This document shows positions 1 to 64,000 of a DNA stretch of 64,000 nucleotides, in pieces (position 1 is the stretch's first letter; each line of letters begins with the position of its first letter). The position numbers and the translations under genes were made by a program. Below the pieces are notes generated by a model. The model ran no database searches. It was not told the DNA's origin and saw only the letters and a program-made list of their open reading frames with translations. The stretch lies in assembly GCF_900129025.1 (NCBI RefSeq), contig NZ_FQUM01000003.1, positions 124,001 through 188,000 on the forward strand, read 5' to 3'. Origin of the DNA: Mariniphaga anaerophila (lineage in GTDB: Bacteria > Bacteroidota > Bacteroidia > Bacteroidales > Prolixibacteraceae).

Positions 1-1
1 A

Positions 2-3000
2 CTGCTTCTGGGATTTCTACTCTTGCTGCTCCTTGCCGCCCTTCTTCTTCAAACGGGGCAGGTCAAACACAAAATTGCAAAAATCGCAGAAGTTCAGGTA
101 TCCAAATCCCTAAATGGAAATCTGTCAATCGGAAAAATTGAGGGTAATTTTTTTACCCACCTTTCCGTAAAAAATATTTTGCTTACAACAGAACAGGATA
201 CGCTGGCACAAATTGACGAAATAAACGCCGAATACAACCTCTGGCCACTTTTACGAAATTTACTGGATATTCACACAGTAGAAATCATTCGTCCTCAGCT
301 TTTCCTGAAACAAATCAATGATTCGGCATGGAATGTACAACAAATTGCGAAGCAGGAACAAAACACCACAGAACCCGCAAGTGGGAGCCCAGGCAGCCTA
401 AAAATAAACCTGGCAAATTTTCGCCTGATTGACGGTTTCATAAAAACAGCAACTCCCGACACCATTATTCCCCAAAAGGTTGAACACCTTAACGCTAAAC
501 TATCGGGTTACTGGAGCAACAACCAGCAGCAGGCCGAGCTAAAACAGTTTTCTTTTTCTACCCAAAACCCGGACTTCAATCTGAAACAGATCCAATTCGC
601 ATTGTCAAATAATAACCGCGTAATTGAACTCAAAAATTTCAGCATCGAAACCGAACTAAATCAACTCCATGCCGAAGCAGGCTTTTCGCAGGAGCAAAAA
701 ACAGGTGATGCTTTTATTGAAAGCCCGGGACTGAAACTGTCAGAATTCAGTTATTTCCTACCGTATCTGAAAATTCCGGTTGCTCCCGATTTTAAGATGA
801 GTGCAGACATGCAAGAAAACGCTGCCGTTGCAACACTTGAACTGAAGAATCAGAAACAAAAAATTTCATTACAAATTACTTCTGAAAACCTTTCGGAATT
901 TCTTTCGCTGCCCGAAGAAACAACGCTTTTGTGGTCAGCCGGGCTGAAAATGGAACAGGTTTATTTGGCCGGCTGGCTGGGAAACCCGGAACTGCCCTAT
1001 GTTCTGAACGGCGAAATATCAGCCAGCGGACGCGGCACAGATCCCAAAACAGCAGAAATTTCGCTAAACGGACAACTAAACGATTGGATATACAAAAAAG
1101 CAGAAACAGGGGAATTACTTTTTGACCTGGCGATGAACGAAGGAAGTTTAGACGGAACAATACAAGGAAACGGGAGCTTCGGAAAATTTGAAATGAATTC
1201 CACCATCCGAAGCCTGCTTGAACAGCCGGAGTTCGAAACAGAAATCACTTCAACAAATCTTAATCTGGAACAGCTCTCGGGAATCAAAAATTTAGATTCT
1301 GATATCAATTTAACAGCCGGAATCAAAGGAGAAGGATTCGACCCGGAAAAGCTTTTTGCTTCGGCACAAATAAACATGCTGCACTCCCGGATTCAGCACC
1401 TTCAGTTTGACACGCTTTCTGCAATTGCCGATTACCGGGGCCAAAACCTGGTGGTTGATTCCTTCCTGCTGAAAACAAAAAACGCTCTGCTTACGGCAAA
1501 CGGAAATTACAGTTTCGACGCTCAGTCGGATTTGCAACTGGATGCCAGATTTTCGGATGTAGAAGAATTTTATGCCTGGCTACCCGACAGCAGTTTTCAG
1601 GCAAGTGGAACAATTGCGGCCAATCTGCGGGGACGACCGGACTCGCTTTTATTGGAAACAGCTGTAGTTCTGGATTCTGTCGGGTACAACGATTTGTCTG
1701 TAAAAGAAATGCAACTGCATGCAAAAGGAAAACTAACTGCTTCCGACACCATTTTTGAGACCCAACTGGTTGCACAAAAAATTCTGGCAGGGAACTTTTT
1801 GGTTGACTCAATTAGTGCGCGCGCCCAAGGCTCCCCTGACTCTCTGTTCCTTTCGGCCAACGCAGTTGCAGGCGATTTATCCACGCAAATAAAAACAGGG
1901 ATTATTCCGAAAAGCTCACTGAAAATAAGCCTTGCAGACTGGGAAATTAACTCTGGAAATCAAAAATGGAAATTGCAACAAACTCCGGTCACTATCGAAA
2001 TTGAAGACCAAAAATACAGGGTAACCAATTTTAGAATGGCTTCCATTTCAAGTGAATCAGAAGAATTCATTTCAATAAACGGGTTAATAAACAGTACCGG
2101 CACTCAGAATTTCCAGATGGAAATAAAAAACCTGAATCTGGAAGAATTCGGACAACTCCTCAACGTGGAACAACCGGTATCAGGGACATTCAACACCCGG
2201 CTTAATTTTCAGGGAAAGCACGACTCACTGATTATGAACACCAACTATTTGGTTACTGATGCAGAAATCAATAAACTTCGCATAAAAAATATTTCGGGGG
2301 AACTTGCATTTGCCAACAATCAACTGAATCTAAAAACTCTCGTTGCTCCGAACGACACCGGAAAAATCGAGATAGCTTCAGCTTTTCCGCTGCAAGTTGA
2401 TCTGGACAGCATAAAACTTAAAGTTCCCCGAAGTGACCAACTTTCAGGCGAAATAAACATCGAAAAAATAGCACTCGACTTGCTAAAAGAGATGGAAATT
2501 TCGGACGATGTTACCGGTTATCTGAATGGCAGTATTAATCTTAATGGCACCGTGCAAGACCCTGTTCTAAACGGGAAGTTCGATTTTCTAAATACGGCGT
2601 ATAACAATTACCGGCTTCGGAAGCTTGGAGGCAGCATGAAGTTTGATAACAACCTGTTTTCTGCCAACGTAACTGCAATCCCCCAGGATAGCGGAAGACT
2701 GGAAGCAGTTGCCGAAATTCCTGTCCACTACGATATTGACTCCCTAAAAATCAACATCAATCCCAAAGACCCGATAACCGGCAACATTTTTATAGACAAA
2801 TTACCGTTGCAAATTTTGCATGCCGTAAATCCGTCTGGCACGCTGGGCGGTTTCATCGATGGAAATGTAGGATTGTCCGGAACAATGGAATCGCCCAATC
2901 CGGAAGGGAACATCCACCTTAAAAATGCGCTGGTAAAAATGCCGGAGTATGGAATTGATTACAAGGACATCGGGTTCTCCCTCAATTTCGGACGCAACAA

Positions 3001-4174
3001 AGTCGTGTTAAACGACCTCCTGATAAAAACCAAGGAAGGAAGCCTGGCAGGATCCGGACAAATTGATTTTGCTTCTGATATTTTCAAAGGAGATATCAGT
3101 CAATCTGAAATTGCACTAAAATTCAACCGGTTTGAGCCTTTTAATCACCGGCAGTTTAATATGGAAATTGACGGTGACATCACGCTCGGCGGCAAAAAAG
3201 GCGAAGTTGTTTATGGCGGCAATATTTCAATTCCCCGTTCAGAAATAAATATCCCCACTGTTTTACGCATGTTCGGACAGACAACCGTTCCGGAATTGCC
3301 GAAGCCTATTTTGGTGAGAGAGTTGGAAAAAATGCAGGAACAAGCAGATTCTGCCGGTTCAGAAATAATCGTAGCCGCAAAATCAGACAGCATAAAATCC
3401 GACTACTTCGACAAATTCAAGGGGAAACTGAATATTCGCATTCCGCGTAACACCTGGATTAAAAATGAAGATATGTATGTTGAAATTTCGGGCGACGTTG
3501 ACCTGATAAAAAGCAATGAATACTTTGAGATTTTTGGTGTGGTGGACGTTGTGAGGGGGCAATACAGTTTATTGGGAAAAACGTTTGTTATTGACGAAGG
3601 TTCCATCCGCTTTCAGGGCGGAGAAGAGATGGAAACCACAATGGACATTAAAGCGTCGTATCTTTTCAGAAACCAACAACGCGCCGAGCAGAAACTTTCG
3701 GTTCAAATCAGCGGGACAGCAGAATCGCCGGAAGTTCATTTTCTGCTCGACGGCAGCTCGGTCAGCGAAGGAGACGCGCTTTCGTATATTCTGTTTGGAA
3801 AAAGCATGGACGAACTTTCGATTGATGAGCAAAGCAACATAGCAGGTGCCGGTGGAAAAGATCTCGCCGGTAAAGCTGCCGCTTCAATTCTTACTTCGCA
3901 GCTCACCAGCTTTTTAGGAGATAAGCTGGCAGTAGATTACATTGAAGTAAAAAGTGACGGAGGATTTGATAATGCCACCGTTGTGGTAGGAAAATACATC
4001 ACCAACGACCTGTTTGTAAGCTACGAACAACGGTTTGGAGAAACCCACGAAAATGACATTGTTAAATATGAAGTAAAACTGGAATACGAGCTTTTCCGGT
4101 TTCTGTTTTTTCAACTGAACAACTCGTCCAGGTCGAGTGGTTTCGATGTTATTTTTAAATTTGACGTCAAATAA
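2..4174 (+). CDS. tamB: TamB-family translocation/assembly module protein (5' end outside window)
   Basis: Very large inner-membrane-anchored protein of the TamB/DUF490 family, thought to span the periplasm and help deliver proteins or lipids to the outer membrane. The frame is open back to base 2, with a Leu-rich hydrophobic stretch before the first possible start (TTG at 23), so the true start lies upstream of the window. The visible 1390 residues are almost entirely alternating beta strand, as expected for the groove-like repeats. The last 350 residues carry the conserved TamB domain (DVVRGQYSLLGKTF, LSYILFGKSMDEL, VGKYITNDLFVSYEQ) and the protein ends in a beta-strand FKFDVK, usual for the family. 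A tamA partner would be expected upstream and is not visible. Confident family call. Confidence 0.9.
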   Translation: MLLGFLLLLLLAALLLQTGQVKHKIAKIAEVQVSKSLNGNLSIGKIEGNFFTHLSVKNILLTTEQDTLAQIDEINAEYNLWPLLRNLLDIHTVEIIRPQLFLKQINDSAWNVQQIAKQEQNTTEPASGSPGSLKINLANFRLIDGFIKTATPDTIIPQKVEHLNAKLSGYWSNNQQQAELKQFSFSTQNPDFNLKQIQFALSNNNRVIELKNFSIETELNQLHAEAGFSQEQKTGDAFIESPGLKLSEFSYFLPYLKIPVAPDFKMSADMQENAAVATLELKNQKQKISLQITSENLSEFLSLPEETTLLWSAGLKMEQVYLAGWLGNPELPYVLNGEISASGRGTDPKTAEISLNGQLNDWIYKKAETGELLFDLAMNEGSLDGTIQGNGSFGKFEMNSTIRSLLEQPEFETEITSTNLNLEQLSGIKNLDSDINLTAGIKGEGFDPEKLFASAQINMLHSRIQHLQFDTLSAIADYRGQNLVVDSFLLKTKNALLTANGNYSFDAQSDLQLDARFSDVEEFYAWLPDSSFQASGTIAANLRGRPDSLLLETAVVLDSVGYNDLSVKEMQLHAKGKLTASDTIFETQLVAQKILAGNFLVDSISARAQGSPDSLFLSANAVAGDLSTQIKTGIIPKSSLKISLADWEINSGNQKWKLQQTPVTIEIEDQKYRVTNFRMASISSESEEFISINGLINSTGTQNFQMEIKNLNLEEFGQLLNVEQPVSGTFNTRLNFQGKHDSLIMNTNYLVTDAEINKLRIKNISGELAFANNQLNLKTLVAPNDTGKIEIASAFPLQVDLDSIKLKVPRSDQLSGEINIEKIALDLLKEMEISDDVTGYLNGSINLNGTVQDPVLNGKFDFLNTAYNNYRLRKLGGSMKFDNNLFSANVTAIPQDSGRLEAVAEIPVHYDIDSLKININPKDPITGNIFIDKLPLQILHAVNPSGTLGGFIDGNVGLSGTMESPNPEGNIHLKNALVKMPEYGIDYKDIGFSLNFGRNKVVLNDLLIKTKEGSLAGSGQIDFASDIFKGDISQSEIALKFNRFEPFNHRQFNMEIDGDITLGGKKGEVVYGGNISIPRSEINIPTVLRMFGQTTVPELPKPILVRELEKMQEQADSAGSEIIVAAKSDSIKSDYFDKFKGKLNIRIPRNTWIKNEDMYVEISGDVDLIKSNEYFEIFGVVDVVRGQYSLLGKTFVIDEGSIRFQGGEEMETTMDIKASYLFRNQQRAEQKLSVQISGTAESPEVHFLLDGSSVSEGDALSYILFGKSMDELSIDEQSNIAGAGGKDLAGKAAASILTSQLTSFLGDKLAVDYIEVKSDGGFDNATVVVGKYITNDLFVSYEQRFGETHENDIVKYEVKLEYELFRFLFFQLNNSSRSSGFDVIFKFDVK

Positions 4175-4183
4175 CCAAAAGAG

Positions 4184-5008
4184 ATGGAATTTCTGATTAC
4201 AAACGGACATATAGAAAGAAAAAACGAAACAAACCTGAATCATTTACTAACCGATACTGAGTTCCGGCTGTCGCAAAAAGCCTGGTACGGATACGGTGGA
4301 ATTCCTTTTTTTTACGAAAACCTGGCACAAATAAAAGAGCAGGCCGAAGCGCTGGCGCTTCCTTTCCCGAAGGAATTTAAAGACGAACATGAGCTGTTCA
4401 GACTGACCAAACGCATGCTGAACAAGAACAAGCTTTACCGCTCCGGTTATGTTCATTTTCAACTATTTTGGAAAGAGAAGCAGGTTCAAACGCTTATCAC
4501 CGCAAATGCTTTTCCAGAATTCGATTTCCCGTTTTCTGAAACCGGGGTGTTGGTAACATTTTCTTCTTTATCGAAAAACTCCAAAAGTGCATTTAACCGG
4601 TTTCCGTTTTTCAACGAAACACTTTGGCAGGCCGGCCTTTCAGAAATACACCAAAACCCTTTTCAGCAGGTTATATTTCTGAACGAAAACGATTGGGTTT
4701 GCGAGAGTTTGCACAGCAATATTTTCCTGATTAAAGAAAATGAACTGATTACACCTGCTCTTGCATCAGGCTGCTACTTCGATGTTTTGCGCCCACACAT
4801 TCTGAAAGCGGCCAAACAGGCAGGGCTGAACATTTCAGAGCCAACAAATTTTGATAAAACGAAAACGCTTGACGCGGATGAAATATTCGTCGCCTCTGAG
4901 TCAGTCGGAATACAATGGGTTTTGGGAATAGAAAACAAGCGTTTCCTACACGACGGGTCTAAAGAGATTTACAACCTGTTAATCAACAGCCTGCAGCCTA
5001 ATTCATAG
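4184..5008 (+). CDS. Class IV aminotransferase-like protein, catalytic lysine not where expected
   Basis: A 274-residue protein with the layout of class IV PLP enzymes (branched-chain aminotransferase, aminodeoxychorismate lyase). Visible landmarks are the FLITNGHI opening, the ESLHSNIFLI segment (the E-x-x-x-x-N-x-F motif) and ITPALASGCYFDVLR, which matches the TP-x-x-x-G-x-x-R region although the second glycine is missing. In PabC-type enzymes the PLP lysine sits three residues before the first Arg of the KHLNR-like segment. Here the equivalent is SAFNR, with a lysine one residue earlier, so the Schiff-base lysine is either shifted or lost. It starts 10 bases after tamB and its end overlaps the convergent yqgE by 11 bases. 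It could be a divergent aminodeoxychorismate lyase or a non-catalytic homologue. Confidence 0.72.
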   Translation: MEFLITNGHIERKNETNLNHLLTDTEFRLSQKAWYGYGGIPFFYENLAQIKEQAEALALPFPKEFKDEHELFRLTKRMLNKNKLYRSGYVHFQLFWKEKQVQTLITANAFPEFDFPFSETGVLVTFSSLSKNSKSAFNRFPFFNETLWQAGLSEIHQNPFQQVIFLNENDWVCESLHSNIFLIKENELITPALASGCYFDVLRPHILKAAKQAGLNISEPTNFDKTKTLDADEIFVASESVGIQWVLGIENKRFLHDGSKEIYNLLINSLQPNS

Positions 5009-5588
5009 CAGGATTTTCGGGAAAGTTCTCCCACACAGTGTAACGATTCCCGGCTTTTTTTACAAAATCGACCCACGATTCCTGGTGCAAGTCACGCATT
5101 ACTGTTTCCTCTTCAATATCAGTTACCAGCCACGAGTCCTCTTTGAGCTCGCGCTCCAGCTGGCCCGAATCCCATCCTGAATACCCCACAAAAAAGCGGA
5201 TGTCTGAAGGATGAATAAGCCCACCTGAAATCTGTTGTTTCAATACGTCGAAATCGCCTCCCCAATACAGATTACCCAGAACATGAATACTTCCGGGAAG
5301 CTTATCCCCCAATTTATGGATAAAATAAATGGAGTCGGTCGCCACCGGACCACCCAGGTAAATATCGGTGTTAAATTCGGGAAATCCGGGAAGAACATCG
5401 CGTAACGCCAGGTCTACCTTTTTATTCAAAATAAACCCTACTGCACCTTTGTTGCTGTATGCCACAAGAAGTATCACAGACCTGCTGAAATAGTTCCCGG
5501 GCAAAAACGGTTCTGCAATTAAAATCCTTCCTTTCTTAGGCTCTACGTTGTTAGTTTGAATTCTGAATATGTCTAAATTGTCTTTCAT
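4998..5588 (-). CDS. YqgE/AlgH family protein
   Basis: A 196-residue protein of the YqgE/AlgH family (UPF0301), common single-domain proteins of unclear function. Diagnostic segments are PKKGRILIAEPFLPGNYFSRSV near the N-terminus, then GAVGFILNK, YLGGPV and FFVGYSGWDSGQLERE, in the usual order. The open frame continues 13 codons upstream, but the ATG at 5588 (MKDNLDIF) gives the usual family length and leaves the hydrophobic leader outside the protein. The 3' end overlaps the convergent aminotransferase-like gene. No signal peptide; predicted cytoplasmic. Family assignment is secure, function is not. Confidence 0.9.
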   Translation of the reverse strand: MKDNLDIFRIQTNNVEPKKGRILIAEPFLPGNYFSRSVILLVAYSNKGAVGFILNKKVDLALRDVLPGFPEFNTDIYLGGPVATDSIYFIHKLGDKLPGSIHVLGNLYWGGDFDVLKQQISGGLIHPSDIRFFVGYSGWDSGQLERELKEDSWLVTDIEEETVMRDLHQESWVDFVKKAGNRYTVWENFPENPAMN

Positions 5589-5680
5589 ACTATAAAGCAA
5601 TATAAGAAAAATACGACTATCCATCAAACAGTCTGCCTGTGCAGCTACAAAAATTATGCGATTTTTAATGTCGGGAATTT

Positions 5681-5992
5681 CTACTCTTCTTCGATAACAA
5701 TGAACAGATCCTCATCGGGTTTGCTCATGTAATATTGTTCGCGGGCAAATTTTTCCAGTTGTTTTTCCCCGGCGCTCAGGTCTTCCAGCTTTTGTTTGTC
5801 GGCCTCAATTCGTTCTATGTAATATTTTTTCTGTTTGGTCAACTCGTTAAGCCGGCGTTTATTTTCAGAATGGGAAACAAAACTGTTTTCATCAAAAAAA
5901 ACAATCCACGTCAAAAACAAAACTGAAGCAATCAGATATTTGTTTTTCAAGGCATTAATCCAGATTTTTTTATGCTTTTTTTCGTTTTCCAC
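5681..5992 (-). CDS. FtsB/DivIC-like septum formation initiator
   Basis: A 103-residue bitopic membrane protein: short basic cytoplasmic N-terminus (MENEKKHKKIW), one transmembrane helix at about residues 20-34 (YLIASVLFLTWIVFF), then a periplasmic coiled coil at about 40-85 rich in Lys, Glu and Leu (ENKRRLNELTKQKKYYIERI). The distal segment EKFAREQYYMSKPDEDLFIVIEE matches the conserved C-terminal signature of FtsB/DivIC proteins, which bridge divisome components with FtsL and FtsQ/DivIB. It sits 92 bases upstream of yqgE in the same direction and could be co-transcribed with it. A candidate -7 box (TACTTTTG on the minus strand, 6010-6017) lies upstream of the start, with no clear -33 element. 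Confidence 0.88.
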   Translation of the reverse strand: MENEKKHKKIWINALKNKYLIASVLFLTWIVFFDENSFVSHSENKRRLNELTKQKKYYIERIEADKQKLEDLSAGEKQLEKFAREQYYMSKPDEDLFIVIEEE

Positions 5993-6035
5993 GCTTAATT
6001 ATTTGTGTTCAAAAGTAATACATTTCAAATGCAAA

Positions 6036-6069
6036 AAAAAGAGGGACAAATCAATTCATCCCCCTTTTT
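6036..6069 (-). terminator. Intrinsic terminator downstream of the P5C dehydrogenase gene
   Basis: An A-rich/GAGGGA arm and a TCCCCCTTTTT arm form a hairpin around a 12-base loop, with a T run following on the minus strand. It lies 24 bases beyond the dehydrogenase stop codon. The flanking A and T tracts mean it could work in both directions. Confidence 0.65.
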
Positions 6070-6092
6070 ATAAACACTTTTCCGTTAACTAA

Positions 6093-7730
6093 CTAAACTT
6101 CATCCGGTAAAAAACTCGGATACAAATAATTTGTAGCAGGAACAAAAGTTTCTTTAATCGTGCGAATGGAAACCCAGCGCAGGAAGTTAAACACTGAACC
6201 TGCCTTATCGTTTGTACCGGAACCGCGCGCGCCGCCAAACGGCTGCTGTCCAACCACTGCACCAGTTGGCTTATCATTAATATAAAAGTTGCCGGCGGCG
6301 TTGGTCAGGCGTTTTGTAATTTTCTCAATGTTATATCTGTTTTGTGAAAACACAGCGCCGGTCAATCCGTAAGGAGAAGTTTCATCTAAAATATCCAGCG
6401 TTTCATCCATTTTTTCGTCGGCATAAACATAAATCGTAAGCACCGGCCCGAAAAGCTCTTCCTGCATGGTTACATAATCCGGTTTTTTGGCTAAAATAAC
6501 TGTCGGCTCAATAAAGTACCCAGCAGATTTGTCGCATTTTCCGCCAAAAATGACTTCAGCGTCTTTGTCTTCGCGAGCCCTGTCGATAAAACCTTTCAGT
6601 TTATCGAATGATGTTTCGTCGATTACTGCATTCACAAAATTGGTAAAATCTTCTGGCGGTCCCATTTTTACTGTTGCCAGCACATCTCCCAACTGTTGTT
6701 TAAGTTTTGCCCAAATGCTTTTCGGAACATAAACTCTCGACGCTGCCGAACATTTCTGTCCCTGATATTCGAACGCACCACGAACAATAGCCGTTGCCAG
6801 CTCAGGTGCTTTCACTGTGTTATCGGCAAAAATAAAGTCTTTACCGCCTGTTTCGCCAACGATGCGCGGGTACGTTTTGTATTTAAAAATATTGTCACCT
6901 ATGGTTTTCCATATTCCCTGAAAAACGCCCGTTGATCCGGTAAAATGGATTCCGGCAAAATCGGGATGGGTCAGCACCTCGTTGGCAACAACCGGCCCCG
7001 AAGCAAAAACCAGGTTAATTACACCATCAGGAAGACCAGCTTCGCGAAGCACTTCCATAATAACGCCGGCAGAATAAACTGCTGTTTTTGATGGTTTCCA
7101 CACCGAAACATTACCCATCATTACCGGAGCAACCGGCAGGTTTCCGGCGATGGAAGTAAAATTAAACGGCGTAAGTGCAAACACAAACCCTTCCAGCGGA
7201 CGGAATTCGTTGTAATTCCATATTCCGGGAGCAGACTCGGGTTGCATCTTATAAATATCGATCATGGCTTTTACTCCGAAACGGTAAAAATCTGCCAGCT
7301 CGCAAGCCGCATCAATTTCGGCCTGAAATACATTTTTCGACTGCCCCAGCATTGTGGCTGCATTAATTTTTGCACGGTACGGGCCAGCTAACAAATCGGC
7401 TGCTTTTAAAAAGATTGAAGCACGATGTTGCCACGGAAGTTCCGCCCATTCTTTGCGGGCATCGATAGCTGCATCAATGGCCATTTCAACATGACTGGCA
7501 TCCCCCTGGTTGTAATATCCCAGCGTGTGGCTAATTTCGTGCGGCGGAAACATTCTCACTTTTCTGTCGGTGTAAACCTCTTTTCCTCCAATTACCATTG
7601 GCAACTCCACCTCTTTCGAGCGAAGTTCCTCAATCATTTTCTTTACCTCTGCTCTTTCCGGACTACCGGGAGCATAGCTCAAAACCGGTTCGTTTTTGGC
7701 TACGGGTACATTAAAAAATCCTTTTGACAT
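6093..7730 (-). CDS. pruA: L-glutamate gamma-semialdehyde (1-pyrroline-5-carboxylate) dehydrogenase
   Basis: A 545-residue aldehyde dehydrogenase of the P5C dehydrogenase type, which oxidises glutamate semialdehyde to glutamate with NAD in proline catabolism. The N-terminal part (ELPMVIGGKEVYTDRKV, PHEISHTLGYYNQGDASHV) is typical of the eukaryote-like 1-pyrroline-5-carboxylate dehydrogenase group. Catalytic features are visible: the Glu in VGETGGKDFIFAD, the nucleophilic Cys in YQGQKCSAASRVYVP, and the ITPFNFTS-like and FGGARGSGTNDKAG segments. It is monocistronic, with a terminator after it and no proline dehydrogenase next to it. A minus-strand TAGCTTTG box at 7766-7773 is a candidate -7 element. 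High confidence. Confidence 0.95.
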   Translation of the reverse strand: MSKGFFNVPVAKNEPVLSYAPGSPERAEVKKMIEELRSKEVELPMVIGGKEVYTDRKVRMFPPHEISHTLGYYNQGDASHVEMAIDAAIDARKEWAELPWQHRASIFLKAADLLAGPYRAKINAATMLGQSKNVFQAEIDAACELADFYRFGVKAMIDIYKMQPESAPGIWNYNEFRPLEGFVFALTPFNFTSIAGNLPVAPVMMGNVSVWKPSKTAVYSAGVIMEVLREAGLPDGVINLVFASGPVVANEVLTHPDFAGIHFTGSTGVFQGIWKTIGDNIFKYKTYPRIVGETGGKDFIFADNTVKAPELATAIVRGAFEYQGQKCSAASRVYVPKSIWAKLKQQLGDVLATVKMGPPEDFTNFVNAVIDETSFDKLKGFIDRAREDKDAEVIFGGKCDKSAGYFIEPTVILAKKPDYVTMQEELFGPVLTIYVYADEKMDETLDILDETSPYGLTGAVFSQNRYNIEKITKRLTNAAGNFYINDKPTGAVVGQQPFGGARGSGTNDKAGSVFNFLRWVSIRTIKETFVPATNYLYPSFLPDEV

Positions 7731-7978
7731 ATCTGTTCTATTTAAATTTTATTCTCCGTTTCACACAAAGCTAAAGATTCGCATTCAGGAAAATCATAAC
7801 AAAAATCATTACGCTCCGTTTTTACTACTCTGCAAAACGCTAACAACAAGCTTATTACAAAATCAAAAAATAGAAACAAAACAAAAGTCATATTTTTAAA
7901 ATCGAAATTCGAAAAGAACTTTGTAACTTCAATTTATTTTGAGAAATTGAGCTTTTTTATGCCTTTATCCTTATTTTT

Positions 7979-10066
7979 ATGCCGTTGAGCAAACCGTACT
8001 ACCATATCATTACAGAAAAGCTTTGGCCCGAAAGTTCAGGAGAAAACAGAAAAAAGCTTTTTGAGTTGCTGATTGCAGTTACCATTTTGCAGGTGGCATC
8101 AATTGTTAATCTGGGGATGGAGTTGTTTGCCGCCGGAGAGCGGTTCTGTTTAATCTGCGATATTGGCCTTGTTCTGTTTGCTTTTCTGGCCATTACCTGC
8201 CTGTTGAATTCGAAAATAAATTGCGCATTAAATACTTTTTTTACAGTCCCTGTTTTTGTTTATGCGTATTACATTTCAGATTTTTCCATCCATATTCAGC
8301 CGTCAGAAACGGTTTATTACTCAGTTGGGTGGCTGCTGGCCGGAGCATTTGTGTTGTTCTATTTTGCTGAATCCGAATCAAAAATTATTCTCTATTCAAT
8401 AGTTTCGGTAGCTACCGTAGTATTTCAGCTGTTGAAAGCCAACCAGTTTTTCGGACAGTTTAACGGCGCGTCCGAATCAATTCCCCACCCGCTTGTTGCG
8501 CTAATTCTGATTTTTGGTGCCGGCTTTTTTCTCAGGCGGAAGTATTTAAAAATAGTTAAGAAGCTGTCAGAAAACCTAAAAGCAACCCGGACAGGGATAT
8601 CTAAAGTTGTGCGGGAAACCGGTTTTCCGGTTGCTGAAATAAAAGCAACCCGCGATGAAGAAGGGAATGTGGTTAATTTAAAAATCGAGAAAGTAAATAA
8701 CTCATTCGAATCGCTGTTTAACATTCAATTATATGAAGTAAAAGAACAGGAAGCCAACTATATTTTCGAGTTGGTTTTAAAAGAAAATTTCGATTTAAAC
8801 AAGCTGGTGCTTTTCGATAACAATAAAACAAAAGAATTTTACGCAACAAAACTCGAACTCTGGTTTAAAATCCACATACTCAAACCCGACCCCAATACTT
8901 TTTTCGTAATTTTTGAAGACATTACAAAAGAGAAGAAAAAACTGGCCGAGCTGGAGAACAGTAAAAAACGCTACAAAGTGTTGCTTGAAGCCATTCCCGA
9001 TATGTTCTTTGTGATTGGAAAAGACGGAACTTACGAAGATTTTGTGGTGAAAGAGAGCGACCTTTACAAACTCGAAGACGCCAATATTGTGGGAAGCACC
9101 ATTTTCGATGTGGGATTCCCCGAAAACATGGCTGATAAGATTTTAAAATGCATCCAGTCCTGCCTCCGAAACAACTCCATTGAAGCCATCGAGTACTCGC
9201 TGGCCACGCCCAACGGAACATATCTTTTCGAAATGAGGCTGGCAAAGCTAAGTCCCAGGTCTGTTATTTCTGTGGCACGCGATATCACCCGCCGCAAAAA
9301 TGCTGAGTTTGACCTCGAACGGGCAAAGAAAAAAGCAGAAGAGAGCGACCGGTTGAAATCGGCATTTTTGGCCAATCTTTCGCACGAAATCAGGACACCG
9401 CTCAATATTATTACCAACTTTACCCGCATGCTGGCCGAAGGCGGACTGGGAAGTTCTGAAAGGACGGAACTTTCTGATGCCATTTCACAAAACGGAACCC
9501 AGTTGCTGAACATGATTGACAATACCATCCACTTGTCAAAAATTGAAACTGACTCTGTTGACCTCATCATGAACTTCTGCCCGGTTAACTCACTGGTTCG
9601 CGACATTTACAACCACTACAGGCCGCTCATACCCGATGGGAGACAGGTAAGAATGAGTATGAACCAGGATGTTCCCAATTCGTCTTTCGGATTTGTGACC
9701 GACCGCCGGTTACTGCTGGAAACCATGCAGATTCTGGTCGACAATGCCGTTAAATACACAAAGCAGGGAGAAATTCATCTGGGCTACGAAATGCTGGGGA
9801 CCGATGCCGTTAGGTTTATTGTTTCCGATACCGGAATTGGAATTCCCAAAGATGAACTCGAAAATATTTTCAGCCGTTTTTATCGCATCAGAAACGAAAT
9901 TAATGATGTTACTTCCGGCTCAGGAATAGGCCTTTCCATTGCTCAGCATTATATTCAGCTTTTGGGAGGCGAGCTGCACCTCGAATCAACTCCGGGCAAA
10001 GGTTCAACCTTTTCTTTTGATTTGCCATTCAGAGAAGGAAAAGGTTTTTTGCGGGTGGTAAGCTGA
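7979..10066 (+). CDS. Membrane-bound PAS sensor histidine kinase (orphan)
   Basis: A 695-residue sensor kinase. The first 190 residues hold about six hydrophobic helices (ELLIAVTILQVASIV through LVALILIFGAGFFL), then a linker with two PAS-like regions (about 205-315, and 330-440 starting YKVLLEAIPDMFFVIGKDG). The kinase core follows: HisKA with SHEIRTPLNII (phospho-acceptor His469), N box VDNAVKYTK, G1 VSDTGIGIP, F box and G2 GSGIGLSIAQHYI. There is no receiver domain and no response-regulator gene beside it, so its partner is encoded elsewhere. The ATG at 7979 is used; an ATG 20 bases earlier is out of frame. The stimulus is unknown. Confidence 0.9.
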   Translation: MPLSKPYYHIITEKLWPESSGENRKKLFELLIAVTILQVASIVNLGMELFAAGERFCLICDIGLVLFAFLAITCLLNSKINCALNTFFTVPVFVYAYYISDFSIHIQPSETVYYSVGWLLAGAFVLFYFAESESKIILYSIVSVATVVFQLLKANQFFGQFNGASESIPHPLVALILIFGAGFFLRRKYLKIVKKLSENLKATRTGISKVVRETGFPVAEIKATRDEEGNVVNLKIEKVNNSFESLFNIQLYEVKEQEANYIFELVLKENFDLNKLVLFDNNKTKEFYATKLELWFKIHILKPDPNTFFVIFEDITKEKKKLAELENSKKRYKVLLEAIPDMFFVIGKDGTYEDFVVKESDLYKLEDANIVGSTIFDVGFPENMADKILKCIQSCLRNNSIEAIEYSLATPNGTYLFEMRLAKLSPRSVISVARDITRRKNAEFDLERAKKKAEESDRLKSAFLANLSHEIRTPLNIITNFTRMLAEGGLGSSERTELSDAISQNGTQLLNMIDNTIHLSKIETDSVDLIMNFCPVNSLVRDIYNHYRPLIPDGRQVRMSMNQDVPNSSFGFVTDRRLLLETMQILVDNAVKYTKQGEIHLGYEMLGTDAVRFIVSDTGIGIPKDELENIFSRFYRIRNEINDVTSGSGIGLSIAQHYIQLLGGELHLESTPGKGSTFSFDLPFREGKGFLRVVS

Positions 10067-10097
10067 TTTTCCGGCGCATTTAAATCCGTATCTTTTT

Positions 10098-10127
10098 TTG
10101 AAGGATTCAATTTTATAATTAGTTTTG
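10098..10127 (+). promoter_or_regulatory. Bacteroidota-type promoter for the SLC13 permease gene
   Basis: TTG at 10098-10100 and TAGTTTTG at 10120-10127 are separated by exactly 19 bases, matching the -33 TTG / -7 TAnnTTTG promoter of Bacteroidota primary sigma factor. Transcription would start near 10134, about 50 bases before the permease start. Confidence 0.6.
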
Positions 10128-10184
10128 ACTGCTACTAACAGCAGCAAATTCAGGAATGAGAAGCTTTAAAAACCCATTAACGGC

Positions 10185-11993
10185 TTGCTAACCCTAGAAG
10201 GCTATATTGTACTGGCAGTGGTAATTTTAACCATTGGTGCGCTGGCAAAGGAGCTGATGCGCCCGGGGCTGGTATTTTTCTCTTCTGCAGTTATTTTAAT
10301 GTCAACCGGCATAATTTCGAGCAATGAACTGCTTGCCGGTTTTTCCAATAAAGGAATGATAACTGTTGGCGTGCTTTTTCTTGTTAGTGAGGGAGTTCGT
10401 CAGTCAGGCATTCTTAACAGGCTGGCACAAACCTATCTTCCCCGAAAAAGAGGGCGGATGGTCTTCCTGATTCCGCGAATTATGCTGCCAGTATCTGTTT
10501 TATCCGCCTTTCTTAACAATACTCCGGTGGTAATCATCTTTGCGCCCATCATAAAAAGATGGGCTGAAAAGCTGAATCTTTCCCCAAAAAAATTCCTGAT
10601 TCCACTCTCTTACGCAACCATTCTGGGAGGCACCTGCACACTGATTGGCACCTCCACAAACCTAGTGGTTCACGGGTTAATGATTGACAACGGACTGCCG
10701 GGATTCGGAATGTTTGAACTGGGACAGGTGGGGCTGGTTATTGCCATTATCGGAACCATTTACATTGCTATTGCCGGCAATAAATTACTGCCCGGAAAAA
10801 AAATCCTGTTCAAAGCAAAAAGCTCGGCTGAATATAAAGATTATTATTACGACGTTTCCATTCCTGAGCACAGTAAACTCATCGGGTTGGAAACGAAGAA
10901 CGGGCGGATTAAAGAACTAAATAAGCTTTTTGTAAAATGCATTGAACGCAACGGAGAAATTATAGAAGCGAACAAAGGCAGTTTCAAAATTGAAGCAAAC
11001 GATAAACTTCTGCTTGCCGGAAAATCGGAGCAGCTCAATTATATTTTGGGAAACGACAACGTAAAACTCAGTGGTTTCGACCTGATAAAAGATGTTCCGA
11101 AAGAAAAACTCAAACAGTACGAAGCTGTCATTTCTCCGCGTTTTCCGGGGATAGGAAAAACCATTCCCGAATTTAATTTTTACGAACACTACCAGGCTGT
11201 GGTTCTGGGAATTCACCGAAATGGCGAACGCATTACATCAAACCTGAACACGTTTAAACTCAGGGCAGGTGACAATCTGGTGCTGCTCACCACCGACAAA
11301 TTCATTCAAAACTGGGGCGATTCGAAAATATTTTACCTCACCTCTTACATTCGCGATTACCGTACAACCGGAACGTTCTGGAAAAAGTGGCTGGCTTTTA
11401 TCATACTATTGGTTATGATTATCGGCGCAACTGTGGGACAATACTTTGAGTCTCCTGCCGGATTAACATTCGATATGTTTTTCTTTTCCATTTTGGCAGC
11501 CGTGCTGCTTGTCTGGCTAAAAATTATGCCTCACCAGAAATACACAAAATCCATCAGCTGGGATGTGTTAATTACAATTGCCTGTTCTTTTGCAATTAGC
11601 AAGGCCCTTCAAAACTCGGGGGCAGCAGAGTCTCTGGCCCGCACTACCATCAATTTTTCGGCAGGCCTTGGACCAATTGGCGTTTTAGCGGCAATGTACA
11701 TCATCACCACAATTTTTACTGAAATAATAACCAATAATGCTGCGGCAGCACTGGTTTTCCCCATTGCTTTAGCAGCAAGCCAGCAGCTCAATGTTGATCC
11801 CAAACCGTTTTTTGTAGCAATAACAATTGCTGCTTCGGCCAGTTTTGCAACGCCCATCGGGTATCAAACCAATTTGATAGTACAAGCTATTGGCGACTAC
11901 AAATTTAACGACTACCTGAAAATAGGGCTTCCGCTAAACATCCTCTCATTTATTCTTTCGCTGCTGCTAATCCCATTCTTCTGGCATTTCTAA
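10185..11993 (+). CDS. SLC13/DASS-family permease with TrkA-C domains (putative sulfate transporter)
   Basis: A 602-residue anion permease. The N-terminal half has hydrophobic helices from residue 5 onward, a first signature STGIISSNELLAGFSNKGMITVG and the family motif NNTPVVIIFAPI; the C-terminal half repeats this with TEIITNNAAAALVFPIAL and ATPIGYQTNLIVQAIGDY. Two soluble TrkA-C (RCK_C-like) modules sit between at about 220-390 (KLFVKCIERNGEII, AVVLGIHRNGERI). This arrangement is that of SLC13 transporters found next to sulfate-assimilation genes. cysD and cysNC follow directly, which supports sulfate as substrate by inference. The frame has no ATG near the first helix: TTG at 10185 is the best start, two codons ahead of an upstream-stop-limited region. 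The substrate could also be a dicarboxylate. Confidence 0.85.
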   Translation: MLTLEGYIVLAVVILTIGALAKELMRPGLVFFSSAVILMSTGIISSNELLAGFSNKGMITVGVLFLVSEGVRQSGILNRLAQTYLPRKRGRMVFLIPRIMLPVSVLSAFLNNTPVVIIFAPIIKRWAEKLNLSPKKFLIPLSYATILGGTCTLIGTSTNLVVHGLMIDNGLPGFGMFELGQVGLVIAIIGTIYIAIAGNKLLPGKKILFKAKSSAEYKDYYYDVSIPEHSKLIGLETKNGRIKELNKLFVKCIERNGEIIEANKGSFKIEANDKLLLAGKSEQLNYILGNDNVKLSGFDLIKDVPKEKLKQYEAVISPRFPGIGKTIPEFNFYEHYQAVVLGIHRNGERITSNLNTFKLRAGDNLVLLTTDKFIQNWGDSKIFYLTSYIRDYRTTGTFWKKWLAFIILLVMIIGATVGQYFESPAGLTFDMFFFSILAAVLLVWLKIMPHQKYTKSISWDVLITIACSFAISKALQNSGAAESLARTTINFSAGLGPIGVLAAMYIITTIFTEIITNNAAAALVFPIALAASQQLNVDPKPFFVAITIAASASFATPIGYQTNLIVQAIGDYKFNDYLKIGLPLNILSFILSLLLIPFFWHF

Positions 11994-12060
11994 ATATTTA
12001 AGTTTCAGTTTTACTGCAAGCAACACCCCCGGTTCAAAGGACGGGTTGGAATAAAAATTC

Positions 12061-12068
12061 TATATTTG
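12061..12068 (+). promoter_or_regulatory. Candidate -7 box upstream of cysD
   Basis: TATATTTG matches the TAnnTTTG consensus 26 bases before the cysD ATG. No TTG at the expected distance upstream was found, so this is a weaker promoter candidate than those with both elements. Confidence 0.4.
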
Positions 12069-12094
12069 TTGGCTCTAAAAACGAATTTTTTGAA

Positions 12095-13012
12095 ATGTTA
12101 TCCATGAAGGAATACAGTTTAACAAATCTACAGGAACTCGAAGCAGAAGCCATTCATATTATCCGTGAAGTAGCTGCTGAATTTGAAAACCCGGTAATGC
12201 TATATTCGATAGGGAAAGACTCGTCGGTTATGGTAAGGTTGGCAGAAAAAGCCTTTTACCCCGGGAAAGTTCCCTTTCCGCTTATGCACATCGACTCGAA
12301 ATGGAAATTCCGCGAAATGATAGAATTCCGCGACCGTTATGCCAAAGAAAAAGGTTGGGATTTAATTGTGCATTACAACAAAAAAGGTTTCGAAAGCGGA
12401 ATTGGCCCGTTCACCCATGGGAGCAAAGTACATACCGACGTGATGAAAACACAGGCATTACTTGAAGGGCTCTCAAAATATAAATTTGATGCAGCATTTG
12501 GAGGAGCCCGCCGGGACGAAGAAAAATCGCGTGCAAAAGAACGTATTTTCTCGTTCCGCGACCAGTTTCACCAATGGGATCCTAAAAATCAGCGGCCCGA
12601 ATTATGGAACATTTACAACGCGAAAGTTCATAAGGGAGAATCTATCAGGGTTTTCCCGCTGAGCAACTGGACTGAGCTAGACATCTGGCAGTACATCAGG
12701 CTGGAGAACATACCGATTGTTCCACTCTATTTTGCCAAAGAGCGCCCTGTGGTTAACATGGACGGCAACCTGATTATGGTAGACGACGACCGCATGCCGA
12801 AAGAGCTGGCCGCCAAAGCCGAAATGCGCAAAGTACGTTTCCGCACACTGGGATGCTACCCGCTTACAGGTGCTGTTGAATCGGAAGCAGACACCATCGA
12901 AAAAATTGTGGAAGAGATGATGACAGTAACTGTTTCGGAACGTACTACCCGGGTCATCGATTTTGACCAGGATGCAAGTATGGAACAAAAAAAGCGGGAA
13001 GGCTACTTTTAG
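12095..13012 (+). CDS. cysD: Sulfate adenylyltransferase subunit 2
   Basis: The small, catalytic subunit of ATP sulfurylase (305 residues, usual length about 300), which makes adenylyl sulfate (APS) from ATP and sulfate. The ATP pyrophosphatase loop is [18 protein letters not shown] at about residues 40-57; further conserved parts are [34 protein letters not shown] and the typical C-terminus [15 protein letters not shown]. The start could be ATG 12095 or the ATG at 12104 (MKEYSL). It is followed 72 bases later by its GTPase partner cysNC and preceded by an SLC13 permease, so uptake and activation of sulfate are linked. Confidence 0.96.
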
Positions 13013-13084
13013 CCAAAGCTTCCTGTTGCCTAATTCTGATTAACAGGCAATAAGAACAAAAAAACAAGAAATAAGCACAACAAC

Positions 13085-15004
13085 ATGACTACAAATAATC
13101 TTGACATAAAAGCTTTCCTTGATCAGGATCAGAAAAAAGATTTGTTACGCCTTTTGACTGCCGGCTCGGTTGACGATGGAAAATCGACCCTCATTGGCCG
13201 CCTGATGTTCGACAGTAAAATGTTGTACGAAGATCAGCTTGCTGCTCTGGAGCGCGACAGCAAACGCATTGGGCATGCGGGAGAAGACATCGATTATGCC
13301 TTGCTACTGGACGGACTGAAAGCAGAACGCGAGCAGGGAATTACAATTGATGTTGCCTACAGGTATTTCTCAACCGCCAAACGAAAATTTATTATTGCTG
13401 ACACTCCCGGGCACGAACAGTACACCCGGAACATGATAACCGGCGGTTCTACTGCCAACCTGGCCATTATTCTTATTGATGCCACAAAAGGAGTAATTAC
13501 GCAAACCCGGCGGCACACGTTCCTGGTTTCGTTACTTGGAATAAAACACGTTGTGCTGGCAGTGAACAAGATGGATCTGGTGGATTACAAACAGAAAGTG
13601 TTTGATGACATCTGCGCCGATTACAAAAACTTTGTCACCCAACTTGATATTCCTGACGTTGAATTTATTCCGCTCTCAGCTTTAAAAGGCGACAATGTGG
13701 TGGAAATCTCAACTAATATGCCGTGGTATCACGGAAAAAGCGTGCTCGAATTTCTGGAAGCTGTTCACATCAGCAGCGACCGTAATTATGCAGATTTCCG
13801 TTTCCCGGTGCAATACGTGCTGCGCCCCGACCGCGACTTCCGCGGTTTTTCAGGACAAGTAGCTTCGGGAATTGTTAAGCCTGGCGATACAGTAATGGCT
13901 TTGCCTTCGAGAAAAACTTCGAAGGTAAAATCCATCCCCACGTACGACGGAAACCTCAAAAAGGCTTTTCCTCCACAATCGGTAACACTGGTTTTGGAAG
14001 ATGAAATTGATATTTCGAGAGGTGAAATGCTGGTAAACCCGGATAATCTGCCGCGCATGGAGCGCCATTTCGAAGCCATGCTGGTTTGGATGGATGAAAC
14101 GCCGATGGATCTTTCCACTCAGTTTTTTCTGAAACAGACCACTAATACCACGCGCACCCACATCGACATGTTGCGTTACAAAGTAGATGTAAACTCACTG
14201 GAAAAATCGGAGGTAGAAAAACTTACCCTGAATGAAATTGGAAGGGCCGTTCTTACAACTGCCAAACCATTGTTTTTCGACCCGTACAAAAAAAATAAAA
14301 GCACCGGCTCGTTTGTACTCATTCATCCGGTTACGAACAACACCGTAGCGGTAGGGATGATTCTGGACAAACTGGACAGCAAAAACCTGCCATCGCGAAT
14401 ATCTGATATTGATAAAGAAGCCATAAAAAAAGGGAAATCCCTGGTTTCTACTGAAAGCCGCCAGAAAAAGATGAACCAGAAAGGGGCTACTTTGTGGTTT
14501 ACCGGCCTTCACGGTTCAGGGAAAAATGAATTGGCATTCAGCCTGGAAAAAAGCCTGTTCGAAAACGGTGCAACTGCAGTACTTCTCGACGGAAGTTCGG
14601 TTCGCTCCGGCCTTAACAGAGAATTGGATTACTCGCCGGCCGACCGCGCAGAAAACCTTCGCAGGGTAGCACATGTTGCCAAAATATTAAACGACCAGGG
14701 CATTATTGCCATTTGCTCTTTCATCTCGCCAAACGACGCGATAAGAAATCAGGTTGCTGATATTATAGGAAAAGAGCAGTTCCACCTGTTTTACATGGAA
14801 GCCTCGCTGGAGTATTGCCGCAACAATAAACCCGAGCTCTACGAAAAAGCAGAAAAAGGAGAGGCAGACAATGTTCCGGGAGTTGACTTGGATTACGATG
14901 CTCCTGCCAATGCTGTGTTAACTTTCAACCCGGCAGAAAACGAGCTCAATATCGACAGAATACTGGATTACCTTGAAGAGAACAAGGTTTTCCCGTTAAA
15001 ATAA
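13085..15004 (+). CDS. cysNC: Bifunctional sulfate adenylyltransferase subunit 1 / adenylylsulfate kinase-like fusion
   Basis: A 639-residue fusion. Residues 1-440 are the CysN GTPase that drives ATP sulfurylase: G1 [15 protein letters not shown], switch [22 protein letters not shown], then two beta-barrel domains. Residues 465-639 are a CysC fold: [52 protein letters not shown]. The kinase half departs from family consensus at sites that matter: the P-loop GKST reads GKNE (Lys480 kept, following Ser changed to Asn), DGDNVRHGL reads DGSSVRSGL, and RDPKGLY reads NNKPELY. CysN activity is expected; APS kinase activity is doubtful. No separate cysC is in the window. The epimerase gene follows after 9 bases, so the two are probably co-transcribed. 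Confidence 0.93.
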
Positions 15005-15013
15005 TTCAAAAAA

Positions 15014-16021
15014 ATGAAAGTATTAGTTACCGGAGCAGCTGGGTTTATAGGATTTCATCTTATTAACCGGCTTCTGGAAAAAGGTTATCAGGTTGTAGGA
15101 ATTGATAACATTAACGACTATTATTCCACCGAATTAAAATTTGCACGGCTCAGGCAGGCAGGTATTTCCGAAGAAGCCTCCGAGTGGCATAAAAAAATAA
15201 CCGGCAGCAACCCCGAATATTCATTTCTCAGGATGAATCTGGAAGATGAAAAAGAGATCAACCAACTGTTTGAACAGGAAAACTTTGATTTGGTTTGCAA
15301 TTTGGCTGCTCAGGCCGGAGTACGGTACAGCATTGAAAACCCAAAAGCCTATATTCAAAGTAATGTGGTAGGATTCTTTAACATTCTGGAAGCATGTCGC
15401 CACAACAACATCAAGCATCTGGTTTATGCCAGCTCATCCAGTGTGTACGGGAACAGCAAAAAAATGCCGCTTTCCACAACCGATTTTGTTGACAATCCTG
15501 TTAGTTTATATGCTGCCACAAAAAAGAGCAACGAACTGATGGCGCATACCTACAGTCATCTGTATGGAATTCCGACAACCGGGCTACGTTTTTTTACAGT
15601 TTACGGCCCGTGGGGACGACCAGACATGGCCTACTTTAATTTTACGCGTGCTATCCTGGCAAAACAACCAATTAAGGTTTTCAACCACGGCGATTTGTAC
15701 CGCGACTTTACATACATTGATGATATTGTTGAAGGGATAGAAAAAATACTTCCGGCGCCGCCCGCAAGCACCCCGCCTTATAAAGTTTACAACATCGGAA
15801 ATTCTTCTCCGGTTAAACTGATGGATTTTATTGAGACAATAGAAAAAACCCTTGGCAAAGAAGCTCAAAAAGAATTTTACGACATGCAGCCCGGTGATGT
15901 GTATAAAACATATGCTGACGTAAGTGAGCTGGAGAAAAACTTCGGGTACTCGCCAAACACATCTTTACAGAAAGGAATTGGAGAGTTTGTTGCCTGGTAC
16001 AAATCGTTTTATAAAGAGTAA
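15014..16021 (+). CDS. NAD-dependent epimerase, UDP-glucuronate 4-epimerase type
   Basis: A 335-residue extended short-chain dehydrogenase that most resembles UDP-glucuronate 4-epimerases (CapI/LpsL group), which convert UDP-GlcA to UDP-GalA for polysaccharides. The NAD loop is VTGAAGFIGFHLINRLL; the group marker GIDNINDYYSTELKFARL follows; NLAAQAGVRYSIENPKAYIQSN, the catalytic Ser region YASSSSVYG and the YAATKKSNE Tyr-Lys pair are all present, then RFFTVYGPWGRPDMAY and DFTYIDDIVEGI. It is placed 9 bases after cysNC. The pairing of sulfate activation and uronic-acid supply may point to an acidic surface glycan, which is inference only. Confidence 0.9.
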   Translation: MKVLVTGAAGFIGFHLINRLLEKGYQVVGIDNINDYYSTELKFARLRQAGISEEASEWHKKITGSNPEYSFLRMNLEDEKEINQLFEQENFDLVCNLAAQAGVRYSIENPKAYIQSNVVGFFNILEACRHNNIKHLVYASSSSVYGNSKKMPLSTTDFVDNPVSLYAATKKSNELMAHTYSHLYGIPTTGLRFFTVYGPWGRPDMAYFNFTRAILAKQPIKVFNHGDLYRDFTYIDDIVEGIEKILPAPPASTPPYKVYNIGNSSPVKLMDFIETIEKTLGKEAQKEFYDMQPGDVYKTYADVSELEKNFGYSPNTSLQKGIGEFVAWYKSFYKE

Positions 16022-16060
16022 AACAGCATATCAGCAAATCATAAAATATTCATAATAATA

Positions 16061-16091
16061 AAAAAGGTTGCCATTTCTGACAACCTTTTTT
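16061..16091. terminator. Bidirectional terminator between the epimerase and sugar transporter genes
   Basis: AAAAAAGGTTG and CAACCTTTTTT arms around a CCATTTCTGA loop form a hairpin with A and T tracts on both sides. It lies between two convergent genes and can serve both. Confidence 0.85.
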
Positions 16092-16113
16092 GTTATAACT
16101 TCGAATTGATATT

Positions 16114-17505
16114 CTATAAAGTCATTTCTTCTGCTCTCTTGGTTACTTTGCTTCCAACTACACCGTAGAACAACAGATAACCGAGTCCTGCGACAATCAC
16201 CCAGTAGCTCATTTCATAATTGGCAACGTCGGCAACCCATCCCTGAATTGCAGGAAGGATACCACCACCGCAAACCAATACCATAAAAATACCAGATGCT
16301 GCTGCCAGGTATTTACCCAGGCCTTCAACTGCCAAATTGAATATACTTCCCCACATAATTGAGGTACACAATCCGACCAGTGCCAGGAAGAAAAACTTAA
16401 TGGGCACAGGAACCAGTCCAAATTGCAAGGCACCTGCGTCTACACTAAACGACGGCATTGAAATCATGGTTTTTGCAGGCCAGAAAATCGCCAGAAGAAC
16501 CAGAATCAATCCTCCAAAAGAAGCTGTACTCAACATCGATCTACTGGAAATTTTATGCCCAAAACCTGCACCGAACAAACGGCCAACCAGCATTAATAAC
16601 CAATAGAAACCTACTACTCCACCAGCAATTCCGGTTGCAATCCCCAATCCGGCAGTGTCTCTGCCATCGAGAATCCGCTGTGCAGTTTCCAACGCTTCTT
16701 CAGACACTGCTGCCTGAGAATTACCGTGGGCTGCCACAATTGCCTGCGCCTGTTCAACGCTTGGCGTAGTCATATACAAATTCGCAATTCCCGGAGTTCC
16801 AACTTCAACACCTACATAAACGAATATTGCTACCGCACCCAATACAAAGTGACGGAATTTTAAAGCTCCTGACATCAGGCTTCCCAGCGGTTCGTCCGGC
16901 TGATCTGAATGTGGTTCAGGAATAGAAGTAGCCCACAAAATGAAAAATACCAGGGCGAAAACTCCCATTGCGATATACATAATCGGGAATACATCGTTAA
17001 TTCTTGCTTTTGTAGCTTCGCCAATAAGGATACCTACAAAAACAGGAGTAAAAGTAGCCATAACAGAGTTGAATGACCCACCAACCTGAATCAGCTGGTT
17101 GCCAGTATTTCCTTCTCCACCAAGAGTGTTCAGCATCGGGTTTACAACGATGTTTAACAAACACATGGAGAAACCTGCGATGAATGCTCCTAATAAATAC
17201 ACTCCAAAACTTTCGGCATGCCCCGACAGGTATTGAATGCCGACCCCTACAAATCCAATGGCTATTGCAATCAAAGCAGTTTTTTTATAACCTACTTTCT
17301 GAAGAAGAATTCCTCCCGGAATACCCATAACAGCGTAGGCGATAAAGTTTGCTAAGTTCCCCAACATTCCCAGGGAGTTAGGAACATTGAACTGGTTTTT
17401 CAACACAATTCCCATTGGTGCCGCCAGGTTGGTAACAAATGAGATCATACCAAACAGTAGGATCATCATAATAATTGGCAGCACATAACTCTTGCTTTTA
17501 TTCAT
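16114..17505 (-). CDS. MFS sugar transporter, FHS (glucose/galactose) family
   Basis: A 463-residue polytopic protein with about 12 transmembrane helices. It has the fucose/galactose-H+ symporter (FHS) pattern: FGMISFVTNLAAPMG in helix 1, GNLANFIAYAVMGIPGGILLQKVGYKKT with the MFS loop 2-3 motif, SMCLLNIVVNPMLNTLGG, and GGSFNSVMATFTPVFVG. A longer loop between helices 6 and 7 (about 240-280, Ala/Glu-rich) separates the halves. It lies 137 bases downstream of galK in the same direction, in a locus with galM and a GntR-type regulator, so galactose or a galactoside is the likely substrate by context. Confidence 0.88.
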   Translation of the reverse strand: MNKSKSYVLPIIMMILLFGMISFVTNLAAPMGIVLKNQFNVPNSLGMLGNLANFIAYAVMGIPGGILLQKVGYKKTALIAIAIGFVGVGIQYLSGHAESFGVYLLGAFIAGFSMCLLNIVVNPMLNTLGGEGNTGNQLIQVGGSFNSVMATFTPVFVGILIGEATKARINDVFPIMYIAMGVFALVFFILWATSIPEPHSDQPDEPLGSLMSGALKFRHFVLGAVAIFVYVGVEVGTPGIANLYMTTPSVEQAQAIVAAHGNSQAAVSEEALETAQRILDGRDTAGLGIATGIAGGVVGFYWLLMLVGRLFGAGFGHKISSRSMLSTASFGGLILVLLAIFWPAKTMISMPSFSVDAGALQFGLVPVPIKFFFLALVGLCTSIMWGSIFNLAVEGLGKYLAAASGIFMVLVCGGGILPAIQGWVADVANYEMSYWVIVAGLGYLLFYGVVGSKVTKRAEEMTL

Positions 17506-17642
17506 AATAAATACTTTAATGGATTAATTATTCTCTATCTATTTACAATTTGGTGTCAAAAGCTGAATTTACCGGAATACTCCGCTGACGGTAAAAGTAT
17601 AAAATTATTGTTTTCATAATACCGCGCAACGGCAGTAACTTT

Positions 17643-18932
17643 TCAAAATTCAAGTTTTACAGCGCCCTTGCTTCGAATAAACAATTTGTGGCATTTGCCT
17701 TCTCCGTAAACATGCTCCAGCGTTTTCACATATTCATCCAGTTTTTCCTTGGGAACAAAAGCCTGAATAGTTCCACCGAAACCACCACCGTGAACACGCC
17801 ATGCGCCGCTTCCTTTCAATACCATTTCGCTAAGTGCCAGCGCCAAGGAAACAACCTGCTCGTCTTTATGAACGATGTCGTAAATATTCTGATTGTACAT
17901 AAAAGAACTGTACCCCGATTCTACCACCATTTTCAGGAAAGACTGAAAATCGTTGTTTTCGAGAGCCGCAACCTGATCGGCAACACGCTGATTGTCTCCA
18001 TGAAAATGGTAAGCGCGCAAAATGGCCCGGTCGCCTGTTTTTTTACGGATTTCAGGAATTTTTTCTACAATTTGTGGCCAGGTTACTTCCCGCAAAACAG
18101 TTGCACCGAGTTCGGCTGCCACCGATTTCATTTCTGTTGGAAGAGACGCGTATTCAGCCTGCGATGCAGCATCGTCGTGTCCGCCGCCAACATCGGTAAT
18201 TACCAATGAAAAACCAGTTGACACAAAATCAAAATCCACTTCTTTTACAACAGGATTTGCCGGATCTTTAAAATCAATAGTAATTAATCCGCCCACAGAG
18301 CAGGCCGTTTGATCCATCAGCCCGCATGGTTTTCCAAAGTAGTTGTTCTCTGACCACTGTCCGATAATGGCATTTTCTACAGCCGACATTTTTCCATCGT
18401 TAAACAATTCGCTGACGATTGCACCTACCAGTACCTCAAACGATGCAGAAGAACTGAGTCCGGAACCTTTTGGCACCCGCCCGTCGATACATGCATCGAA
18501 GCCGCCAATCTCGTAACCATTCTCTTTCATTTTGGCACAAATACCTTTTACCAACGAGCTGGACGTGTAAAAATTTGCCTCATCAATAACCAATTCGGAA
18601 ATATCTACCTGGAACTCCGGGTAACCTGTTGATTTTATCCGAATAATATTAGTGCCGTTAGGAGCGGCAACTGCAATATTATCGAGGTTTACTGCACCGG
18701 CAAGAACGCGCCCGTGATTATGGTCAGTATGATTTCCTCCTATTTCTGTTCGTCCGGGAGAACTGAACAACTGAACATCGTCTGTTCCATAGGCTTTCTG
18801 AAAATCATTCATCAAACCTTCATACCGTTCGGCCTGTTCCTTCAATACTGTTTTATCGGTTCCGTATAACTCATTAAAAAGCAGATTATTTCCGCCGTTT
18901 ATTTTTTCTGTTAAACTGCAAATTTTTGTCAT
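17643..18932 (-). CDS. galK: Galactokinase
   Basis: A 429-residue GHMP kinase (family usually 380-430) that phosphorylates alpha-D-galactose at C1. The galactokinase signature GRTEIGGNHTDHNHGRVLAGA is at about residues 60-80, the ATP-binding GHMP motif PKGSGLSSSASFEVL at about 154-168, and the C-terminal GHMP motif RVHGGGFGGTIQAFVP near 380. The substrate-recognition GGNHTDHNHG and the catalytic-base region CGLMDQTACSVGG are intact. It is downstream of the gntR gene and upstream of the transporter; a 19-base operator candidate and a TATATTTG box lie in its promoter region. No galT is visible in the window, although Leloir conversion needs one. Confidence 0.95.
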   Translation of the reverse strand: MTKICSLTEKINGGNNLLFNELYGTDKTVLKEQAERYEGLMNDFQKAYGTDDVQLFSSPGRTEIGGNHTDHNHGRVLAGAVNLDNIAVAAPNGTNIIRIKSTGYPEFQVDISELVIDEANFYTSSSLVKGICAKMKENGYEIGGFDACIDGRVPKGSGLSSSASFEVLVGAIVSELFNDGKMSAVENAIIGQWSENNYFGKPCGLMDQTACSVGGLITIDFKDPANPVVKEVDFDFVSTGFSLVITDVGGGHDDAASQAEYASLPTEMKSVAAELGATVLREVTWPQIVEKIPEIRKKTGDRAILRAYHFHGDNQRVADQVAALENNDFQSFLKMVVESGYSSFMYNQNIYDIVHKDEQVVSLALALSEMVLKGSGAWRVHGGGFGGTIQAFVPKEKLDEYVKTLEHVYGEGKCHKLFIRSKGAVKLEF

Positions 18933-19014
18933 AATTTATAATTTGATTATACAATTTCTCTACAAATAAATTTTTTGCTATTCATGTATTTTTGAATGAT
19001 GATATGCCAGCCCC

Positions 19015-19033
19015 AACTGGTAGGTACTGGTAG
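19015..19033 (-). promoter_or_regulatory. Operator candidate 1 (galK promoter), recognised by the GntR-type regulator
   Basis: AACTGGTAGGTACTGGTAG, two direct copies of ACTGGTAG spaced by 10 bases (about one helical turn). The identical 19 bases recur in inverted orientation at 20169-20187 on the other side of the regulator gene. The site lies just downstream of a minus-strand TATATTTG box (19037-19044), so bound regulator would cover the start of galK transcription. The sequence and its duplication are seen directly; the binding protein is inferred from context. Confidence 0.75.
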
Positions 19034-19036
19034 GTA

Positions 19037-19044
19037 CAAATATA
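19037..19044 (-). promoter_or_regulatory. Candidate -7 box of the galK promoter
   Basis: The minus strand reads TATATTTG, matching TAnnTTTG. It abuts the operator candidate at 19015-19033. No TTG at the ideal 19-base distance was found, as may be expected of a regulated promoter. Confidence 0.45.
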
Positions 19045-19102
19045 TACTTAAAAACAAAAAGGGTGTACTCAAAAAAAAATGTTTCACAACACTATTTTTG
19101 AG

Positions 19103-20104
19103 CTACAAACTTTTCCGAATTATCAATTTTGAGGGGTTACGTATTTTTCCGCGAGAATGATTTAAGAGCATGGCGCCCAGCGTAGTTCCCATTTCGTTAA
19201 AGTCTGTCGATATGGTTGTTATTCCGCCGGCAACCACCTCCTTCAACGTCGTGTCGTTAAACGAAACAATGCCAAATTTCTTCCCGAGCTTGAATTTATA
19301 ATCCTTGGCCATTTTTACCAACTGAACCAAATCGCGGTCTGAAGTAAGAAACCAGGCCTGGTAAAGTTCGGGGCGCACCCCGTCTATTGATTTTACTATT
19401 TTATATTCAAAATTGGCCTCTTTACAAAAACGCTCGAACCCTTTAACGCGTTCAACCGGCTCTTTTCCTCCGGAATTTACAAAAATCAGTTTCCTGTATT
19501 TTTTCAGCAACCGGGCACCTTCTTTTAATGCATCGTAAAAATCCTGCTCAAAATCCTGATAAACAACAGGATAATCTTTCAAGTCAGCCTTTAACCGGTC
19601 AATTATATAAACTTTGTCGGTGGGGAGTTTCGAAATTAAATGACTGGTGTTATCAAATGTTGCCGGCATAATAACATAAGAAGTAAAATGACCAATGCTT
19701 TCCAGCAGAAAGTTTTTAAACATCTTGTAATTAAAATGATGAAAAAACAATTCCACGCTTGCTTTCCCCTTCATTGAACTTACCAGAGAATTAAACAAAT
19801 CCTCCTTAAACGCGTTCAGCTCATCAAACAAAATAAAAACTTTCTCCTCTCTACCGGTTTCAGTAGCAGAAATGTAGTACCCTTTTCCCGGCTGACTGAT
19901 TAAAATTCCTTTCGATTTCAGCTCACTGAAAGCAAGCATTACCGTATCACGACTCATTCCGAATTCGGCGCAAATCTGGTTAATCGAAGGCACTTTATCT
20001 CCCTTTTTAAAATTGCCTTTTTCAATTGCCCTGTAAACCGATTCAATAATTTGCCGGTACTTGGGCTGGGACGAATTTGTGTCTATTTTTATAAATCTAA
20101 TCAA
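19103..20104 (-). CDS. GntR-family transcriptional regulator with periplasmic-binding-protein-like sensor domain
   Basis: A regulator of about 333 residues. The N-terminal winged helix-turn-helix runs from PKYRQIIESVYRAIEKGNF through KVPSINQICAEFGMSRDTVMLAFSELKSKGIL to QPGKGYYIS, typical of GntR. From about residue 85 the protein has a LacI/PBP1-like sugar-sensing domain (KVFILFDELNAFKEDL, FGIVSFNDTTLKEVVAGGITTISTDFNEMG), the architecture of Bacteroidota sugar regulators. No ATG is available. TTG at 20104 gives MIRFIKIDTNS, the usual opening of such proteins; TTG at 20128 would add eight residues but lies within a minus-strand TATTTTTG box (20126-20133). It is flanked by two identical operator candidates and most likely controls galK, the transporter and galM. 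Confidence 0.88.
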   Translation of the reverse strand: MIRFIKIDTNSSQPKYRQIIESVYRAIEKGNFKKGDKVPSINQICAEFGMSRDTVMLAFSELKSKGILISQPGKGYYISATETGREEKVFILFDELNAFKEDLFNSLVSSMKGKASVELFFHHFNYKMFKNFLLESIGHFTSYVIMPATFDNTSHLISKLPTDKVYIIDRLKADLKDYPVVYQDFEQDFYDALKEGARLLKKYRKLIFVNSGGKEPVERVKGFERFCKEANFEYKIVKSIDGVRPELYQAWFLTSDRDLVQLVKMAKDYKFKLGKKFGIVSFNDTTLKEVVAGGITTISTDFNEMGTTLGAMLLNHSRGKIRNPSKLIIRKSL

Positions 20105-20168
20105 TATTCCGGATTTAGGTTTCGGCAAAAATAGCGGAAACCCTTAAATATAAACATGTTTTAAAACA

Positions 20169-20187
20169 CTACCAGTACCTACCAGTT
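20169..20187 (+). promoter_or_regulatory. Operator candidate 2 (gntR-galM intergenic region)
   Basis: CTACCAGTACCTACCAGTT is the exact reverse complement of the site at 19015-19033. It lies between the divergent gntR and galM genes, 97 bases before the galM ATG, where a bound regulator could affect galM and its own gene. Confidence 0.75.
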
Positions 20188-20283
20188 TGCCGGTTCAAAA
20201 TTTGCATTTTTGTACCGGACTTTCAGAAAAAGAAGTTCACTGCATAACAAGAACATAATTTTAATCAAAAAAAAATAGTTAAA

Positions 20284-21330
20284 ATGAGCGTACAAGAAAT
20301 AAAGTTCGGAACCCTTCCGGACGGAAGAGACGTACAACTCTTCACCTTGAAAAATAAAAACGGACTGGAAGTAGATATTACAAATTACGGAGGAGTAATT
20401 ACGCGAATTTTTGCTCCCGATAAAAACGGGCAAAAAGAAAACATCGTTTGCGGTTTTGATAAACTGGAAAACTATTTAAGCGATGAGTACCTGGCCGGGT
20501 ATCCATACTTTGGAGCAATAATAGGGCGGTTTGGCAACCGAATTGCCAACGGAAAGCTGGAAATTGAAGGTAAATCATACGACCTGGCTGTTAATAACGG
20601 CCCAAACCATTTGCACGGTGGCATCACCGGATTCGACCGGCGGTTATGGAAAGCAACACCCTACCAGGCAGAAGGTGTTTCCGGTGTTGAGTTTTATTAT
20701 GTTAGTCCGCACATGGAAGAAAACTACCCTGGCAACCTGGAAGTAAGATGCATTTTTTCGTTAACCGAAACCAACGAACTGGTGCTGGAATATATAGCCG
20801 AAACAGACCAGGCAACAGTTGTAAATCTTACCAACCATACTTATTTTAACCTCACCGGAGGGAAAGAGAACATTCTGAATCACGAGCTGAAACTTTCTAC
20901 CGGGGAAATGACCGAAATGATTGACCAGATACCCACCGGAAAAATTCTGAAAACAGAAGGCACTCCTTTTGATTTTAGTGAATTCAAAACATTTGCAAAG
21001 GATTTGGCGCAGTTGCCCACCGGTTACGACGATAACTTTGTGCTCAACAACGAAACCGGAGAATTGAAATACACAGGAACACTACGCGAAAAAAGCAGCG
21101 GCCGCCAGGTAGAAATTTTCACTTCCCAGCCGGGAATGCAGCTTTACACAGGCTACTGGATTCCTGAGTTCACCGTTGACGGAGCCAAAAAGTTTGGCAG
21201 TTATTCGGGCGTAGCACTCGAAACTCAGCATTATCCCGACTCGGTTCACCATCCGGAGTTCCCTACCACCCTGCTAAAACCGGGAGAAAAATACAATCAG
21301 AAAACAGTTTACAAGTTTTCATTAATTTGA
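20284..21330 (+). CDS. galM: Aldose 1-epimerase (mutarotase)
   Basis: A 348-residue galactose mutarotase that interconverts alpha and beta anomers of aldoses, feeding alpha-D-galactose to galactokinase. Landmarks are NYGGVITRIFAPDKNG, GAIIGRFGNRIANGKL, NNGPNHLHGGITGFDRRLW (first catalytic His), VNLTNHTYFNLTG (second His), PTGYDDNFVL and the C-terminal catalytic Glu region SGVALETQHYPDSVHHPEFP. All key residues are intact. It is divergent from the gntR gene with an operator candidate in the gap, and ends at an intrinsic terminator. Confidence 0.95.
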   Translation: MSVQEIKFGTLPDGRDVQLFTLKNKNGLEVDITNYGGVITRIFAPDKNGQKENIVCGFDKLENYLSDEYLAGYPYFGAIIGRFGNRIANGKLEIEGKSYDLAVNNGPNHLHGGITGFDRRLWKATPYQAEGVSGVEFYYVSPHMEENYPGNLEVRCIFSLTETNELVLEYIAETDQATVVNLTNHTYFNLTGGKENILNHELKLSTGEMTEMIDQIPTGKILKTEGTPFDFSEFKTFAKDLAQLPTGYDDNFVLNNETGELKYTGTLREKSSGRQVEIFTSQPGMQLYTGYWIPEFTVDGAKKFGSYSGVALETQHYPDSVHHPEFPTTLLKPGEKYNQKTVYKFSLI

Positions 21331-21342
21331 TAAACAGACAAG

Positions 21343-21382
21343 AAAACACCTGATGACGCGAAAGTTACCAGGTGTTTTTTTT
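21343..21382 (+). terminator. Intrinsic terminator after galM
   Basis: AAAACACCTG and CAGGTGTTTT arms with a loop of about 19 bases are followed by a T run, 13 bases after the galM stop. Confidence 0.85.
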
Positions 21383-21455
21383 GAGCCATTTTGCAGCAAT
21401 TCTATTCAGTTCTGCCGCTAACATCCCCAATCCTTTAAATCTTCCCTTTTTTTTT

Positions 21456-21463
21456 TACATTTG
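21456..21463 (+). promoter_or_regulatory. Candidate -7 box for the acyl-CoA synthetase/glucuronokinase operon
   Basis: TACATTTG matches TAnnTTTG 33 bases before the ATG at 21496; a TTG at the right spacing is absent. Confidence 0.4.
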
Positions 21464-21495
21464 AATTCGAAAATATAATTACGAAATCGAAAGTA

Positions 21496-23403
21496 ATGAA
21501 AACCATCATCGAACTTTTTGAAACAACAGTTGCTAACTATCCCAACAACATCTACCTCTGGGAAAAAAAAGACGGAAAATTCCAGGGAACTTCCTATGAA
21601 GAAACCAGAGTTCAGGTTTTAAAACTCGCTGCCGGGTTAATTTCCATCGGAATGCAGAAAGGTGATCGTTCCGGACTTGTATCAGATGGACGAAACGACT
21701 GGATTATCAGCGAATTAGGGATGCTCTACGCAGGTGGCATCAATGTTCCACTCTCCATACGACTTCAAGAAAACGAACTGATATTCAGACTAAAACACAG
21801 CGGAAGCAAATATATTTTTGTTTCCGGGGTTCACGCCGCCAAAGTGGAAGCTATTCGTTCTTCTTTGCCCGAACTGGAAAAAATTATTTTTTTAGATGGG
21901 AAAGAGAACCCCGGAGAAAACGATATCAACTACAGCGACCTGATGCAAACAGGCGAAGAGTACCTGAAAACCCATGCGAAGGAAGTTGATGCTGTCTGGA
22001 AAAATATTCAGCCCGACGATGTGGCTAATATTAGTTACACATCAGGAACAACGGCAGATCCAAAAGGAATTATGCTTACCCACCTGAATTATGCAGCAAA
22101 TGTAGTGCAATCAAATACGCTGATGGAGCTGAAATCTGACTGGCGTACCATCGCTATTCTGCCGTGGGATCATGCCTTTGCGCACACCTGTTGCTTGTAC
22201 GCATTTATGTACAAAGGCGCCAGCATTGCATCGGTTGAAGTGGGAAAAACACCGCTGGAAACGCTAAAAAATATTCCTAAAAACATAAAAGAAATTAAGC
22301 CCACGTTAATGATGAGCGTGCCGGCTTTCTCGAAAAAATTCAAACAAAACATCGAGGGGCAAATCAGAAAAAAAGGAGAAACACTTTACAAAGTTTTTCA
22401 GTTTGCGATCAAGGTTGGGTATGCCCACAACGGCATGGGACACAACAGTGGCAAAGGATGGCGCTTTTTCTTAAAGCCGCTTCAGTGGACATTTGATAAA
22501 ATCTTTTTCAAAAAAATACGGGAAGGGTTTGGCGGAGAGTTGAAATTCTTCATCGGGGGCGGTGCGCTTCTGGATGTAGAACTGCAACGCTTCTTTTACG
22601 CAATTGGTATTCCTATTTGCCAGGGGTACGGATTAACAGAAGCTTCTCCGGTTATCTCATCCAACGCACTTCATGCAATAAAATTCGGGTCTTCGGGCCG
22701 CTTACCCAAGTACCTCGAATTGAAAATTATGGATGACGATGGCAACGAACTGCCAATTGGCCAAAAGGGTGAGATTGTGATAAAAGGTGACAATGTAATG
22801 AAGGGGTACTGGAATAACCCAGATGCCACGGCAGATACAATAAAAGACGGATGGTTGCACACCGGCGACATGGGCTACATGGGGAAAGACGATTTTCTTT
22901 ATGTGCTTGGCCGTTTTAAAAGTCTGCTGATTGGAAATGACGGGGAAAAATTTAGTCCGGAAGGGATTGAAGAAGCGATAGTAGACCAGTCGCCATACAT
23001 TCAGCAGATGATGCTTTACAACAATCAAAATCCGTACACCACAGCAATGGTAGTTCCCGACATTGATGCCATTAACCGCGACCTGAAAAAACAAAACATT
23101 GAACCAGGGAGCGAAGAAGGCAACAAAAAATCGCTGGAAATACTTTCGAAAGAAATTCAGGAATACAAAAAAGGCGGACAGTACGAGGATATGTTCCCAG
23201 AACGCTGGCTACCTGCGGCATTTGTAGTTCTGCCCGAAGCATTTTCACAGGAAAACGAACTGATGAATACAACCATGAAAATGGTACGCGGAAAAATTTG
23301 CGACTACTTTAGCAAAGAGCTTGAATTTTTATACACTCCTCTGGCCCGCAACCTTACCAACGATGTAAATGTTGCTGCCATAAAAAAATGGAACGCCAAA
23401 TAA
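21496..23403 (+). CDS. AMP-dependent long-chain acyl-CoA synthetase/ligase
   Basis: A 635-residue member of the adenylate-forming (ANL) superfamily in the long-chain acyl-CoA synthetase group. The AMP-binding signature is SYTSGTTADPKGIMLTHLNY at about residues 178-197; further motifs are GGGALLDVELQRFFYAIGIPICQGYGLTEASPV and the hinge region GWLHTGDMGYMGKDDFLYVLGRFKSLLIGNDGEKFSPEGIEE. It activates a fatty acid through an acyl-AMP and transfers it to CoA. It is the first gene of a four-gene block: the next gene begins 15 bases after its stop. Why a fatty-acid ligase heads a sugar-nucleotide operon is unclear. Confidence 0.9.
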   Translation: MKTIIELFETTVANYPNNIYLWEKKDGKFQGTSYEETRVQVLKLAAGLISIGMQKGDRSGLVSDGRNDWIISELGMLYAGGINVPLSIRLQENELIFRLKHSGSKYIFVSGVHAAKVEAIRSSLPELEKIIFLDGKENPGENDINYSDLMQTGEEYLKTHAKEVDAVWKNIQPDDVANISYTSGTTADPKGIMLTHLNYAANVVQSNTLMELKSDWRTIAILPWDHAFAHTCCLYAFMYKGASIASVEVGKTPLETLKNIPKNIKEIKPTLMMSVPAFSKKFKQNIEGQIRKKGETLYKVFQFAIKVGYAHNGMGHNSGKGWRFFLKPLQWTFDKIFFKKIREGFGGELKFFIGGGALLDVELQRFFYAIGIPICQGYGLTEASPVISSNALHAIKFGSSGRLPKYLELKIMDDDGNELPIGQKGEIVIKGDNVMKGYWNNPDATADTIKDGWLHTGDMGYMGKDDFLYVLGRFKSLLIGNDGEKFSPEGIEEAIVDQSPYIQQMMLYNNQNPYTTAMVVPDIDAINRDLKKQNIEPGSEEGNKKSLEILSKEIQEYKKGGQYEDMFPERWLPAAFVVLPEAFSQENELMNTTMKMVRGKICDYFSKELEFLYTPLARNLTNDVNVAAIKKWNAK

Positions 23404-23418
23404 TCAAAATCAACAAAA

Positions 23419-24417
23419 ATGATTATTGAAACTTTTTGCTACCCAAGGGCAGCGGTTATCGGAAACCCGTCTGACGGATATTTCGGGAAAACCATTGCCT
23501 TTCTTTTCTCAAATTTTCAGGCAAAAGTTCAGCTCTACCAAACTCCAGAGCTTGATATTCAGCCACAGCGGCTTGACAAAACCAGTTTCAGCAGCATTAA
23601 GGAACTGGTAGAAAACGTTAACAGCTCTGGCTATTACGGTGGAATCAGGCTGTTAAAAGCCACCATAAAAGTTTTTTACGATTACTGCCAGGAATGCCAC
23701 ATTCAGTTGGATAAACGAAATTTCACAATCAGGTACGACTCCAACATTCCGTTACGCCTGGGCCTTGCAGGAAGCAGCGCCATAATCACCGCATGTATGA
23801 AAGCGTTGATTTCGTTTTACGGCGTAGCAATTCCCCACCCTATCCTTGCCAATCTGGTGCTTAGTGTTGAAGACAAAGAGCTGGGCATTGCTGCCGGACT
23901 GCAAGACAGAGTTGTACAAGCATACGGCCAGCCTGTTTATATGGATTTCGACAAAGAAACCATGCAAAAACAGGGGTTTGGAAACTACGAAGTTTTAGAT
24001 GCATCACAGTTTCCGAATATGTACATCGCATTTAGAAAAAACCTGTCAGAAGGTACCGAAGTACTTCACAACAACCTGCGGGCACGGTTCAACATTGGCG
24101 AACAAAAAGTACTTGATGCCATGGGAAAATGGGCCGGGTACACCGAAAACTTCCGGGAAGCACTAAAATCACACGATTGCAAAACCATGCATCAACTGAT
24201 AGATGCCAATTTTGATTTACGCCGCAGCCTTATTGCCATTACCAAAGGAAACATAGAAATGGTGGAAGCGGCTCGTTCTGTTGGTGCTTCGGCAAAATTT
24301 ACGGGTTCGGGAGGAGCAATTATCGGCACATACAAAGACGAGCAGATGTATAACAAACTGGCCGAAGCTCTGGCAAAAAAAGATATTGAAGTGATAAAAC
24401 CCAACATTGTAAACTAA
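23419..24417 (+). CDS. GHMP kinase resembling glucuronokinase
   Basis: A 332-residue GHMP-superfamily kinase. The N-terminal RAAVIGNPSDGYFGKTIAFLF, the ATP loop LRLGLAGSSAIITACMKAL, the segment KELGIAAGLQDRVVQAYGQPVYMDF and the C-terminal ARSVGASAKFTGSGGAIIGTY closely parallel, from memory, plant glucuronokinase, which makes glucuronate-1-phosphate. Galactokinase and mevalonate-kinase hallmarks are absent. It sits 15 bases after the acyl-CoA synthetase and 7 bases before a GalU-like uridylyltransferase, the partner needed to turn a sugar-1-phosphate into a UDP-sugar. The superfamily call is firm; glucuronate (or galacturonate) as substrate is inference from similarity and context. Confidence 0.85.
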   Translation: MIIETFCYPRAAVIGNPSDGYFGKTIAFLFSNFQAKVQLYQTPELDIQPQRLDKTSFSSIKELVENVNSSGYYGGIRLLKATIKVFYDYCQECHIQLDKRNFTIRYDSNIPLRLGLAGSSAIITACMKALISFYGVAIPHPILANLVLSVEDKELGIAAGLQDRVVQAYGQPVYMDFDKETMQKQGFGNYEVLDASQFPNMYIAFRKNLSEGTEVLHNNLRARFNIGEQKVLDAMGKWAGYTENFREALKSHDCKTMHQLIDANFDLRRSLIAITKGNIEMVEAARSVGASAKFTGSGGAIIGTYKDEQMYNKLAEALAKKDIEVIKPNIVN

Positions 24418-24424
24418 TTTTAAA

Positions 24425-25294
24425 ATGATAAAAAAAGCAGTAATTCCTGCCGCCGGATGGGGAACACGATTCTTACCCATCACAAAATCTCAACCCAAAG
24501 AAATGATTCCAATCGTGGATACCCCGGTTATTCAATATGTGGTAGAGGAAGCAGTGGCAAGCGGAATTACAGACATTCTGATGATAATTGGAAAAGGGAA
24601 ACGGGCAATTGAAGAACATTTCGACCGCAGCCCGCAACTGGAAGAATCTCTTATTGCAAAAAAACAGCTCGGATTACTGGAGCAAATCAAAAAAATATCG
24701 AACCTGGCAAACATTCATTTCATTTGGCAGAAAGAGATGAACGGATTGGGAGACGCCATCAGTTATGCCCGGTACCACGTGGGCCGCGAACCATTTGCCG
24801 TGCTACTCGGAGACACGCTCATCAGCGGAAAAGGTGCACCAATTACAAAGCAACTTATTGATGTTTACGACCGCTACAAAAGTTCGGTTGTGGCTCTCGA
24901 AGAAGTACCGCCCGAAAATGTTCATCGCTACGGCGTTATTCAGGGTAAAAAACTGGAAAACAATGTTCTGATTGCAGAAGATTTTATTGAAAAACCGGCA
25001 AAAGAAGAAGCGCCTTCCAACCTGGCAATTGCAAGCAGGTATGTTTTTACGCCTGAGATTTTCGATTACCTTGACGAAACAAAACCGGGAAAGAACAACG
25101 AAATACAGCTTACCGATGCCATGAGAGAAATGGTAAAAAAATACGCAATGTATGGTTTGCAGTTTCAGGGCACCCGATACGATATCGGGAACAAACTCGA
25201 CTTTCTGAAAACCAATATTATTTACGGGCTGGAACACGAAGAGATTGGAGCTCCTTTGCGTGAATGGTTAAGAGAATTTTCAAAAAAACTATAA
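24425..25294 (+). CDS. galU: UTP--glucose-1-phosphate uridylyltransferase (GalU-like)
   Basis: A 289-residue nucleotidyltransferase of the GalU family (usual length 280-300). The nucleotide-binding opening is PAAGWGTRFLPITKSQPKEMIPIVDTPV, followed by QYVVEEAVASGITDILMIIGKGKRAIEEHFDRS, AVLLGDTLISG with the metal-binding Asp, and GNKLDFLKTNIIYGL. Canonical GalU has GLGTRFLPATKAIPKEML, so the Trp and the TKSQ segment are small departures. It may make UDP-glucose, but immediate linkage to a glucuronokinase-like gene raises the possibility that it accepts glucuronate-1-phosphate. The next gene starts 9 bases on. Confidence 0.9.
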   Translation: MIKKAVIPAAGWGTRFLPITKSQPKEMIPIVDTPVIQYVVEEAVASGITDILMIIGKGKRAIEEHFDRSPQLEESLIAKKQLGLLEQIKKISNLANIHFIWQKEMNGLGDAISYARYHVGREPFAVLLGDTLISGKGAPITKQLIDVYDRYKSSVVALEEVPPENVHRYGVIQGKKLENNVLIAEDFIEKPAKEEAPSNLAIASRYVFTPEIFDYLDETKPGKNNEIQLTDAMREMVKKYAMYGLQFQGTRYDIGNKLDFLKTNIIYGLEHEEIGAPLREWLREFSKKL

Positions 25295-25303
25295 AACCAG
25301 AAA

Positions 25304-26218
25304 ATGAACAGAAAAAATTTCATCAGGTCGGCTTCCCTCATTGCAGGGGCATCGGCAATAGTTTCTCCTTTTGTTTCATCGGCAAATTCAAGAAGCAACG
25401 AAACTGCCAAAATGCCCTTAAAAAAAGGACTGGGCTTTGGAATGATTAAGGAAGAGTTGTCCCTTGTTGATAAGTTTAAACTGGTGAAAGATCTGGGATT
25501 TGACGGTATAGAACTGAACAGCCCTACCGACCTTAACAAATCAGAAATTCTGAAAGCGAAAGAGATTTCGGGAATAGAACTGCCAAGCGTTGTTAACAGC
25601 GACCACTGGCGCAAACCGCTTTCCGACCCGAATCCGGAAGTGAGGCAGCAATGTATTCAGTCGGTTGCACAATCGTTACTAGATGCAAAAGATTTTGATG
25701 CAGACACGGTTCTGGTTGTTCCGGGAGTTGTTAATGAAAAAATTCCCTACGAACAGGCATATTATACGGCAATGAACTCCATTAGGGAACTCATTCCTTA
25801 TGCCGAAAAAACCGGAGTTCAGATTGCCCTGGAAAACGTATGGAACAACTTTCTGCTAAGTCCCATAGAAGCCAAACGTTTTGTCGACGAAATTAACCAT
25901 CCTCTGGTTGGATGGTATTTTGACGTGGGTAACATTTTGCGTTACGGCTGGCCTGAACATTGGATTCAAACCCTGAATTCCCGAATAATGAAACTGCATG
26001 TAAAAGAGTTCAGCCGAAAATTGATGAACGAAGAAGGTTTACGAAAAGGATTTCAGGTTAAGCTAACGGAAGGCGATAACAACTGGCCGGTTGTAATGCA
26101 GGCTGTAAAAAACATCAACTACAAAGGTGGGTGGATTACAGCAGAGGTTAGTGGCGGGGACAAAACCCGGCTAAAAGAAATTTCCGAACGGATGGATAAA
26201 ATTATTGGTTACCTATAA
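25304..26218 (+). CDS. Exported sugar phosphate isomerase/epimerase-like TIM-barrel protein
   Basis: A 304-residue protein with a Tat-like or Sec signal (MNRKNFIRSASLIAGASAIVSPF) and a xylose-isomerase-like TIM barrel: LVKDLGFDGIELNSPTDL, DADTVLVVPGVV, TGVQIALENVWNNFLLSP (a metal-ligand Glu), WYFDVGNILRYGWPEHWI (Asp) and KLHVKEFSRKL. These match the sugar phosphate isomerase/epimerase (AP endonuclease 2) superfamily, which binds a divalent metal and epimerises or isomerises sugars. It is the last gene of the operon and is followed by a terminator. Its substrate is unknown; export would place it on free sugars in the periplasm. Confidence 0.85.
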   Translation: MNRKNFIRSASLIAGASAIVSPFVSSANSRSNETAKMPLKKGLGFGMIKEELSLVDKFKLVKDLGFDGIELNSPTDLNKSEILKAKEISGIELPSVVNSDHWRKPLSDPNPEVRQQCIQSVAQSLLDAKDFDADTVLVVPGVVNEKIPYEQAYYTAMNSIRELIPYAEKTGVQIALENVWNNFLLSPIEAKRFVDEINHPLVGWYFDVGNILRYGWPEHWIQTLNSRIMKLHVKEFSRKLMNEEGLRKGFQVKLTEGDNNWPVVMQAVKNINYKGGWITAEVSGGDKTRLKEISERMDKIIGYL

Positions 26219-26298
26219 TTGGTTTTCGCTGCAAATAAAGCTCAGCAAAATATATAGGCGTCAACAAAATAGCACTATTTTATTTGCCGAAAAAAGTT

Positions 26299-26332
26299 AA
26301 TACCGAGGATTGCAGTCCCCGGTATTTTTTTT
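26299..26332 (+). terminator. Intrinsic terminator closing the four-gene operon
   Basis: AATACCGAGGA and TCCCCGGTATT arms with a TTGCAG loop (one mismatch) and a run of Ts, 80 bases after the stop. The rest of the 314-base gap up to the next gene shows no open frame that I can support. Confidence 0.8.
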
Positions 26333-26532
26333 CTATTTTTAAGGGACTAATTAAGTGCTCTTTTACCATTTAGAACACACGAAATATTGAGAAACAGTTT
26401 TATCACCTGTAATTATGCGACGATAGCAATTGTATTGGTTCCACTAAAAATGCCGATTTAAATAAAACAACACCTAAAACCAAAAACACTGAAGCGCCCA
26501 ATTATTCGCGAATAGTGATTAACCCTAAAAAG

Positions 26533-27954
26533 ATGAACTCAATTCCCATAAAACATAAAAGGTGGATACAAACGCTGTTTATTCTGTTTCTACTAGCCGA
26601 CCTTTCTTTTTCTTTTGTTCAGCATTACAACACACCTCTATATGGAGATTTAGAAAACGGAATTCTGCCGGACAAAGATGTTCGAAGCATTTTTGATGAC
26701 CCGTTTGGTTTTGAAAAAATCATTACTGGTGAAAAAGGGGTTAATCCAAATAGATTTTTTTCACATTACTTCTTTTCAGAGTATTTCAAAAACGTGCCGC
26801 TGTGGCTGCAGCATTTTGTAAGCCCCATTTCTTCAGCTTATTTATCCTGCGCAATAATAAAAGTTATTGTACAGGTATTTTTTATCTTTTTTCTGTCGGC
26901 GTTCATCAGTGGCAAAACGAAAATATTTAGCAGAGAGTTTATAACAGCTGCCGTAATAATAACACCTCTATTTCAGGTATACGGCTATTGGAGCAGAATG
27001 GGAATTATCGACCAATCTATAGCATACAACTTTTTTTATTCCATTCCGATAGTAGCTTTAATGCTGTTTTTATCTCCGGTTTTTAATCACGTCATTCGTA
27101 ACAAAAAAATCAGAAATACCGCTTATCTGTATCTTGTCCCGTTAATAATCATACTACCTTTTAGTGGCCCGCTCATACCGGCATTAATTGTGATAATAAC
27201 TTTTCTCGTCTTAATTTACTATTGGAGGCAATCTGGTGTCGGATCCTATTTAAAAAAAGTGCCAAGCGTAATGTACATTGTACTTATTCCTGCAAGCTTA
27301 TGGAGTTTATATTCATTGGTTCTTGGTTTTTATGATTCCAATTACCAATCTGAAACGATTCCGGTATTAGCAAGGTTTCTCAAATTACCAGAAGGAATAT
27401 TCTCGCAGCTATTTCATTCTTTGGGAATTCCTTTATTACTAACAACAATTGCAATAAACATTTTCCTAATCAGAAAGCTGAATCCACAGGAGAGTGTCAA
27501 ATTCATCAACGTGTTCAAATGGATAGGAGTATTTGCTTTTATATACATCATTCTATTACCTTTTGGCGGGTACCGACCATATAGAGCCAGAATAATCCGG
27601 TACGACACTATTTTGCCCGTCACAGTTGCACTAATGTTCTATTTTGGGGCTACTACATACTACCTTATTAACAATCTGAAAGAAAGGAGGAAAGCCCGAT
27701 ACTACACATTTATTGTATTGGTTCTAGCAATTTTCACGTTTTCAGACACAAAAGGAATAGGAAAAAACAGATGTGAACGAATGGCGCTGAAGAAAATAGC
27801 AACATCACAGGACAGCGTTGTAGCTATTTCAAATAACTGTTATGTAATGTCTTGGTCAAACAATTTTGACTACAAAAAATCAGATAAAAAAGCAGAACTA
27901 TTATACTATTGGAGAATCACAAAAACGAAGAAGTTGTTTTACAACGAACAATAA
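26533..27954 (+). CDS. Unrecognised polytopic membrane protein
   Basis: I do not recognise a family. The frame opens at GTG 26515, but ATG 26533 (MNSIPIKHKRW) gives a normal start with a basic tail before the first helix. The 473-residue protein has about ten hydrophobic helices. A first extracytoplasmic loop of about 80 residues contains acidic pairs (LYGDLENGILPDKDVRSIFDD), loosely like the first loop of GT-C glycosyltransferases. A soluble C-terminal tail of about 65 residues ends in KLFYNEQ. The coding region is visibly more AT-rich than its neighbours and uses ATA and AAA codons freely, which may mean transfer. It stands alone between a terminator and the AraC-type gene. Confidence 0.6.
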   Translation: MNSIPIKHKRWIQTLFILFLLADLSFSFVQHYNTPLYGDLENGILPDKDVRSIFDDPFGFEKIITGEKGVNPNRFFSHYFFSEYFKNVPLWLQHFVSPISSAYLSCAIIKVIVQVFFIFFLSAFISGKTKIFSREFITAAVIITPLFQVYGYWSRMGIIDQSIAYNFFYSIPIVALMLFLSPVFNHVIRNKKIRNTAYLYLVPLIIILPFSGPLIPALIVIITFLVLIYYWRQSGVGSYLKKVPSVMYIVLIPASLWSLYSLVLGFYDSNYQSETIPVLARFLKLPEGIFSQLFHSLGIPLLLTTIAINIFLIRKLNPQESVKFINVFKWIGVFAFIYIILLPFGGYRPYRARIIRYDTILPVTVALMFYFGATTYYLINNLKERRKARYYTFIVLVLAIFTFSDTKGIGKNRCERMALKKIATSQDSVVAISNNCYVMSWSNNFDYKKSDKKAELLYYWRITKTKKLFYNEQ

Positions 27955-28297
27955 CCGGGCACAGAAGAAACCGATTAATTTAGTCAGATGCAAAAGGTCG
28001 GATCGGCCCTAGTTTTATTGCGGATGAAAAGAGTAATCCCTTATTGTTAAACAAGAATTTTAAGAGAAGACAGAAATGAGTCGTATTCTGGCTACAAAAA
28101 ATTTATGCAATGTTAGTGGTGGTGTAGCACTGTTTCTTGGAGTAGCCATTTTTATTAAACGAGAGATAGTCAAGTCTTAAAAAGCTCAATATACTTCGAG
28201 TCCACATAAAGAAAAGAAGTTATGAGAGTCACCATCACTTCTGCTATATATTTACGGGTTATTTTTAATTTTGTCATAGCCTCGAAAAAATGAAAAA
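27955..28297 (+). other. AT-rich intergenic region with one possible small gene
   Basis: A 343-base gap between the orphan membrane protein and the AraC-type regulator. It shows no terminator hairpin that I could pair convincingly. The only notable content is the 34-codon frame at 28076-28180, listed separately. Confidence 0.5.
28076..28180 (+). CDS. Possible 34-residue single-pass membrane protein
   Basis: ATG at 28076 opens a frame for 34 residues: a short polar head (MSRILATKNLCNVS), one hydrophobic segment (GGVALFLGVAIFI) and a basic tail (KREIVKS). The ATG is preceded by the purine-rich AAGAGAAGACAGAA, which could act as a ribosome site, and an in-frame stop lies 15 bases upstream. The pattern of one helix with a positive C-terminal end fits small membrane proteins, but a frame this short can arise by chance. 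Confidence 0.3.
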   Translation: MSRILATKNLCNVSGGVALFLGVAIFIKREIVKS

Positions 28298-29425
28298 ATG
28301 ATTGATAAAATATACTTTATCGTAACGGCACTGGCCAGCGGCGGAGCATTGGTTTTAGGCCTCTGTTTTCTCTTTCTGTATATCCCCCAAAGTACGTTTT
28401 TAAAAGGATACCGGATTGCCCGAAAAACAGCGGCATCTGCATACCTGGGGCTATCCTTACTTTATCTGGTCGAAATTATTTTTCATAATCCAGACATCAG
28501 TTATCCGCTTTCAAAATCAATCAAACTTATTGTAGGTTCTTTGCAAGCCCTGTTTTTTACCTACACTTTTATTTCCCTCTTCAACACCCATTTTGTGAGC
28601 CGCAAAAAAATACTTTGGGAGATTGCACCAATTTCAGTCTTCATTGTTGCCTTGCTGACAAGCTATATTTGGGCCGCCAATACGGCTGCCTTCCAAATAA
28701 GTTTCTTCTTATTTTTGGGGTATTACGTGTCGCTACTCATTCGTTACCTGGTTTTATTTCTAAAAGAATACCGTGCATGTTTCAACAGGGCAGACAACTA
28801 TTATTCCGGGGAAGAATCCCTGCGCCTGCGCTGGATCTACTACTCCTTCTTTGGCATGTTTACCGTAGGGTTAATGTTGCTGGTGTTGCTTATACTTCCG
28901 GAAAGCGATTTTTTTTATTCCCTCTTCATTTTTTGTTTCGTTCTGCTTTATTCGTATTTCGGGATAGGTTTTATCAACTATTCCTACCGTTACAAAATTA
29001 TTGAGCCACTGGATACTACTGAAAATCCACACGAAATTTTACCGGAAAACAACAATGACAAAAAGAAACAAGCTGAAATGATAGGAGAAGCACTCACCCG
29101 TTGGGTTCTTCAGGAACGATTCACACAACAGGGACTTACCATTGAAGACCTCTCCACTGAACTAAGCACCAACCGAACGTATCTGTCCGCATACATTAAC
29201 CAGGTAGAACAGCAATCGTTTCGCTCCTGGATTAACCACCTAAAAATCGACAAAGCCAAAAAATTACTGTTGACCCATCCGGAAATGCTGGTGGTTGAAG
29301 TAGCAGGACTGGCAGGTTATACCGACAGCAGCAACTTTAACAAGCAATTTGTAAAAATAACGGGAAGCTCGGCTCTGGTTTGGAGAAAACGAGAACTTGC
29401 CAAAAAACGAAACACGGAAAATTAG
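28298..29425 (+). CDS. Membrane-anchored AraC-family transcriptional regulator
   Basis: A 375-residue protein. Residues 1-235 form about seven hydrophobic helices (IYFIVTALASGGALVLGLCFLFL to FIFCFVLLYSYFGIGFINYSY). After a charged linker, residues 265-370 are an AraC-type double helix-turn-helix (LTIEDLSTELSTNRTYLSAYINQ, SFRSWINHLKIDKAKKLLL, VAGLAGYTDSSNFNKQFVKITGSSALVWRK). This fused sensor-regulator form is common in Bacteroidota and usually controls nearby genes. The next gene downstream in the same direction is the BspA-like secreted protein, a plausible target. The ligand is unknown. Confidence 0.88.
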   Translation: MIDKIYFIVTALASGGALVLGLCFLFLYIPQSTFLKGYRIARKTAASAYLGLSLLYLVEIIFHNPDISYPLSKSIKLIVGSLQALFFTYTFISLFNTHFVSRKKILWEIAPISVFIVALLTSYIWAANTAAFQISFFLFLGYYVSLLIRYLVLFLKEYRACFNRADNYYSGEESLRLRWIYYSFFGMFTVGLMLLVLLILPESDFFYSLFIFCFVLLYSYFGIGFINYSYRYKIIEPLDTTENPHEILPENNNDKKKQAEMIGEALTRWVLQERFTQQGLTIEDLSTELSTNRTYLSAYINQVEQQSFRSWINHLKIDKAKKLLLTHPEMLVVEVAGLAGYTDSSNFNKQFVKITGSSALVWRKRELAKKRNTEN

Positions 29426-30056
29426 TGATGTAAGAAAAGCCGGGCTTTCTTTCAGCGCCAAATCCGAAACAAAAGCTGGCAGCAGAACTCTGAAAAAGTT
29501 TCTGCGTTGGCCAGCACATTAAAATGGCATGAATATCCTCATTTCCACTGGAGATGATAAGTAAGAATCCGCCGCTTGATTTCCGGGTTCGTCGTTTCGG
29601 TATTCCCATCTCAAAGTGAGCAGGCAAATTGACAAAGCATGTCTCCTGTTTTTCTTTCCTTCTAAAATCATACTTACAGAAGCTCAGGGCATTGCTGCTT
29701 CTACCGCCTGTATTTGCTGTTTCCACCCCGCATTTTTGTTGTTTCAACCCTAATTATTTGTTAATCCTACCACCCAAAAAGCAGAAGGGCTATCTATTTT
29801 AGTGTTCATCTTTTAATTGTCAGAATAATGTTAAAATCATTCGCTAAACACCCGTTTCTATTGTTCCACTTTGCCCGTATTCAGGGTAATTTTCATTTAC
29901 CGGTTTTGATAAAAATTGAATAAAATTAGAATGCGGGCGTAAAGCGCTCCGAACGGTCACCACATATCAGTGATAACAAAGAATACCGGGAAAAACCGCA
30001 TACAGAACATAGGCTACCGAACTTCGAAACGCAAAAACTTTAAACCTTAAATAATA
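29426..30056 (+). other. Long non-coding upstream region of the BspA-like gene
   Basis: A 631-base gap before the BspA-like gene. A minus-strand open frame covers part of it (29337-29747), but it overlaps the AraC-type gene and has no recognisable domain. No RNA gene or clear promoter with both elements was found. The length suggests a regulated leader or eroded DNA. Confidence 0.45.
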
Positions 30057-33000
30057 ATGAAACATATTTTACTTTTCTTCGCATTTATAATGGCTGTAAC
30101 AGCCGTTAATGCACAACTGCCAACTTCCTACACACTTGGCGGCTCAGAAGTTGAAATAAACGATGGCTGTATAACGAGCTGTGAGCCATTGCCCGGGTTA
30201 CTTATTAATCTCACCATTCCCAAAACAATACATAAAAACGGGCAGGCCATTACCATTACCAGTATAGCCGACAATGTGTTCAGTAACAAAAACTTATTAA
30301 GTCTCAAACTTGCAAATAGTTTGATAAGTATTGGTGAAAATGCATTTGCCAATAATAAGCTGGTAAGTGTAACACTTTCTGAGGCACTGAGGTACATTGG
30401 CGAGAGTGCATTTTGGGGCAACAGCAACCTCACATCCATCAAATTACCCAAACATGCCACAACCCCCGGCTTCGAAGGATGGATTGACGGCTTCGGGGAT
30501 AAAGTGCAACCAGACGAAAATGGCAACTATATCCTAAGCAATACTTTTCGTGCTTACGCTGCCATATTGCCGTACACCCTTTCAGACGATGATGTTGAAG
30601 TGGTAAATGGGCACATAGTCAGTTGCAAAACCCTAAAAGGCACTAAAATAACCATTCCCCAAATACTGGACGGGCAAACAATTACCGACATAAATGGCTA
30701 CAAATTTGCCCGAAGGATGCTGGTAAGTGTAAATCTTCCCAATAGCATTATAAACATTGACGATAATGCATTCCTGAGTAACAGTTTAACAAGCATAACG
30801 TTTCCTGAAGGGGTGCTAAAGATTGGATCACATGCGTTTGCCTCTAACAACTTAACGAGTGTAACACTTGCTGAAACAATTATAAGTATTGGAGAAAAAG
30901 CATTTGCCTCTAATAATGATCTTTTGTCAATTAACCTGCCCAAACATGAGTCAACACCCGGTTTTGAAGGATGGATTGACAGTAACGGGCAGCAAGTTGC
31001 AAAAACCGAAGACGGTAACTACCCCATTGGCAATTTCGATATCTCTTACACTGCAATAGTACCCTATACCCTTACTGCCGACGACGTAACACTGGATAAC
31101 GAGGGCTGCATTATAAGCTGTAAACCACTAACAGGCACCAAACTACACATACCACAAACTTTAAATAAAAATGGGACAGAAATCACCATTACCGGGATAG
31201 GCCTGAGTGTGTTTGGTGGCAGGGGGCTCATGGAGATTACGCTTCCAAACAGTGTAACAAGCATTAGCGAAAGCTCCTTCGCCAATAACGACTTAACAAA
31301 CCTAATTCTTCCTGAAGGGCTGATAAGTATCGGAGGATTTGCTTTTTCAGGAAACAAGTTAACAGAAGTAACATTCCCGAACAGCTTAACAAGCATCGGG
31401 AAAAATGCATTTTATTATAATAGCCTAACGAGCGTAAAGTTACCCGAATCGCTGACATTTATAGACAAATACGCTTTTTCTTATAATTCCTTTGCATCCA
31501 TGAACCTGCCCAAACATGCGGCAACTCCAGGATTTACAGGATGGGTTAACGGTATGGAACAGCCGGTGCCGCTAACAGACAACAACTATACTGTAACCAA
31601 TTTTTCAACCTCTTACACTGCCCAAATAAATTCTAACTTCTACCCCCTCACAGCTGCCGATATTACAGTGGATGAAAACGGTGTGATTACATCCTGCAAT
31701 ATCACCGATTTTAATACCGAAGACTACGCATTTGGAAATATCGTTATCCCCCAAACCATCAATAAAGAGGGCGTTGATATAGCCATTACCGGCATTAACG
31801 ATGCCGTTTTTATGCATCTTAGCATGGCAAGTGTAGTAGTCCCCGAAGGAGTAAAAAACATTGGAGATAAGGCTTTTTATAGCTGCCATTTAACCAGCGT
31901 TACGCTTCCCGAAGGATTACAAAACATTGGAAGCTGGGCATTCGGCTATAACGACTTAACAAGCGTAATGCTTCCTAACGGACTACTAAACATTTGCGAC
32001 TACGCGTTTACCTATAACAAGTTAACAAGTGTAACTCTTTCGGAAACATTAATTATCATTGACGAAAGTGCATTCGCCAACAATACCAACCTTACATCAA
32101 TTAACCTGTCCAGGCACGAGTCAACCCCAAGTTTCGAAGGATGGATTGACAGCAATAAGCAAAAGGTGACAAAAACCGAAGAGGGCAACTATACCATATC
32201 AAATTTCTATGTTCCCTACTACGCCATAATACCCTATACTCTTACTGCCGATGACGTAACAATTGACAACGAAGGGTGTATTGTAAGTTGCAATATACTG
32301 AAAGGCACAAAGCTAACCATACCCCAAACCCTAAATAAAAACGGGACGGAAATCACCATTACCGGAATAGGCCAAGGTGTGTTTGAAAACAGGGGGCTGA
32401 TAAGTGTTGTGTTTCCGCACAGCATAACAAGCATTGGCGCAAACGCATTTGAAATGAACAACATAGCAAGCATAACACTTCCGTCCTCACTGACAAGCAT
32501 TGAGTACCGGGCTTTTGCTTATAACTGGCTAACAAGCATAACCCTTCCTGAAACAGTGGCGAGCATTGGCGAATCCGCTTTTAGTAGTAACAAGTTATTA
32601 AACGTTACACTTTCTGAACAACTGCTAAGTATTGGTAAAAACGCATTTGCTTATAATGGTAATCTAGCATCCGTCAACCTGCCCAAGCACGAAGCAACAC
32701 CCGGTTTCACCGGATGGAAAGATGGTAACGGGTCAATGGTATATCTAAACGGTGGTAATTATACCGTAAATGTTTTTACAACTTCATACACCGCCCTAAT
32801 CTCAGACCGCCCGGCCCCTGCTGCCCCAACACTGGCAGGTAAAACATACAACACCATTACTCTTCATGCAGTGGAAGGTTGCGAGTACAGTATTAATGGA
32901 GGTACAACCTGGCAGAGTGAAGTTCTTTTCGATGGACTGGAAAGCAATACAACCTATACGTTTGTACAACGCTATTTCGAAACCGATACTGATTATGCAT

Positions 33001-34232
33001 CACCGGCAAGTGAACCTCTGACCGTTGTAACCGACAAAGCTCAACAAGCAGCTCCTGCCGCTCCAACGCTGGCTTCAAAAACAGAAAGTAGTATTACCTT
33101 GAATGCAGTGGCAGGTTACGAATACAGTATTAATGGAGGTACAACCTGGCAAAGTGAAGTTCTTTTCGATGGATTGGAAAGCAATACAACCTATACGTTT
33201 GTACAACGCTATTTCGAAACCGATACTGATTATGCGTCACCGGTAAGTGAACCACTGACCGTTGTAACCGACAAAGCGCAGCAAGCAGCTCCTGCGGCAC
33301 CCACTCTCGCTTCAAAAACAGAAAGCAGTATTACCTTGAATGCAGTGGCAGGTTGCGAATACAGTATGGATGGCGGTACAACCTGGCAAAGTGAAGTTCT
33401 TTTCGATGGATTGGAAAGCAATACAACCTATACGTTTGTACAACGTTATTTCGAAACCAACTCAGATTATGCGTCACCGGCAAGTGTCCCTCTGACCGTT
33501 GTAACCGACAAAGCGCAGCAAGCTGCTCCTGCGGCACCCACACTCGCTTCAAAAACAGAAAGCAGTATTACACTAATTGCAGTAACAGGTTGCGAATACA
33601 GTATTGATGGTGGGACAACCTGGCAAAACGATGTTCTTTTCGATGGACTGGAAAGTGGCACATCTTATACCTTAACGCAACGTTATGCAAAAACCAATAC
33701 AGACGATGCTTCTCCGGCAAGTGCCCCATTGACCGTTGTAACCGACAAAGCGCAGCAAGCTGCTCCCTCGGCACCCACTCTGGCAAGCAAAACCGACAGC
33801 AGCATTGTTCTGAACGTGTTGGAAGGGTGCGAGTACAGCATCGACAACGGAACAACCTGGCAAGACACTCCTCTTTTTAAAGGGTTGGATGATAACACAG
33901 AGTATATGCTCATCCAGCGCTATGCCGAAACAGCCACGTATAATGCTTCGCCGGCAAGCGACCCTTTAATGGTAACAACCGATATCTCGACGGCAATTGA
34001 CAAAATTGAAGCCGGAAGTATTGAATTATATCCGAACCCTGCGAGCCATAAAATTACCGTTGTCAATGCGCCGGAAGGCAGTTCCCTGGTTTTATATAAT
34101 ATTTCAGGAGCGATAGTACTTCAAACAATTATAACCGACAATCAAATTCCAATAGATATAAGCGGTCTAACACCCGGCGTTTATCTTGTACAAATTGGTA
34201 CAACAACTCAAAAGCTGGTAGTCCGAAAATAA
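30057..34232 (+). CDS. BspA-like leucine-rich-repeat protein with Fn3-like repeats and T9SS sorting domain
   Basis: A 1391-residue secreted protein. The signal peptide is MKHILLFFAFIMAVTAVNA. Residues 25-915 hold five large modules starting near 25, 173, 337, 529 and 727, each opening with Y-x-L-x-x-x-D-[VI] and a cysteine pair (GCIISCKPL-like), carrying LRR_5/BspA repeats (LTSVTLPEGLxxIGxxAF) and closing on INLPKHxxTPGFEGWID. Residues about 920-1314 are five tandem 79-residue Fn3-like units (YSINGGTTWQ, ESNTTYTFVQRY). The final 65 residues (IELYPNPASHKITVVN, LTPGVYLVQIGTTTQKLVV) are a type A T9SS sorting domain, which predicts export and surface attachment. BspA-like proteins often bind host or matrix proteins; the ligand here is unknown. 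Confidence 0.9.
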   Translation: MKHILLFFAFIMAVTAVNAQLPTSYTLGGSEVEINDGCITSCEPLPGLLINLTIPKTIHKNGQAITITSIADNVFSNKNLLSLKLANSLISIGENAFANNKLVSVTLSEALRYIGESAFWGNSNLTSIKLPKHATTPGFEGWIDGFGDKVQPDENGNYILSNTFRAYAAILPYTLSDDDVEVVNGHIVSCKTLKGTKITIPQILDGQTITDINGYKFARRMLVSVNLPNSIINIDDNAFLSNSLTSITFPEGVLKIGSHAFASNNLTSVTLAETIISIGEKAFASNNDLLSINLPKHESTPGFEGWIDSNGQQVAKTEDGNYPIGNFDISYTAIVPYTLTADDVTLDNEGCIISCKPLTGTKLHIPQTLNKNGTEITITGIGLSVFGGRGLMEITLPNSVTSISESSFANNDLTNLILPEGLISIGGFAFSGNKLTEVTFPNSLTSIGKNAFYYNSLTSVKLPESLTFIDKYAFSYNSFASMNLPKHAATPGFTGWVNGMEQPVPLTDNNYTVTNFSTSYTAQINSNFYPLTAADITVDENGVITSCNITDFNTEDYAFGNIVIPQTINKEGVDIAITGINDAVFMHLSMASVVVPEGVKNIGDKAFYSCHLTSVTLPEGLQNIGSWAFGYNDLTSVMLPNGLLNICDYAFTYNKLTSVTLSETLIIIDESAFANNTNLTSINLSRHESTPSFEGWIDSNKQKVTKTEEGNYTISNFYVPYYAIIPYTLTADDVTIDNEGCIVSCNILKGTKLTIPQTLNKNGTEITITGIGQGVFENRGLISVVFPHSITSIGANAFEMNNIASITLPSSLTSIEYRAFAYNWLTSITLPETVASIGESAFSSNKLLNVTLSEQLLSIGKNAFAYNGNLASVNLPKHEATPGFTGWKDGNGSMVYLNGGNYTVNVFTTSYTALISDRPAPAAPTLAGKTYNTITLHAVEGCEYSINGGTTWQSEVLFDGLESNTTYTFVQRYFETDTDYASPASEPLTVVTDKAQQAAPAAPTLASKTESSITLNAVAGYEYSINGGTTWQSEVLFDGLESNTTYTFVQRYFETDTDYASPVSEPLTVVTDKAQQAAPAAPTLASKTESSITLNAVAGCEYSMDGGTTWQSEVLFDGLESNTTYTFVQRYFETNSDYASPASVPLTVVTDKAQQAAPAAPTLASKTESSITLIAVTGCEYSIDGGTTWQNDVLFDGLESGTSYTLTQRYAKTNTDDASPASAPLTVVTDKAQQAAPSAPTLASKTDSSIVLNVLEGCEYSIDNGTTWQDTPLFKGLDDNTEYMLIQRYAETATYNASPASDPLMVTTDISTAIDKIEAGSIELYPNPASHKITVVNAPEGSSLVLYNISGAIVLQTIITDNQIPIDISGLTPGVYLVQIGTTTQKLVVRK
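32814..33998 (+). repeat. Five tandem 237-base coding repeats
   Basis: The GCTCCTGC-type repeat start recurs at 32814, 33051, 33288, 33525 and 33762, exactly 237 bases (79 codons) apart. Copies 1 to 3 are nearly identical over most of their length, copy 4 is slightly diverged and copy 5 is the most diverged. The pattern indicates recent tandem duplication, so copy number may vary between strains. All copies stay in frame. Confidence 0.9.
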
Positions 34233-34295
34233 ATATGCGAACGGTTCACCCTACCCGGATATAAAATTCGTCTGAACGGCAGTGTTATCTGCCAA

Positions 34296-34345
34296 TAAAG
34301 AGGTTATAAGCTTTGCCCCCTGTAACCTCTTTATTTATATTTTTT
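34296..34345 (+). terminator. Intrinsic terminator after the BspA-like gene
   Basis: TAAAGAGGTTA and TAACCTCTTTA arms with a loop of about 16 bases and then an AT-rich stretch with a run of seven Ts, about 65 bases past the stop. Confidence 0.8.
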
Positions 34346-34813
34346 TTATAATGAAGAGAGTCTGCTGAATGAGTTCAACTTTTCAAAATTACAGCAAATA
34401 CTATTATGTCAAACGTATTTCTGGTTCCTAAAAAACAGTCCGGATGGTAGCGATAAAACCATTCAAATTATCAGTTACTGCAACCAGCATGTGGTAAACC
34501 CCAGAAGTTTTCATATCCAGACGTACGCTCATCCAAAATACCTCAAACTTTTCCTTGCCAGGCCAGAGTTCAGATCTTTTTTTCGAACCCTGCGAGACCC
34601 AGCTTAAATCTATTAAGTTATATTGGTTTTTACATACAGAAAACCCAAGCGGCTAAACAAACCGACGGAAATTCTGGGTTATACGAAGCGGCATTAATAT
34701 GGTTAATATGGCAAGGGGAAACTTCAAAGCCGAATAATTTACAAGCTGTTTTTTACTGGCAATAACTTCATTGCACGCCAGTCATTCAACCTGCAACAAA
34801 TAAATACATTTAG
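34346..34813. other. Intergenic region between the BspA-like gene and tmRNA
   Basis: About 470 bases with no gene that I can support. A 74-codon open frame runs on the minus strand (34428-34652) but lacks a start codon near its beginning and matches no family that I recognise. It could be an eroded gene end. Confidence 0.45.
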
Positions 34814-35209
34814 TGGAGCTGGCGGGAGTCGAACCCGCGTCCAAACGAGGAAGCAACAAGCTTTCTACATGCTTAGCCCCGACTTAATTTTCGAATAAAC
34901 ACCGGATCAAGGCCACCAACGTTTATCTTATCTCCTTAATTTTCGCAGAAATGCCGGAGCCTCATTTCCACTAGCTTCGATTTACTTGCACCGCCGGTTC
35001 GGGCCGCTTCAAAGCATTAGCACCCGGGCGATGTCTTGTCCCAACGCCTTGCATCGGGATTAAGCAGTTAACCTACTGTGATTCGGTTACGCAGCAAGAG
35101 CGTAATTATTTTCGCCAATTATGGTTTGATCATTATTTTAAAGGGTCAACAACCAAAACCCTGCATGCTTACCTGCCTCTTCTACCCGCTGTCAAAACCA
35201 ATCAGCCCC
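34814..35209 (-). ncRNA. ssrA: Transfer-messenger RNA (tmRNA)
   Basis: Minus-strand RNA of about 396 bases that rescues stalled ribosomes. The 5' end GGGGCTGATTGGTTTTGACA and the 3' end CGGGTTCGACTCCCGCCAGCTCCA are the conserved tRNA-like halves; GGGGCU pairs with AGCUCC in the acceptor stem, with one G-U pair. The CCA is not encoded. The internal reading frame at 35087-35116 codes for GENNYALAA and stop, the tag typical of Bacteroidota. A TATTTTTG box on the minus strand at 35245-35252 is a candidate promoter element. Confidence 0.97.
35087..35116 (-). other. tmRNA tag-peptide reading frame
   Basis: GGC GAA AAT AAT TAC GCT CTT GCT GCG TAA encodes the tag GENNYALAA. The terminal ALAA is the degradation signal recognised by ClpXP-type proteases. 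Confidence 0.95.
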
Positions 35210-35281
35210 GGTAAAACAGGCAATATTTGCCAAAGAACAAGCTGCAAAAATACACAAATTATACAGGAAATAAAACACGGC

Positions 35282-35659
35282 TCAGATAAACAGCTCCCTC
35301 AGCGCTCCAAAATAGTCTTCATCCCAGCCATCAGAAATATTTTCGAACGCTTCTTCGGGGATATTGGTTTGCCGCAACTCAATACTGGTTCCCTTTTTAT
35401 CGGGATGAAGGACAATTGTAACCACCGACGGCTCCTCTTCTTCACCGAAAAACCACTGCTGTACAATCTTCCGGTTCTCGTCAAACTCCAGGTTTAAACC
35501 GGTAATGCTTCCTCCCCACAAAGAAAACTCGGTGTTTGGCGTTGTTTCCATCACCGCATCTTCGCCGGTCCATATTTCCAACATATTTTTGTTTGTCAGT
35601 GCATTGTACACATCTTTCGGTTCTGCCGGAAGGTTGTAATAACGTTTCAAGTTTTTCAT
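35282..35659 (-). CDS. SRPBCC/START-like domain protein (AHSA1-type)
   Basis: A 125-residue single-domain protein with the START-like (Bet v1) fold of the AHSA1 group: an opening strand MKNLKRYYNLPAEPKDVYNALTN, then EIWTGEDAVMETTPNTEFSLWGGSITG, a central KIVQQWFFGE and a closing helix NISDGWDEDYFGALRELF. Such proteins bind hydrophobic ligands or act as co-chaperone-like modules; the function here is unknown. No signal peptide. It sits upstream of, and divergent from, the two-component genes. A minus-strand TACTTTTG box at 35677-35684 is a possible -7 element. Confidence 0.85.
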   Translation of the reverse strand: MKNLKRYYNLPAEPKDVYNALTNKNMLEIWTGEDAVMETTPNTEFSLWGGSITGLNLEFDENRKIVQQWFFGEEEEPSVVTIVLHPDKKGTSIELRQTNIPEEAFENISDGWDEDYFGALRELFI

Positions 35660-35739
35660 TTGCTAAATTGTTTATTCAAAAGTAACTGATTCTCCAGAAT
35701 TAATCCAGATTTTCTTCTTACCATTGAAAAAAAATTGCA

Positions 35740-36435
35740 ATGAAGTTATTGATTATTGAAGACAACCTGAAACTTTTAGAAGCAATTACCCAGACTCTCC
35801 AAACCGAAAAATACCTGTGCGAAACAGCCACCGATTTTAGCGCGGCCCACGAAAAAATTTTCCTTTATCAATACGATATTTTAATTGTAGATATTAACCT
35901 GCCCGATGGTTCGGGACTCGACCTGATTCGCGAAGCAAAAAAACAAAATCCGTCCACCGGAATTATTGTTATTTCTGCCCGCAACTCACTTAGTAATAAA
36001 ATTGAAGGACTTGAACTAGGTGCCGACGATTACATCACCAAACCGTTTGACATGGCCGAATTGGTGGCCCGCATTAAGGCATTGCTCCGGCGACGAAACT
36101 TTTCAGGAACTGACATCATTTCATTTAATAATATTTCAATAAACACCGCCAGCCGTCAGGTTTTTGCAAACGGGCGGCACATCGAACTCACCAAAAGCGA
36201 ATACGACATTCTGCTTTTTTTCTTTTCAAACCCCAATCGTGTTTTAACCCGCGAAAGCATTGCCGAACATATCTGGGGCGACAACATGGATTTAGCCGAT
36301 TCATTCGATTTTATCTACTCTCACATTAAAAACCTTCGGAAAAAACTTGCGGCTGCCGTGAAAAATGTTCCCATAAAAGCGGTTTACGGCATTGGATACA
36401 AACTCGATACAACCCCACCCCATGAAACTGATTAA
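35740..36435 (+). CDS. OmpR/PhoB-family response regulator
   Basis: A 231-residue two-domain regulator. The receiver carries the acidic pair at EDN (residues 7-9), the phospho-acceptor Asp51 in LIVDINLPDGSGLDLI, the Thr/Ser switch in IVISARNS and Lys101 in ITKPFD. The C-terminal winged helix (about 130-225) has TKSEYDILLFFFSNPNRVLTRE and FIYSHIKNLRKKL, the OmpR DNA-binding type. Its end overlaps the start of the kinase gene by 14 bases, so the pair is translationally coupled. Confidence 0.94.
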   Translation: MKLLIIEDNLKLLEAITQTLQTEKYLCETATDFSAAHEKIFLYQYDILIVDINLPDGSGLDLIREAKKQNPSTGIIVISARNSLSNKIEGLELGADDYITKPFDMAELVARIKALLRRRNFSGTDIISFNNISINTASRQVFANGRHIELTKSEYDILLFFFSNPNRVLTRESIAEHIWGDNMDLADSFDFIYSHIKNLRKKLAAAVKNVPIKAVYGIGYKLDTTPPHETD

Positions 36436-37654
36436 ACAAACCTACAAATACACTTCGCTGTGGATAATTCCCATTATTGTTATTGGCAGCTTGTTTTCTT
36501 ACTTCATTATAGAATTTATTGCGTACGAAGAAGTTGATGAGTTTTTAACCTACGAAATGGAACGTTTGGTGAAGTACCACAAAGAGTACAACGACTTGCC
36601 GGATTTTCATAAACTGGAAAAAGTAATTGAAGATGTAAAATACGATTCGCCTGTTTTTAAAGACACACTGATACTGGAACCGGGCGACAACGAAATGGTT
36701 CCCTACCGCCAGCTTTGGTTTTCAATTAACCACAACGGCCGCGATTTTACGTTGGTGCTTCAACATTTATTGCTGGGCCGGGACGACATCGCACGCGGAG
36801 CCTTTCTGATTATTTCGGGGTTGGCCCTTCTTGTCGTATTTTTCACGTTTTTATCGGTAACCCGCGTTACCGGAAAAATCTGGAACCCGTTTTACGATAC
36901 CTTACACAAAATTACCCGGTTCAAAATCAGCGAACCCGTTCCCCGTTTCTCTTCGTCAGATATCGACGAATTTAACGCGCTGAACTCTACGTTGAATGTG
37001 TTGCTAAAAAAAACAACTGAAGATTACCGCCACAACAAGGAGTTTAACGAAAATGCGTCACACGAATTACAAACCCACCTCGCTGTAATCAAAGCAAATG
37101 CAGAAGCTCTTTTAAGCAGTCCAAAAGGAAATGCGGAAGAACTGGAGAGCGTCCGGAAAATTTATTCGGCAGCAACCCAGCTTTCGCAGGTACAAAAATC
37201 GTTGCTGCTGCTTAGCAAAATCAACAACCGCGAGTTCAGCAACAACGTAAACCTAAACTTTGAAGAGCCGCTCCGCAATGTGCTCGGCCTTTTTGAAGAG
37301 ACCATCGACATTCGGGAAATAGAACTAACACATTCCACCGAACCCTGCAATGTTTTTATGGATGCCGGACTGGCTGAAGTACTGGCAAACAACCTTGTAA
37401 AAAACGCGGTAAAGCACAACATTCAAAAAGGTTTTATTTCGATAAAACTAACAGCCGATATGCTTGAAATCGAAAACAGCGGAACGCCACATGCCGGAAA
37501 CCCGGAGTTGTTGCTGTTGCGATTTTCAAAAGGAGAAAACGGGAACAGCGGAATCGGGCTGGCCATTGTAAAAGAAATATGCGATCTCTACAACTTCAAA
37601 ATTCAATACGAAATTAAAAACGCAATACACAAAATCACCATATTTTTCGGGTGA
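36422..37654 (+). CDS. Two-component sensor histidine kinase
   Basis: A 410-residue kinase with two transmembrane helices (about 14-34, LWIIPIIVIGSLFSYFIIEFI, and about 124-145, GAFLIISGLALLVVFFTF) around a periplasmic domain of about 90 residues, followed by HisKA with SHELQTHLAVIKANAEALL (His214), N box NNLVKNAVKHN and a compact ATPase end (NGNSGIGLAIVKEICDLY). The start at 36422 overlaps the regulator gene by 14 bases; the frame is open 30 bases further up but that would be inside the regulator without need. HELRTP is replaced by HELQTH. The signal sensed is unknown. Confidence 0.92.
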   Translation: MKLIKQTYKYTSLWIIPIIVIGSLFSYFIIEFIAYEEVDEFLTYEMERLVKYHKEYNDLPDFHKLEKVIEDVKYDSPVFKDTLILEPGDNEMVPYRQLWFSINHNGRDFTLVLQHLLLGRDDIARGAFLIISGLALLVVFFTFLSVTRVTGKIWNPFYDTLHKITRFKISEPVPRFSSSDIDEFNALNSTLNVLLKKTTEDYRHNKEFNENASHELQTHLAVIKANAEALLSSPKGNAEELESVRKIYSAATQLSQVQKSLLLLSKINNREFSNNVNLNFEEPLRNVLGLFEETIDIREIELTHSTEPCNVFMDAGLAEVLANNLVKNAVKHNIQKGFISIKLTADMLEIENSGTPHAGNPELLLLRFSKGENGNSGIGLAIVKEICDLYNFKIQYEIKNAIHKITIFFG

Positions 37655-37689
37655 CGGGAAATCTCCAAAATCTCTCCCAAATTGGTTTC

Positions 37690-37697
37690 TACTTTTG
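37690..37697 (+). promoter_or_regulatory. Candidate -7 box for the YgiW-like gene
   Basis: TACTTTTG, 31 bases ahead of the ATG at 37728 and 36 bases after the kinase stop. It would allow expression of this gene apart from the two-component operon. No matching -33 TTG. Confidence 0.35.
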
Positions 37698-37727
37698 TTT
37701 CATCAATAATTTTAAAACAGAAAACAG

Positions 37728-38153
37728 ATGAAACAGCAAACAATTTTTAATGCCGTAAAAAAAACAATGTTGGCCGTTCTTTTTGCCGGCTTTTTCGGAA
37801 ATGCAAACGCACAGTACACCGGTCCGGGCTCGCAAGCTGCCGACCACACGGTAAAACAGGTTTCAGACAATGCGCTGAAACTCGATCGAAAAGACACAAT
37901 GGTAAAAATAAAAGGTTTTATTGTAGAAAAAATCAAAGACGAAAATTACTGGTTCCAGGATTCAACCGGAAAAATCAGGGTGGAAATCGATAAAAAACAC
38001 CTGCCTGCTACTCCGTTCAACGACAAAACCGAAGTGGTTATTATCGGCGAGGTAGACTACGATTTACTTGAAGGAACTGAAATTGAAGTAAAGAAAATAG
38101 AAATACCGGGAGCCGCTGTGCAAAACAACGCAAAGGAAAGCACTCCGCGTTAG
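37728..38153 (+). CDS. YgiW/YdeI-family periplasmic OB-fold protein
   Basis: A 141-residue exported protein with a signal peptide (MKQQTIFNAVKKTMLAVLFAGFFGNANA) and a bacterial OB-fold (BOF) domain: YTGPG near the N-terminus, VKIKGFIVEKIKDENYWFQDSTGKIRVEID in the middle and FNDKTEVVIIGEVDYDLLEGTEIEVKKIE at the end. This is the YgiW/YdeI family, linked in enteric bacteria to tolerance of peroxide, metals and envelope stress. It lies 73 bases after the sensor kinase. Escherichia coli ygiW is next to the qseBC two-component genes, so the linkage is noteworthy. Confidence 0.88.
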   Translation: MKQQTIFNAVKKTMLAVLFAGFFGNANAQYTGPGSQAADHTVKQVSDNALKLDRKDTMVKIKGFIVEKIKDENYWFQDSTGKIRVEIDKKHLPATPFNDKTEVVIIGEVDYDLLEGTEIEVKKIEIPGAAVQNNAKESTPR

Positions 38154-38414
38154 TTTCAGCATTGTCAAAAACTCCGGCTTCTTTAAATCCATTTGAGAAG
38201 CCAACACTACAGAGTTACAATATTTTACCCGGGAAGCTGCATTGTTCAACACAAAAGAAATGCAGCTTCCGGTAAAAAAGTAACAAAAAGCGGTTGATAA
38301 AATTCGGGGAAGATAGGTTAGAGTTCCAAACAAAATCCCGATTTTTCGGACTTATTAAAATCTGAATCTGCCCTTAAAAACAGTTTATCGGCAAATGCAA
38401 ACAAGCAAAAGATA

Positions 38415-38978
38415 ATGAGTATTTTAACATTAATATTAATTGCCATTGCCATTTCACTTGGCATACTCGAAATATCGATGTCCGCCGGAAAAGCACTTTC
38501 AAGAATCCGGTTTTGGCAGGCTGTGAAAATTGCATTCATTCTGGTGCTGTTGCAGACTCCTGTTTTCCTCATCGGCTGGGTTTCAGGCAATAAGTTCGAA
38601 GATCTTATTCATAGTTACGACCGCTGGGTTCCGCTGGCACTTTTGAGTGCACTGGGAATTAAAATGATTTTCGAAAGCCTCAGACATTTTAACAACAAAG
38701 GAAAAATCAGATCATTGTCGGTTACCATGCTGCCCGGCGTTTTTCTGGCCATCCTCATCGATGCGTTACTTGTAGGAATTAGTTTCGCATTTTTCAGTCA
38801 AAAACTATTACTGACTCTGCTCGTTGTCGGCTTGCTCACTTTTTTGGCAACAATTGCGGGAATACTTTGGGGAAAAGCCCCGCAATCCAAATTGAGTTTT
38901 CACACAAAAATTCTGGGTGGCTTTTTGCTCATCGGAATTTGTGTCAACCTGCTTTTAAAGCTTCCTCCCATAAATTAA
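38415..38978 (+). CDS. MntP-like membrane protein
   Basis: A 187-residue protein with six hydrophobic helices that resembles the manganese efflux protein MntP (DUF204). Matching regions are LIGWVSGNKFEDLIHSYDRWVPLALLSALGIKMIFESLR and LIDALLVGISFAFF, the second of which keeps the conserved Asp. In the first helix MntP has SMDAFAASI; here the segment is SLGILEISM, so the first conserved Asp is absent, with a Glu three residues further on. It could be an MntP paralogue with altered metal use. It lies 261 bases after the YgiW-like gene. Confidence 0.68.
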   Translation: MSILTLILIAIAISLGILEISMSAGKALSRIRFWQAVKIAFILVLLQTPVFLIGWVSGNKFEDLIHSYDRWVPLALLSALGIKMIFESLRHFNNKGKIRSLSVTMLPGVFLAILIDALLVGISFAFFSQKLLLTLLVVGLLTFLATIAGILWGKAPQSKLSFHTKILGGFLLIGICVNLLLKLPPIN

Positions 38979-39179
38979 ACAGAACACATAAACACATCCT
39001 CAGCAAACCAAATTTTTCATTTCGCTAAAAATATACTGAAACAAACGAATACATGTTTTCGGCCTGATTCAGTAATTTTCAAACCAATTTCAATACTAAA
39101 GAGCAGAACAATTCAGCATCTGAAACGTAATTGAAATAACACCTCCCCAAAACAGCCGGGGAACAAATACATTAATAGC

Positions 39180-42100
39180 ATGAAAAATCTGTTTTTACTT
39201 TCTGCTGCACTCTTCCTGATGTTCAGTGCAAACGGACAAATTAACGCAAAACTGATGCGTTACACTGATGTTTCTGAAAGCCAGATTGCCTTTGTTTACG
39301 GAGGCGACATTTGGCTGGTTGACAAAAATGGAGGAACAGCAATTCAGCTCACCAACTCTCCCGGAGAAGAATCGTGGCCGCGTTTTTCGCCAGACGGAAC
39401 GCACCTGGCCTTTACGGCAAACTACAACGGCAACTCAGATGTTTTTGTGATGCCGGTAACAGGAGGCATTCCTACCAGAATAACCTTTAATGTGTTTCCC
39501 GACCGGATGGTCGACTGGCATCCCGACGGGAAAAAATTGTTTTTTGCATCTGCGCGCGAAAACGGAATTTCACGATTGAATCAGTTCTACCTGACCAGCA
39601 AAGATGGAGGGTTCCCTGAAAAAGTTCAAATTCCTTATGGCGAGCTGGCCAGTTTTTCGCCCGACGGAAACAAATTAGCTTACATCACTAAAATAACCGA
39701 AAATTACCCGTTTAAACGTTATCTTGGCGGACTGGCCTCCGACATTACTATTTTCGATTTAAAAAACAACACTGCCGAGCGGATAACCGATTACCCCGGT
39801 AACGACGGGCAACCTGCCTGGGCCGGAAACAAAATTTACTTTCTTTCGGACCGCGACGAAAACATGCGCCTCAATATTTGGGAGTACGATACGAAAACCA
39901 AAGAGATGCGGCAGATTACCAACTATAAAAATTTCGACATCTCTTTTATGTCGGCAGGCCCCGACGATTTGGTTTACGAAATGGGAGGCGACCTCTATCT
40001 GATGGATTTAGCCTCGTTAAAACCGAGACAAATTAAGGTGAATGTTATTAGCGATTTATCGGTAGAAATGCCGCACAGCAAAGATGTAAGCAGCCGCATT
40101 TCAAACGTAACCGCTTCTCCGGGAGGCAAACGGGTTATCTTCGAAGCGCGGGGAGAACTGTTCAATGCACCGACAGAAGAGGGATTCACGCTGAACATGA
40201 CCCGTTCGAGCGGATCTTTTGACCAGAACCCGGCATGGTCACCCGATGGAAAAACCATCGCTTTCTGGAGCGACAAATCGGGCGAATATGAAATGTACCT
40301 GCAAGACTCCAACGGGAAAAATCCTGCCAAGCAGCTCACTCAACGAGGCAAAGGTTTTGGCTACAAACTATTCTGGTCGCCCAACAGTAAAAAAATCGCA
40401 TTCATTGACGAAACAAACACCATCCAGATTATTGATGCGGAGAGTGGTGAAATTACCGAGGCCGGGAACTACCGCTGGAACCTTGGGCACGGCCAGCGTT
40501 TCAATTTTCCGCTTTCGTGGTCGCCCGACTCCAAATGGCTGGCTTTTACGCAGGGGCTCGACAATTCAAATGCTGCCATCTGCATTTTTAATACCGACGA
40601 CAACCAACTGCACCAGGTCACTTCCGGTTTTTACGACGACAGCTTCCCGGTGTTCAGCACCGACGGGAAATACCTTTTCTACCTCACCAACCGAAACATG
40701 AGTGCAGCCTACTCATCTCTTGGCGATGGCACATGGATTTATCCCAACTCCACAGAAATAGCAGCACTTTCATTAAAAAAAGATACTCCTTCGCTGTTGG
40801 CTCCCAAAAACGATGAGGTTGAAATAAAAGCAGAAAATAAGGAGAAGGATGACGACGAGAAAAAGAAAAAGGACCAGGAAAAGGACGAAAACAAGGAGAA
40901 AGAAAATGACAACAAAGTAGAAATCGATTTCGAAAACCTGGAAACGCGTCTTTCCATATTACCTCCAAAGGCCGGAAATATTTCGGCACTAATTCCTTTT
41001 GAAGGGAAACTGGTGTACTTGCGCAGGCCAAACACCGGCTCCGGAGAGCGGCACTCATCGCTTCATTTTTATGATTTAAAAGAACGCGAAGAAAAAGAAA
41101 TGATGGGACAGGTAAGCCGGGCTGCAGCAACTGCCGATGGCAAATCGCTAATAGTTTCCAGTCAAAATAAATATGGAATTATAAAACCGGCTGCCGGACA
41201 AAAAATTGAAAAGCCCATTCCAACCGACGGACTGGTAATGGATTTGATTCCCAAAGAGGAGTGGCGACAGATTTTTATGGACACCTGGCGCAGGCACCGC
41301 GATTTTTTCTACGATCCGAATATGCACGGGCTCGATTGGGAAGCACTGCGCGACCGCTACGGGGAACTGCTCGACGACGCGCGTACCAGATGGGATGTTA
41401 CAAATTTACAACTGAATCTGGTGGCTGAAATCAGTGCCGGGCATACCTATGCCGGCGGCGGCGATACAGAACGAGCTTCGTCCCGGTCAAACGGTTTTCT
41501 GGGAGTTGACTGGGAACCGGACGGGAAACAATATCGCATTAAAAAAATTGTAAAACCTGCAGAGTGGGACACCGAAGTCCGCTCCCCGTTCGACAAACCA
41601 GGAGTGGAAGTAAACGAAGGCGACTATATTTTATCCGTAAACGGAATTTCGCTTGATCCGACAAAAGAACCGTATGCTGCTTTTGAAGGCCTTTCAGGCA
41701 AAACCGTAAAACTACAGGTTAGCACTACCGGAAAAGAAGCCGATGCCAGGGATGTAGTAGTGAAATGTTTGTCGGCCGGCCAAGAAAATAACTTGCGTTA
41801 CCTGGAGTGGATTGAAAATAACCGAAAAATGGTAGATGAACTTTCTGACGGACAGTTGGGGTACATTTACATGTCGAACACCTCATCGCGTGGTCAGTTG
41901 GAACTGGTTCGCATGTTTTACGGTCAGCTCCACAAAAAAGGATTTATCCTGGATGAACGTTTTAACGGCGGAGGACAGTTGGCCGACCGTTTTCTGGAAC
42001 TGCTACAACGACCGGTTACCTACAACTTACACTGGCGCCACGGGAAAGACCACACCAACCCCATTAAAACGAACACCGGCCCGGTAGGAATGCTGATTAA

Positions 42101-42473
42101 CGGCTGGGCAGGTTCGGGTGGCGACGGGCTGCCATGGGCATTTCAGGAACTGAAAGCAGGCCCAATTGTTGGCGAACGCACGCTTGGCATTTTGGTTGGA
42201 CCGGCAAGCCAGCACCAGCTCATCGACGGCGGCTACATTACAGTGCCCGGCGCCCGCCTATACGACAATGATGGCCACTGGTTCTGGGAAGGAGAAGGTG
42301 TTTCGCCCGATTTCGAAGTGTGGGACGACCCAAACATGCTGATAAAAGGTCGTGACCCGCAAATGGAGAAGGTGGTAAAAGAGGTTCTCAAACTCACCAA
42401 AGAGAATAAACATTTAATGACACCCGCTCCTCCGCTCGAAGATCGCACAGCAAAAGGACTTCGAAAAGAATAA
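39180..42473 (+). CDS. Tricorn-type protease homologue (S41 family)
   Basis: A 1097-residue exported protease with a signal peptide (MKNLFLLSAALFLMFSANGQ). Residues 25-540 are WD40-like/PD40 beta-propeller repeats (SWPRFSPDGTHLAFTANYNGNSDVF, PAWSPDGKTIAFWSDKSGEYEMY). A Lys/Glu/Asp-rich low-complexity insert lies at about 555-590. The tricorn core and a PDZ domain follow, and the S41 part has NGWAGSGGDGLPWAFQE with the serine nucleophile and ERTLGILVGPA. Such proteases trim oligopeptides. It ends at a strong terminator and has its own upstream gap of 201 bases. Confidence 0.92.
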   Translation: MKNLFLLSAALFLMFSANGQINAKLMRYTDVSESQIAFVYGGDIWLVDKNGGTAIQLTNSPGEESWPRFSPDGTHLAFTANYNGNSDVFVMPVTGGIPTRITFNVFPDRMVDWHPDGKKLFFASARENGISRLNQFYLTSKDGGFPEKVQIPYGELASFSPDGNKLAYITKITENYPFKRYLGGLASDITIFDLKNNTAERITDYPGNDGQPAWAGNKIYFLSDRDENMRLNIWEYDTKTKEMRQITNYKNFDISFMSAGPDDLVYEMGGDLYLMDLASLKPRQIKVNVISDLSVEMPHSKDVSSRISNVTASPGGKRVIFEARGELFNAPTEEGFTLNMTRSSGSFDQNPAWSPDGKTIAFWSDKSGEYEMYLQDSNGKNPAKQLTQRGKGFGYKLFWSPNSKKIAFIDETNTIQIIDAESGEITEAGNYRWNLGHGQRFNFPLSWSPDSKWLAFTQGLDNSNAAICIFNTDDNQLHQVTSGFYDDSFPVFSTDGKYLFYLTNRNMSAAYSSLGDGTWIYPNSTEIAALSLKKDTPSLLAPKNDEVEIKAENKEKDDDEKKKKDQEKDENKEKENDNKVEIDFENLETRLSILPPKAGNISALIPFEGKLVYLRRPNTGSGERHSSLHFYDLKEREEKEMMGQVSRAAATADGKSLIVSSQNKYGIIKPAAGQKIEKPIPTDGLVMDLIPKEEWRQIFMDTWRRHRDFFYDPNMHGLDWEALRDRYGELLDDARTRWDVTNLQLNLVAEISAGHTYAGGGDTERASSRSNGFLGVDWEPDGKQYRIKKIVKPAEWDTEVRSPFDKPGVEVNEGDYILSVNGISLDPTKEPYAAFEGLSGKTVKLQVSTTGKEADARDVVVKCLSAGQENNLRYLEWIENNRKMVDELSDGQLGYIYMSNTSSRGQLELVRMFYGQLHKKGFILDERFNGGGQLADRFLELLQRPVTYNLHWRHGKDHTNPIKTNTGPVGMLINGWAGSGGDGLPWAFQELKAGPIVGERTLGILVGPASQHQLIDGGYITVPGARLYDNDGHWFWEGEGVSPDFEVWDDPNMLIKGRDPQMEKVVKEVLKLTKENKHLMTPAPPLEDRTAKGLRKE

Positions 42474-42480
42474 AAAAAAA

Positions 42481-42555
42481 GCAAAACTCCGGCGAACCAT
42501 AATTCAGACATACCGAATTAAACAGATTATGGAATTCCGGAGTTTTGCCTTTTTC
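42481..42555 (+). terminator. Large terminator hairpin after the tricorn gene
   Basis: GCAAAACTCCGG and CCGGAGTTTTGC form a 12-base stem; CCATAAT and ATTATGG inside it can extend the pairing. A T-rich run follows. The stem is about 8 bases past the stop codon. Confidence 0.85.
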
Positions 42556-42641
42556 GCCCTGTTATAGATTTTTTTCAGAAAAAAACCGAAAAGCCGAAAC
42601 AGTGAAAAATACTTTTCTAGATTTACGATTATTTTCTGAAA

Positions 42642-43322
42642 ATGGAATTTTACGTACAACATCCCCGGTTTTTGGTTGCAGTTGACTGTGTAATTTTCGG
42701 TTACGAGGAGGGGGAACTGAAACTGCTTATTTATCCGCGGGCTTTTGAACCGGAAAAAGGCAAGTGGTCGTTAATGGGAGGCTTCATCCAGCAGGCAGAA
42801 TCGTCAGACGAAGCTGCGGCCAGGGTTTTAAAAGAAACTACCGGCTTAAACGAAATTTTCCTTGAGCAGGTAAGCACATTTTCGGCATCCGACAGAGAAC
42901 CGTCCGAACGGGTAATTAGCGTTGCTTACTTTGCGCTCATCAAAATCGAAAGGTATAAAAAAAACAAAACCCGGGAGTTTGGGGCAAAATGGTGGCCGGT
43001 AAACGAATTGCCGCCCCTCATTTTCGACCACAACGAGATGGTTCTGCAGTCGCTCAAAAAACTACAGCAAAAAGCAGGGCACAGTTTGGTAGGCAGTGAA
43101 CTGCTCCCCTCAAAATTCACACTATTGCAACTGCGCAAACTTTATGAAGCAATTTACCAGCGCTCTTTCGACCCGGGGAACTTCAGAAAAAAAATGTTGT
43201 CGTTGGGGGCACTGGAAAAGCTGGATCAAAAAAATTCAACCGAATCAAAAAAAGGAGCCTATTACTACCGGGTAAAACCAGACAAAACAGAGTTGGAACT
43301 GGAGCGCATTATCAAATACTAA
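42642..43322 (+). CDS. AraR-type Nudix-domain transcriptional regulator
   Basis: A 226-residue protein with an N-terminal Nudix fold (HPRFLVAVDCVIFGYEEGELKLLIY, KGKWSLMGGFIQQAESSDEAAARVLKETTGL) and a C-terminal winged helix (FTLLQLRKLYEAIYQRSFDPGNFRKKML, ESKKGAYYYRV). The Nudix box is degenerate: REUxEExGU reads RVLKETTGL, so the catalytic Glu pair is lost. This is typical of NrtR/AraR regulators, in which the Nudix fold senses a small molecule. In Bacteroides, AraR controls arabinose use; a GH51 arabinofuranosidase lies 6 kb away in this window, a suggestive but unproved link. Confidence 0.85.
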   Translation: MEFYVQHPRFLVAVDCVIFGYEEGELKLLIYPRAFEPEKGKWSLMGGFIQQAESSDEAAARVLKETTGLNEIFLEQVSTFSASDREPSERVISVAYFALIKIERYKKNKTREFGAKWWPVNELPPLIFDHNEMVLQSLKKLQQKAGHSLVGSELLPSKFTLLQLRKLYEAIYQRSFDPGNFRKKMLSLGALEKLDQKNSTESKKGAYYYRVKPDKTELELERIIKY

Positions 43323-43437
43323 TTCAAAATCGATTACTTTGTATGCTCACTTCAGGCAAAATCAGCTCAAAAATAACCATTGAAATACTCGTTATTTCTG
43401 GCAGCTATTTTTTATTTTAGATGTTCATTTTTAGCGT

Positions 43438-44379
43438 ATGTACGATATAATTGGAGATGTGCACGGCCATGCCCAGCTTCTGAAAAAACTTTTACTGGAA
43501 CTGGGTTACGAAAAAACCGACGGAGGATATTCTCATCCTGACCGGAAAGCTGTTTTTGTGGGGGATTTCATAAATCGCGGGCCTCAAATCAGAAAAACCA
43601 TCCGCATTATCAGAAAAATGGTGGAAAGCGGAAACGCGCTGGCTGTTCTGGGGAACCACGAAGTCAACATTATTATTTCCTACCTGAAAGACAAAAAAGG
43701 CAATCCGCTGGTAAAACCGCCCCTGAAAAATTTCCTTTCGGGATTGAAAACCTTTAACGAGTTTGCCGATGCCCCCGAAGAGTGGCAAAGCAATTTGCGC
43801 TGGCTTCGGACACTCCCGCTTTTTCTGGATTTGGACGGAATCAGGGTTGTTCACGCCTGTTGGTCAGATCTCGCGGTAGAATTTGTAAAAAACAACCTTC
43901 CTCCCGGAAAAATCAAAAAGGAAGTTTTCAAAAAAATATACAAAAGTCCGGGGTCTGAGCTGGCAAAAAACATCTGGCTTCTAACCAAGGGGCTTCAGTT
44001 TAAAATGCCGGGAGATCTGAAAATAATCAATAACAAAGGAGTCTCGCCCCGATCGTTCAGAATGCGATGGTGGGAAGACCCCAAAGGCAAAACATTTGAA
44101 GAGCTTTCGTTTGAAAGTAAATTTAGCCTGCCGGAATACACGGTTCCCCCGGAAATCACTCCCGAAAGCCTTCCCTACCCTCCCGATGCTCCTATTGTTT
44201 TCTTCGGACACTACTGCCGGGGCAATGGTCCGCACATTATAAAAGCCAATATTTGCTGTCTCGACGGGTGCATTGTCGGAAAAAAGACGCTTCTCGCGTA
44301 CCGATGGAACGGTGAAACCAGCCTGAATCCAGAGAATCTGGTTAAAATTCAAAAAATATCCCCAAGCAAAACACTGTAA
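43438..44379 (+). CDS. Metallophosphoesterase
   Basis: A 313-residue calcineurin-like phosphoesterase. Motif I is DIIGDVHGHAQLLKKLL, motif II is AVFVGDFINRGPQI and motif III is AVLGNHEVNI; further His motifs are VVHACWSD and FFGHYCRG. Motif II is usually GD-x-x-DRG; here the Asp before Arg is Asn (INRG), a mild change in a metal-ligand region. The family includes bis(5'-nucleosyl)-tetraphosphatases and protein phosphatases, and the substrate is not evident. It begins 115 bases after the Nudix regulator. Confidence 0.87.
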   Translation: MYDIIGDVHGHAQLLKKLLLELGYEKTDGGYSHPDRKAVFVGDFINRGPQIRKTIRIIRKMVESGNALAVLGNHEVNIIISYLKDKKGNPLVKPPLKNFLSGLKTFNEFADAPEEWQSNLRWLRTLPLFLDLDGIRVVHACWSDLAVEFVKNNLPPGKIKKEVFKKIYKSPGSELAKNIWLLTKGLQFKMPGDLKIINNKGVSPRSFRMRWWEDPKGKTFEELSFESKFSLPEYTVPPEITPESLPYPPDAPIVFFGHYCRGNGPHIIKANICCLDGCIVGKKTLLAYRWNGETSLNPENLVKIQKISPSKTL

Positions 44380-44422
44380 AACAACGAGTTTGAAACGAGT
44401 AAAAAAATATCTTTTTTTTGTA

Positions 44423-44452
44423 TTGCAGGAAAAAAAAGAAAGTATATATTTG
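44423..44452 (+). promoter_or_regulatory. Bacteroidota-type promoter of tRNA-Asp
   Basis: TTG at 44423-44425 and TATATTTG at 44445-44452 are separated by 19 bases, a full match to the -33/-7 consensus. Transcription would begin near 44459, giving a leader of about 58 bases before the tRNA. Confidence 0.75.
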
Positions 44453-44516
44453 CATCACCTTTTCGAACGGTAACAGCCACGAAAAGGGAGTTCTGAAAAG
44501 ACAAAAGATGAAAAAT

Positions 44517-44593
44517 GGTGGCGTAGTTCAGTTGGTTAGAATGCCGGCCTGTCACGCCGGAGGTCGCGAGTTCGAGTCTCGTCGTCACCGCCA
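44517..44593 (+). tRNA. tRNA-Asp (GTC)
   Basis: A 77-base cloverleaf with acceptor GGTGGCG/CGTCACC, anticodon stem CCGGC/GCCGG around the loop CTGTCAC (anticodon GTC), T arm GCGAGTTCGAGTCTCGT, discriminator G and encoded CCA at 44591-44593. One G-U pair in the acceptor stem. Confidence 0.97.
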
Positions 44594-44623
44594 AAAAAGC
44601 AGCTTTTATAGCTGCTTTTTTTT
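44594..44623 (+). terminator. Intrinsic terminator after tRNA-Asp
   Basis: AAAAAAGCAGC and GCTGCTTTTTT arms with a TTTTATA loop and T tract start directly after the CCA end. Confidence 0.9.
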
Positions 44624-44703
44624 ATGCTCCAAAGCTTGTGTTGACAGCAAAATTTTCGGGTCAATTAAAACACCAAGTCGCCCGACATTACAACCAGAGT
44701 CAA

Positions 44704-47580
44704 CTACCCCCTACCGAGCTCTTCCTTCAGGAAACGGGCGGTATAAGATTTTCTGCTTTTTATTATTTCTTCAGGTGTTCCTTTACAAAGAATTTCGCCT
44801 CCGTTTTTTCCGCCTTCCGGCCCCAAATCGATAATATGATCGGCCACTTTTATAACATCCAGATTGTGTTCAATAACAATTACGGTGTTTCCCCTGTCGA
44901 CCAATTTATTGAGAACAACAAGCAAAACACGGATATCTTCGAAATGCAGGCCGGTAGTTGGCTCATCAAGAATATAAATGGTCTTTCCGGTGTCGCGTTT
45001 GGCCAGCTCAGACGCCAGTTTCACCCGTTGCGACTCGCCTCCCGACAAGGTTGTGGAAGCCTGTCCCAGTGTGATGTATCCCAACCCGACTTCCTGCAAT
45101 GTTTTTAGCTTGACTGAAATAGAAGGAATGTTTTCAAAAAACTCCACTCCCTGATTAATGGTCATTTCCAGCACATCGCTAATTGATTTTCCCTTGTAGC
45201 GCACCTCAAGCGTTTCACGGTTGTAGCGTTTGCCATTACACTTATCGCAATGCACATGAACATCCGGCAGAAAATTCATCTCAATCAACTTCATTCCGCC
45301 ACCCTGGCACTCTTCGCAACGACCTCCTTTTACGTTAAACGAAAAGCGGCCCGGTTTGTACCCTCTTATTTTTGCTTCGGGAAGCTGTGCAAACAAATTC
45401 CGGATATCTGAAAATACGCCGGTATATGTAACCGGATTAGAGCGGGGCGTACGCCCGATGGGCGATTGATCCACCCGGATTACCTTATCGACAAACTCCA
45501 ATCCTTTAACCGATTTGAACGGGAGCGGATCTTCTACTGAATTATAAAAATGCTGGCTCAAAATGGGCTGAAGCGTGCCATTTATAAGCGTTGATTTTCC
45601 ACTTCCGGAAACGCCGGTGACACAAATAAAAATCCCAAGCGGAATTTCGAGGGTAACATTTTTCAGGTTATTTCCTGTGCAACCGGTTACTTTCAAAAAA
45701 TCGCCAGTTCCTTTTCGGCGCTCTGCCGGAATTTCAATTTTTCGACGGTTATTCAAATAATCGGAAGTTAAAGTATGAGATTCGAGCATCTCTTTGGGCG
45801 AACCTGCAAACACCACTTCTCCTCCGTGGCGACCTGCACGCGGCCCCATGTCTATTATCCAGTCGGCATGCAGCATTGTATCTTTATCGTGTTCCACCAC
45901 AATAACCGAATTGCCGCTGTCACGCAACTGCTCCAAAGCCTGAATAAGCTTCAGATTGTCTCGATGGTGAAGTCCGATGCTGGGTTCATCCAATATATAG
46001 AGCACGTTTACCAGTTGCGAACCGATTTGTGTTGCAAGCCTGATTCGCTGTGATTCTCCTCCGGAAAGGCTCTGAGCAGTCCGGTCCAGCGCCAGATAAT
46101 CTAATCCAACACCCAACATAAAGCCCAGCCTGTCGCGAATCTCCTTAATCACTTCCACACCAATTTTCCGCTGTCTTTCAGAAAGCCGTTCTTCCAGTCC
46201 GTTAAACCATTCGCCCAACTCTTTCAAATCCAGTTGTGCCAGCTCCGAAATATTCTTCCCGTCAATTTTAAAATACAGCGATTCCTTTTTCAGCCGCTGC
46301 CCCCCACACTCGGGACACACCGTGGTTTTCACAAACTGATTGGCCCATTTCTGCGCCCGTTTTGCCGGATTATCTTCACGCTGGCTGTCGATATATTTCA
46401 CCACGCCATCGTAGCTCATCATGTAATTCATGCTGGAGCCCAGCGGTGTATTTTTTAGCTGAATCCGTTCGTTTGTGCCAAACAACACGGCATCCAAACC
46501 CTCTTCCGAAATATTCTTAATCGGGGTTTTTAGTGTAAAGCCAAACTTTTCTCCTAGTGCCTCAATCTGCCAAAAAATTAACGAATTGCGATATGACCCC
46601 AAGGGGGCAATCCCTCCTTTTCCAATGCTTTTACTTTTATCAGGGATAATTTTATCGATATCTATTTCGGTAACCCTACCGAGGCCATTGCACTTTGGAC
46701 ATGCCCCTTGCGGCGAGTTAAAAGAAAAATTATGCGGCGCCGGCTCGCTGTACGAGATTCCGGTTGTGGGACACATCAGCAAACGGCTGTAATACTTAGC
46801 CTGATTGGTATCGCTGTCCAAAATCATCAAAACCCCATGTCCGTGTTTCATGGCGGTTTGCACACTCTCTTTCAGGCGTTTGTCTCCGACGCCGTCTACC
46901 ACGAGTTTGTCAACAACAATTTCGATGAAGTGGTTTTTGTAACGATCAACCCGGTGGTTGTGCATTATTTCAGTTATTTCACCATCCACACGCGCCTGCA
47001 AGAACCCTTTTCGCCTTATTTGTTCAAACAACTCCCGGTAATGCCCTTTTCGGCCTTTTACTACCGGAGCCAAAATATGAATTCGCTTTCCGGCAAAGTC
47101 GCTTTTAATAAGTTGCAGAATTTTCTCTTCGGTGTATTTCACCATTTTTTCGCCCGTATTGTATGAGAACGCTTCTGCTGCGCGGGCATATAAAAGGCGC
47201 AAAAAGTCGTAAATCTCGGTAACAGTCCCCACCGTTGAACGCGGGTTACGGGAAGTTACTTTCTGTTCAATAGAAATAACCGGACTGAGACCGGTAATTT
47301 TATCCACATCGGGGCGTTCGAGATTTCCCAAAAACGAACGCGCGTATGCGGAAAACGTTTCGATGTAGCGGCGCTGCCCCTCGGCATAAATGGTATCGAA
47401 TGCCAGCGACGATTTACCGCTTCCGCTTAATCCGGTTATTACGGTAAGTTTGTTACGGGGAATTTCCACGTCAATATTGCGCAGGTTATTCACCCTCGCC
47501 CCATGCACTATAACTTTTTCTTCCGATTCTGTTTCTTCTTCTTCCAGGATGACTTCATCCGCATATTTTGTTTCCTGCAT
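44704..47580 (-). CDS. uvrA: Excinuclease ABC subunit A
   Basis: The DNA-damage recognition ATPase of nucleotide excision repair (958 residues from this start, usual about 940). It has two ABC modules: Walker [18 protein letters not shown] and [16 protein letters not shown], signatures [17 protein letters not shown] and [15 protein letters not shown], and Walker [12 protein letters not shown] and [11 protein letters not shown]. Zinc-binding Cys pairs are [16 protein letters not shown] and CEECQGGG with [12 protein letters not shown] 47580 ([10 protein letters not shown]) is chosen; the open frame reaches 47655 only through a TTG that overlaps the upstream lytic transglycosylase gene. It is probably in an operon with that gene. 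Confidence 0.96.
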
Positions 47581-47638
47581 CTTTTTCTGTTCCGTTTGTA
47601 CTGTTCCTGTCTTTGTCTGAAAAATTTCTCCGCTGAAA

Positions 47639-48571
47639 CTAGTCCTTTTCTTCAATCACCGGTATTTGAACCGTGTATGTTTTCCTGGCGGAATTGGTCA
47701 AGAAATTGTCGCGCAACCATGGGTTGAAATTCTTCAGCAACTTATAATTAATTCCCTGCTCCAGGGCAAAGTCGGCAAAATCTTCCACTTTCCCGGTAAT
47801 TTCTACTTCCCGGGTAGAAACGACAGGATATTTCTCTTCTTCGGGAACTGCAAAATTATATTTTTCGGGATTCTCCATAATCAGTTTCAGGGCAATAATC
47901 CGGAAAACATAACGGCTGGGTTCGGAACCAAAAAGCAAATCATAGTACGATTCTGTTTTTTGTCGGGTAATCTGTCTTTTAACCCCGGTATTTCCGGCAT
48001 TGTATGCTGCGGCTACCATCGACCACGAGCCAAACCGTTCGTATGAATCCAGCAAATAATCGCACGCAGCGTAAGTCGATTTTTCCACATGGTAGCGTTC
48101 GTCCACTTCTTTGCCGATTTCTAGCCCGTAATCGCGACCGGTCCCCTGCAAAAACTGCCACAGGCCAACTGCCCGCGCAGGCGAAACCGCACTCGGATTG
48201 AAACCACTTTCGGCCACGGCCAGAAATTTAAAATCGTCCGGCACTCCTTTTTCTTTCAAAATAGGTTCTATTATTGAAAAATAGCGCGGTGCCAATTTTA
48301 TGTACCGAATAGTTTGTGAATGAAAATAGGAGTTTACCAATAACTCACGATCGAGTGACTCACGCACATCGAAACGCCAAAGCGGGACGGGCTCTCCGGC
48401 AAAAGTAACCGAGTCGGGAACCTCAACGGCATGAAAAGCCGCTGGCGCATTTTCCCAGCCTCCCTCAGATGTTTCGCTGGTTGACGAACCCATAACCAAA
48501 AAAATAACAATCCCTGCATTTATTACCAGCAACACCGGCAACAAAAAACTCACCCACTTTTTACTATTCAT
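47639..48571 (-). CDS. Membrane-anchored lytic transglycosylase (SLT domain)
   Basis: A 310-residue cell-wall enzyme that cleaves peptidoglycan. An N-terminal anchor (MNSKKWVSFLLPVLLVINAGIVIFLV) is followed by a SLT domain at about 115-245: SIIEPILKEKGVPDDFKFLAVAESGFNPSAVSPARAVGLWQF with the catalytic Glu in AVAESGFN, then YAACDYLLDSYERFGSWSMVAAAYNAG. This is like MltD-type enzymes, but no LysM repeats are clear. ATG 48571 is used rather than the frame's first start nine codons upstream, because it leads straight into the hydrophobic anchor and follows a promoter 25 bases upstream. Confidence 0.92.
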   Translation of the reverse strand: MNSKKWVSFLLPVLLVINAGIVIFLVMGSSTSETSEGGWENAPAAFHAVEVPDSVTFAGEPVPLWRFDVRESLDRELLVNSYFHSQTIRYIKLAPRYFSIIEPILKEKGVPDDFKFLAVAESGFNPSAVSPARAVGLWQFLQGTGRDYGLEIGKEVDERYHVEKSTYAACDYLLDSYERFGSWSMVAAAYNAGNTGVKRQITRQKTESYYDLLFGSEPSRYVFRIIALKLIMENPEKYNFAVPEEEKYPVVSTREVEITGKVEDFADFALEQGINYKLLKNFNPWLRDNFLTNSARKTYTVQIPVIEEKD

Positions 48572-48595
48572 CGTTGTATCATTTTCTAAAAAACA

Positions 48596-48626
48596 CAAAA
48601 TTACACTTTTAGTTTTTTGATGCCAA
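48596..48626 (-). promoter_or_regulatory. Promoter of the lytic transglycosylase-uvrA unit
   Basis: On the minus strand, TTG (48624-48626) is followed after 20 bases by TAATTTTG (48596-48603), a good match to the Bacteroidota consensus. The leader to the ATG at 48571 would be about 20 bases. Confidence 0.6.
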
Positions 48627-48759
48627 CGAAAAACAGTATTAGCAGATTAAAACCTTTTCAACTAAAAAACTGAACAAGCAAAAAACAGGCACGTCATTTT
48701 ACAGTATGTTTTCCTACTTCACAATCAAAAAAAGTCGTCTATTTTGAAAGCGAACTAAT

Positions 48760-50304
48760 CTAATTCAATTCCAACATCACAATCGATTTTGATGGAAGAT
48801 TTACCTGCAACGAATTTCCGGAGACGTTCACATCGGCAAAACTTTTTAACATAACCTGCTCTGCTTTTCCGAAATCGTTAAAAGCATTCACCTCATCTGC
48901 CGTAATTATTTCACCCTTTTCAAAATTAATCATCTCCATTCCGCGCAATTCGCATGAAATGCTTACCGCTTTGTTGGGATTCAAATTACTAATGGTGAGA
49001 TGAATTTTCCCGTCGTCCGATTTAGAAGCCGTTGTAGAAACAGCAGGAATGCTTTTGTTTTCAAACTCATATGTTTCCGATTCCACATCGGTTGGCAACA
49101 AAGTTGCGTCGTGGTGTACTTTGTACATTTTAAAAACGTAATACGAAGGTGTTTTAACCATTTTATCGCCTCTGGTCAAAATCATGGCCTGCAGCACATT
49201 CACCGTTTGAGCAATATTTGCCATTTTTACCCGGCGACTGTACTTATTGAATAAATCGAGATTAACTGCAGCCACCATGGCATCGCGCAAAGTATTCTGC
49301 TGATACAAAAAACCGGGATTTGTTCCGGGCTCCACATCGTGCCAGTTGCCCCATTCGTCAACAAACAATCCAACCTTGTTATCCGGGTCGTACCTATCCA
49401 TGATATTAATATGTTTTTCAAGAAGTTCATCCATAAACAGCGTTTTGCTCATGGTCATAAAATACTCGCTTTCATTAAAATCGGTTGCTGATCCTTTGTG
49501 GCTCCAGTCGTGGGCAATGGTATAATAATGCAGCGAAATTCCCTGAAAACTTCGTCCCGGATTCCCGTTCCTCATCAGAACCTCCATCCAGTTGTAATCT
49601 GCGCCGTTGGGGCCACAGGCAATCCGAAAAAGCCTGTTTTCTCCATAATTTTTTGTGTAAGTAGAATACCTTCTCATTTCGTTGGCATAATATTCCGGAG
49701 TCATATTTCCACCGCACCCCCAGTTTTCATTTCCTAGATTCCAGTATTTTACACCCCACGGCTCATCTCTTCCGTTTGATTTTCGCAGGTCGGTCATCGG
49801 ACTGATATTCCCCGAATTAAGGTATTCTACCCACTGCGACATTTCCTGAACTGTTCCGCTGCCCAGGTTTCCGCAAATAACAGGCTCAGCACCAAGCTGA
49901 TTGCAAAGTTCCATAAATTCATGGGTACCAAAACTATTGTCCTCCGTCACGCCGCCCCAATGAGTGTTAATCATTGTAGGGCGTTGCTGCGCTGAACCAA
50001 TACCATCCATCCAGTGGTACTCGTCGGCAAAACATCCGCCCGGCCAGCGCAGGTTCGGAATACCCATTTCGCGCAACGCATCCACTACGTCGTTACGTAT
50101 TCCGTTTATATTCGGAATTTCAGAATCTTCGCCTACCCAATATCCACCGTAAATGCAATTGCCCAAATGCTCTGAAAAGTGGCCATAAATATGTTTGCTG
50201 ATTTTTTCGTGCCCCAAATCGGTGTTTACCACAATTTTATTTTGTGCAGTTGAAAAAAACACCGAAAGGATAAAAATTCCACTGAGTAATTCTTTTGATT
50301 TCAT
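48760..50304 (-). CDS. Alpha-L-arabinofuranosidase, GH51-type
   Basis: A 514-residue exported glycosidase with a signal peptide ([21 protein letters not shown]). Landmarks of GH51 are [43 protein letters not shown], the acid/base Glu in [12 protein letters not shown] (about residue 200) and the nucleophile Glu in FVDEWGNW (about 320), followed by a beta-sandwich C-terminal domain. It should release arabinose from arabinan or arabinoxylan side chains. It is alone on the minus strand, not in a polysaccharide-utilisation locus: no SusC/D pair is in the window. A TATCTTTG box lies at 50365-50372. Confidence 0.93.
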
Positions 50305-50506
50305 TTTATAGGTTTTTGGTTTATACTGTTTTATTTCAATGAGTTTCAGGCGAGAATATTATTTCAAAGATAATAAAACGTACAAAATACTATTCGTATT
50401 GAAAAAGAAAATGAATGAAGTAAATTACCGGAAAAACATTCGAATGAAAATGCAACAAAGCTGTCATTTCACGCAAAGCAAAAAGCCGGAGACCAACACC
50501 AGCAGC

Positions 50507-50986
50507 CTACTTCAAATAAGGGATGGAAGAATGATGGAGGTTTATCTTTATTTCGTTGTTTTCGTTTTCGAAATAGCCAAAAGTATATTCTACTTTTATT
50601 TCATCTCCGTTTTTATCAGTAAAAAAGTAGTTTCCCATAGCTACGGCATGGTTTCCCTTTGTTATGATTCCGACATTTTGAAAACGCACTTTTACCCAGG
50701 GCCTGATGGCAAACCCCTGGTCTTCCTGATAATCTGAATTTCCTGCCACAAAGTACGACAGTGCTTTTTCAAATGTATCGCGAAACTGTTCTATTGAAGC
50801 GAGGGTGGGTTTAAAAAGCACCACCCCTTCGGCATACCCGTAATGCTTTTTTATAAATTCCTCTGCAAGTAACTTGTAATTCTGGTTATCAACAAATGCT
50901 TTTCCGATAGCAACAACTCCTTCTCCCCAGCTTTTCTGGGCCTCTCTGATCTTTTTCTTTGTCAGGTGTTTCTTCTTAATTTTCAA
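50507..50986 (-). CDS. NTF2-like (SnoaL/DUF4440-type) protein
   Basis: A 159-residue cytoplasmic protein. Its shape is that of NTF2-like domains: an N-terminal helical part (IREAQKSWGEGVVAIGKAF), GYAEGVVLFKPTLASIEQFRDTFEKALSYFVAGN, then strands FAIRPWVKVRFQNVGIITKGNHAVAMGNYFFTDKNGDEIKVEYTFGYF. From memory, homologues are sometimes labelled phosphoribosyl-AMP cyclohydrolase in databases, but no zinc-binding Cys or His motif of that enzyme is present. Function unknown. Confidence 0.75.
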   Translation of the reverse strand: MKIKKKHLTKKKIREAQKSWGEGVVAIGKAFVDNQNYKLLAEEFIKKHYGYAEGVVLFKPTLASIEQFRDTFEKALSYFVAGNSDYQEDQGFAIRPWVKVRFQNVGIITKGNHAVAMGNYFFTDKNGDEIKVEYTFGYFENENNEIKINLHHSSIPYLK

Positions 50987-51197
50987 TACTAAAGCTTTTT
51001 AGTTTTAAATATTGAAGTACCTTTTTAGCAGCACCCCTACAATTTGACAAATAAAAAACAACGAAAAACTTTAAATTGTTGACACATTGCCCAGAAAAAG
51101 GAAATATTTCACATAGATACAAAACTGCATTTGTTAAATCAATTGTTTGCAAAACAGCAAGATTTCGGGTAAACAGACCTTTTGAGTGAATTAGGGC

Positions 51198-51205
51198 TAC
51201 CTTTG
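51198..51205 (+). promoter_or_regulatory. Candidate -7 box of the SulP transporter
   Basis: TACCTTTG, 24 bases before the GTG start. The nearest upstream TTG is only 13 bases away, so the promoter is uncertain. Confidence 0.35.
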
Positions 51206-51228
51206 CGCCTCAATTTAACATTTATTAA

Positions 51229-52875
51229 GTGAATACATTTTTTAGACCCAAATTTTTTACCGTATTAAAAGAAGGATATACCTCAAAACGGTTCTCTTCG
51301 GACTTGCTGGCCGGAATTGTAGTAGGAATTGTAGCGTTACCACTGGCCATCGCATTTGCCGTGGCATCGGGTGTTTCTCCCGAAAAAGGATTAATCACCG
51401 CCGTTGTTGCCGGATTTATTATTTCGTTGCTTGGAGGAAGCCGGGTTCAGATTGGCGGCCCCACCGGCGCTTTTATTATCATTGTTTACGGTATTCTTGC
51501 GGAATATGGGTTTAACGGACTTCTGATTTCCACCATTCTGGCAGGTATTTTCCTGATTATTTTCGGATTGCTGAAGTTAGGTGCCCTGCTAAAATACTTT
51601 CCTCATCCATTAATTGTCGGTTTTACCAGTGGCATTGCTTTGGTAATTTTTTCCACACAAATACGTGATGCTCTGGGATTAAACATTGAAAATGTTCCGG
51701 CCGGTTTTATAGCGAAATGGACCGCCTATTTTAATCATCTGGGAACCACCAACTTTTATGCTGCAGGGTTAGCGCTCATGTCCATATTATTGGTTGTGTT
51801 CTCAAAAAAACTTACTAAAAGAGTGCCTGGCTCGTTGATTGCAATTGTTGTGGGGACTGTGTTGGTTCAGATTTTCAACATTCCTGTGCTTACCATCGAA
51901 TCATTTTTCGGAGATATTCCGAGTACCATCCATATGAGCTGGCCACAATTTGACTTTTCCCAGATGGGAAGTTACATTCAGCCGGCGCTTACCATTGCGC
52001 TGCTTGGTGCTATCGAATCGTTGCTTTCGGCAGTTGTGGCCGATGGGATGATTGGAGGCCGGCACCGGTCAAACACCGAACTGATTGCCCAGGGCGTGGC
52101 CAATATTGTTACTCCGTTTTTTGGCGGGATTCCTGCCACCGGAGCTCTTGCACGTACCGCAACCAACGTGAAAAATGGCGGAAGAACCCCGGTTGCCGGG
52201 CTGGTGCATGCCGTTACATTATTATTGATTATGCTGTTTTTCGGGCGCTGGGTCAAGTTGATTCCGATGGCGAGCCTCGCCGGAATTCTTATGGTAGTTG
52301 CCTACAACATGAGCGAATGGCGTTCTTTCCGCTCCATTTTAAAAGGTTCGTTTTTTGACATCACAGTGCTGCTTACCACCTTCTTTTTAACTGTTCTGGT
52401 TGACTTAACCGTTGCCATCGAAATCGGAGTAGTGCTGTCAGCTCTGCTTTTCATGAAAAGAATGGCAGATATGGGAAACTCGATACCGGCTGTTGTGGAT
52501 ACCGACATTATTGAAGACTACTCGGAAATGCCTTTAGAAATTGGTATTTACGAAATTAGTGGCCCGCTGTTTTTTGCATCTGCCAAGCAGTATTGCGAAG
52601 TTCTGAAATCAATCGGACTGAAAAGTGAAATCATTATCATTCGAATGCGACACGTTCCGTTTATTGACTCAACCGGGTTGCAGAACCTGAAAGAGACATT
52701 GAGAATTCTGACAAATTCGGACATCAAAGTTATCTTATCAGGAGTAAACAAAAATGTAAACAGCTATTTGCAGAAAGCGGGAATTTACGCGGTAATCGAC
52801 AGTAACTCCATTTTCGAAACATTTGAACAGGCAGCAAACGAAGCAAAAAATCAACTCAAAAAACGGGAGCATTAA
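51229..52875 (+). CDS. SulP-family inorganic anion transporter
   Basis: A 548-residue membrane transporter with about 12 hydrophobic segments and a C-terminal STAS domain. Family marks are FSSDLLAGIVVGIVALPLAIAFAVASGVSPEKGL, GGSRVQIGGPTGAFI, KRVPGSLIAIVVGT and FFGGIPATGALARTATNVKNGGRTP; the STAS domain (about 430-545) includes ISGPLFFASAKQY and RMRHVPFIDSTGLQNL. The substrate may be sulfate or bicarbonate and cannot be decided. An in-frame TAA lies directly before GTG 51229, making GTG the first possible start. The stop at 52873-52875 abuts the stop of the convergent thioredoxin-like gene with no base between. Confidence 0.92.
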   Translation: MNTFFRPKFFTVLKEGYTSKRFSSDLLAGIVVGIVALPLAIAFAVASGVSPEKGLITAVVAGFIISLLGGSRVQIGGPTGAFIIIVYGILAEYGFNGLLISTILAGIFLIIFGLLKLGALLKYFPHPLIVGFTSGIALVIFSTQIRDALGLNIENVPAGFIAKWTAYFNHLGTTNFYAAGLALMSILLVVFSKKLTKRVPGSLIAIVVGTVLVQIFNIPVLTIESFFGDIPSTIHMSWPQFDFSQMGSYIQPALTIALLGAIESLLSAVVADGMIGGRHRSNTELIAQGVANIVTPFFGGIPATGALARTATNVKNGGRTPVAGLVHAVTLLLIMLFFGRWVKLIPMASLAGILMVVAYNMSEWRSFRSILKGSFFDITVLLTTFFLTVLVDLTVAIEIGVVLSALLFMKRMADMGNSIPAVVDTDIIEDYSEMPLEIGIYEISGPLFFASAKQYCEVLKSIGLKSEIIIIRMRHVPFIDSTGLQNLKETLRILTNSDIKVILSGVNKNVNSYLQKAGIYAVIDSNSIFETFEQAANEAKNQLKKREH

Positions 52876-54276
52876 TCAGTTTGCTCCCAGCTTTGCTTCC
52901 ATAAAAGCCTCCAAATATTCCACAGTAATTTTTTTGGCTACAATAGTTTTATTTTCGTCCAGCACGTAAATACCGGGAGTTATACGGCCGTCGTACAAAA
53001 CTTTAAACCGCGAGGTGTGGTGTTGATCCCACACATTTGTCCAGTCGAACATGTTGTGTTCTGCCAAAAATTCGCCCCATTCGTCTTTATTATCGTCCGA
53101 ATAAATGGCGAAAACCGCCAACCCTTTATTTTTATAAGGCTGAAAAACTTTGGAATATAATTCGGGAACGAACTCTCGGCAGTGCGAACAATTCGGTTCA
53201 TAAATTAACACCAGCGTGTACTTTGCTTCGGTCTGATGCAGATTAACATATTCCCCGTCGAAACTCTCCAAAGTCAGGTCGGGAGCGGTTTTCCCGATGA
53301 GATTATTTTCGGCAAACAACACATTCTCGCGTATTTTTTCGAGAGATTCTTCAGACGCCCAGAATGCCTGTCCCGACAAATAGTATTCCCGGGCAATATC
53401 GACAAAAAGTGCATCCATTCCCATAATATTGCTGTTAATAGAGGCATTCAGAAAAAACGAAGTGGCAAACTGAAAAATCCGGGGCTGCGGTTTTACCTCC
53501 TCTATAAAAGAAGACACGTGGTTTCTCACCGAATCATAATTCTGATAAAGCACTTTGGTGAACCAAGTTTCCAACTTTTTCTTAAAAAACGGGGTGTACA
53601 AAAACCGCTCGTCAGTATAATCGAAATTGTCCCAAAAATGTTTTTGCTGATGATAAAACCGCGCAATTAACAAAAGCGAATCATTATGCTGCACCTCTTC
53701 CGGCAACATGGAAATATCCAGCGGAGGGACATAATTTGCCCTCACAAACTTTTCTAAAAACGACCCCGGAAGTACCAGTGCAATACTGTCCCAATAATTG
53801 TGAAGCTGCGTGGTAAGTCCGGCAATTTCCTCCTGAATTTTTTCACGCTCCTGCCCCGAAGCAGCTTTGCTCGCCTTACTAATTTCGGCGCCTTTTTGCT
53901 GAAGTTCACTCAAAAAATTGGTGTAATCAACAAATGCAGCAGTCTCCTCCGAGCCGGCAACCCGAACAGTTTTTGAATAAAACGATTCATTTTTTATAGT
54001 GAACTGCTGGTTTACTCCAAGCAGAAAATCGAAATGATGGTTTTCATCGAGGTAAATCTTATACAGTCCCTGAGGTAAAAGCGAATCCGCCTCAAACACG
54101 CCCTTTCCGGCGTCGCCCAGTCGGACCGTATCTTTCACATAAATATTTCCCAGGTAATAATTGGCCAGATAAACGTCTTTTCCGGCAGCACTGTTCAACT
54201 CAACATTCATCTGAAAATGCTGGGCAAACATTGAAACCGGAGCGAAAAACATCAGTAAAAAGAAGAATTTCTGCAT
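52876..54276 (-). CDS. TlpA-like thioredoxin-fold protein with DUF4369/DUF5106-type N-terminal regions
   Basis: A 466-residue exported protein (signal MQKFFFLLMFFAPVSMFAQ). The N-terminal 100 residues (FQMNVELNSAAGKDVYLANYYLGNIYVKDTV, GLYKIYLDEN) look like DUF4369, the middle is helical, and residues 325-466 form a thioredoxin fold with KTAPDLTLESFDGEYVNLHQ, the redox site YEPNCSHCREFVPELYSK and GIYVLDENKTIVAKKITVEYLE. It probably works as a periplasmic thiol-disulfide oxidoreductase. The partner is unknown and the gene is monocistronic. Confidence 0.88.
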   Translation of the reverse strand: MQKFFFLLMFFAPVSMFAQHFQMNVELNSAAGKDVYLANYYLGNIYVKDTVRLGDAGKGVFEADSLLPQGLYKIYLDENHHFDFLLGVNQQFTIKNESFYSKTVRVAGSEETAAFVDYTNFLSELQQKGAEISKASKAASGQEREKIQEEIAGLTTQLHNYWDSIALVLPGSFLEKFVRANYVPPLDISMLPEEVQHNDSLLLIARFYHQQKHFWDNFDYTDERFLYTPFFKKKLETWFTKVLYQNYDSVRNHVSSFIEEVKPQPRIFQFATSFFLNASINSNIMGMDALFVDIAREYYLSGQAFWASEESLEKIRENVLFAENNLIGKTAPDLTLESFDGEYVNLHQTEAKYTLVLIYEPNCSHCREFVPELYSKVFQPYKNKGLAVFAIYSDDNKDEWGEFLAEHNMFDWTNVWDQHHTSRFKVLYDGRITPGIYVLDENKTIVAKKITVEYLEAFMEAKLGAN

Positions 54277-54388
54277 TTGTTTCTAAAATCTAACATTTGA
54301 TACCCGCAAAAATAAACCATTAATACAATAAATCCGATTGAAAACCTTTTATTCAGATAGTTTCTGTAAATTCAACCGTTTTGAAAAA

Positions 54389-55303
54389 ATGAAAATGCTG
54401 TCGGTAAATATCCCTGTTTATAACATCGATGTGAGAGAATTGGTTGGGCAGATTACGAAACTGGCCGAAACAACTGCTGCTGATATAGAAATCAGAGTTT
54501 ATGACGACGGCTCCGATGAACCGACCAAAACAAAAAACCGCCAAATAAAAACATTCCCCGGGGTTATTTACCGCGAGCTGGAACAAAATCTGGGACGGGC
54601 AGCCATTCGTAATAAAATGGGATTGGATTCGGAAAGCGATTACCTGCTTTTTATTGATGCGGACTCGAAACTGGTTTCAGAAAATTATTTAAATAAATAC
54701 ATCGAAAATGCTCACCCGGGAGTTGTACTTTGCGGCGGCACTGCCTATTCTGAAAAGACGCCGGCCGACGAAAAGCTGCTGCGTTGGGTTTACGGGCAAA
54801 AGCGGGAAGCCATTTCGGCTGTGGAACGAAACACTCGGAAAGGATTCATTATCACCTCCAACAATTTTCTCATCGACAGAGAAGTTTTCAAGAGCATTCA
54901 TTTTCGTGAAAACCTTGGACCTTACGGACATGAAGACACGCTACTCGGCTACGACTTGTTCAACGCCGGAGTAAAACCCGGACACATCGACAATCCGGTG
55001 GAACACACCGGATTGGAAGACTCACAGACATTTTTGAACAAAACAAAAACAGCGTTGGAGAACCTTCTCTTTATTTCAGAAAACGTACTGGATAATTCGC
55101 CGGAATTCCGCGCCCGGATTAATTTCCTGAAGCAATACCACAAAATAACGAAATTGGTTCCGCTGTTTCTTATTCGATTTTTTTTCGACCTGGTTCATCC
55201 TTTTATCGAAAGAAACCTGCTCGGGAAACGCCCTTCGTTACTGATGTTCGATATGTACAAGCTGGGCTGCTTCTCAAAACTGAAAAGCGCCCTTCACAAA
55301 TAA
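54389..55303 (+). CDS. Glycosyltransferase family 2
   Basis: A 304-residue GT-A glycosyltransferase. MLSVNIPVYNIDVRELV opens the nucleotide-sugar fold, IRVYDDGSD carries a conserved acidic loop, and LFIDADSKLVSENYLNKYI contains the DxD metal site; a possible acceptor region is GPYGHEDTLLGYDLFNAG. A hydrophobic patch near the C-terminus (LVPLFLIRFFFDLVHPF) may bind membrane. The frame starts at TTG 54338, but ATG 54389 is the sensible start, just before the first strand. The donor and product are not known. Confidence 0.87.
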   Translation: MKMLSVNIPVYNIDVRELVGQITKLAETTAADIEIRVYDDGSDEPTKTKNRQIKTFPGVIYRELEQNLGRAAIRNKMGLDSESDYLLFIDADSKLVSENYLNKYIENAHPGVVLCGGTAYSEKTPADEKLLRWVYGQKREAISAVERNTRKGFIITSNNFLIDREVFKSIHFRENLGPYGHEDTLLGYDLFNAGVKPGHIDNPVEHTGLEDSQTFLNKTKTALENLLFISENVLDNSPEFRARINFLKQYHKITKLVPLFLIRFFFDLVHPFIERNLLGKRPSLLMFDMYKLGCFSKLKSALHK

Positions 55304-55312
55304 ACCGGCATT

Positions 55313-56977
55313 TTAATAAAGAAAACTGCTTCCACCCAAAAACTCGCGTAACAACGATGTGGGCGGTATTTCCTCGTCATCAATCGGTTTAAAATACGAC
55401 AGAAATTTCAACAGTCGCATCGCTTCCATGTATTCCGGCTCATTTTCCAAAACTGTTTTCAGCAACGGTTCGGCATATTTTTTCAGTACTCCCAGTTCGT
55501 AAAGCGTGGCCGAATTAAACATAACATCGGCATTTTCCTGGAACGGAAAAATATTCCTCTCCTCTCCCCTTCTTACCGACGGCCAGCGTTTTATGGTTTC
55601 CGAAGCCCGATAACTGCGGTATTTACTGTCGCGAATCATTCGCCGGATCAGCCGGTTATCGGAAGTGGAAATGTGGGTGTGCTCATCCATAGAAATTTGT
55701 GTGAGTGCCGAGATGAATATTTTAAACGTATTTTTTTCGTCTATCATGGGCAAAAGGCGTGGATTCATCCCGTGAATTCCTTCAATAATCAGAATCTCGC
55801 CCGGACGCAACCGTAACCGATCGCCATTCAGATATCGTTGTCCACGGTGAAAATCGAACTTAGGAAGCTGTACCTCTTTTCCTTTCATCAGGTCGAGCAG
55901 TTGTTGGTTGAAGTAGGGCACATCAATGGCTTCCAGCGCCTCAAAATCGTAATTTCCCTGTTCATCGCGCGGAGTGTGTTCACGGTTCACAAAATAATCG
56001 TCAAGCGAAATTTGGTACGGACGCAGGCCGTTTACCGCCAATTGAACTCCCAGCCGTTTGCTAAAAGTAGTTTTCCCTGAAGCCGATGGTCCGGCCACCA
56101 AAACAACCCGAACATCACCGTTCCGCTCGTGAATCTGGTTGGCAATTTCAGCAATTTTCTTTTCGTGCAGCGCTTCAGATATTTTTATAATGTAACCGCC
56201 TTTCTTTTGCAGGGTGTACTCGTTCAGGTTAGCCACTGTGTCAACATCCAGAATCTGCGCCCAGTTTTTGTGTTCCTGAAAAATTTCGAATAACTTCTTT
56301 TGCACGGGCGCATCCTGCAATACATCAAAATTTTCAGGCTTGGGAATTCGCAACAAAAGCCCGTCAAAAAACTTCACTAAATCGAAGTTTGTTATGTATC
56401 CGGTAGAAGGCAGCAGGTGCCCGTAGAAATAGTTTCCCAGGTCATTCAAAAAATAAAGGCTTGTAAACAAGTGCCCTTTTTGCTCGAATAACTGGGCTTT
56501 CTCGTCGAGTCCTTCTCTCACCAGGTGATCTACCGCATCCTGAGTAGGCACTCCCTTTTTCACAAAAGGAATATCCTGCTCAATCAGCCTTTTCATTTCT
56601 TTTTTTATCAGCTGAATATCAGGCTCGGTAATATCTCTTCCAAACCCGGCAAGTTCGCAAAAATAGCCATTCGAAATTCCTTTTCGAATACGCAGTGAAA
56701 CGTGCGGAAAAACCTCTTTCACCGCCACATACAAAACAAAAACAAGGCTTCGCACATACATCCGGATTCCGTCGGGGTGCGCCACATCAAAAAACTCGAT
56801 TTGCTTTGGTTTTACCAGACAAAAAGACAACTCCCGCACCTGGTGATTTACGATGGCTCCGCAAACTGTATTTTTTAGTTGAATGTCCAAATCTTTACTG
56901 ATTTCGAGGAGCGAAGTCCCCAGCGGATAGGCATGTCTGGATTGTGTGTTATGGCAATAAATTTCTACTTCTTTCAT
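55313..56977 (-). CDS. Nucleoside kinase (uridine kinase-like) with TGS/ThrRS-like N-terminal part
   Basis: A 554-residue fusion. The first 60 residues form a TGS-type beta-grasp (EIYCHNTQSRHAYPLGTSLLEISKDL); residues 60-270 resemble the editing/SAD region of threonyl-tRNA synthetase; residues about 280-480 are a uridine-kinase-like P-loop kinase, VVLVAGPSASGKTTFSKRLGVQLAVNGL with ISLDDYFVNREHTPRDEQGNYDFEALEAID and LIIEGIHGMNPRLL. The ATG 56977 (MKEVEIYCH) gives the known family length. Such fusions are common in Bacteroidota and are annotated as nucleoside kinases; their true substrate and the role of the tRNA-synthetase-like part are uncertain. Confidence 0.9.
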   Translation of the reverse strand: MKEVEIYCHNTQSRHAYPLGTSLLEISKDLDIQLKNTVCGAIVNHQVRELSFCLVKPKQIEFFDVAHPDGIRMYVRSLVFVLYVAVKEVFPHVSLRIRKGISNGYFCELAGFGRDITEPDIQLIKKEMKRLIEQDIPFVKKGVPTQDAVDHLVREGLDEKAQLFEQKGHLFTSLYFLNDLGNYFYGHLLPSTGYITNFDLVKFFDGLLLRIPKPENFDVLQDAPVQKKLFEIFQEHKNWAQILDVDTVANLNEYTLQKKGGYIIKISEALHEKKIAEIANQIHERNGDVRVVLVAGPSASGKTTFSKRLGVQLAVNGLRPYQISLDDYFVNREHTPRDEQGNYDFEALEAIDVPYFNQQLLDLMKGKEVQLPKFDFHRGQRYLNGDRLRLRPGEILIIEGIHGMNPRLLPMIDEKNTFKIFISALTQISMDEHTHISTSDNRLIRRMIRDSKYRSYRASETIKRWPSVRRGEERNIFPFQENADVMFNSATLYELGVLKKYAEPLLKTVLENEPEYMEAMRLLKFLSYFKPIDDEEIPPTSLLREFLGGSSFLY

Positions 56978-57110
56978 CTCATTAAAATTGTTTGTAATCA
57001 AAGGTAAAATATGGAACTCGCATGTATTTAAATAATCATCCTGGATGCAAATATTTTACATGCTCATTTCACATTTCCGAAAATTCTTTCAGGCAAAATT
57101 AGCAATGTTT

Positions 57111-58106
57111 CTATTCCAAAAAAGCCAGCAATTGATAAATGCTTTGAAACTCTTTTTGTGTATCGTTTGCAACCAGCAGCCAGGTGTCTTCTTTAACAAT
57201 CACATTAAAGTCGGGGTCGGCCTGCATCACAATCTGGTAGCCTTTGCGATTCAGTGCGCGCAGTGTCCAAATCAGGTGCAACCCATCTCCTTCCACTTTT
57301 ACTTTTGCCCTGAACTTCTTTTTAAAGAAAAACTCCCCTTCCTTCTCGTCGAACCCCACCTGCTTATTTCGAAACATTTTGTTCAGCCAGCCATTCAACA
57401 CTGCATCTTCGGGAGCGCCCTGGTAATTTCCGCCATCGGTAACCAGCCAAAGTTTATCGACTTCGCGCAGCGCAATGTTCAAATCGTGGGTTGACAGCAC
57501 CACTGTTTTTTTCTTTTCCTCCGCCAAAACCTGTAATAAATGGAAAATTTCATATTTGTTGCTAACGTCGAGGTAAGCCGTTGGTTCGTCCAGAACAATA
57601 ACCGGAGTATCCTGCGCCAGGGCACGTGCAATCATTGCCCGCTGGCGTTCGCCATCGCTTATTTGCATGGCAGGCCTATTTTCAAATCCCTGCAGCCCCA
57701 CTTTTTCAATCGCCTCGTAAACAATCGATCTGTCCTCGGCAGACAACATCCCAATCCAGTTGGTGTAAGGGAACCTTCCGTATGCCACCAAATCGAATAC
57801 AGACAAATTGGGAACCCGGATATTTTCGGTGGAAACGAAACTCATAATCCGGGCAATTTCTTTCGGATGCATTGTACGCAAACTCTTCCCGCCAATTTGA
57901 ATATCGCCCGCAAACCAGGGCTGAAAAGCGGACAGCGTGCGCAACAGCGTGCTTTTCCCGATTCCGTTACTTCCAATCAGCGCAACCATTTCGCCGGGAG
58001 CTGCGGTTAAGTTAACGTCCGTCAAAACTTCCAGAGGCGCTTCGCCGGGTTGCCCGTATCCCACAGAAAGGTGCTTCAGCTCAATATTTATTTTTTCCTT
58101 TTTCAA
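57111..58106 (-). CDS. Iron-chelate/cobalamin-type ABC transporter ATP-binding protein
   Basis: A 331-residue ATPase of the FecE/BtuD type. Walker A is ALIGSNGIGKSTLLRTL, the signature is QISDGERQRAMIARAL, Walker B is VIVLDEPTAYLDV and the H-loop is VVLSTHDLN. The family is usually near 255 residues; here about 75 extra residues follow (KFRAKVKVEGDGLHLIWTLRALNRKGYQIVMQADPDFNVIV), an added domain probably regulatory. Its start overlaps the end of the permease gene by 4 bases, so the operon runs substrate-binding protein, permease, ATPase on the minus strand. Confidence 0.92.
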   Translation of the reverse strand: MKKEKINIELKHLSVGYGQPGEAPLEVLTDVNLTAAPGEMVALIGSNGIGKSTLLRTLSAFQPWFAGDIQIGGKSLRTMHPKEIARIMSFVSTENIRVPNLSVFDLVAYGRFPYTNWIGMLSAEDRSIVYEAIEKVGLQGFENRPAMQISDGERQRAMIARALAQDTPVIVLDEPTAYLDVSNKYEIFHLLQVLAEEKKKTVVLSTHDLNIALREVDKLWLVTDGGNYQGAPEDAVLNGWLNKMFRNKQVGFDEKEGEFFFKKKFRAKVKVEGDGLHLIWTLRALNRKGYQIVMQADPDFNVIVKEDTWLLVANDTQKEFQSIYQLLAFLE

Positions 58107-59152
58107 ACCGAAACAAATTTTCTGTTTTTAACAATCATCCAGATAATTACAGGAATTCCAATTAACGCGGTAACCGAATTGATGGGCAGGGTGGTTTGCA
58201 TGCCCGGAAGTTGGGAAACAATATCGCTAAACAGCATTACAATACTTCCGGTTAATATTACTGCCGGCACCAAAATCAGATGGTTGGCGGTTTTAAAAAG
58301 CACCCTGCAAATATGAGGAACTGCAATTCCGATAAACCCGATGGGGCCGCAAAATGCAGTAATTGTTCCGGCCAAAAGACTGGTGCTCAAAAAAATGATC
58401 ACCCTGCTCCACTTGATGGATACTCCCAGCGAGCGGGCATAATCTTCGCCCAGCAAAAAGGCATTCAGGTCCTTCATTTTAAAAAAAGCTAAAACAGTGC
58501 CGGCCACAATAGCAGGAGCCAGAACCATTAGTTGCGATTTGGTAACACTTCCCAGGCTGCCCATTGTCCAAATTACGAAAGCTTTTAGCATCGACTCGCT
58601 GCTGAAATACTGCAAAATACTAACCACAGCAGTTACCGCAGACGTAAAAAGGATTCCTAGAATCAGCAGAGTCATGATATCGTTAACCCTGGTTGAAACG
58701 TAAAGTACCAGCATCATAACCAGAAAAGACCCCACCCAGGCCACCAACGCAATTGACCAGGCGCCCGTGGCCGAAAACATACCGAAAGCCAGCGCCGAAG
58801 AGAAGCCAAGAACAAACAAAGCCACTCCCAAACTGGCACCAGCACTGATTCCAAGAACATACGGTCCGGCAAGCGGATTCCGGAAAACTGTTTGCATCTG
58901 AAGCCCGCTTAACGACAACGCCGCCCCTGTAAAAACAGCAGTCAACGCTTTAGGAAGCCGAAATTCCAGAACTATGGTACGAAAAGATTCGTTGGCTTCT
59001 GACGAGGGAAAAAATGAAAACAACACCTCTTTTACCGGAATAATGATTGACCCTAAAAGTAAGTCGGCAATAAAAAAAATTACGAATACCACTGCCAGAA
59101 CAAAAAAGATCAAAGCAACCGGGCGTTTTCTATTTTTGGGGAATGCTGTCAT
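58103..59152 (-). CDS. FecCD-family ABC transporter permease
   Basis: A 349-residue permease with about ten hydrophobic segments, of the FecCD/BtuC group that imports iron chelates, heme or vitamin B12. Marks are FRLPKALTAVFTGAALSLSGLQMQTVFRNPLAGPYVLGISAGASLG, LLGEDYARSLGVSIKWSR and the C-terminal FCGPIGFIGIAVPHICRVLFKTANH. Overlaps by 4 bases with both neighbouring genes of the ABC operon, which indicates translational coupling. Confidence 0.93.
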   Translation of the reverse strand: MTAFPKNRKRPVALIFFVLAVVFVIFFIADLLLGSIIIPVKEVLFSFFPSSEANESFRTIVLEFRLPKALTAVFTGAALSLSGLQMQTVFRNPLAGPYVLGISAGASLGVALFVLGFSSALAFGMFSATGAWSIALVAWVGSFLVMMLVLYVSTRVNDIMTLLILGILFTSAVTAVVSILQYFSSESMLKAFVIWTMGSLGSVTKSQLMVLAPAIVAGTVLAFFKMKDLNAFLLGEDYARSLGVSIKWSRVIIFLSTSLLAGTITAFCGPIGFIGIAVPHICRVLFKTANHLILVPAVILTGSIVMLFSDIVSQLPGMQTTLPINSVTALIGIPVIIWMIVKNRKFVSV

Positions 59153-60270
59153 TTCAGTTGTTCGTAATAAATCATTTCAGTATCCACCAGCCCGGGATGG
59201 AATATGGAAATCAGATCATGTAAAATCCAGTGGGGATGAACGGTGCCACTTTCCCAAAAATCGTTTCCGCCATGGCTGCCCAGCCGTTTAACATTGTTAA
59301 ACAGTTTCCCGTCGTTAAACACGGAAAAATTTTCAAAACGCTGATCAATAGCCAGAACTTCGGCTTTTGACGTTACGTTGCCCATGTTTATCCAAATGTC
59401 GGCCTCGCCGCCCCATGTAAGTGCATGCTCAAATGAAATAACATAACTCTCGTGCGACGAGTTTTCTTTTCCCAGGTAATCGCCGCCGGCATCGGCAATT
59501 AAATTAGCCAGGTACGATTTCCCCCCGGGAATCCACCATGAATCTTTATATGGCGAGCCCACCAGCACTTTCGGGTTTTCGCTGGCTTCTCCGGCCACTT
59601 TTTTCAATGTATTGTATTCGTCTTCAACCTGTTCGAAAAACTGTTGAGCCTTTTCATCTTTCTGAAAAAAAGCACCAAAAAATTTCACCCACTCCGCTTT
59701 TCCCAGTGGCGTTTCTTCCAGGTACTCTGCCACGTACACAACCGAAACTCCCAGCTCTTCCAACTTTTGTGCGTAACTGGTTACATCGCCACCCACGCCG
59801 TAAACAAAAACCAAATCAGGTTTTTGGCTAACCATAAGTTCGTAATTCAGATTTTGCCCGTAGCCCACATCGGGAACCTCCTTGTTTTCAATCCGCGCCC
59901 TTATTTTTGAATTCGAAACATACTGTTTTCCGGACACTCCCACAACGGCCGCTGTTTCGTCCAAAACATCCAGAAAGCCGATGTGCGTAGTTGACAGGCA
60001 GATTACTCGCTCAACAGGAGTTTTAATAACTGTTTTTCCTGCCAGCGAATCAGGAACAACCGCATTTTTATCGACCAGAAAATACTCAACCGAAACATTC
60101 TCCGCTTTTTCCCACGGATTGTAAACAGTTAATTGGGTTATATTTTTTGTTTTTTCAATTTTGAATCCGTGTGCATAGCGGTTCGAACCAACCGGGTTAT
60201 TTTTCCTGACCGGGCTTTTACACCCTGAAGACACAACCAACAGCATAAAAAAATACAAAGTCAAGCGCAT
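59149..60270 (-). CDS. ABC transporter substrate-binding lipoprotein (iron-chelate/cobalamin type)
   Basis: A 373-residue lipoprotein: the signal MRLTLYFFMLLVVSSGC ends in a lipobox with Cys17. The body is a class III periplasmic-binding fold (VERVICLSTTHIGFLDVL, VPDVGYGQNLNYELMVSQKPDLVFVYG, WWIPGGKSYLANLIADAGGDYL, DIWINMGNVTSK). It delivers ligand to the FecCD-type permease next to it. The lower half includes the His-rich HGGNDFWESGTVHPHWILHDL, which may suit a metal complex. The gene starts 11 bases after the upstream protease stops, so the two are probably on one transcript. The ligand (siderophore, heme or cobalamin) is unknown. Confidence 0.9.
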   Translation of the reverse strand: MRLTLYFFMLLVVSSGCKSPVRKNNPVGSNRYAHGFKIEKTKNITQLTVYNPWEKAENVSVEYFLVDKNAVVPDSLAGKTVIKTPVERVICLSTTHIGFLDVLDETAAVVGVSGKQYVSNSKIRARIENKEVPDVGYGQNLNYELMVSQKPDLVFVYGVGGDVTSYAQKLEELGVSVVYVAEYLEETPLGKAEWVKFFGAFFQKDEKAQQFFEQVEDEYNTLKKVAGEASENPKVLVGSPYKDSWWIPGGKSYLANLIADAGGDYLGKENSSHESYVISFEHALTWGGEADIWINMGNVTSKAEVLAIDQRFENFSVFNDGKLFNNVKRLGSHGGNDFWESGTVHPHWILHDLISIFHPGLVDTEMIYYEQLK

Positions 60271-60281
60271 ACATTTACTTT

Positions 60282-62462
60282 TTACCAGGGCATGTAAATT
60301 ACTTTTTTCGAGACCATCCCTTTTTCTGTTTTTACCCGCACAAAGTAAACACCGGGGATGTTACCTGACAAGTCTATTTCTACTTTTCTGTCGTCAACAT
60401 CCGCCAATTTAGCTTCCACAACCTGACCTATCAGATTAAATACGTTTACGTTTTGCGGAGCTATTGCCTGCCCGGTTTCAACAATAAAAACCGAACGGGC
60501 AGGATTTGGATAAATCAACATTCCCTTTGGATTTTGCACCAGCGGGGTGTCGTTCACCAACGGAGAAACATTGCAGACAACCAGTTCAAACACATTCGTC
60601 ATCGACTTGCTTTCGGTATTCTCGGTTTTAAAATTGTACCAGGAGTTATCTTTATTGAAAAAGAAAAAATTCTCTTTATCGGGCTCTCTTAATGATTGAT
60701 AAACCACAAAAGTATCGCGAGGTTGCAGGTTACTGATTTCAAAGCCGACAAAAAATGTATCGGACGGTTCAACCGGTTCTGTGAACCCCACAAAGTTCAT
60801 CGCATCTGCAACGAGGTCTTTCACTGCAACCGTTTCAGAATGAATAAGTGTTTCAGGTAAATCGCGCCCGTTGTATACATTAACCGTTATTTCTCTTGCG
60901 GAAGAACCCGACGTTAATTTAATTATTCCCACGCCCAACGAAACGCCCAGCACATTAGTTTCTCCGGGAAGGAAAAACTTTTCGCTGAACTCAGTAATTC
61001 CGGCGCTGTTTGTCCCGCCCCAATAACCGGCAAACGAATTGTTCGTTTTCAACACCACGTTCTGATGATTGTCGTATTCTTCCAGGTTGGTGTAAGCCAA
61101 ACAAAGCTCCTCATTTTCGTAAAACCGTTTTCCTTCCACGCCCTCTGGATTTTGGTTGTCAGGATCGAGCCAGTATCTCAGTTGTTGGGACGAATCGGGT
61201 TTGTATTCCCACGCCAAGTCAAACCGGGCGTAGTAATCATTTACCGGGTTTGAACAGGTTGCCTGCCCGCCGGTTAATGTGCCAATCACATTTTTTTCTT
61301 TATTGAACAGCGGCCCGCCGGAAGAACCACCTTCGGTTACGCCACCGTCCCAGCGTCTGATTTTCAAAAAACCATTTGGAGTGTATTCTGACTCGAAGCT
61401 TGAACGAACAGGCGATTCATAGTCGTACGAAATCTTTTTTATATCGCCTTGCGGATGATGAATACTTGTGGTGGAATCGCGCAAAAGTCCGCGCCTGTCC
61501 CACCCCGAAAAGTAAGGCCTGTATTCGGGAGGAGGAACCAAACTAAGCTCCACCAGCGAAAAGTCGAGGCTGTCTGAAAAAGCCCGCATTTCCGAACCGG
61601 ACACCGAGTTGGAAGGATCTCCATCGAGCGGCGCACAATACGGACTTTCATAATTAAAGGTGTAGATTGAAGTTTCGGCATATTTCAGCAAATCGTAACA
61701 ATGCGCGGCAGAAACCACGTAAGGGCGCTGGTCTTCCCGTGGATTGTTTAACAGCGTGCCGGTGCAAAGCTCCTTGCCGTTGACAATAATCCGGCAAACA
61801 GCATCTTTAATGTCGGTCCATTTTTCGCCTTCAGCACAATTAATATCAATGTTACATGCTCCTGCCGTGATTCCCCTTGGACGACGATCGCTGTATTTCA
61901 GTATTCCGGTAAAATCGTGATTTACCTGCGAAATAACAAAATCGTTTTTAGCGTTTTGCCCGGCCGGAACTTCGTACTGAACAACCAATTCGTCGCCTGC
62001 CAGCGGAGACACGGCAAATTTTCCGGTTGATTTATTATTGTATGAAGTGTAGGCGCCGAGATACCGGTTTTCCTTTTCGTTAAACAAGAACAGTTTTGCG
62101 CCTGAACGAAGATGAAACTTTTCGAAAATAAGGTTTAGCGAGTAGGCGCCGGACGACACAATCCGCATTTGCCAAACATCGAAACCATTAATATTGTATG
62201 TCCAGACTCCGTCCGTTTCCGGAGAAATATTCACGTCGAAACCATGAGCAAACTGCAAAGGCTTCAATTTTAAACCGTTTTCCCCGGCTAGCGTTTTTTC
62301 CTGCTGAAGCGAGTGGTTATCTACCGGCGGCATTTTCGCCACCGGAATACCGCGGCTTTTTAAAACGGCCACTTTCATCGGTTGCCCTCCCTGCGAAACC
62401 TGTGCAGACATCCGGCCGGACAAAACAAACAGTAAGAATATTACACTAACGACCCAACGCAT
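60282..62462 (-). CDS. Secreted trypsin-like serine endopeptidase with T9SS sorting domain
   Basis: A 726-residue exported protease (signal MRWVVSVIFLLFVLSGRMSA). After a beta-sandwich-like N-terminal region, the peptidase core at about 205-425 resembles lysyl-endopeptidase S1 proteases: the first Cys in GACNIDINC, His in VVSAAHCYD, Asp in SDSLDFSLVEL and Ser in TEGGSSGGPLFNKE. A later beta domain is followed by a 70-residue type A sorting domain (MLIYPNPARSVFIVETG, IPGVYFVRVKTEKGMVSKKV), which predicts T9SS secretion. It is the first gene of a unit with the ABC importer. Cleavage after Lys is a family guess, not shown. Confidence 0.92.
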   Translation of the reverse strand: MRWVVSVIFLLFVLSGRMSAQVSQGGQPMKVAVLKSRGIPVAKMPPVDNHSLQQEKTLAGENGLKLKPLQFAHGFDVNISPETDGVWTYNINGFDVWQMRIVSSGAYSLNLIFEKFHLRSGAKLFLFNEKENRYLGAYTSYNNKSTGKFAVSPLAGDELVVQYEVPAGQNAKNDFVISQVNHDFTGILKYSDRRPRGITAGACNIDINCAEGEKWTDIKDAVCRIIVNGKELCTGTLLNNPREDQRPYVVSAAHCYDLLKYAETSIYTFNYESPYCAPLDGDPSNSVSGSEMRAFSDSLDFSLVELSLVPPPEYRPYFSGWDRRGLLRDSTTSIHHPQGDIKKISYDYESPVRSSFESEYTPNGFLKIRRWDGGVTEGGSSGGPLFNKEKNVIGTLTGGQATCSNPVNDYYARFDLAWEYKPDSSQQLRYWLDPDNQNPEGVEGKRFYENEELCLAYTNLEEYDNHQNVVLKTNNSFAGYWGGTNSAGITEFSEKFFLPGETNVLGVSLGVGIIKLTSGSSAREITVNVYNGRDLPETLIHSETVAVKDLVADAMNFVGFTEPVEPSDTFFVGFEISNLQPRDTFVVYQSLREPDKENFFFFNKDNSWYNFKTENTESKSMTNVFELVVCNVSPLVNDTPLVQNPKGMLIYPNPARSVFIVETGQAIAPQNVNVFNLIGQVVEAKLADVDDRKVEIDLSGNIPGVYFVRVKTEKGMVSKKVIYMPW

Positions 62463-62622
62463 TCTCTCTAGTTTTTGCCAAAGTTAATATTTATACGCAA
62501 ACTGTTATACGTAACTTAAAACCGGTTCTTTAGTTGCAATCTTTTTCAACTTTCCATGGCATTTTTTGTTTCTTTGAATACCGATACAACTAAAACAAAA
62601 AATTCACATTAATCTGAGAACA

Positions 62623-63015
62623 ATGAAAAAACTCACATTCCCGACTTTTATTTTTCTTGTGGTTGTTTTTAGCTCATTCATTCTAAATACATCGCACAAA
62701 AATGCCCCTGCAAAAAGCGAAGAAATTTTTCCAGAGCATGTAAAAGAAGTTATTGACCAATCGTGCTTCCAGTGCCACAATATCAATTCTAAAAACGACA
62801 AAGGAAAAGAGGCGCTGGATTTTAGTTCGTTTAATCAACTGAGTAAAGTAAAAAAGATAACCACGCTGAAAGAAATTTCAGAAGTTATTGAAAAGGGAGA
62901 AATGCCACCCAAAAAATTTCTGGAAAAATTCCCCGACAAAAAACTCACAAAAGAGCAGTCTGAGAAGTTGTCGGCCTGGGCAAAAAATGAAATGCAAACT
63001 CTTTTAGGCAATTGA
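62623..63015 (+). CDS. Small c-type heme protein
   Basis: A 130-residue exported protein with an N-terminal hydrophobic anchor (MKKLTFPTFIFLVVVFSSFIL) and a single c-type heme site CFQCH in VIDQSCFQCHNINSKNDKGKEALDFSSF. The Met in GEMPPKKFLEKFPDKKLTKEQSEKLSAWAKNE could be the distal ligand and the region is the usual C-terminal part of haem-binding cytochrome-like domains. It is followed 7 bases later by a second heme protein of similar plan. Confidence 0.88.
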   Translation: MKKLTFPTFIFLVVVFSSFILNTSHKNAPAKSEEIFPEHVKEVIDQSCFQCHNINSKNDKGKEALDFSSFNQLSKVKKITTLKEISEVIEKGEMPPKKFLEKFPDKKLTKEQSEKLSAWAKNEMQTLLGN

Positions 63016-63022
63016 CATTTCG

Positions 63023-63496
63023 ATGAAAAAATACGCACGAATTATTTTCCCTGCAGTTGCAGTAGTTATTGTGATCCTGCAATTTTTTCAACCCTCAAAA
63101 AACAGGGGAATGATTTCAAAAAGTCACATTTTTGAAAAAGAACAAATTCAGGAAGAGGTAAAAAGCATATTAGAAAATGCCTGCCTCGACTGCCACTCCA
63201 ACCAGACCAACTATTTGTGGTACCACAATATTTCGCCGGTTTCGTGGATGGTAAAAAATCACATTAGCGAGGGAAAATCGGAACTGAACCTTTCGGAATG
63301 GGGAAAATGGAAGCCGCTGGATCAACTGAGCGCGCTAGACAAAATGACCGAAGAGATAAAAAACGGTGAAATGCCGCTAAAATCTTATACCTTTATGCAC
63401 ACTAAAGCAAAATTAACAGCAGAACAAAAAGAACAGTTTTACAGCTGGGCAGAACAACTCAGCGAGCAACTGCTTGTAAAAATGACAAATGAATGA
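63023..63496 (+). CDS. Heme-binding domain protein (Haem_bd)
   Basis: A 157-residue anchored c-type heme protein: hydrophobic N-terminus (MKKYARIIFPAVAVVIVILQFF), heme site CLDCH in ENACLDCHSNQTNYLWYHNISPVSWMVKNHISEGKSELNLSEWGKW, then KMTEEIKNGEMPLKSYTFMHTKAKLTAEQKEQFYSWAEQL, the full Haem_bd pattern. The last 4 bases overlap the next gene. It may carry electrons or sense redox state; the partner is unknown. Confidence 0.93.
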   Translation: MKKYARIIFPAVAVVIVILQFFQPSKNRGMISKSHIFEKEQIQEEVKSILENACLDCHSNQTNYLWYHNISPVSWMVKNHISEGKSELNLSEWGKWKPLDQLSALDKMTEEIKNGEMPLKSYTFMHTKAKLTAEQKEQFYSWAEQLSEQLLVKMTNE

Positions 63497-63906
63497 AGGT
63501 TCTTGTAATGTATGTAGATGAGTTTAGTTACACTCCGGCGCAAAAAAATCTGGAGAGTGCCGAAGATGTAACCGAGACTGGCACCTTTACCGATTCGATA
63601 CTGGCGTTTATTCAGGTGGAGGAAAGCGACGAGGAACATGATATAAAAAGCAGGGAGAAAAAGCTGGTGAACCACCTGAAGTGGACCGCGCGAAAAAACA
63701 ACTGCCAAAAAATCATCCTCCACTCATTTGCCCACCTTTCCGAGTCAAAAGCATCGGTTGATTTTACAAAAGAAATTTTTGATTTGGCAGAAACACGCCT
63801 GCAAAACGGCGGATACATTACGGCACAAACGCCGTTCGGCTATTTTCTCGATTTGAATTTGAAGGCCCCGGGACATTCGCTGGCCAGAATCTGGGCTACG
63901 CTTTAG
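63493..63906 (+). CDS. Free-standing threonyl-tRNA synthetase editing-type domain
   Basis: A 137-residue protein with no catalytic synthetase part. MKVLVMYVDEFSYTPAQKNLE, LAFIQVEESDEEHD, KKIILHSFAHLSESKASVDFTKEIFDLAETRLQNGGYITAQTPFGYF and LDLNLKAPGHSLARIW match the archaeal-type N-terminal editing domain of threonyl-tRNA synthetase (tRNA-Thr_ED, related to D-aminoacyl-tRNA deacylases). A trans-editing role that hydrolyses mischarged Ser-tRNA(Thr) is possible. Its start overlaps the Haem_bd gene by 4 bases and its end overlaps the convergent nucleotidyltransferase by 11 bases. Confidence 0.88.
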   Translation: MKVLVMYVDEFSYTPAQKNLESAEDVTETGTFTDSILAFIQVEESDEEHDIKSREKKLVNHLKWTARKNNCQKIILHSFAHLSESKASVDFTKEIFDLAETRLQNGGYITAQTPFGYFLDLNLKAPGHSLARIWATL

Positions 63907-64000
63907 CAGAACCAAACAACTCTCTGGCCGTTGCCAATTCTTCAGGTTTACCCACATCCATCCACAAATCCGACTGATCGAAATATCCTTTAATAAGGTT
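63896..64000 (-). CDS. C-terminal end of a sugar nucleotidyltransferase (5' part outside window)
   Basis: The minus strand is open from the window edge to a TAG at 63896-63898. The 34 residues read NLIKGYFDQSDLWMDVGKPEELATARELF and a short tail. The Asp-leading DLWMDVGKPEELA pattern is the usual end of NTP_transferase proteins (mannose-1-phosphate guanylyltransferase-like and related sugar nucleotidyltransferases). Specificity cannot be told from this fragment. It overlaps the convergent editing-domain gene by 11 bases. Confidence 0.75.
   Translation of the reverse strand, partial: NLIKGYFDQSDLWMDVGKPEELATARELFGSAKA

What the first reader, a model, noticed from the sequence alone, without database searches (positions are those of the whole stretch)
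23419..25294. Candidate bacterial UDP-glucuronate salvage pair: glucuronokinase-like GHMP kinase plus GalU-like uridylyltransferase
The kinase has segments (IGNPSDGYFGKTI, KELGIAAGLQDRVVQAYGQPVYMDF, ARSVGASAKFTGSGG) that, from memory, mirror plant glucuronokinase far better than galactokinase or mevalonate-pathway kinases. Seven bases later a GalU-like uridylyltransferase follows, the activity needed to turn GlcA-1-P into UDP-GlcA. A UDP-glucuronate 4-epimerase-like gene is at 15014-16021. In plants these steps form the inositol-oxygenation salvage route; in bacteria UDP-GlcA is normally made by UDP-glucose dehydrogenase. If right, this is an uncommon uronic-acid recycling route, headed by an acyl-CoA synthetase and ending in an exported TIM-barrel sugar isomerase.
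Basis: partly seen in the sequence, partly recalled or inferred. Interest (0 to 1): 0.75.

Follow-up and report, generated by a model that had tools for sequence, protein, structure and literature searches.

The report
Bacterial glucuronate-to-UDP-glucuronate gene pair
Some Bacteroidota carry a two-gene cassette, a sugar kinase that looks like plant glucuronokinase next to a modified GalU, that probably turns free glucuronic acid straight into UDP-glucuronate, a recycling route known until now from plants and some animals.

Summary
The genes at 23419-24417 (GHMP kinase) and 24425-25294 (GalU-type uridylyltransferase, UTase) are intact and 7 bp apart.

They behave as a unit. The UTase lies beside the kinase on the same strand in 31 of 32 related loci from many Bacteroidota families, in either gene order. 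No other window gene is kept beyond close kin. In one 395-genome Bacteroidota sample, the 11 genomes with the kinase are exactly the 11 with a GalU.

The kinase matches no curated equivalog. The paired UTases lack the acidic residue that contacts glucose in some GalUs (0 of 33 acidic against 20 of 24 unpaired) and all have Ala203 (33 of 33 against 2 of 24).

Best reading: glucuronate -> GlcA-1-P -> UDP-GlcA salvage. The inositol-oxygenase link is not supported, since no MIOX was found in this genome. The acyl-CoA synthetase, TIM-barrel and epimerase genes are not conserved parts. Substrates are inferred, not assayed.

The parts
23419..24417 (+). GHMP kinase, proposed glucuronate 1-kinase (glucuronokinase type). 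Motif 1 R10...G15-N16-P-S-D19...K24; phosphate loop G115-L-A-G-S-S; proposed catalytic D163 followed by R164; motif 3 K293-F-T-G-S-G-G
   Evidence: ORF, Pfam GHMP N and C domains, 33-member alignment with R10, N16, D19, K24, D163, R164, R268 and R286 invariant (33 of 33). AlphaFold model mean pLDDT 89.6, GHMP fold. The catalytic role of D163 is assigned by analogy with galactokinase (recalled).
24425..25294 (+). GalU-type sugar-1-phosphate uridylyltransferase, proposed GlcA-1-P uridylyltransferase; Mg ligand D130 followed by T131 in place of the usual acidic residue; A203 beside the sugar-contacting I202
   Evidence: TIGR01099 364.1, cut-off 326.8; only GalU over the cut-off in the genome; residue comparison; contacts taken from PMC11796359 and PMC7961091 (passages) and carried over by alignment
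21496..23403 (+). Long-chain acyl-CoA synthetase-like gene directly upstream; a lineage-specific neighbour, not part of the conserved unit
   Evidence: upstream in 9 of 32 loci only, all from relatives with kinase identity of 67% or more
15014..16021 (+). UDP-glucuronate 4-epimerase-like SDR; possible user of UDP-GlcA, not shown to be linked
   Evidence: in 1 of 32 fetched neighbourhoods, as a partial copy at the locus edge
25304..26218 (+). TIM-barrel (PF01261) protein with N-terminal export signal; not a conserved part
   Evidence: a partial copy in 1 of 32 loci, separated from the UTase by another gene; the signal is read from the sequence

Best explanation
The two genes encode a two-step salvage route for free D-glucuronic acid. 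The GHMP kinase phosphorylates the anomeric hydroxyl of GlcA with ATP (GlcA-1-P). The adjacent GalU-family enzyme then transfers UMP from UTP to GlcA-1-P, giving UDP-GlcA and pyrophosphate. UDP-GlcA would feed envelope glycans directly, or be 4-epimerised or decarboxylated. Shown here: the pair behaves as one inherited unit, the kinase fits no curated GHMP equivalog, and the UTase belongs to GalUs with altered sugar-site residues. Inferred: GlcA as the kinase substrate and GlcA-1-P as the UTase substrate. GlcA probably comes from outside or from glycan turnover, not from inositol, because no MIOX was found.
For: Adjacency and translational-coupling spacing: same strand in 31 of 32 loci, median gap 2 bp, 26 of 31 gaps at most 20 bp, both gene orders; also together on a Rufibacter plasmid. 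Exact co-occurrence: 11 kinase genomes = 11 GalU genomes in the same 395-genome sample (hypergeometric 1.3e-21 ignoring relatedness; 6 family codes). One GalU at E <= 1e-60 in each of 20 kinase genomes, adjacent in 19 of 20. The kinase passes no curated GHMP equivalog, and the genome's third GHMP gene is IspE, so a mevalonate kinase is not expected. A recalled AtGlcAK1 sequence aligns with all 32 loci's kinases (39-47%), with the window kinase at 43% (E 2e-84) and with the window galactokinase-like protein only at E 3e-4 over 107 residues. Paired UTases: residue 131 is T/S/V in 33 of 33 against D/E in 20 of 24 unpaired GalUs; Ala203 in 33 of 33 against 2 of 24. Residue 131 is a glucose contact in PaUGP and YngB. 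Loss of an acidic contact suits a uronate.
Against: No characterised glucuronokinase sequence was available in any tool I used; the plant comparison rests on memory and entered a call only after the bacterial alignment had been shown. E. coli GalU has V at position 131 and is a UDP-Glc enzyme, and Klebsiella V138D/V138A keep 61-67% activity, so residue 131 is suggestive only. The paired UTase is the only GalU, with no PF01704 enzyme, in a genome that also has a UDP-glucose dehydrogenase-like gene, so it may make UDP-Glc as well. One kinase genome (G190) has the two genes on different contigs. Whether the pairing arose once or twice is unresolved (three label changes, two forced by starred branches, one of them the unlinked G190 enzyme; AU p 0.233). 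The kinase tree with outgroups did not resolve the family.
Confidence: 0.7

Rival explanations
1. Same two-step logic, different sugar: the kinase phosphorylates another free sugar at C1 (galacturonate, glucose, galactose, xylose or arabinose), and the GalU-type partner makes the matching UDP-sugar.
For: Pairing and co-occurrence fit any sugar-1-kinase. Substrate specificity has not been measured. Plant USP, the usual partner in plants, is promiscuous (PMC6329318 passages).
Against: [quoted passage not shown] Zebrafish glucuronokinase used GlcA alone of 9 sugars tested. The loss of acidic glucose contacts in the UTase argues, weakly, against neutral hexoses.
Confidence: 0.21
2. The UTase is simply the genome's UDP-glucose pyrophosphorylase, and the kinase is an unrelated neighbour.
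For: It scores above the GalU equivalog cut-off, is the only GalU in the genome, and the genome has a UDP-glucose dehydrogenase-like gene that needs UDP-Glc.
Against: GalU is absent at E <= 1e-60 from the 384 of 395 Bacteroidota genomes that lack the kinase, and PF01704 matches only 10 of 395, so most of the phylum makes UDP-Glc, if at all, some other way. An unrelated neighbour would not be expected to co-occur 11 of 11 and be adjacent in 31 of 32 loci in either order.
Confidence: 0.06
3. The kinase is a mevalonate, heptose-7-phosphate or ordinary galactokinase that recruited GalU.
For: It has weak profile hits to these families (mevalonate kinase 61 bits, HddA 42, GalK 34). The nearest solved structures are heptose and mevalonate kinases.
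Against: All scores lie far below curated cut-offs (163, 600, 443). The genome has an IspE gene (MEP pathway) and a separate galactokinase-like gene at 17643. As a comparison, a plasmid HddA-like gene scores 353 bits (itself below the 600 cut-off) and sits with a sedoheptulose-7-P isomerase and a nucleotidyltransferase gene; the genes around the window pair include no such isomerase.
Confidence: 0.03

Closest known systems
Plant glucuronokinase GlcAK1 (At3g01640) with UDP-sugar pyrophosphorylase (USP)
   Same: GHMP kinase making GlcA-1-P, followed by a UTP-dependent pyrophosphorylase making UDP-GlcA. The recalled plant kinase aligns along nearly the whole bacterial kinase.
   Different: In plants the partner is USP, in a separate gene of a different family (the assignment to PF01704 is recalled), and GlcA comes from myo-inositol via MIOX. 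Here the partner is a GalU-family enzyme seven bases away and no MIOX was found in the genome.
Zebrafish bifunctional glucuronokinase/putative pyrophosphorylase DrGKUP (PMC3938481; abstract, sections 21, 24, 25 and 26 and passages seen)
   Same: Glucuronokinase domain physically joined to a nucleotidyltransferase, for conversion of GlcA to UDP-GlcA.
   Different: Fused in one protein with the transferase at the N-terminus. Its pyrophosphorylase activity was barely detectable. The authors report that the bacterial and archaeal members of that transferase group consist of the transferase domain only.
GalU (TIGR01099) UTP-glucose-1-phosphate uridylyltransferase
   Same: Family score, length, and the conserved catalytic and uridyl-binding motifs.
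   Different: The paired enzymes lack the acidic residue after the Mg Asp and have an invariant Ala203; in the Bacteroidota sample GalU occurs only in genomes with the kinase.
HddA D-glycero-D-manno-heptose 7-phosphate kinase
   Same: GHMP fold; nearest solved structures by sequence profile.
   Different: 41.9 bits against a cut-off of 600; QDR in place of QDQ after the proposed catalytic Asp (seen in the PDB alignments).

Membership tests
Glucuronokinase (GHMP superfamily, EC 2.7.1.43) | GHMP N and C domains with intact motifs | tested here: met
   PF00288 46.7 and PF08544 26.4 bits, above cut-offs; motif residues R10, N16, D19, K24, D163, R164 invariant in 33 of 33; GHMP fold
Glucuronokinase (GHMP superfamily, EC 2.7.1.43) | Full-length similarity to characterised plant or animal glucuronokinase, closer than to other sugar kinases | tested here: inconclusive
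No verified sequence could be fetched, and no solved structure named glucuronokinase is listed. A tree with outgroups was spoiled by saturated branches: IspE fell inside the bacterial family and HddA beside the viral copy.
Glucuronokinase (GHMP superfamily, EC 2.7.1.43) | ATP-dependent phosphorylation of D-GlcA at C1, not other sugars | not testable with these tools
   Needs an enzyme assay
UDP-GlcA salvage pathway | A UTP-dependent sugar-1-phosphate uridylyltransferase partner linked to the kinase | tested here: met
   GalU-family gene adjacent in 31 of 32 loci; identical distribution in 11 of 395 genomes. That it uses GlcA-1-P was not tested.
UDP-GlcA salvage pathway | GlcA supplied by myo-inositol oxygenase | tested here: not met
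   No PF05153 match in this genome; the model passes its cut-off in 28 of 395 Bacteroidota genomes, 3 of them among the 11 kinase genomes
GalU (TIGR01099) | Score above the curated equivalog cut-off | tested here: met
   364.1 against 326.8; five paired enzymes of family f25 fall below it (295.6-304.5 bits)
GalU (TIGR01099) | Acidic glucose-contact residue after the Mg-binding Asp, common though not universal in GalU | tested here: not met
   T131 in the window; 0 of 33 paired enzymes acidic against 20 of 24 unpaired
Galactokinase | Curated galactokinase equivalog score | tested here: not met
   34.2 bits against 443, and 19.2 against 226.65
Mevalonate kinase | Curated equivalog score | tested here: not met
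   61.1 against 163.05; the genome carries an IspE gene above its cut-off
HddA heptose kinase | Curated equivalog score and heptose gene neighbours | tested here: not met
   41.9 against 600, though a plasmid gene in an HddA-like setting also scores below 600 (353); no sugar-phosphate isomerase gene among the ten window proteins around the pair that were scanned

The most novel reading that the evidence does not exclude
A dedicated bacterial glucuronate salvage cassette in which a GalU-family enzyme has been re-tuned to GlcA-1-P by removal of an acidic glucose contact and an invariant small residue beside the sugar. It would be a third, separately recruited partner for glucuronokinase (USP in plants, a fused nucleotidyltransferase in animals, GalU in Bacteroidota). 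The cassette has spread across the phylum by horizontal transfer, including on a plasmid, with a kinase homologue also on a viral contig.
Probability: 0.53. Interest if true: 0.72.

Novelty: new variant of a known kind. Interest (0 to 1): 0.62.

Why it matters
UDP-GlcA in bacteria is thought to come from UDP-glucose dehydrogenase (established view, not tested here). A GlcA-to-UDP-GlcA shortcut would let polysaccharide degraders put uronic acids from food glycans directly into their own envelope glycans, without catabolism. It would give a GalU-family enzyme with a new and predictable specificity, useful for enzymatic synthesis of UDP-GlcA and hyaluronan-type polymers; the partner domain of the zebrafish enzyme was almost inactive in the published assays (PMC3938481 sections 25 and 26). 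It also makes the origin of the plant and animal salvage kinase testable, and it would correct present labels such as GHMP kinase and UTP--glucose-1-phosphate uridylyltransferase (as on the Rufibacter plasmid).

Tried and rejected
Considered and rejected: mevalonate kinase, heptose kinase and galactokinase identities; an inositol-oxygenation route in this genome (MIOX is in 3 of 11 kinase genomes against 25 of 384 others, p 0.036 with two of the three from one family, which is weak); an operon role for the acyl-CoA synthetase, TIM-barrel and epimerase genes.

Led nowhere: an AU test whether the reversed-order family f25 recruited its UTase independently (p 0.233); a kinase tree with IspE, HddA and GalK outgroups (branches of length 10; IspE fell inside the bacterial family, HddA beside the viral copy, and the recalled plant sequence outside them; uninformative); Foldseek, whose best 50 rows were generic GHMP kinases; a GalU on the viral record carrying a kinase homologue (none by PF00483); a review searched for the GalU sugar contacts (nothing useful in the passages shown); a search of held papers for printed glucuronokinase peptides (0 papers). 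No paper on a bacterial glucuronokinase was seen in the listings (20 of 26 shown; 20 of 31; 1 of 1; 15 of 199; 2 of 2; 1 of 1; 6 of 6); the library holds PMC open-licence papers only. Phyla other than Bacteroidota were not systematically searched: the single genome-contig scan used query-specific patterns, and the genome search samples were Bacteroidota.

Full report
What is there. The window is 64 kb of a 5.05 Mb genome (G000). Its closest named relatives by this gene are Bacteroidota: Mariniphaga, Tangfeifania, Maribellus and Draconibacterium. The kinase gene 23419-24417 and the UTase gene 24425-25294 are intact, on the same strand and 7 bp apart. The kinase carries both GHMP domains but scores far below every curated GHMP equivalog listed: mevalonate kinase 61.1 of 163, HddA 41.9 of 600, galactokinase 34.2 of 443. 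The genome has two other GHMP_kinases_N genes: a galactokinase-like gene at 17643-18932 and an IspE (TIGR00154 197.7, cut-off 138.7). The organism therefore appears to use the MEP route, and a mevalonate kinase is not expected. An AlphaFold model from the family alignment (mean pLDDT 89.6) has the GHMP fold; the best Foldseek rows are mevalonate, heptose and galactose kinases with similar E-values (best 50 shown). No entry named glucuronokinase is listed among the solved structures.

The pair is a unit. I collected 32 distinct loci with kinase homologues of 46-91% identity: 14 from a genome-contig scan and 18 from Bacteroidota and order samples (one apparent duplicate, L057, dropped). The UTase is adjacent and on the same strand in 31 of 32, with a median gap of 2 bp and 26 of 31 gaps at most 20 bp. 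The order is kinase then UTase in 26 loci and UTase then kinase in five loci of one family (f25). Neighbours were compared with the window's genes only. Of these, the acyl-CoA synthetase is upstream in 9 of 32 loci (close kin), and the TIM-barrel gene and the epimerase are found in 1 of 32 each, both partial (many flanks are too short to reach the epimerase). The pair also sits on a 235-kb plasmid of Rufibacter tibetensis, annotated GHMP kinase and galU.

Co-occurrence. In a sample of 395 Bacteroidota genomes the kinase (E <= 1e-30) is in 11. In the same sample GalU, TIGR01099 at E <= 1e-60, is in 11. These are the same 11 handles. A hypergeometric value of 1.3e-21 overstates the case because genomes are related; the 11 fall in six family codes. 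An order sample gave the kinase in 10 of 198 genomes, the window's own among them; GalU without the kinase was not sought there. In all 20 kinase genomes from both samples there is exactly one GalU at E <= 1e-60 (G254 has a second, weak match at 7e-23), adjacent in 19; in G190 it lies on another contig. PF01704, the other common UDP-glucose pyrophosphorylase family, matches in 10 of 395 at E <= 0.001, eight of them over its cut-off. So in this phylum GalU is not the general housekeeping enzyme: it travels with the kinase. A caveat follows. In this genome the paired enzyme is the only GalU and there is no PF01704 match, yet a UDP-glucose dehydrogenase-like gene (TIGR03026 480 bits; nearest equivalog TuaD 537 of 700) stands beside an SDR that I take for a UDP-xylose synthase (no equivalog over cut-off). 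The paired enzyme may therefore also make UDP-Glc.

Which sugar. No tool I used held a verified glucuronokinase sequence; the 2010 Arabidopsis paper is not in the library. I aligned a recalled AtGlcAK1 sequence: 43% identity over 332 columns with the window kinase, E 2e-84, and 39-47% with the kinases of all 32 loci, against E 3e-4 over 107 residues with the galactokinase-like protein. The recalled sequence fits the distant relatives L038 and L060 better than the window kinase. I recalled it before fetching those, but it entered a call only after their alignment had been shown, so a reader cannot check the order, and contamination of the memory is not excluded. It remains a lead. The held zebrafish paper says that plant and zebrafish glucuronokinases are surprisingly alike, that Arabidopsis galacturonate kinase is very diverse in sequence, and that zebrafish glucuronokinase used GlcA alone of nine sugars (PMC3938481 sections 24 and 26 read). 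So close similarity to this family would be informative about the substrate.

The UTase pocket. In PaUGP the residue after the Mg-binding Asp (D131) coordinates the glucose moiety and its Ala mutant is almost inactive; in YngB the equivalent is D134 (PMC11796359, PMC7961091, passages seen). In 33 paired UTases (window, 31 loci and the plasmid) this residue is T (25), S (7) or V (1). In 24 unpaired GalUs (E. coli, seven plasmid records and 16 viral contigs) it is D (17), E (3), V (2) or M (2). Position 203, next to the residue whose backbone binds the sugar, is Ala in 33 of 33 against 2 of 24 (Fisher 9e-12 and 8e-14, not corrected for relatedness). The window kinase found no homologue in the DNA held around the unpaired genes (30 loci screened, E <= 1e-3; six plasmid loci have flanks of only 300 bp, but the plasmid search found the kinase in Rufibacter alone at E <= 1e-20). 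The unlinked GalU of G190 has T and A as well. Removing a negative charge fits a substrate that carries a C6 carboxylate. Against this, E. coli has V at 131 and Klebsiella GalU tolerates V138A and V138D (61-67% activity). Which hydroxyl the Asp contacts was not stated in the passages I saw. The two paired clades look separate in the trees, but one clade is not rejected (AU p 0.233), so convergent change is not shown.

Source and use of the sugar. MIOX is absent here by a model that passes its cut-off in 28 of 395 Bacteroidota genomes; 3 of 11 kinase genomes have it. Inositol is therefore not a general source. Glycan breakdown or uptake is the likely source (inference; no uronate uptake or catabolism genes were sought). 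Possible users of UDP-GlcA are the epimerase-like gene at 15014 and the SDR beside the dehydrogenase (inference).

Verdict. A kinase-UTase cassette is shown; GlcA specificity is probable (about 0.70) and unassayed. The reaction sequence is the known plant and animal salvage route; the bacterial setting and the GalU-family partner are new as far as the held papers show (listings).

Noticed in passing
L086:3755-4741 (viral contig IMGVR_UViG_3300017963_003169, 48.4 kb): A viral contig encodes a 328-aa kinase homologue (37% to the window). Of three neighbours scanned, one has a weak PfkB match (PF00294) and two have no Pfam match; no PF00483 nucleotidyltransferase was found in the record.
   Followed up: partly
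Rufibacter tibetensis plasmid NZ_CP012644.1 (L063:6001-7939): The kinase-galU pair sits on a 235-kb plasmid typed as mobilizable, which could let the cassette spread.
   Followed up: partly
window 12095-16021: A CysD-like gene (PF01507) and a CysN-like gene with a C-terminal APS kinase domain (PF00009, PF01583) run into the epimerase-like gene 9 bp later, a possible sulfated-glycan context.
   Followed up: no
window 17643-18932: A 429-aa galactokinase-like protein lies below every NCBIfam galactokinase cut-off listed (best 166.9 of 499) and has GNHTD where the galactokinases I recall have GEHTD; its order with a transporter, GntR regulator and galM gene is kept in 6 of 32 loci.
   Followed up: no
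window 30057-34232: A 1391-aa protein with BspA-type leucine-rich repeats (PF13306) and a secretion-system sorting tail (PF18962), with similar repeats of about 80 residues towards the C-terminus (read from sequence).
   Followed up: no
Bacteroidota sample: 384 of 395 Bacteroidota genomes have no GalU at E <= 1e-60 and 385 of 395 have no PF01704 match at E <= 0.001, so the phylum's usual UDP-glucose pyrophosphorylase is not obvious from these two families.
   Followed up: no
L056:4196-6993, L058 and L012 downstream of the pair: In L056 the pair is followed by a 3-keto-disaccharide hydrolase (PF06439) and a Gfo/Idh gene and preceded by glycosyltransferase genes; L058 and L012 look alike by eye but were not scanned.
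   Followed up: no
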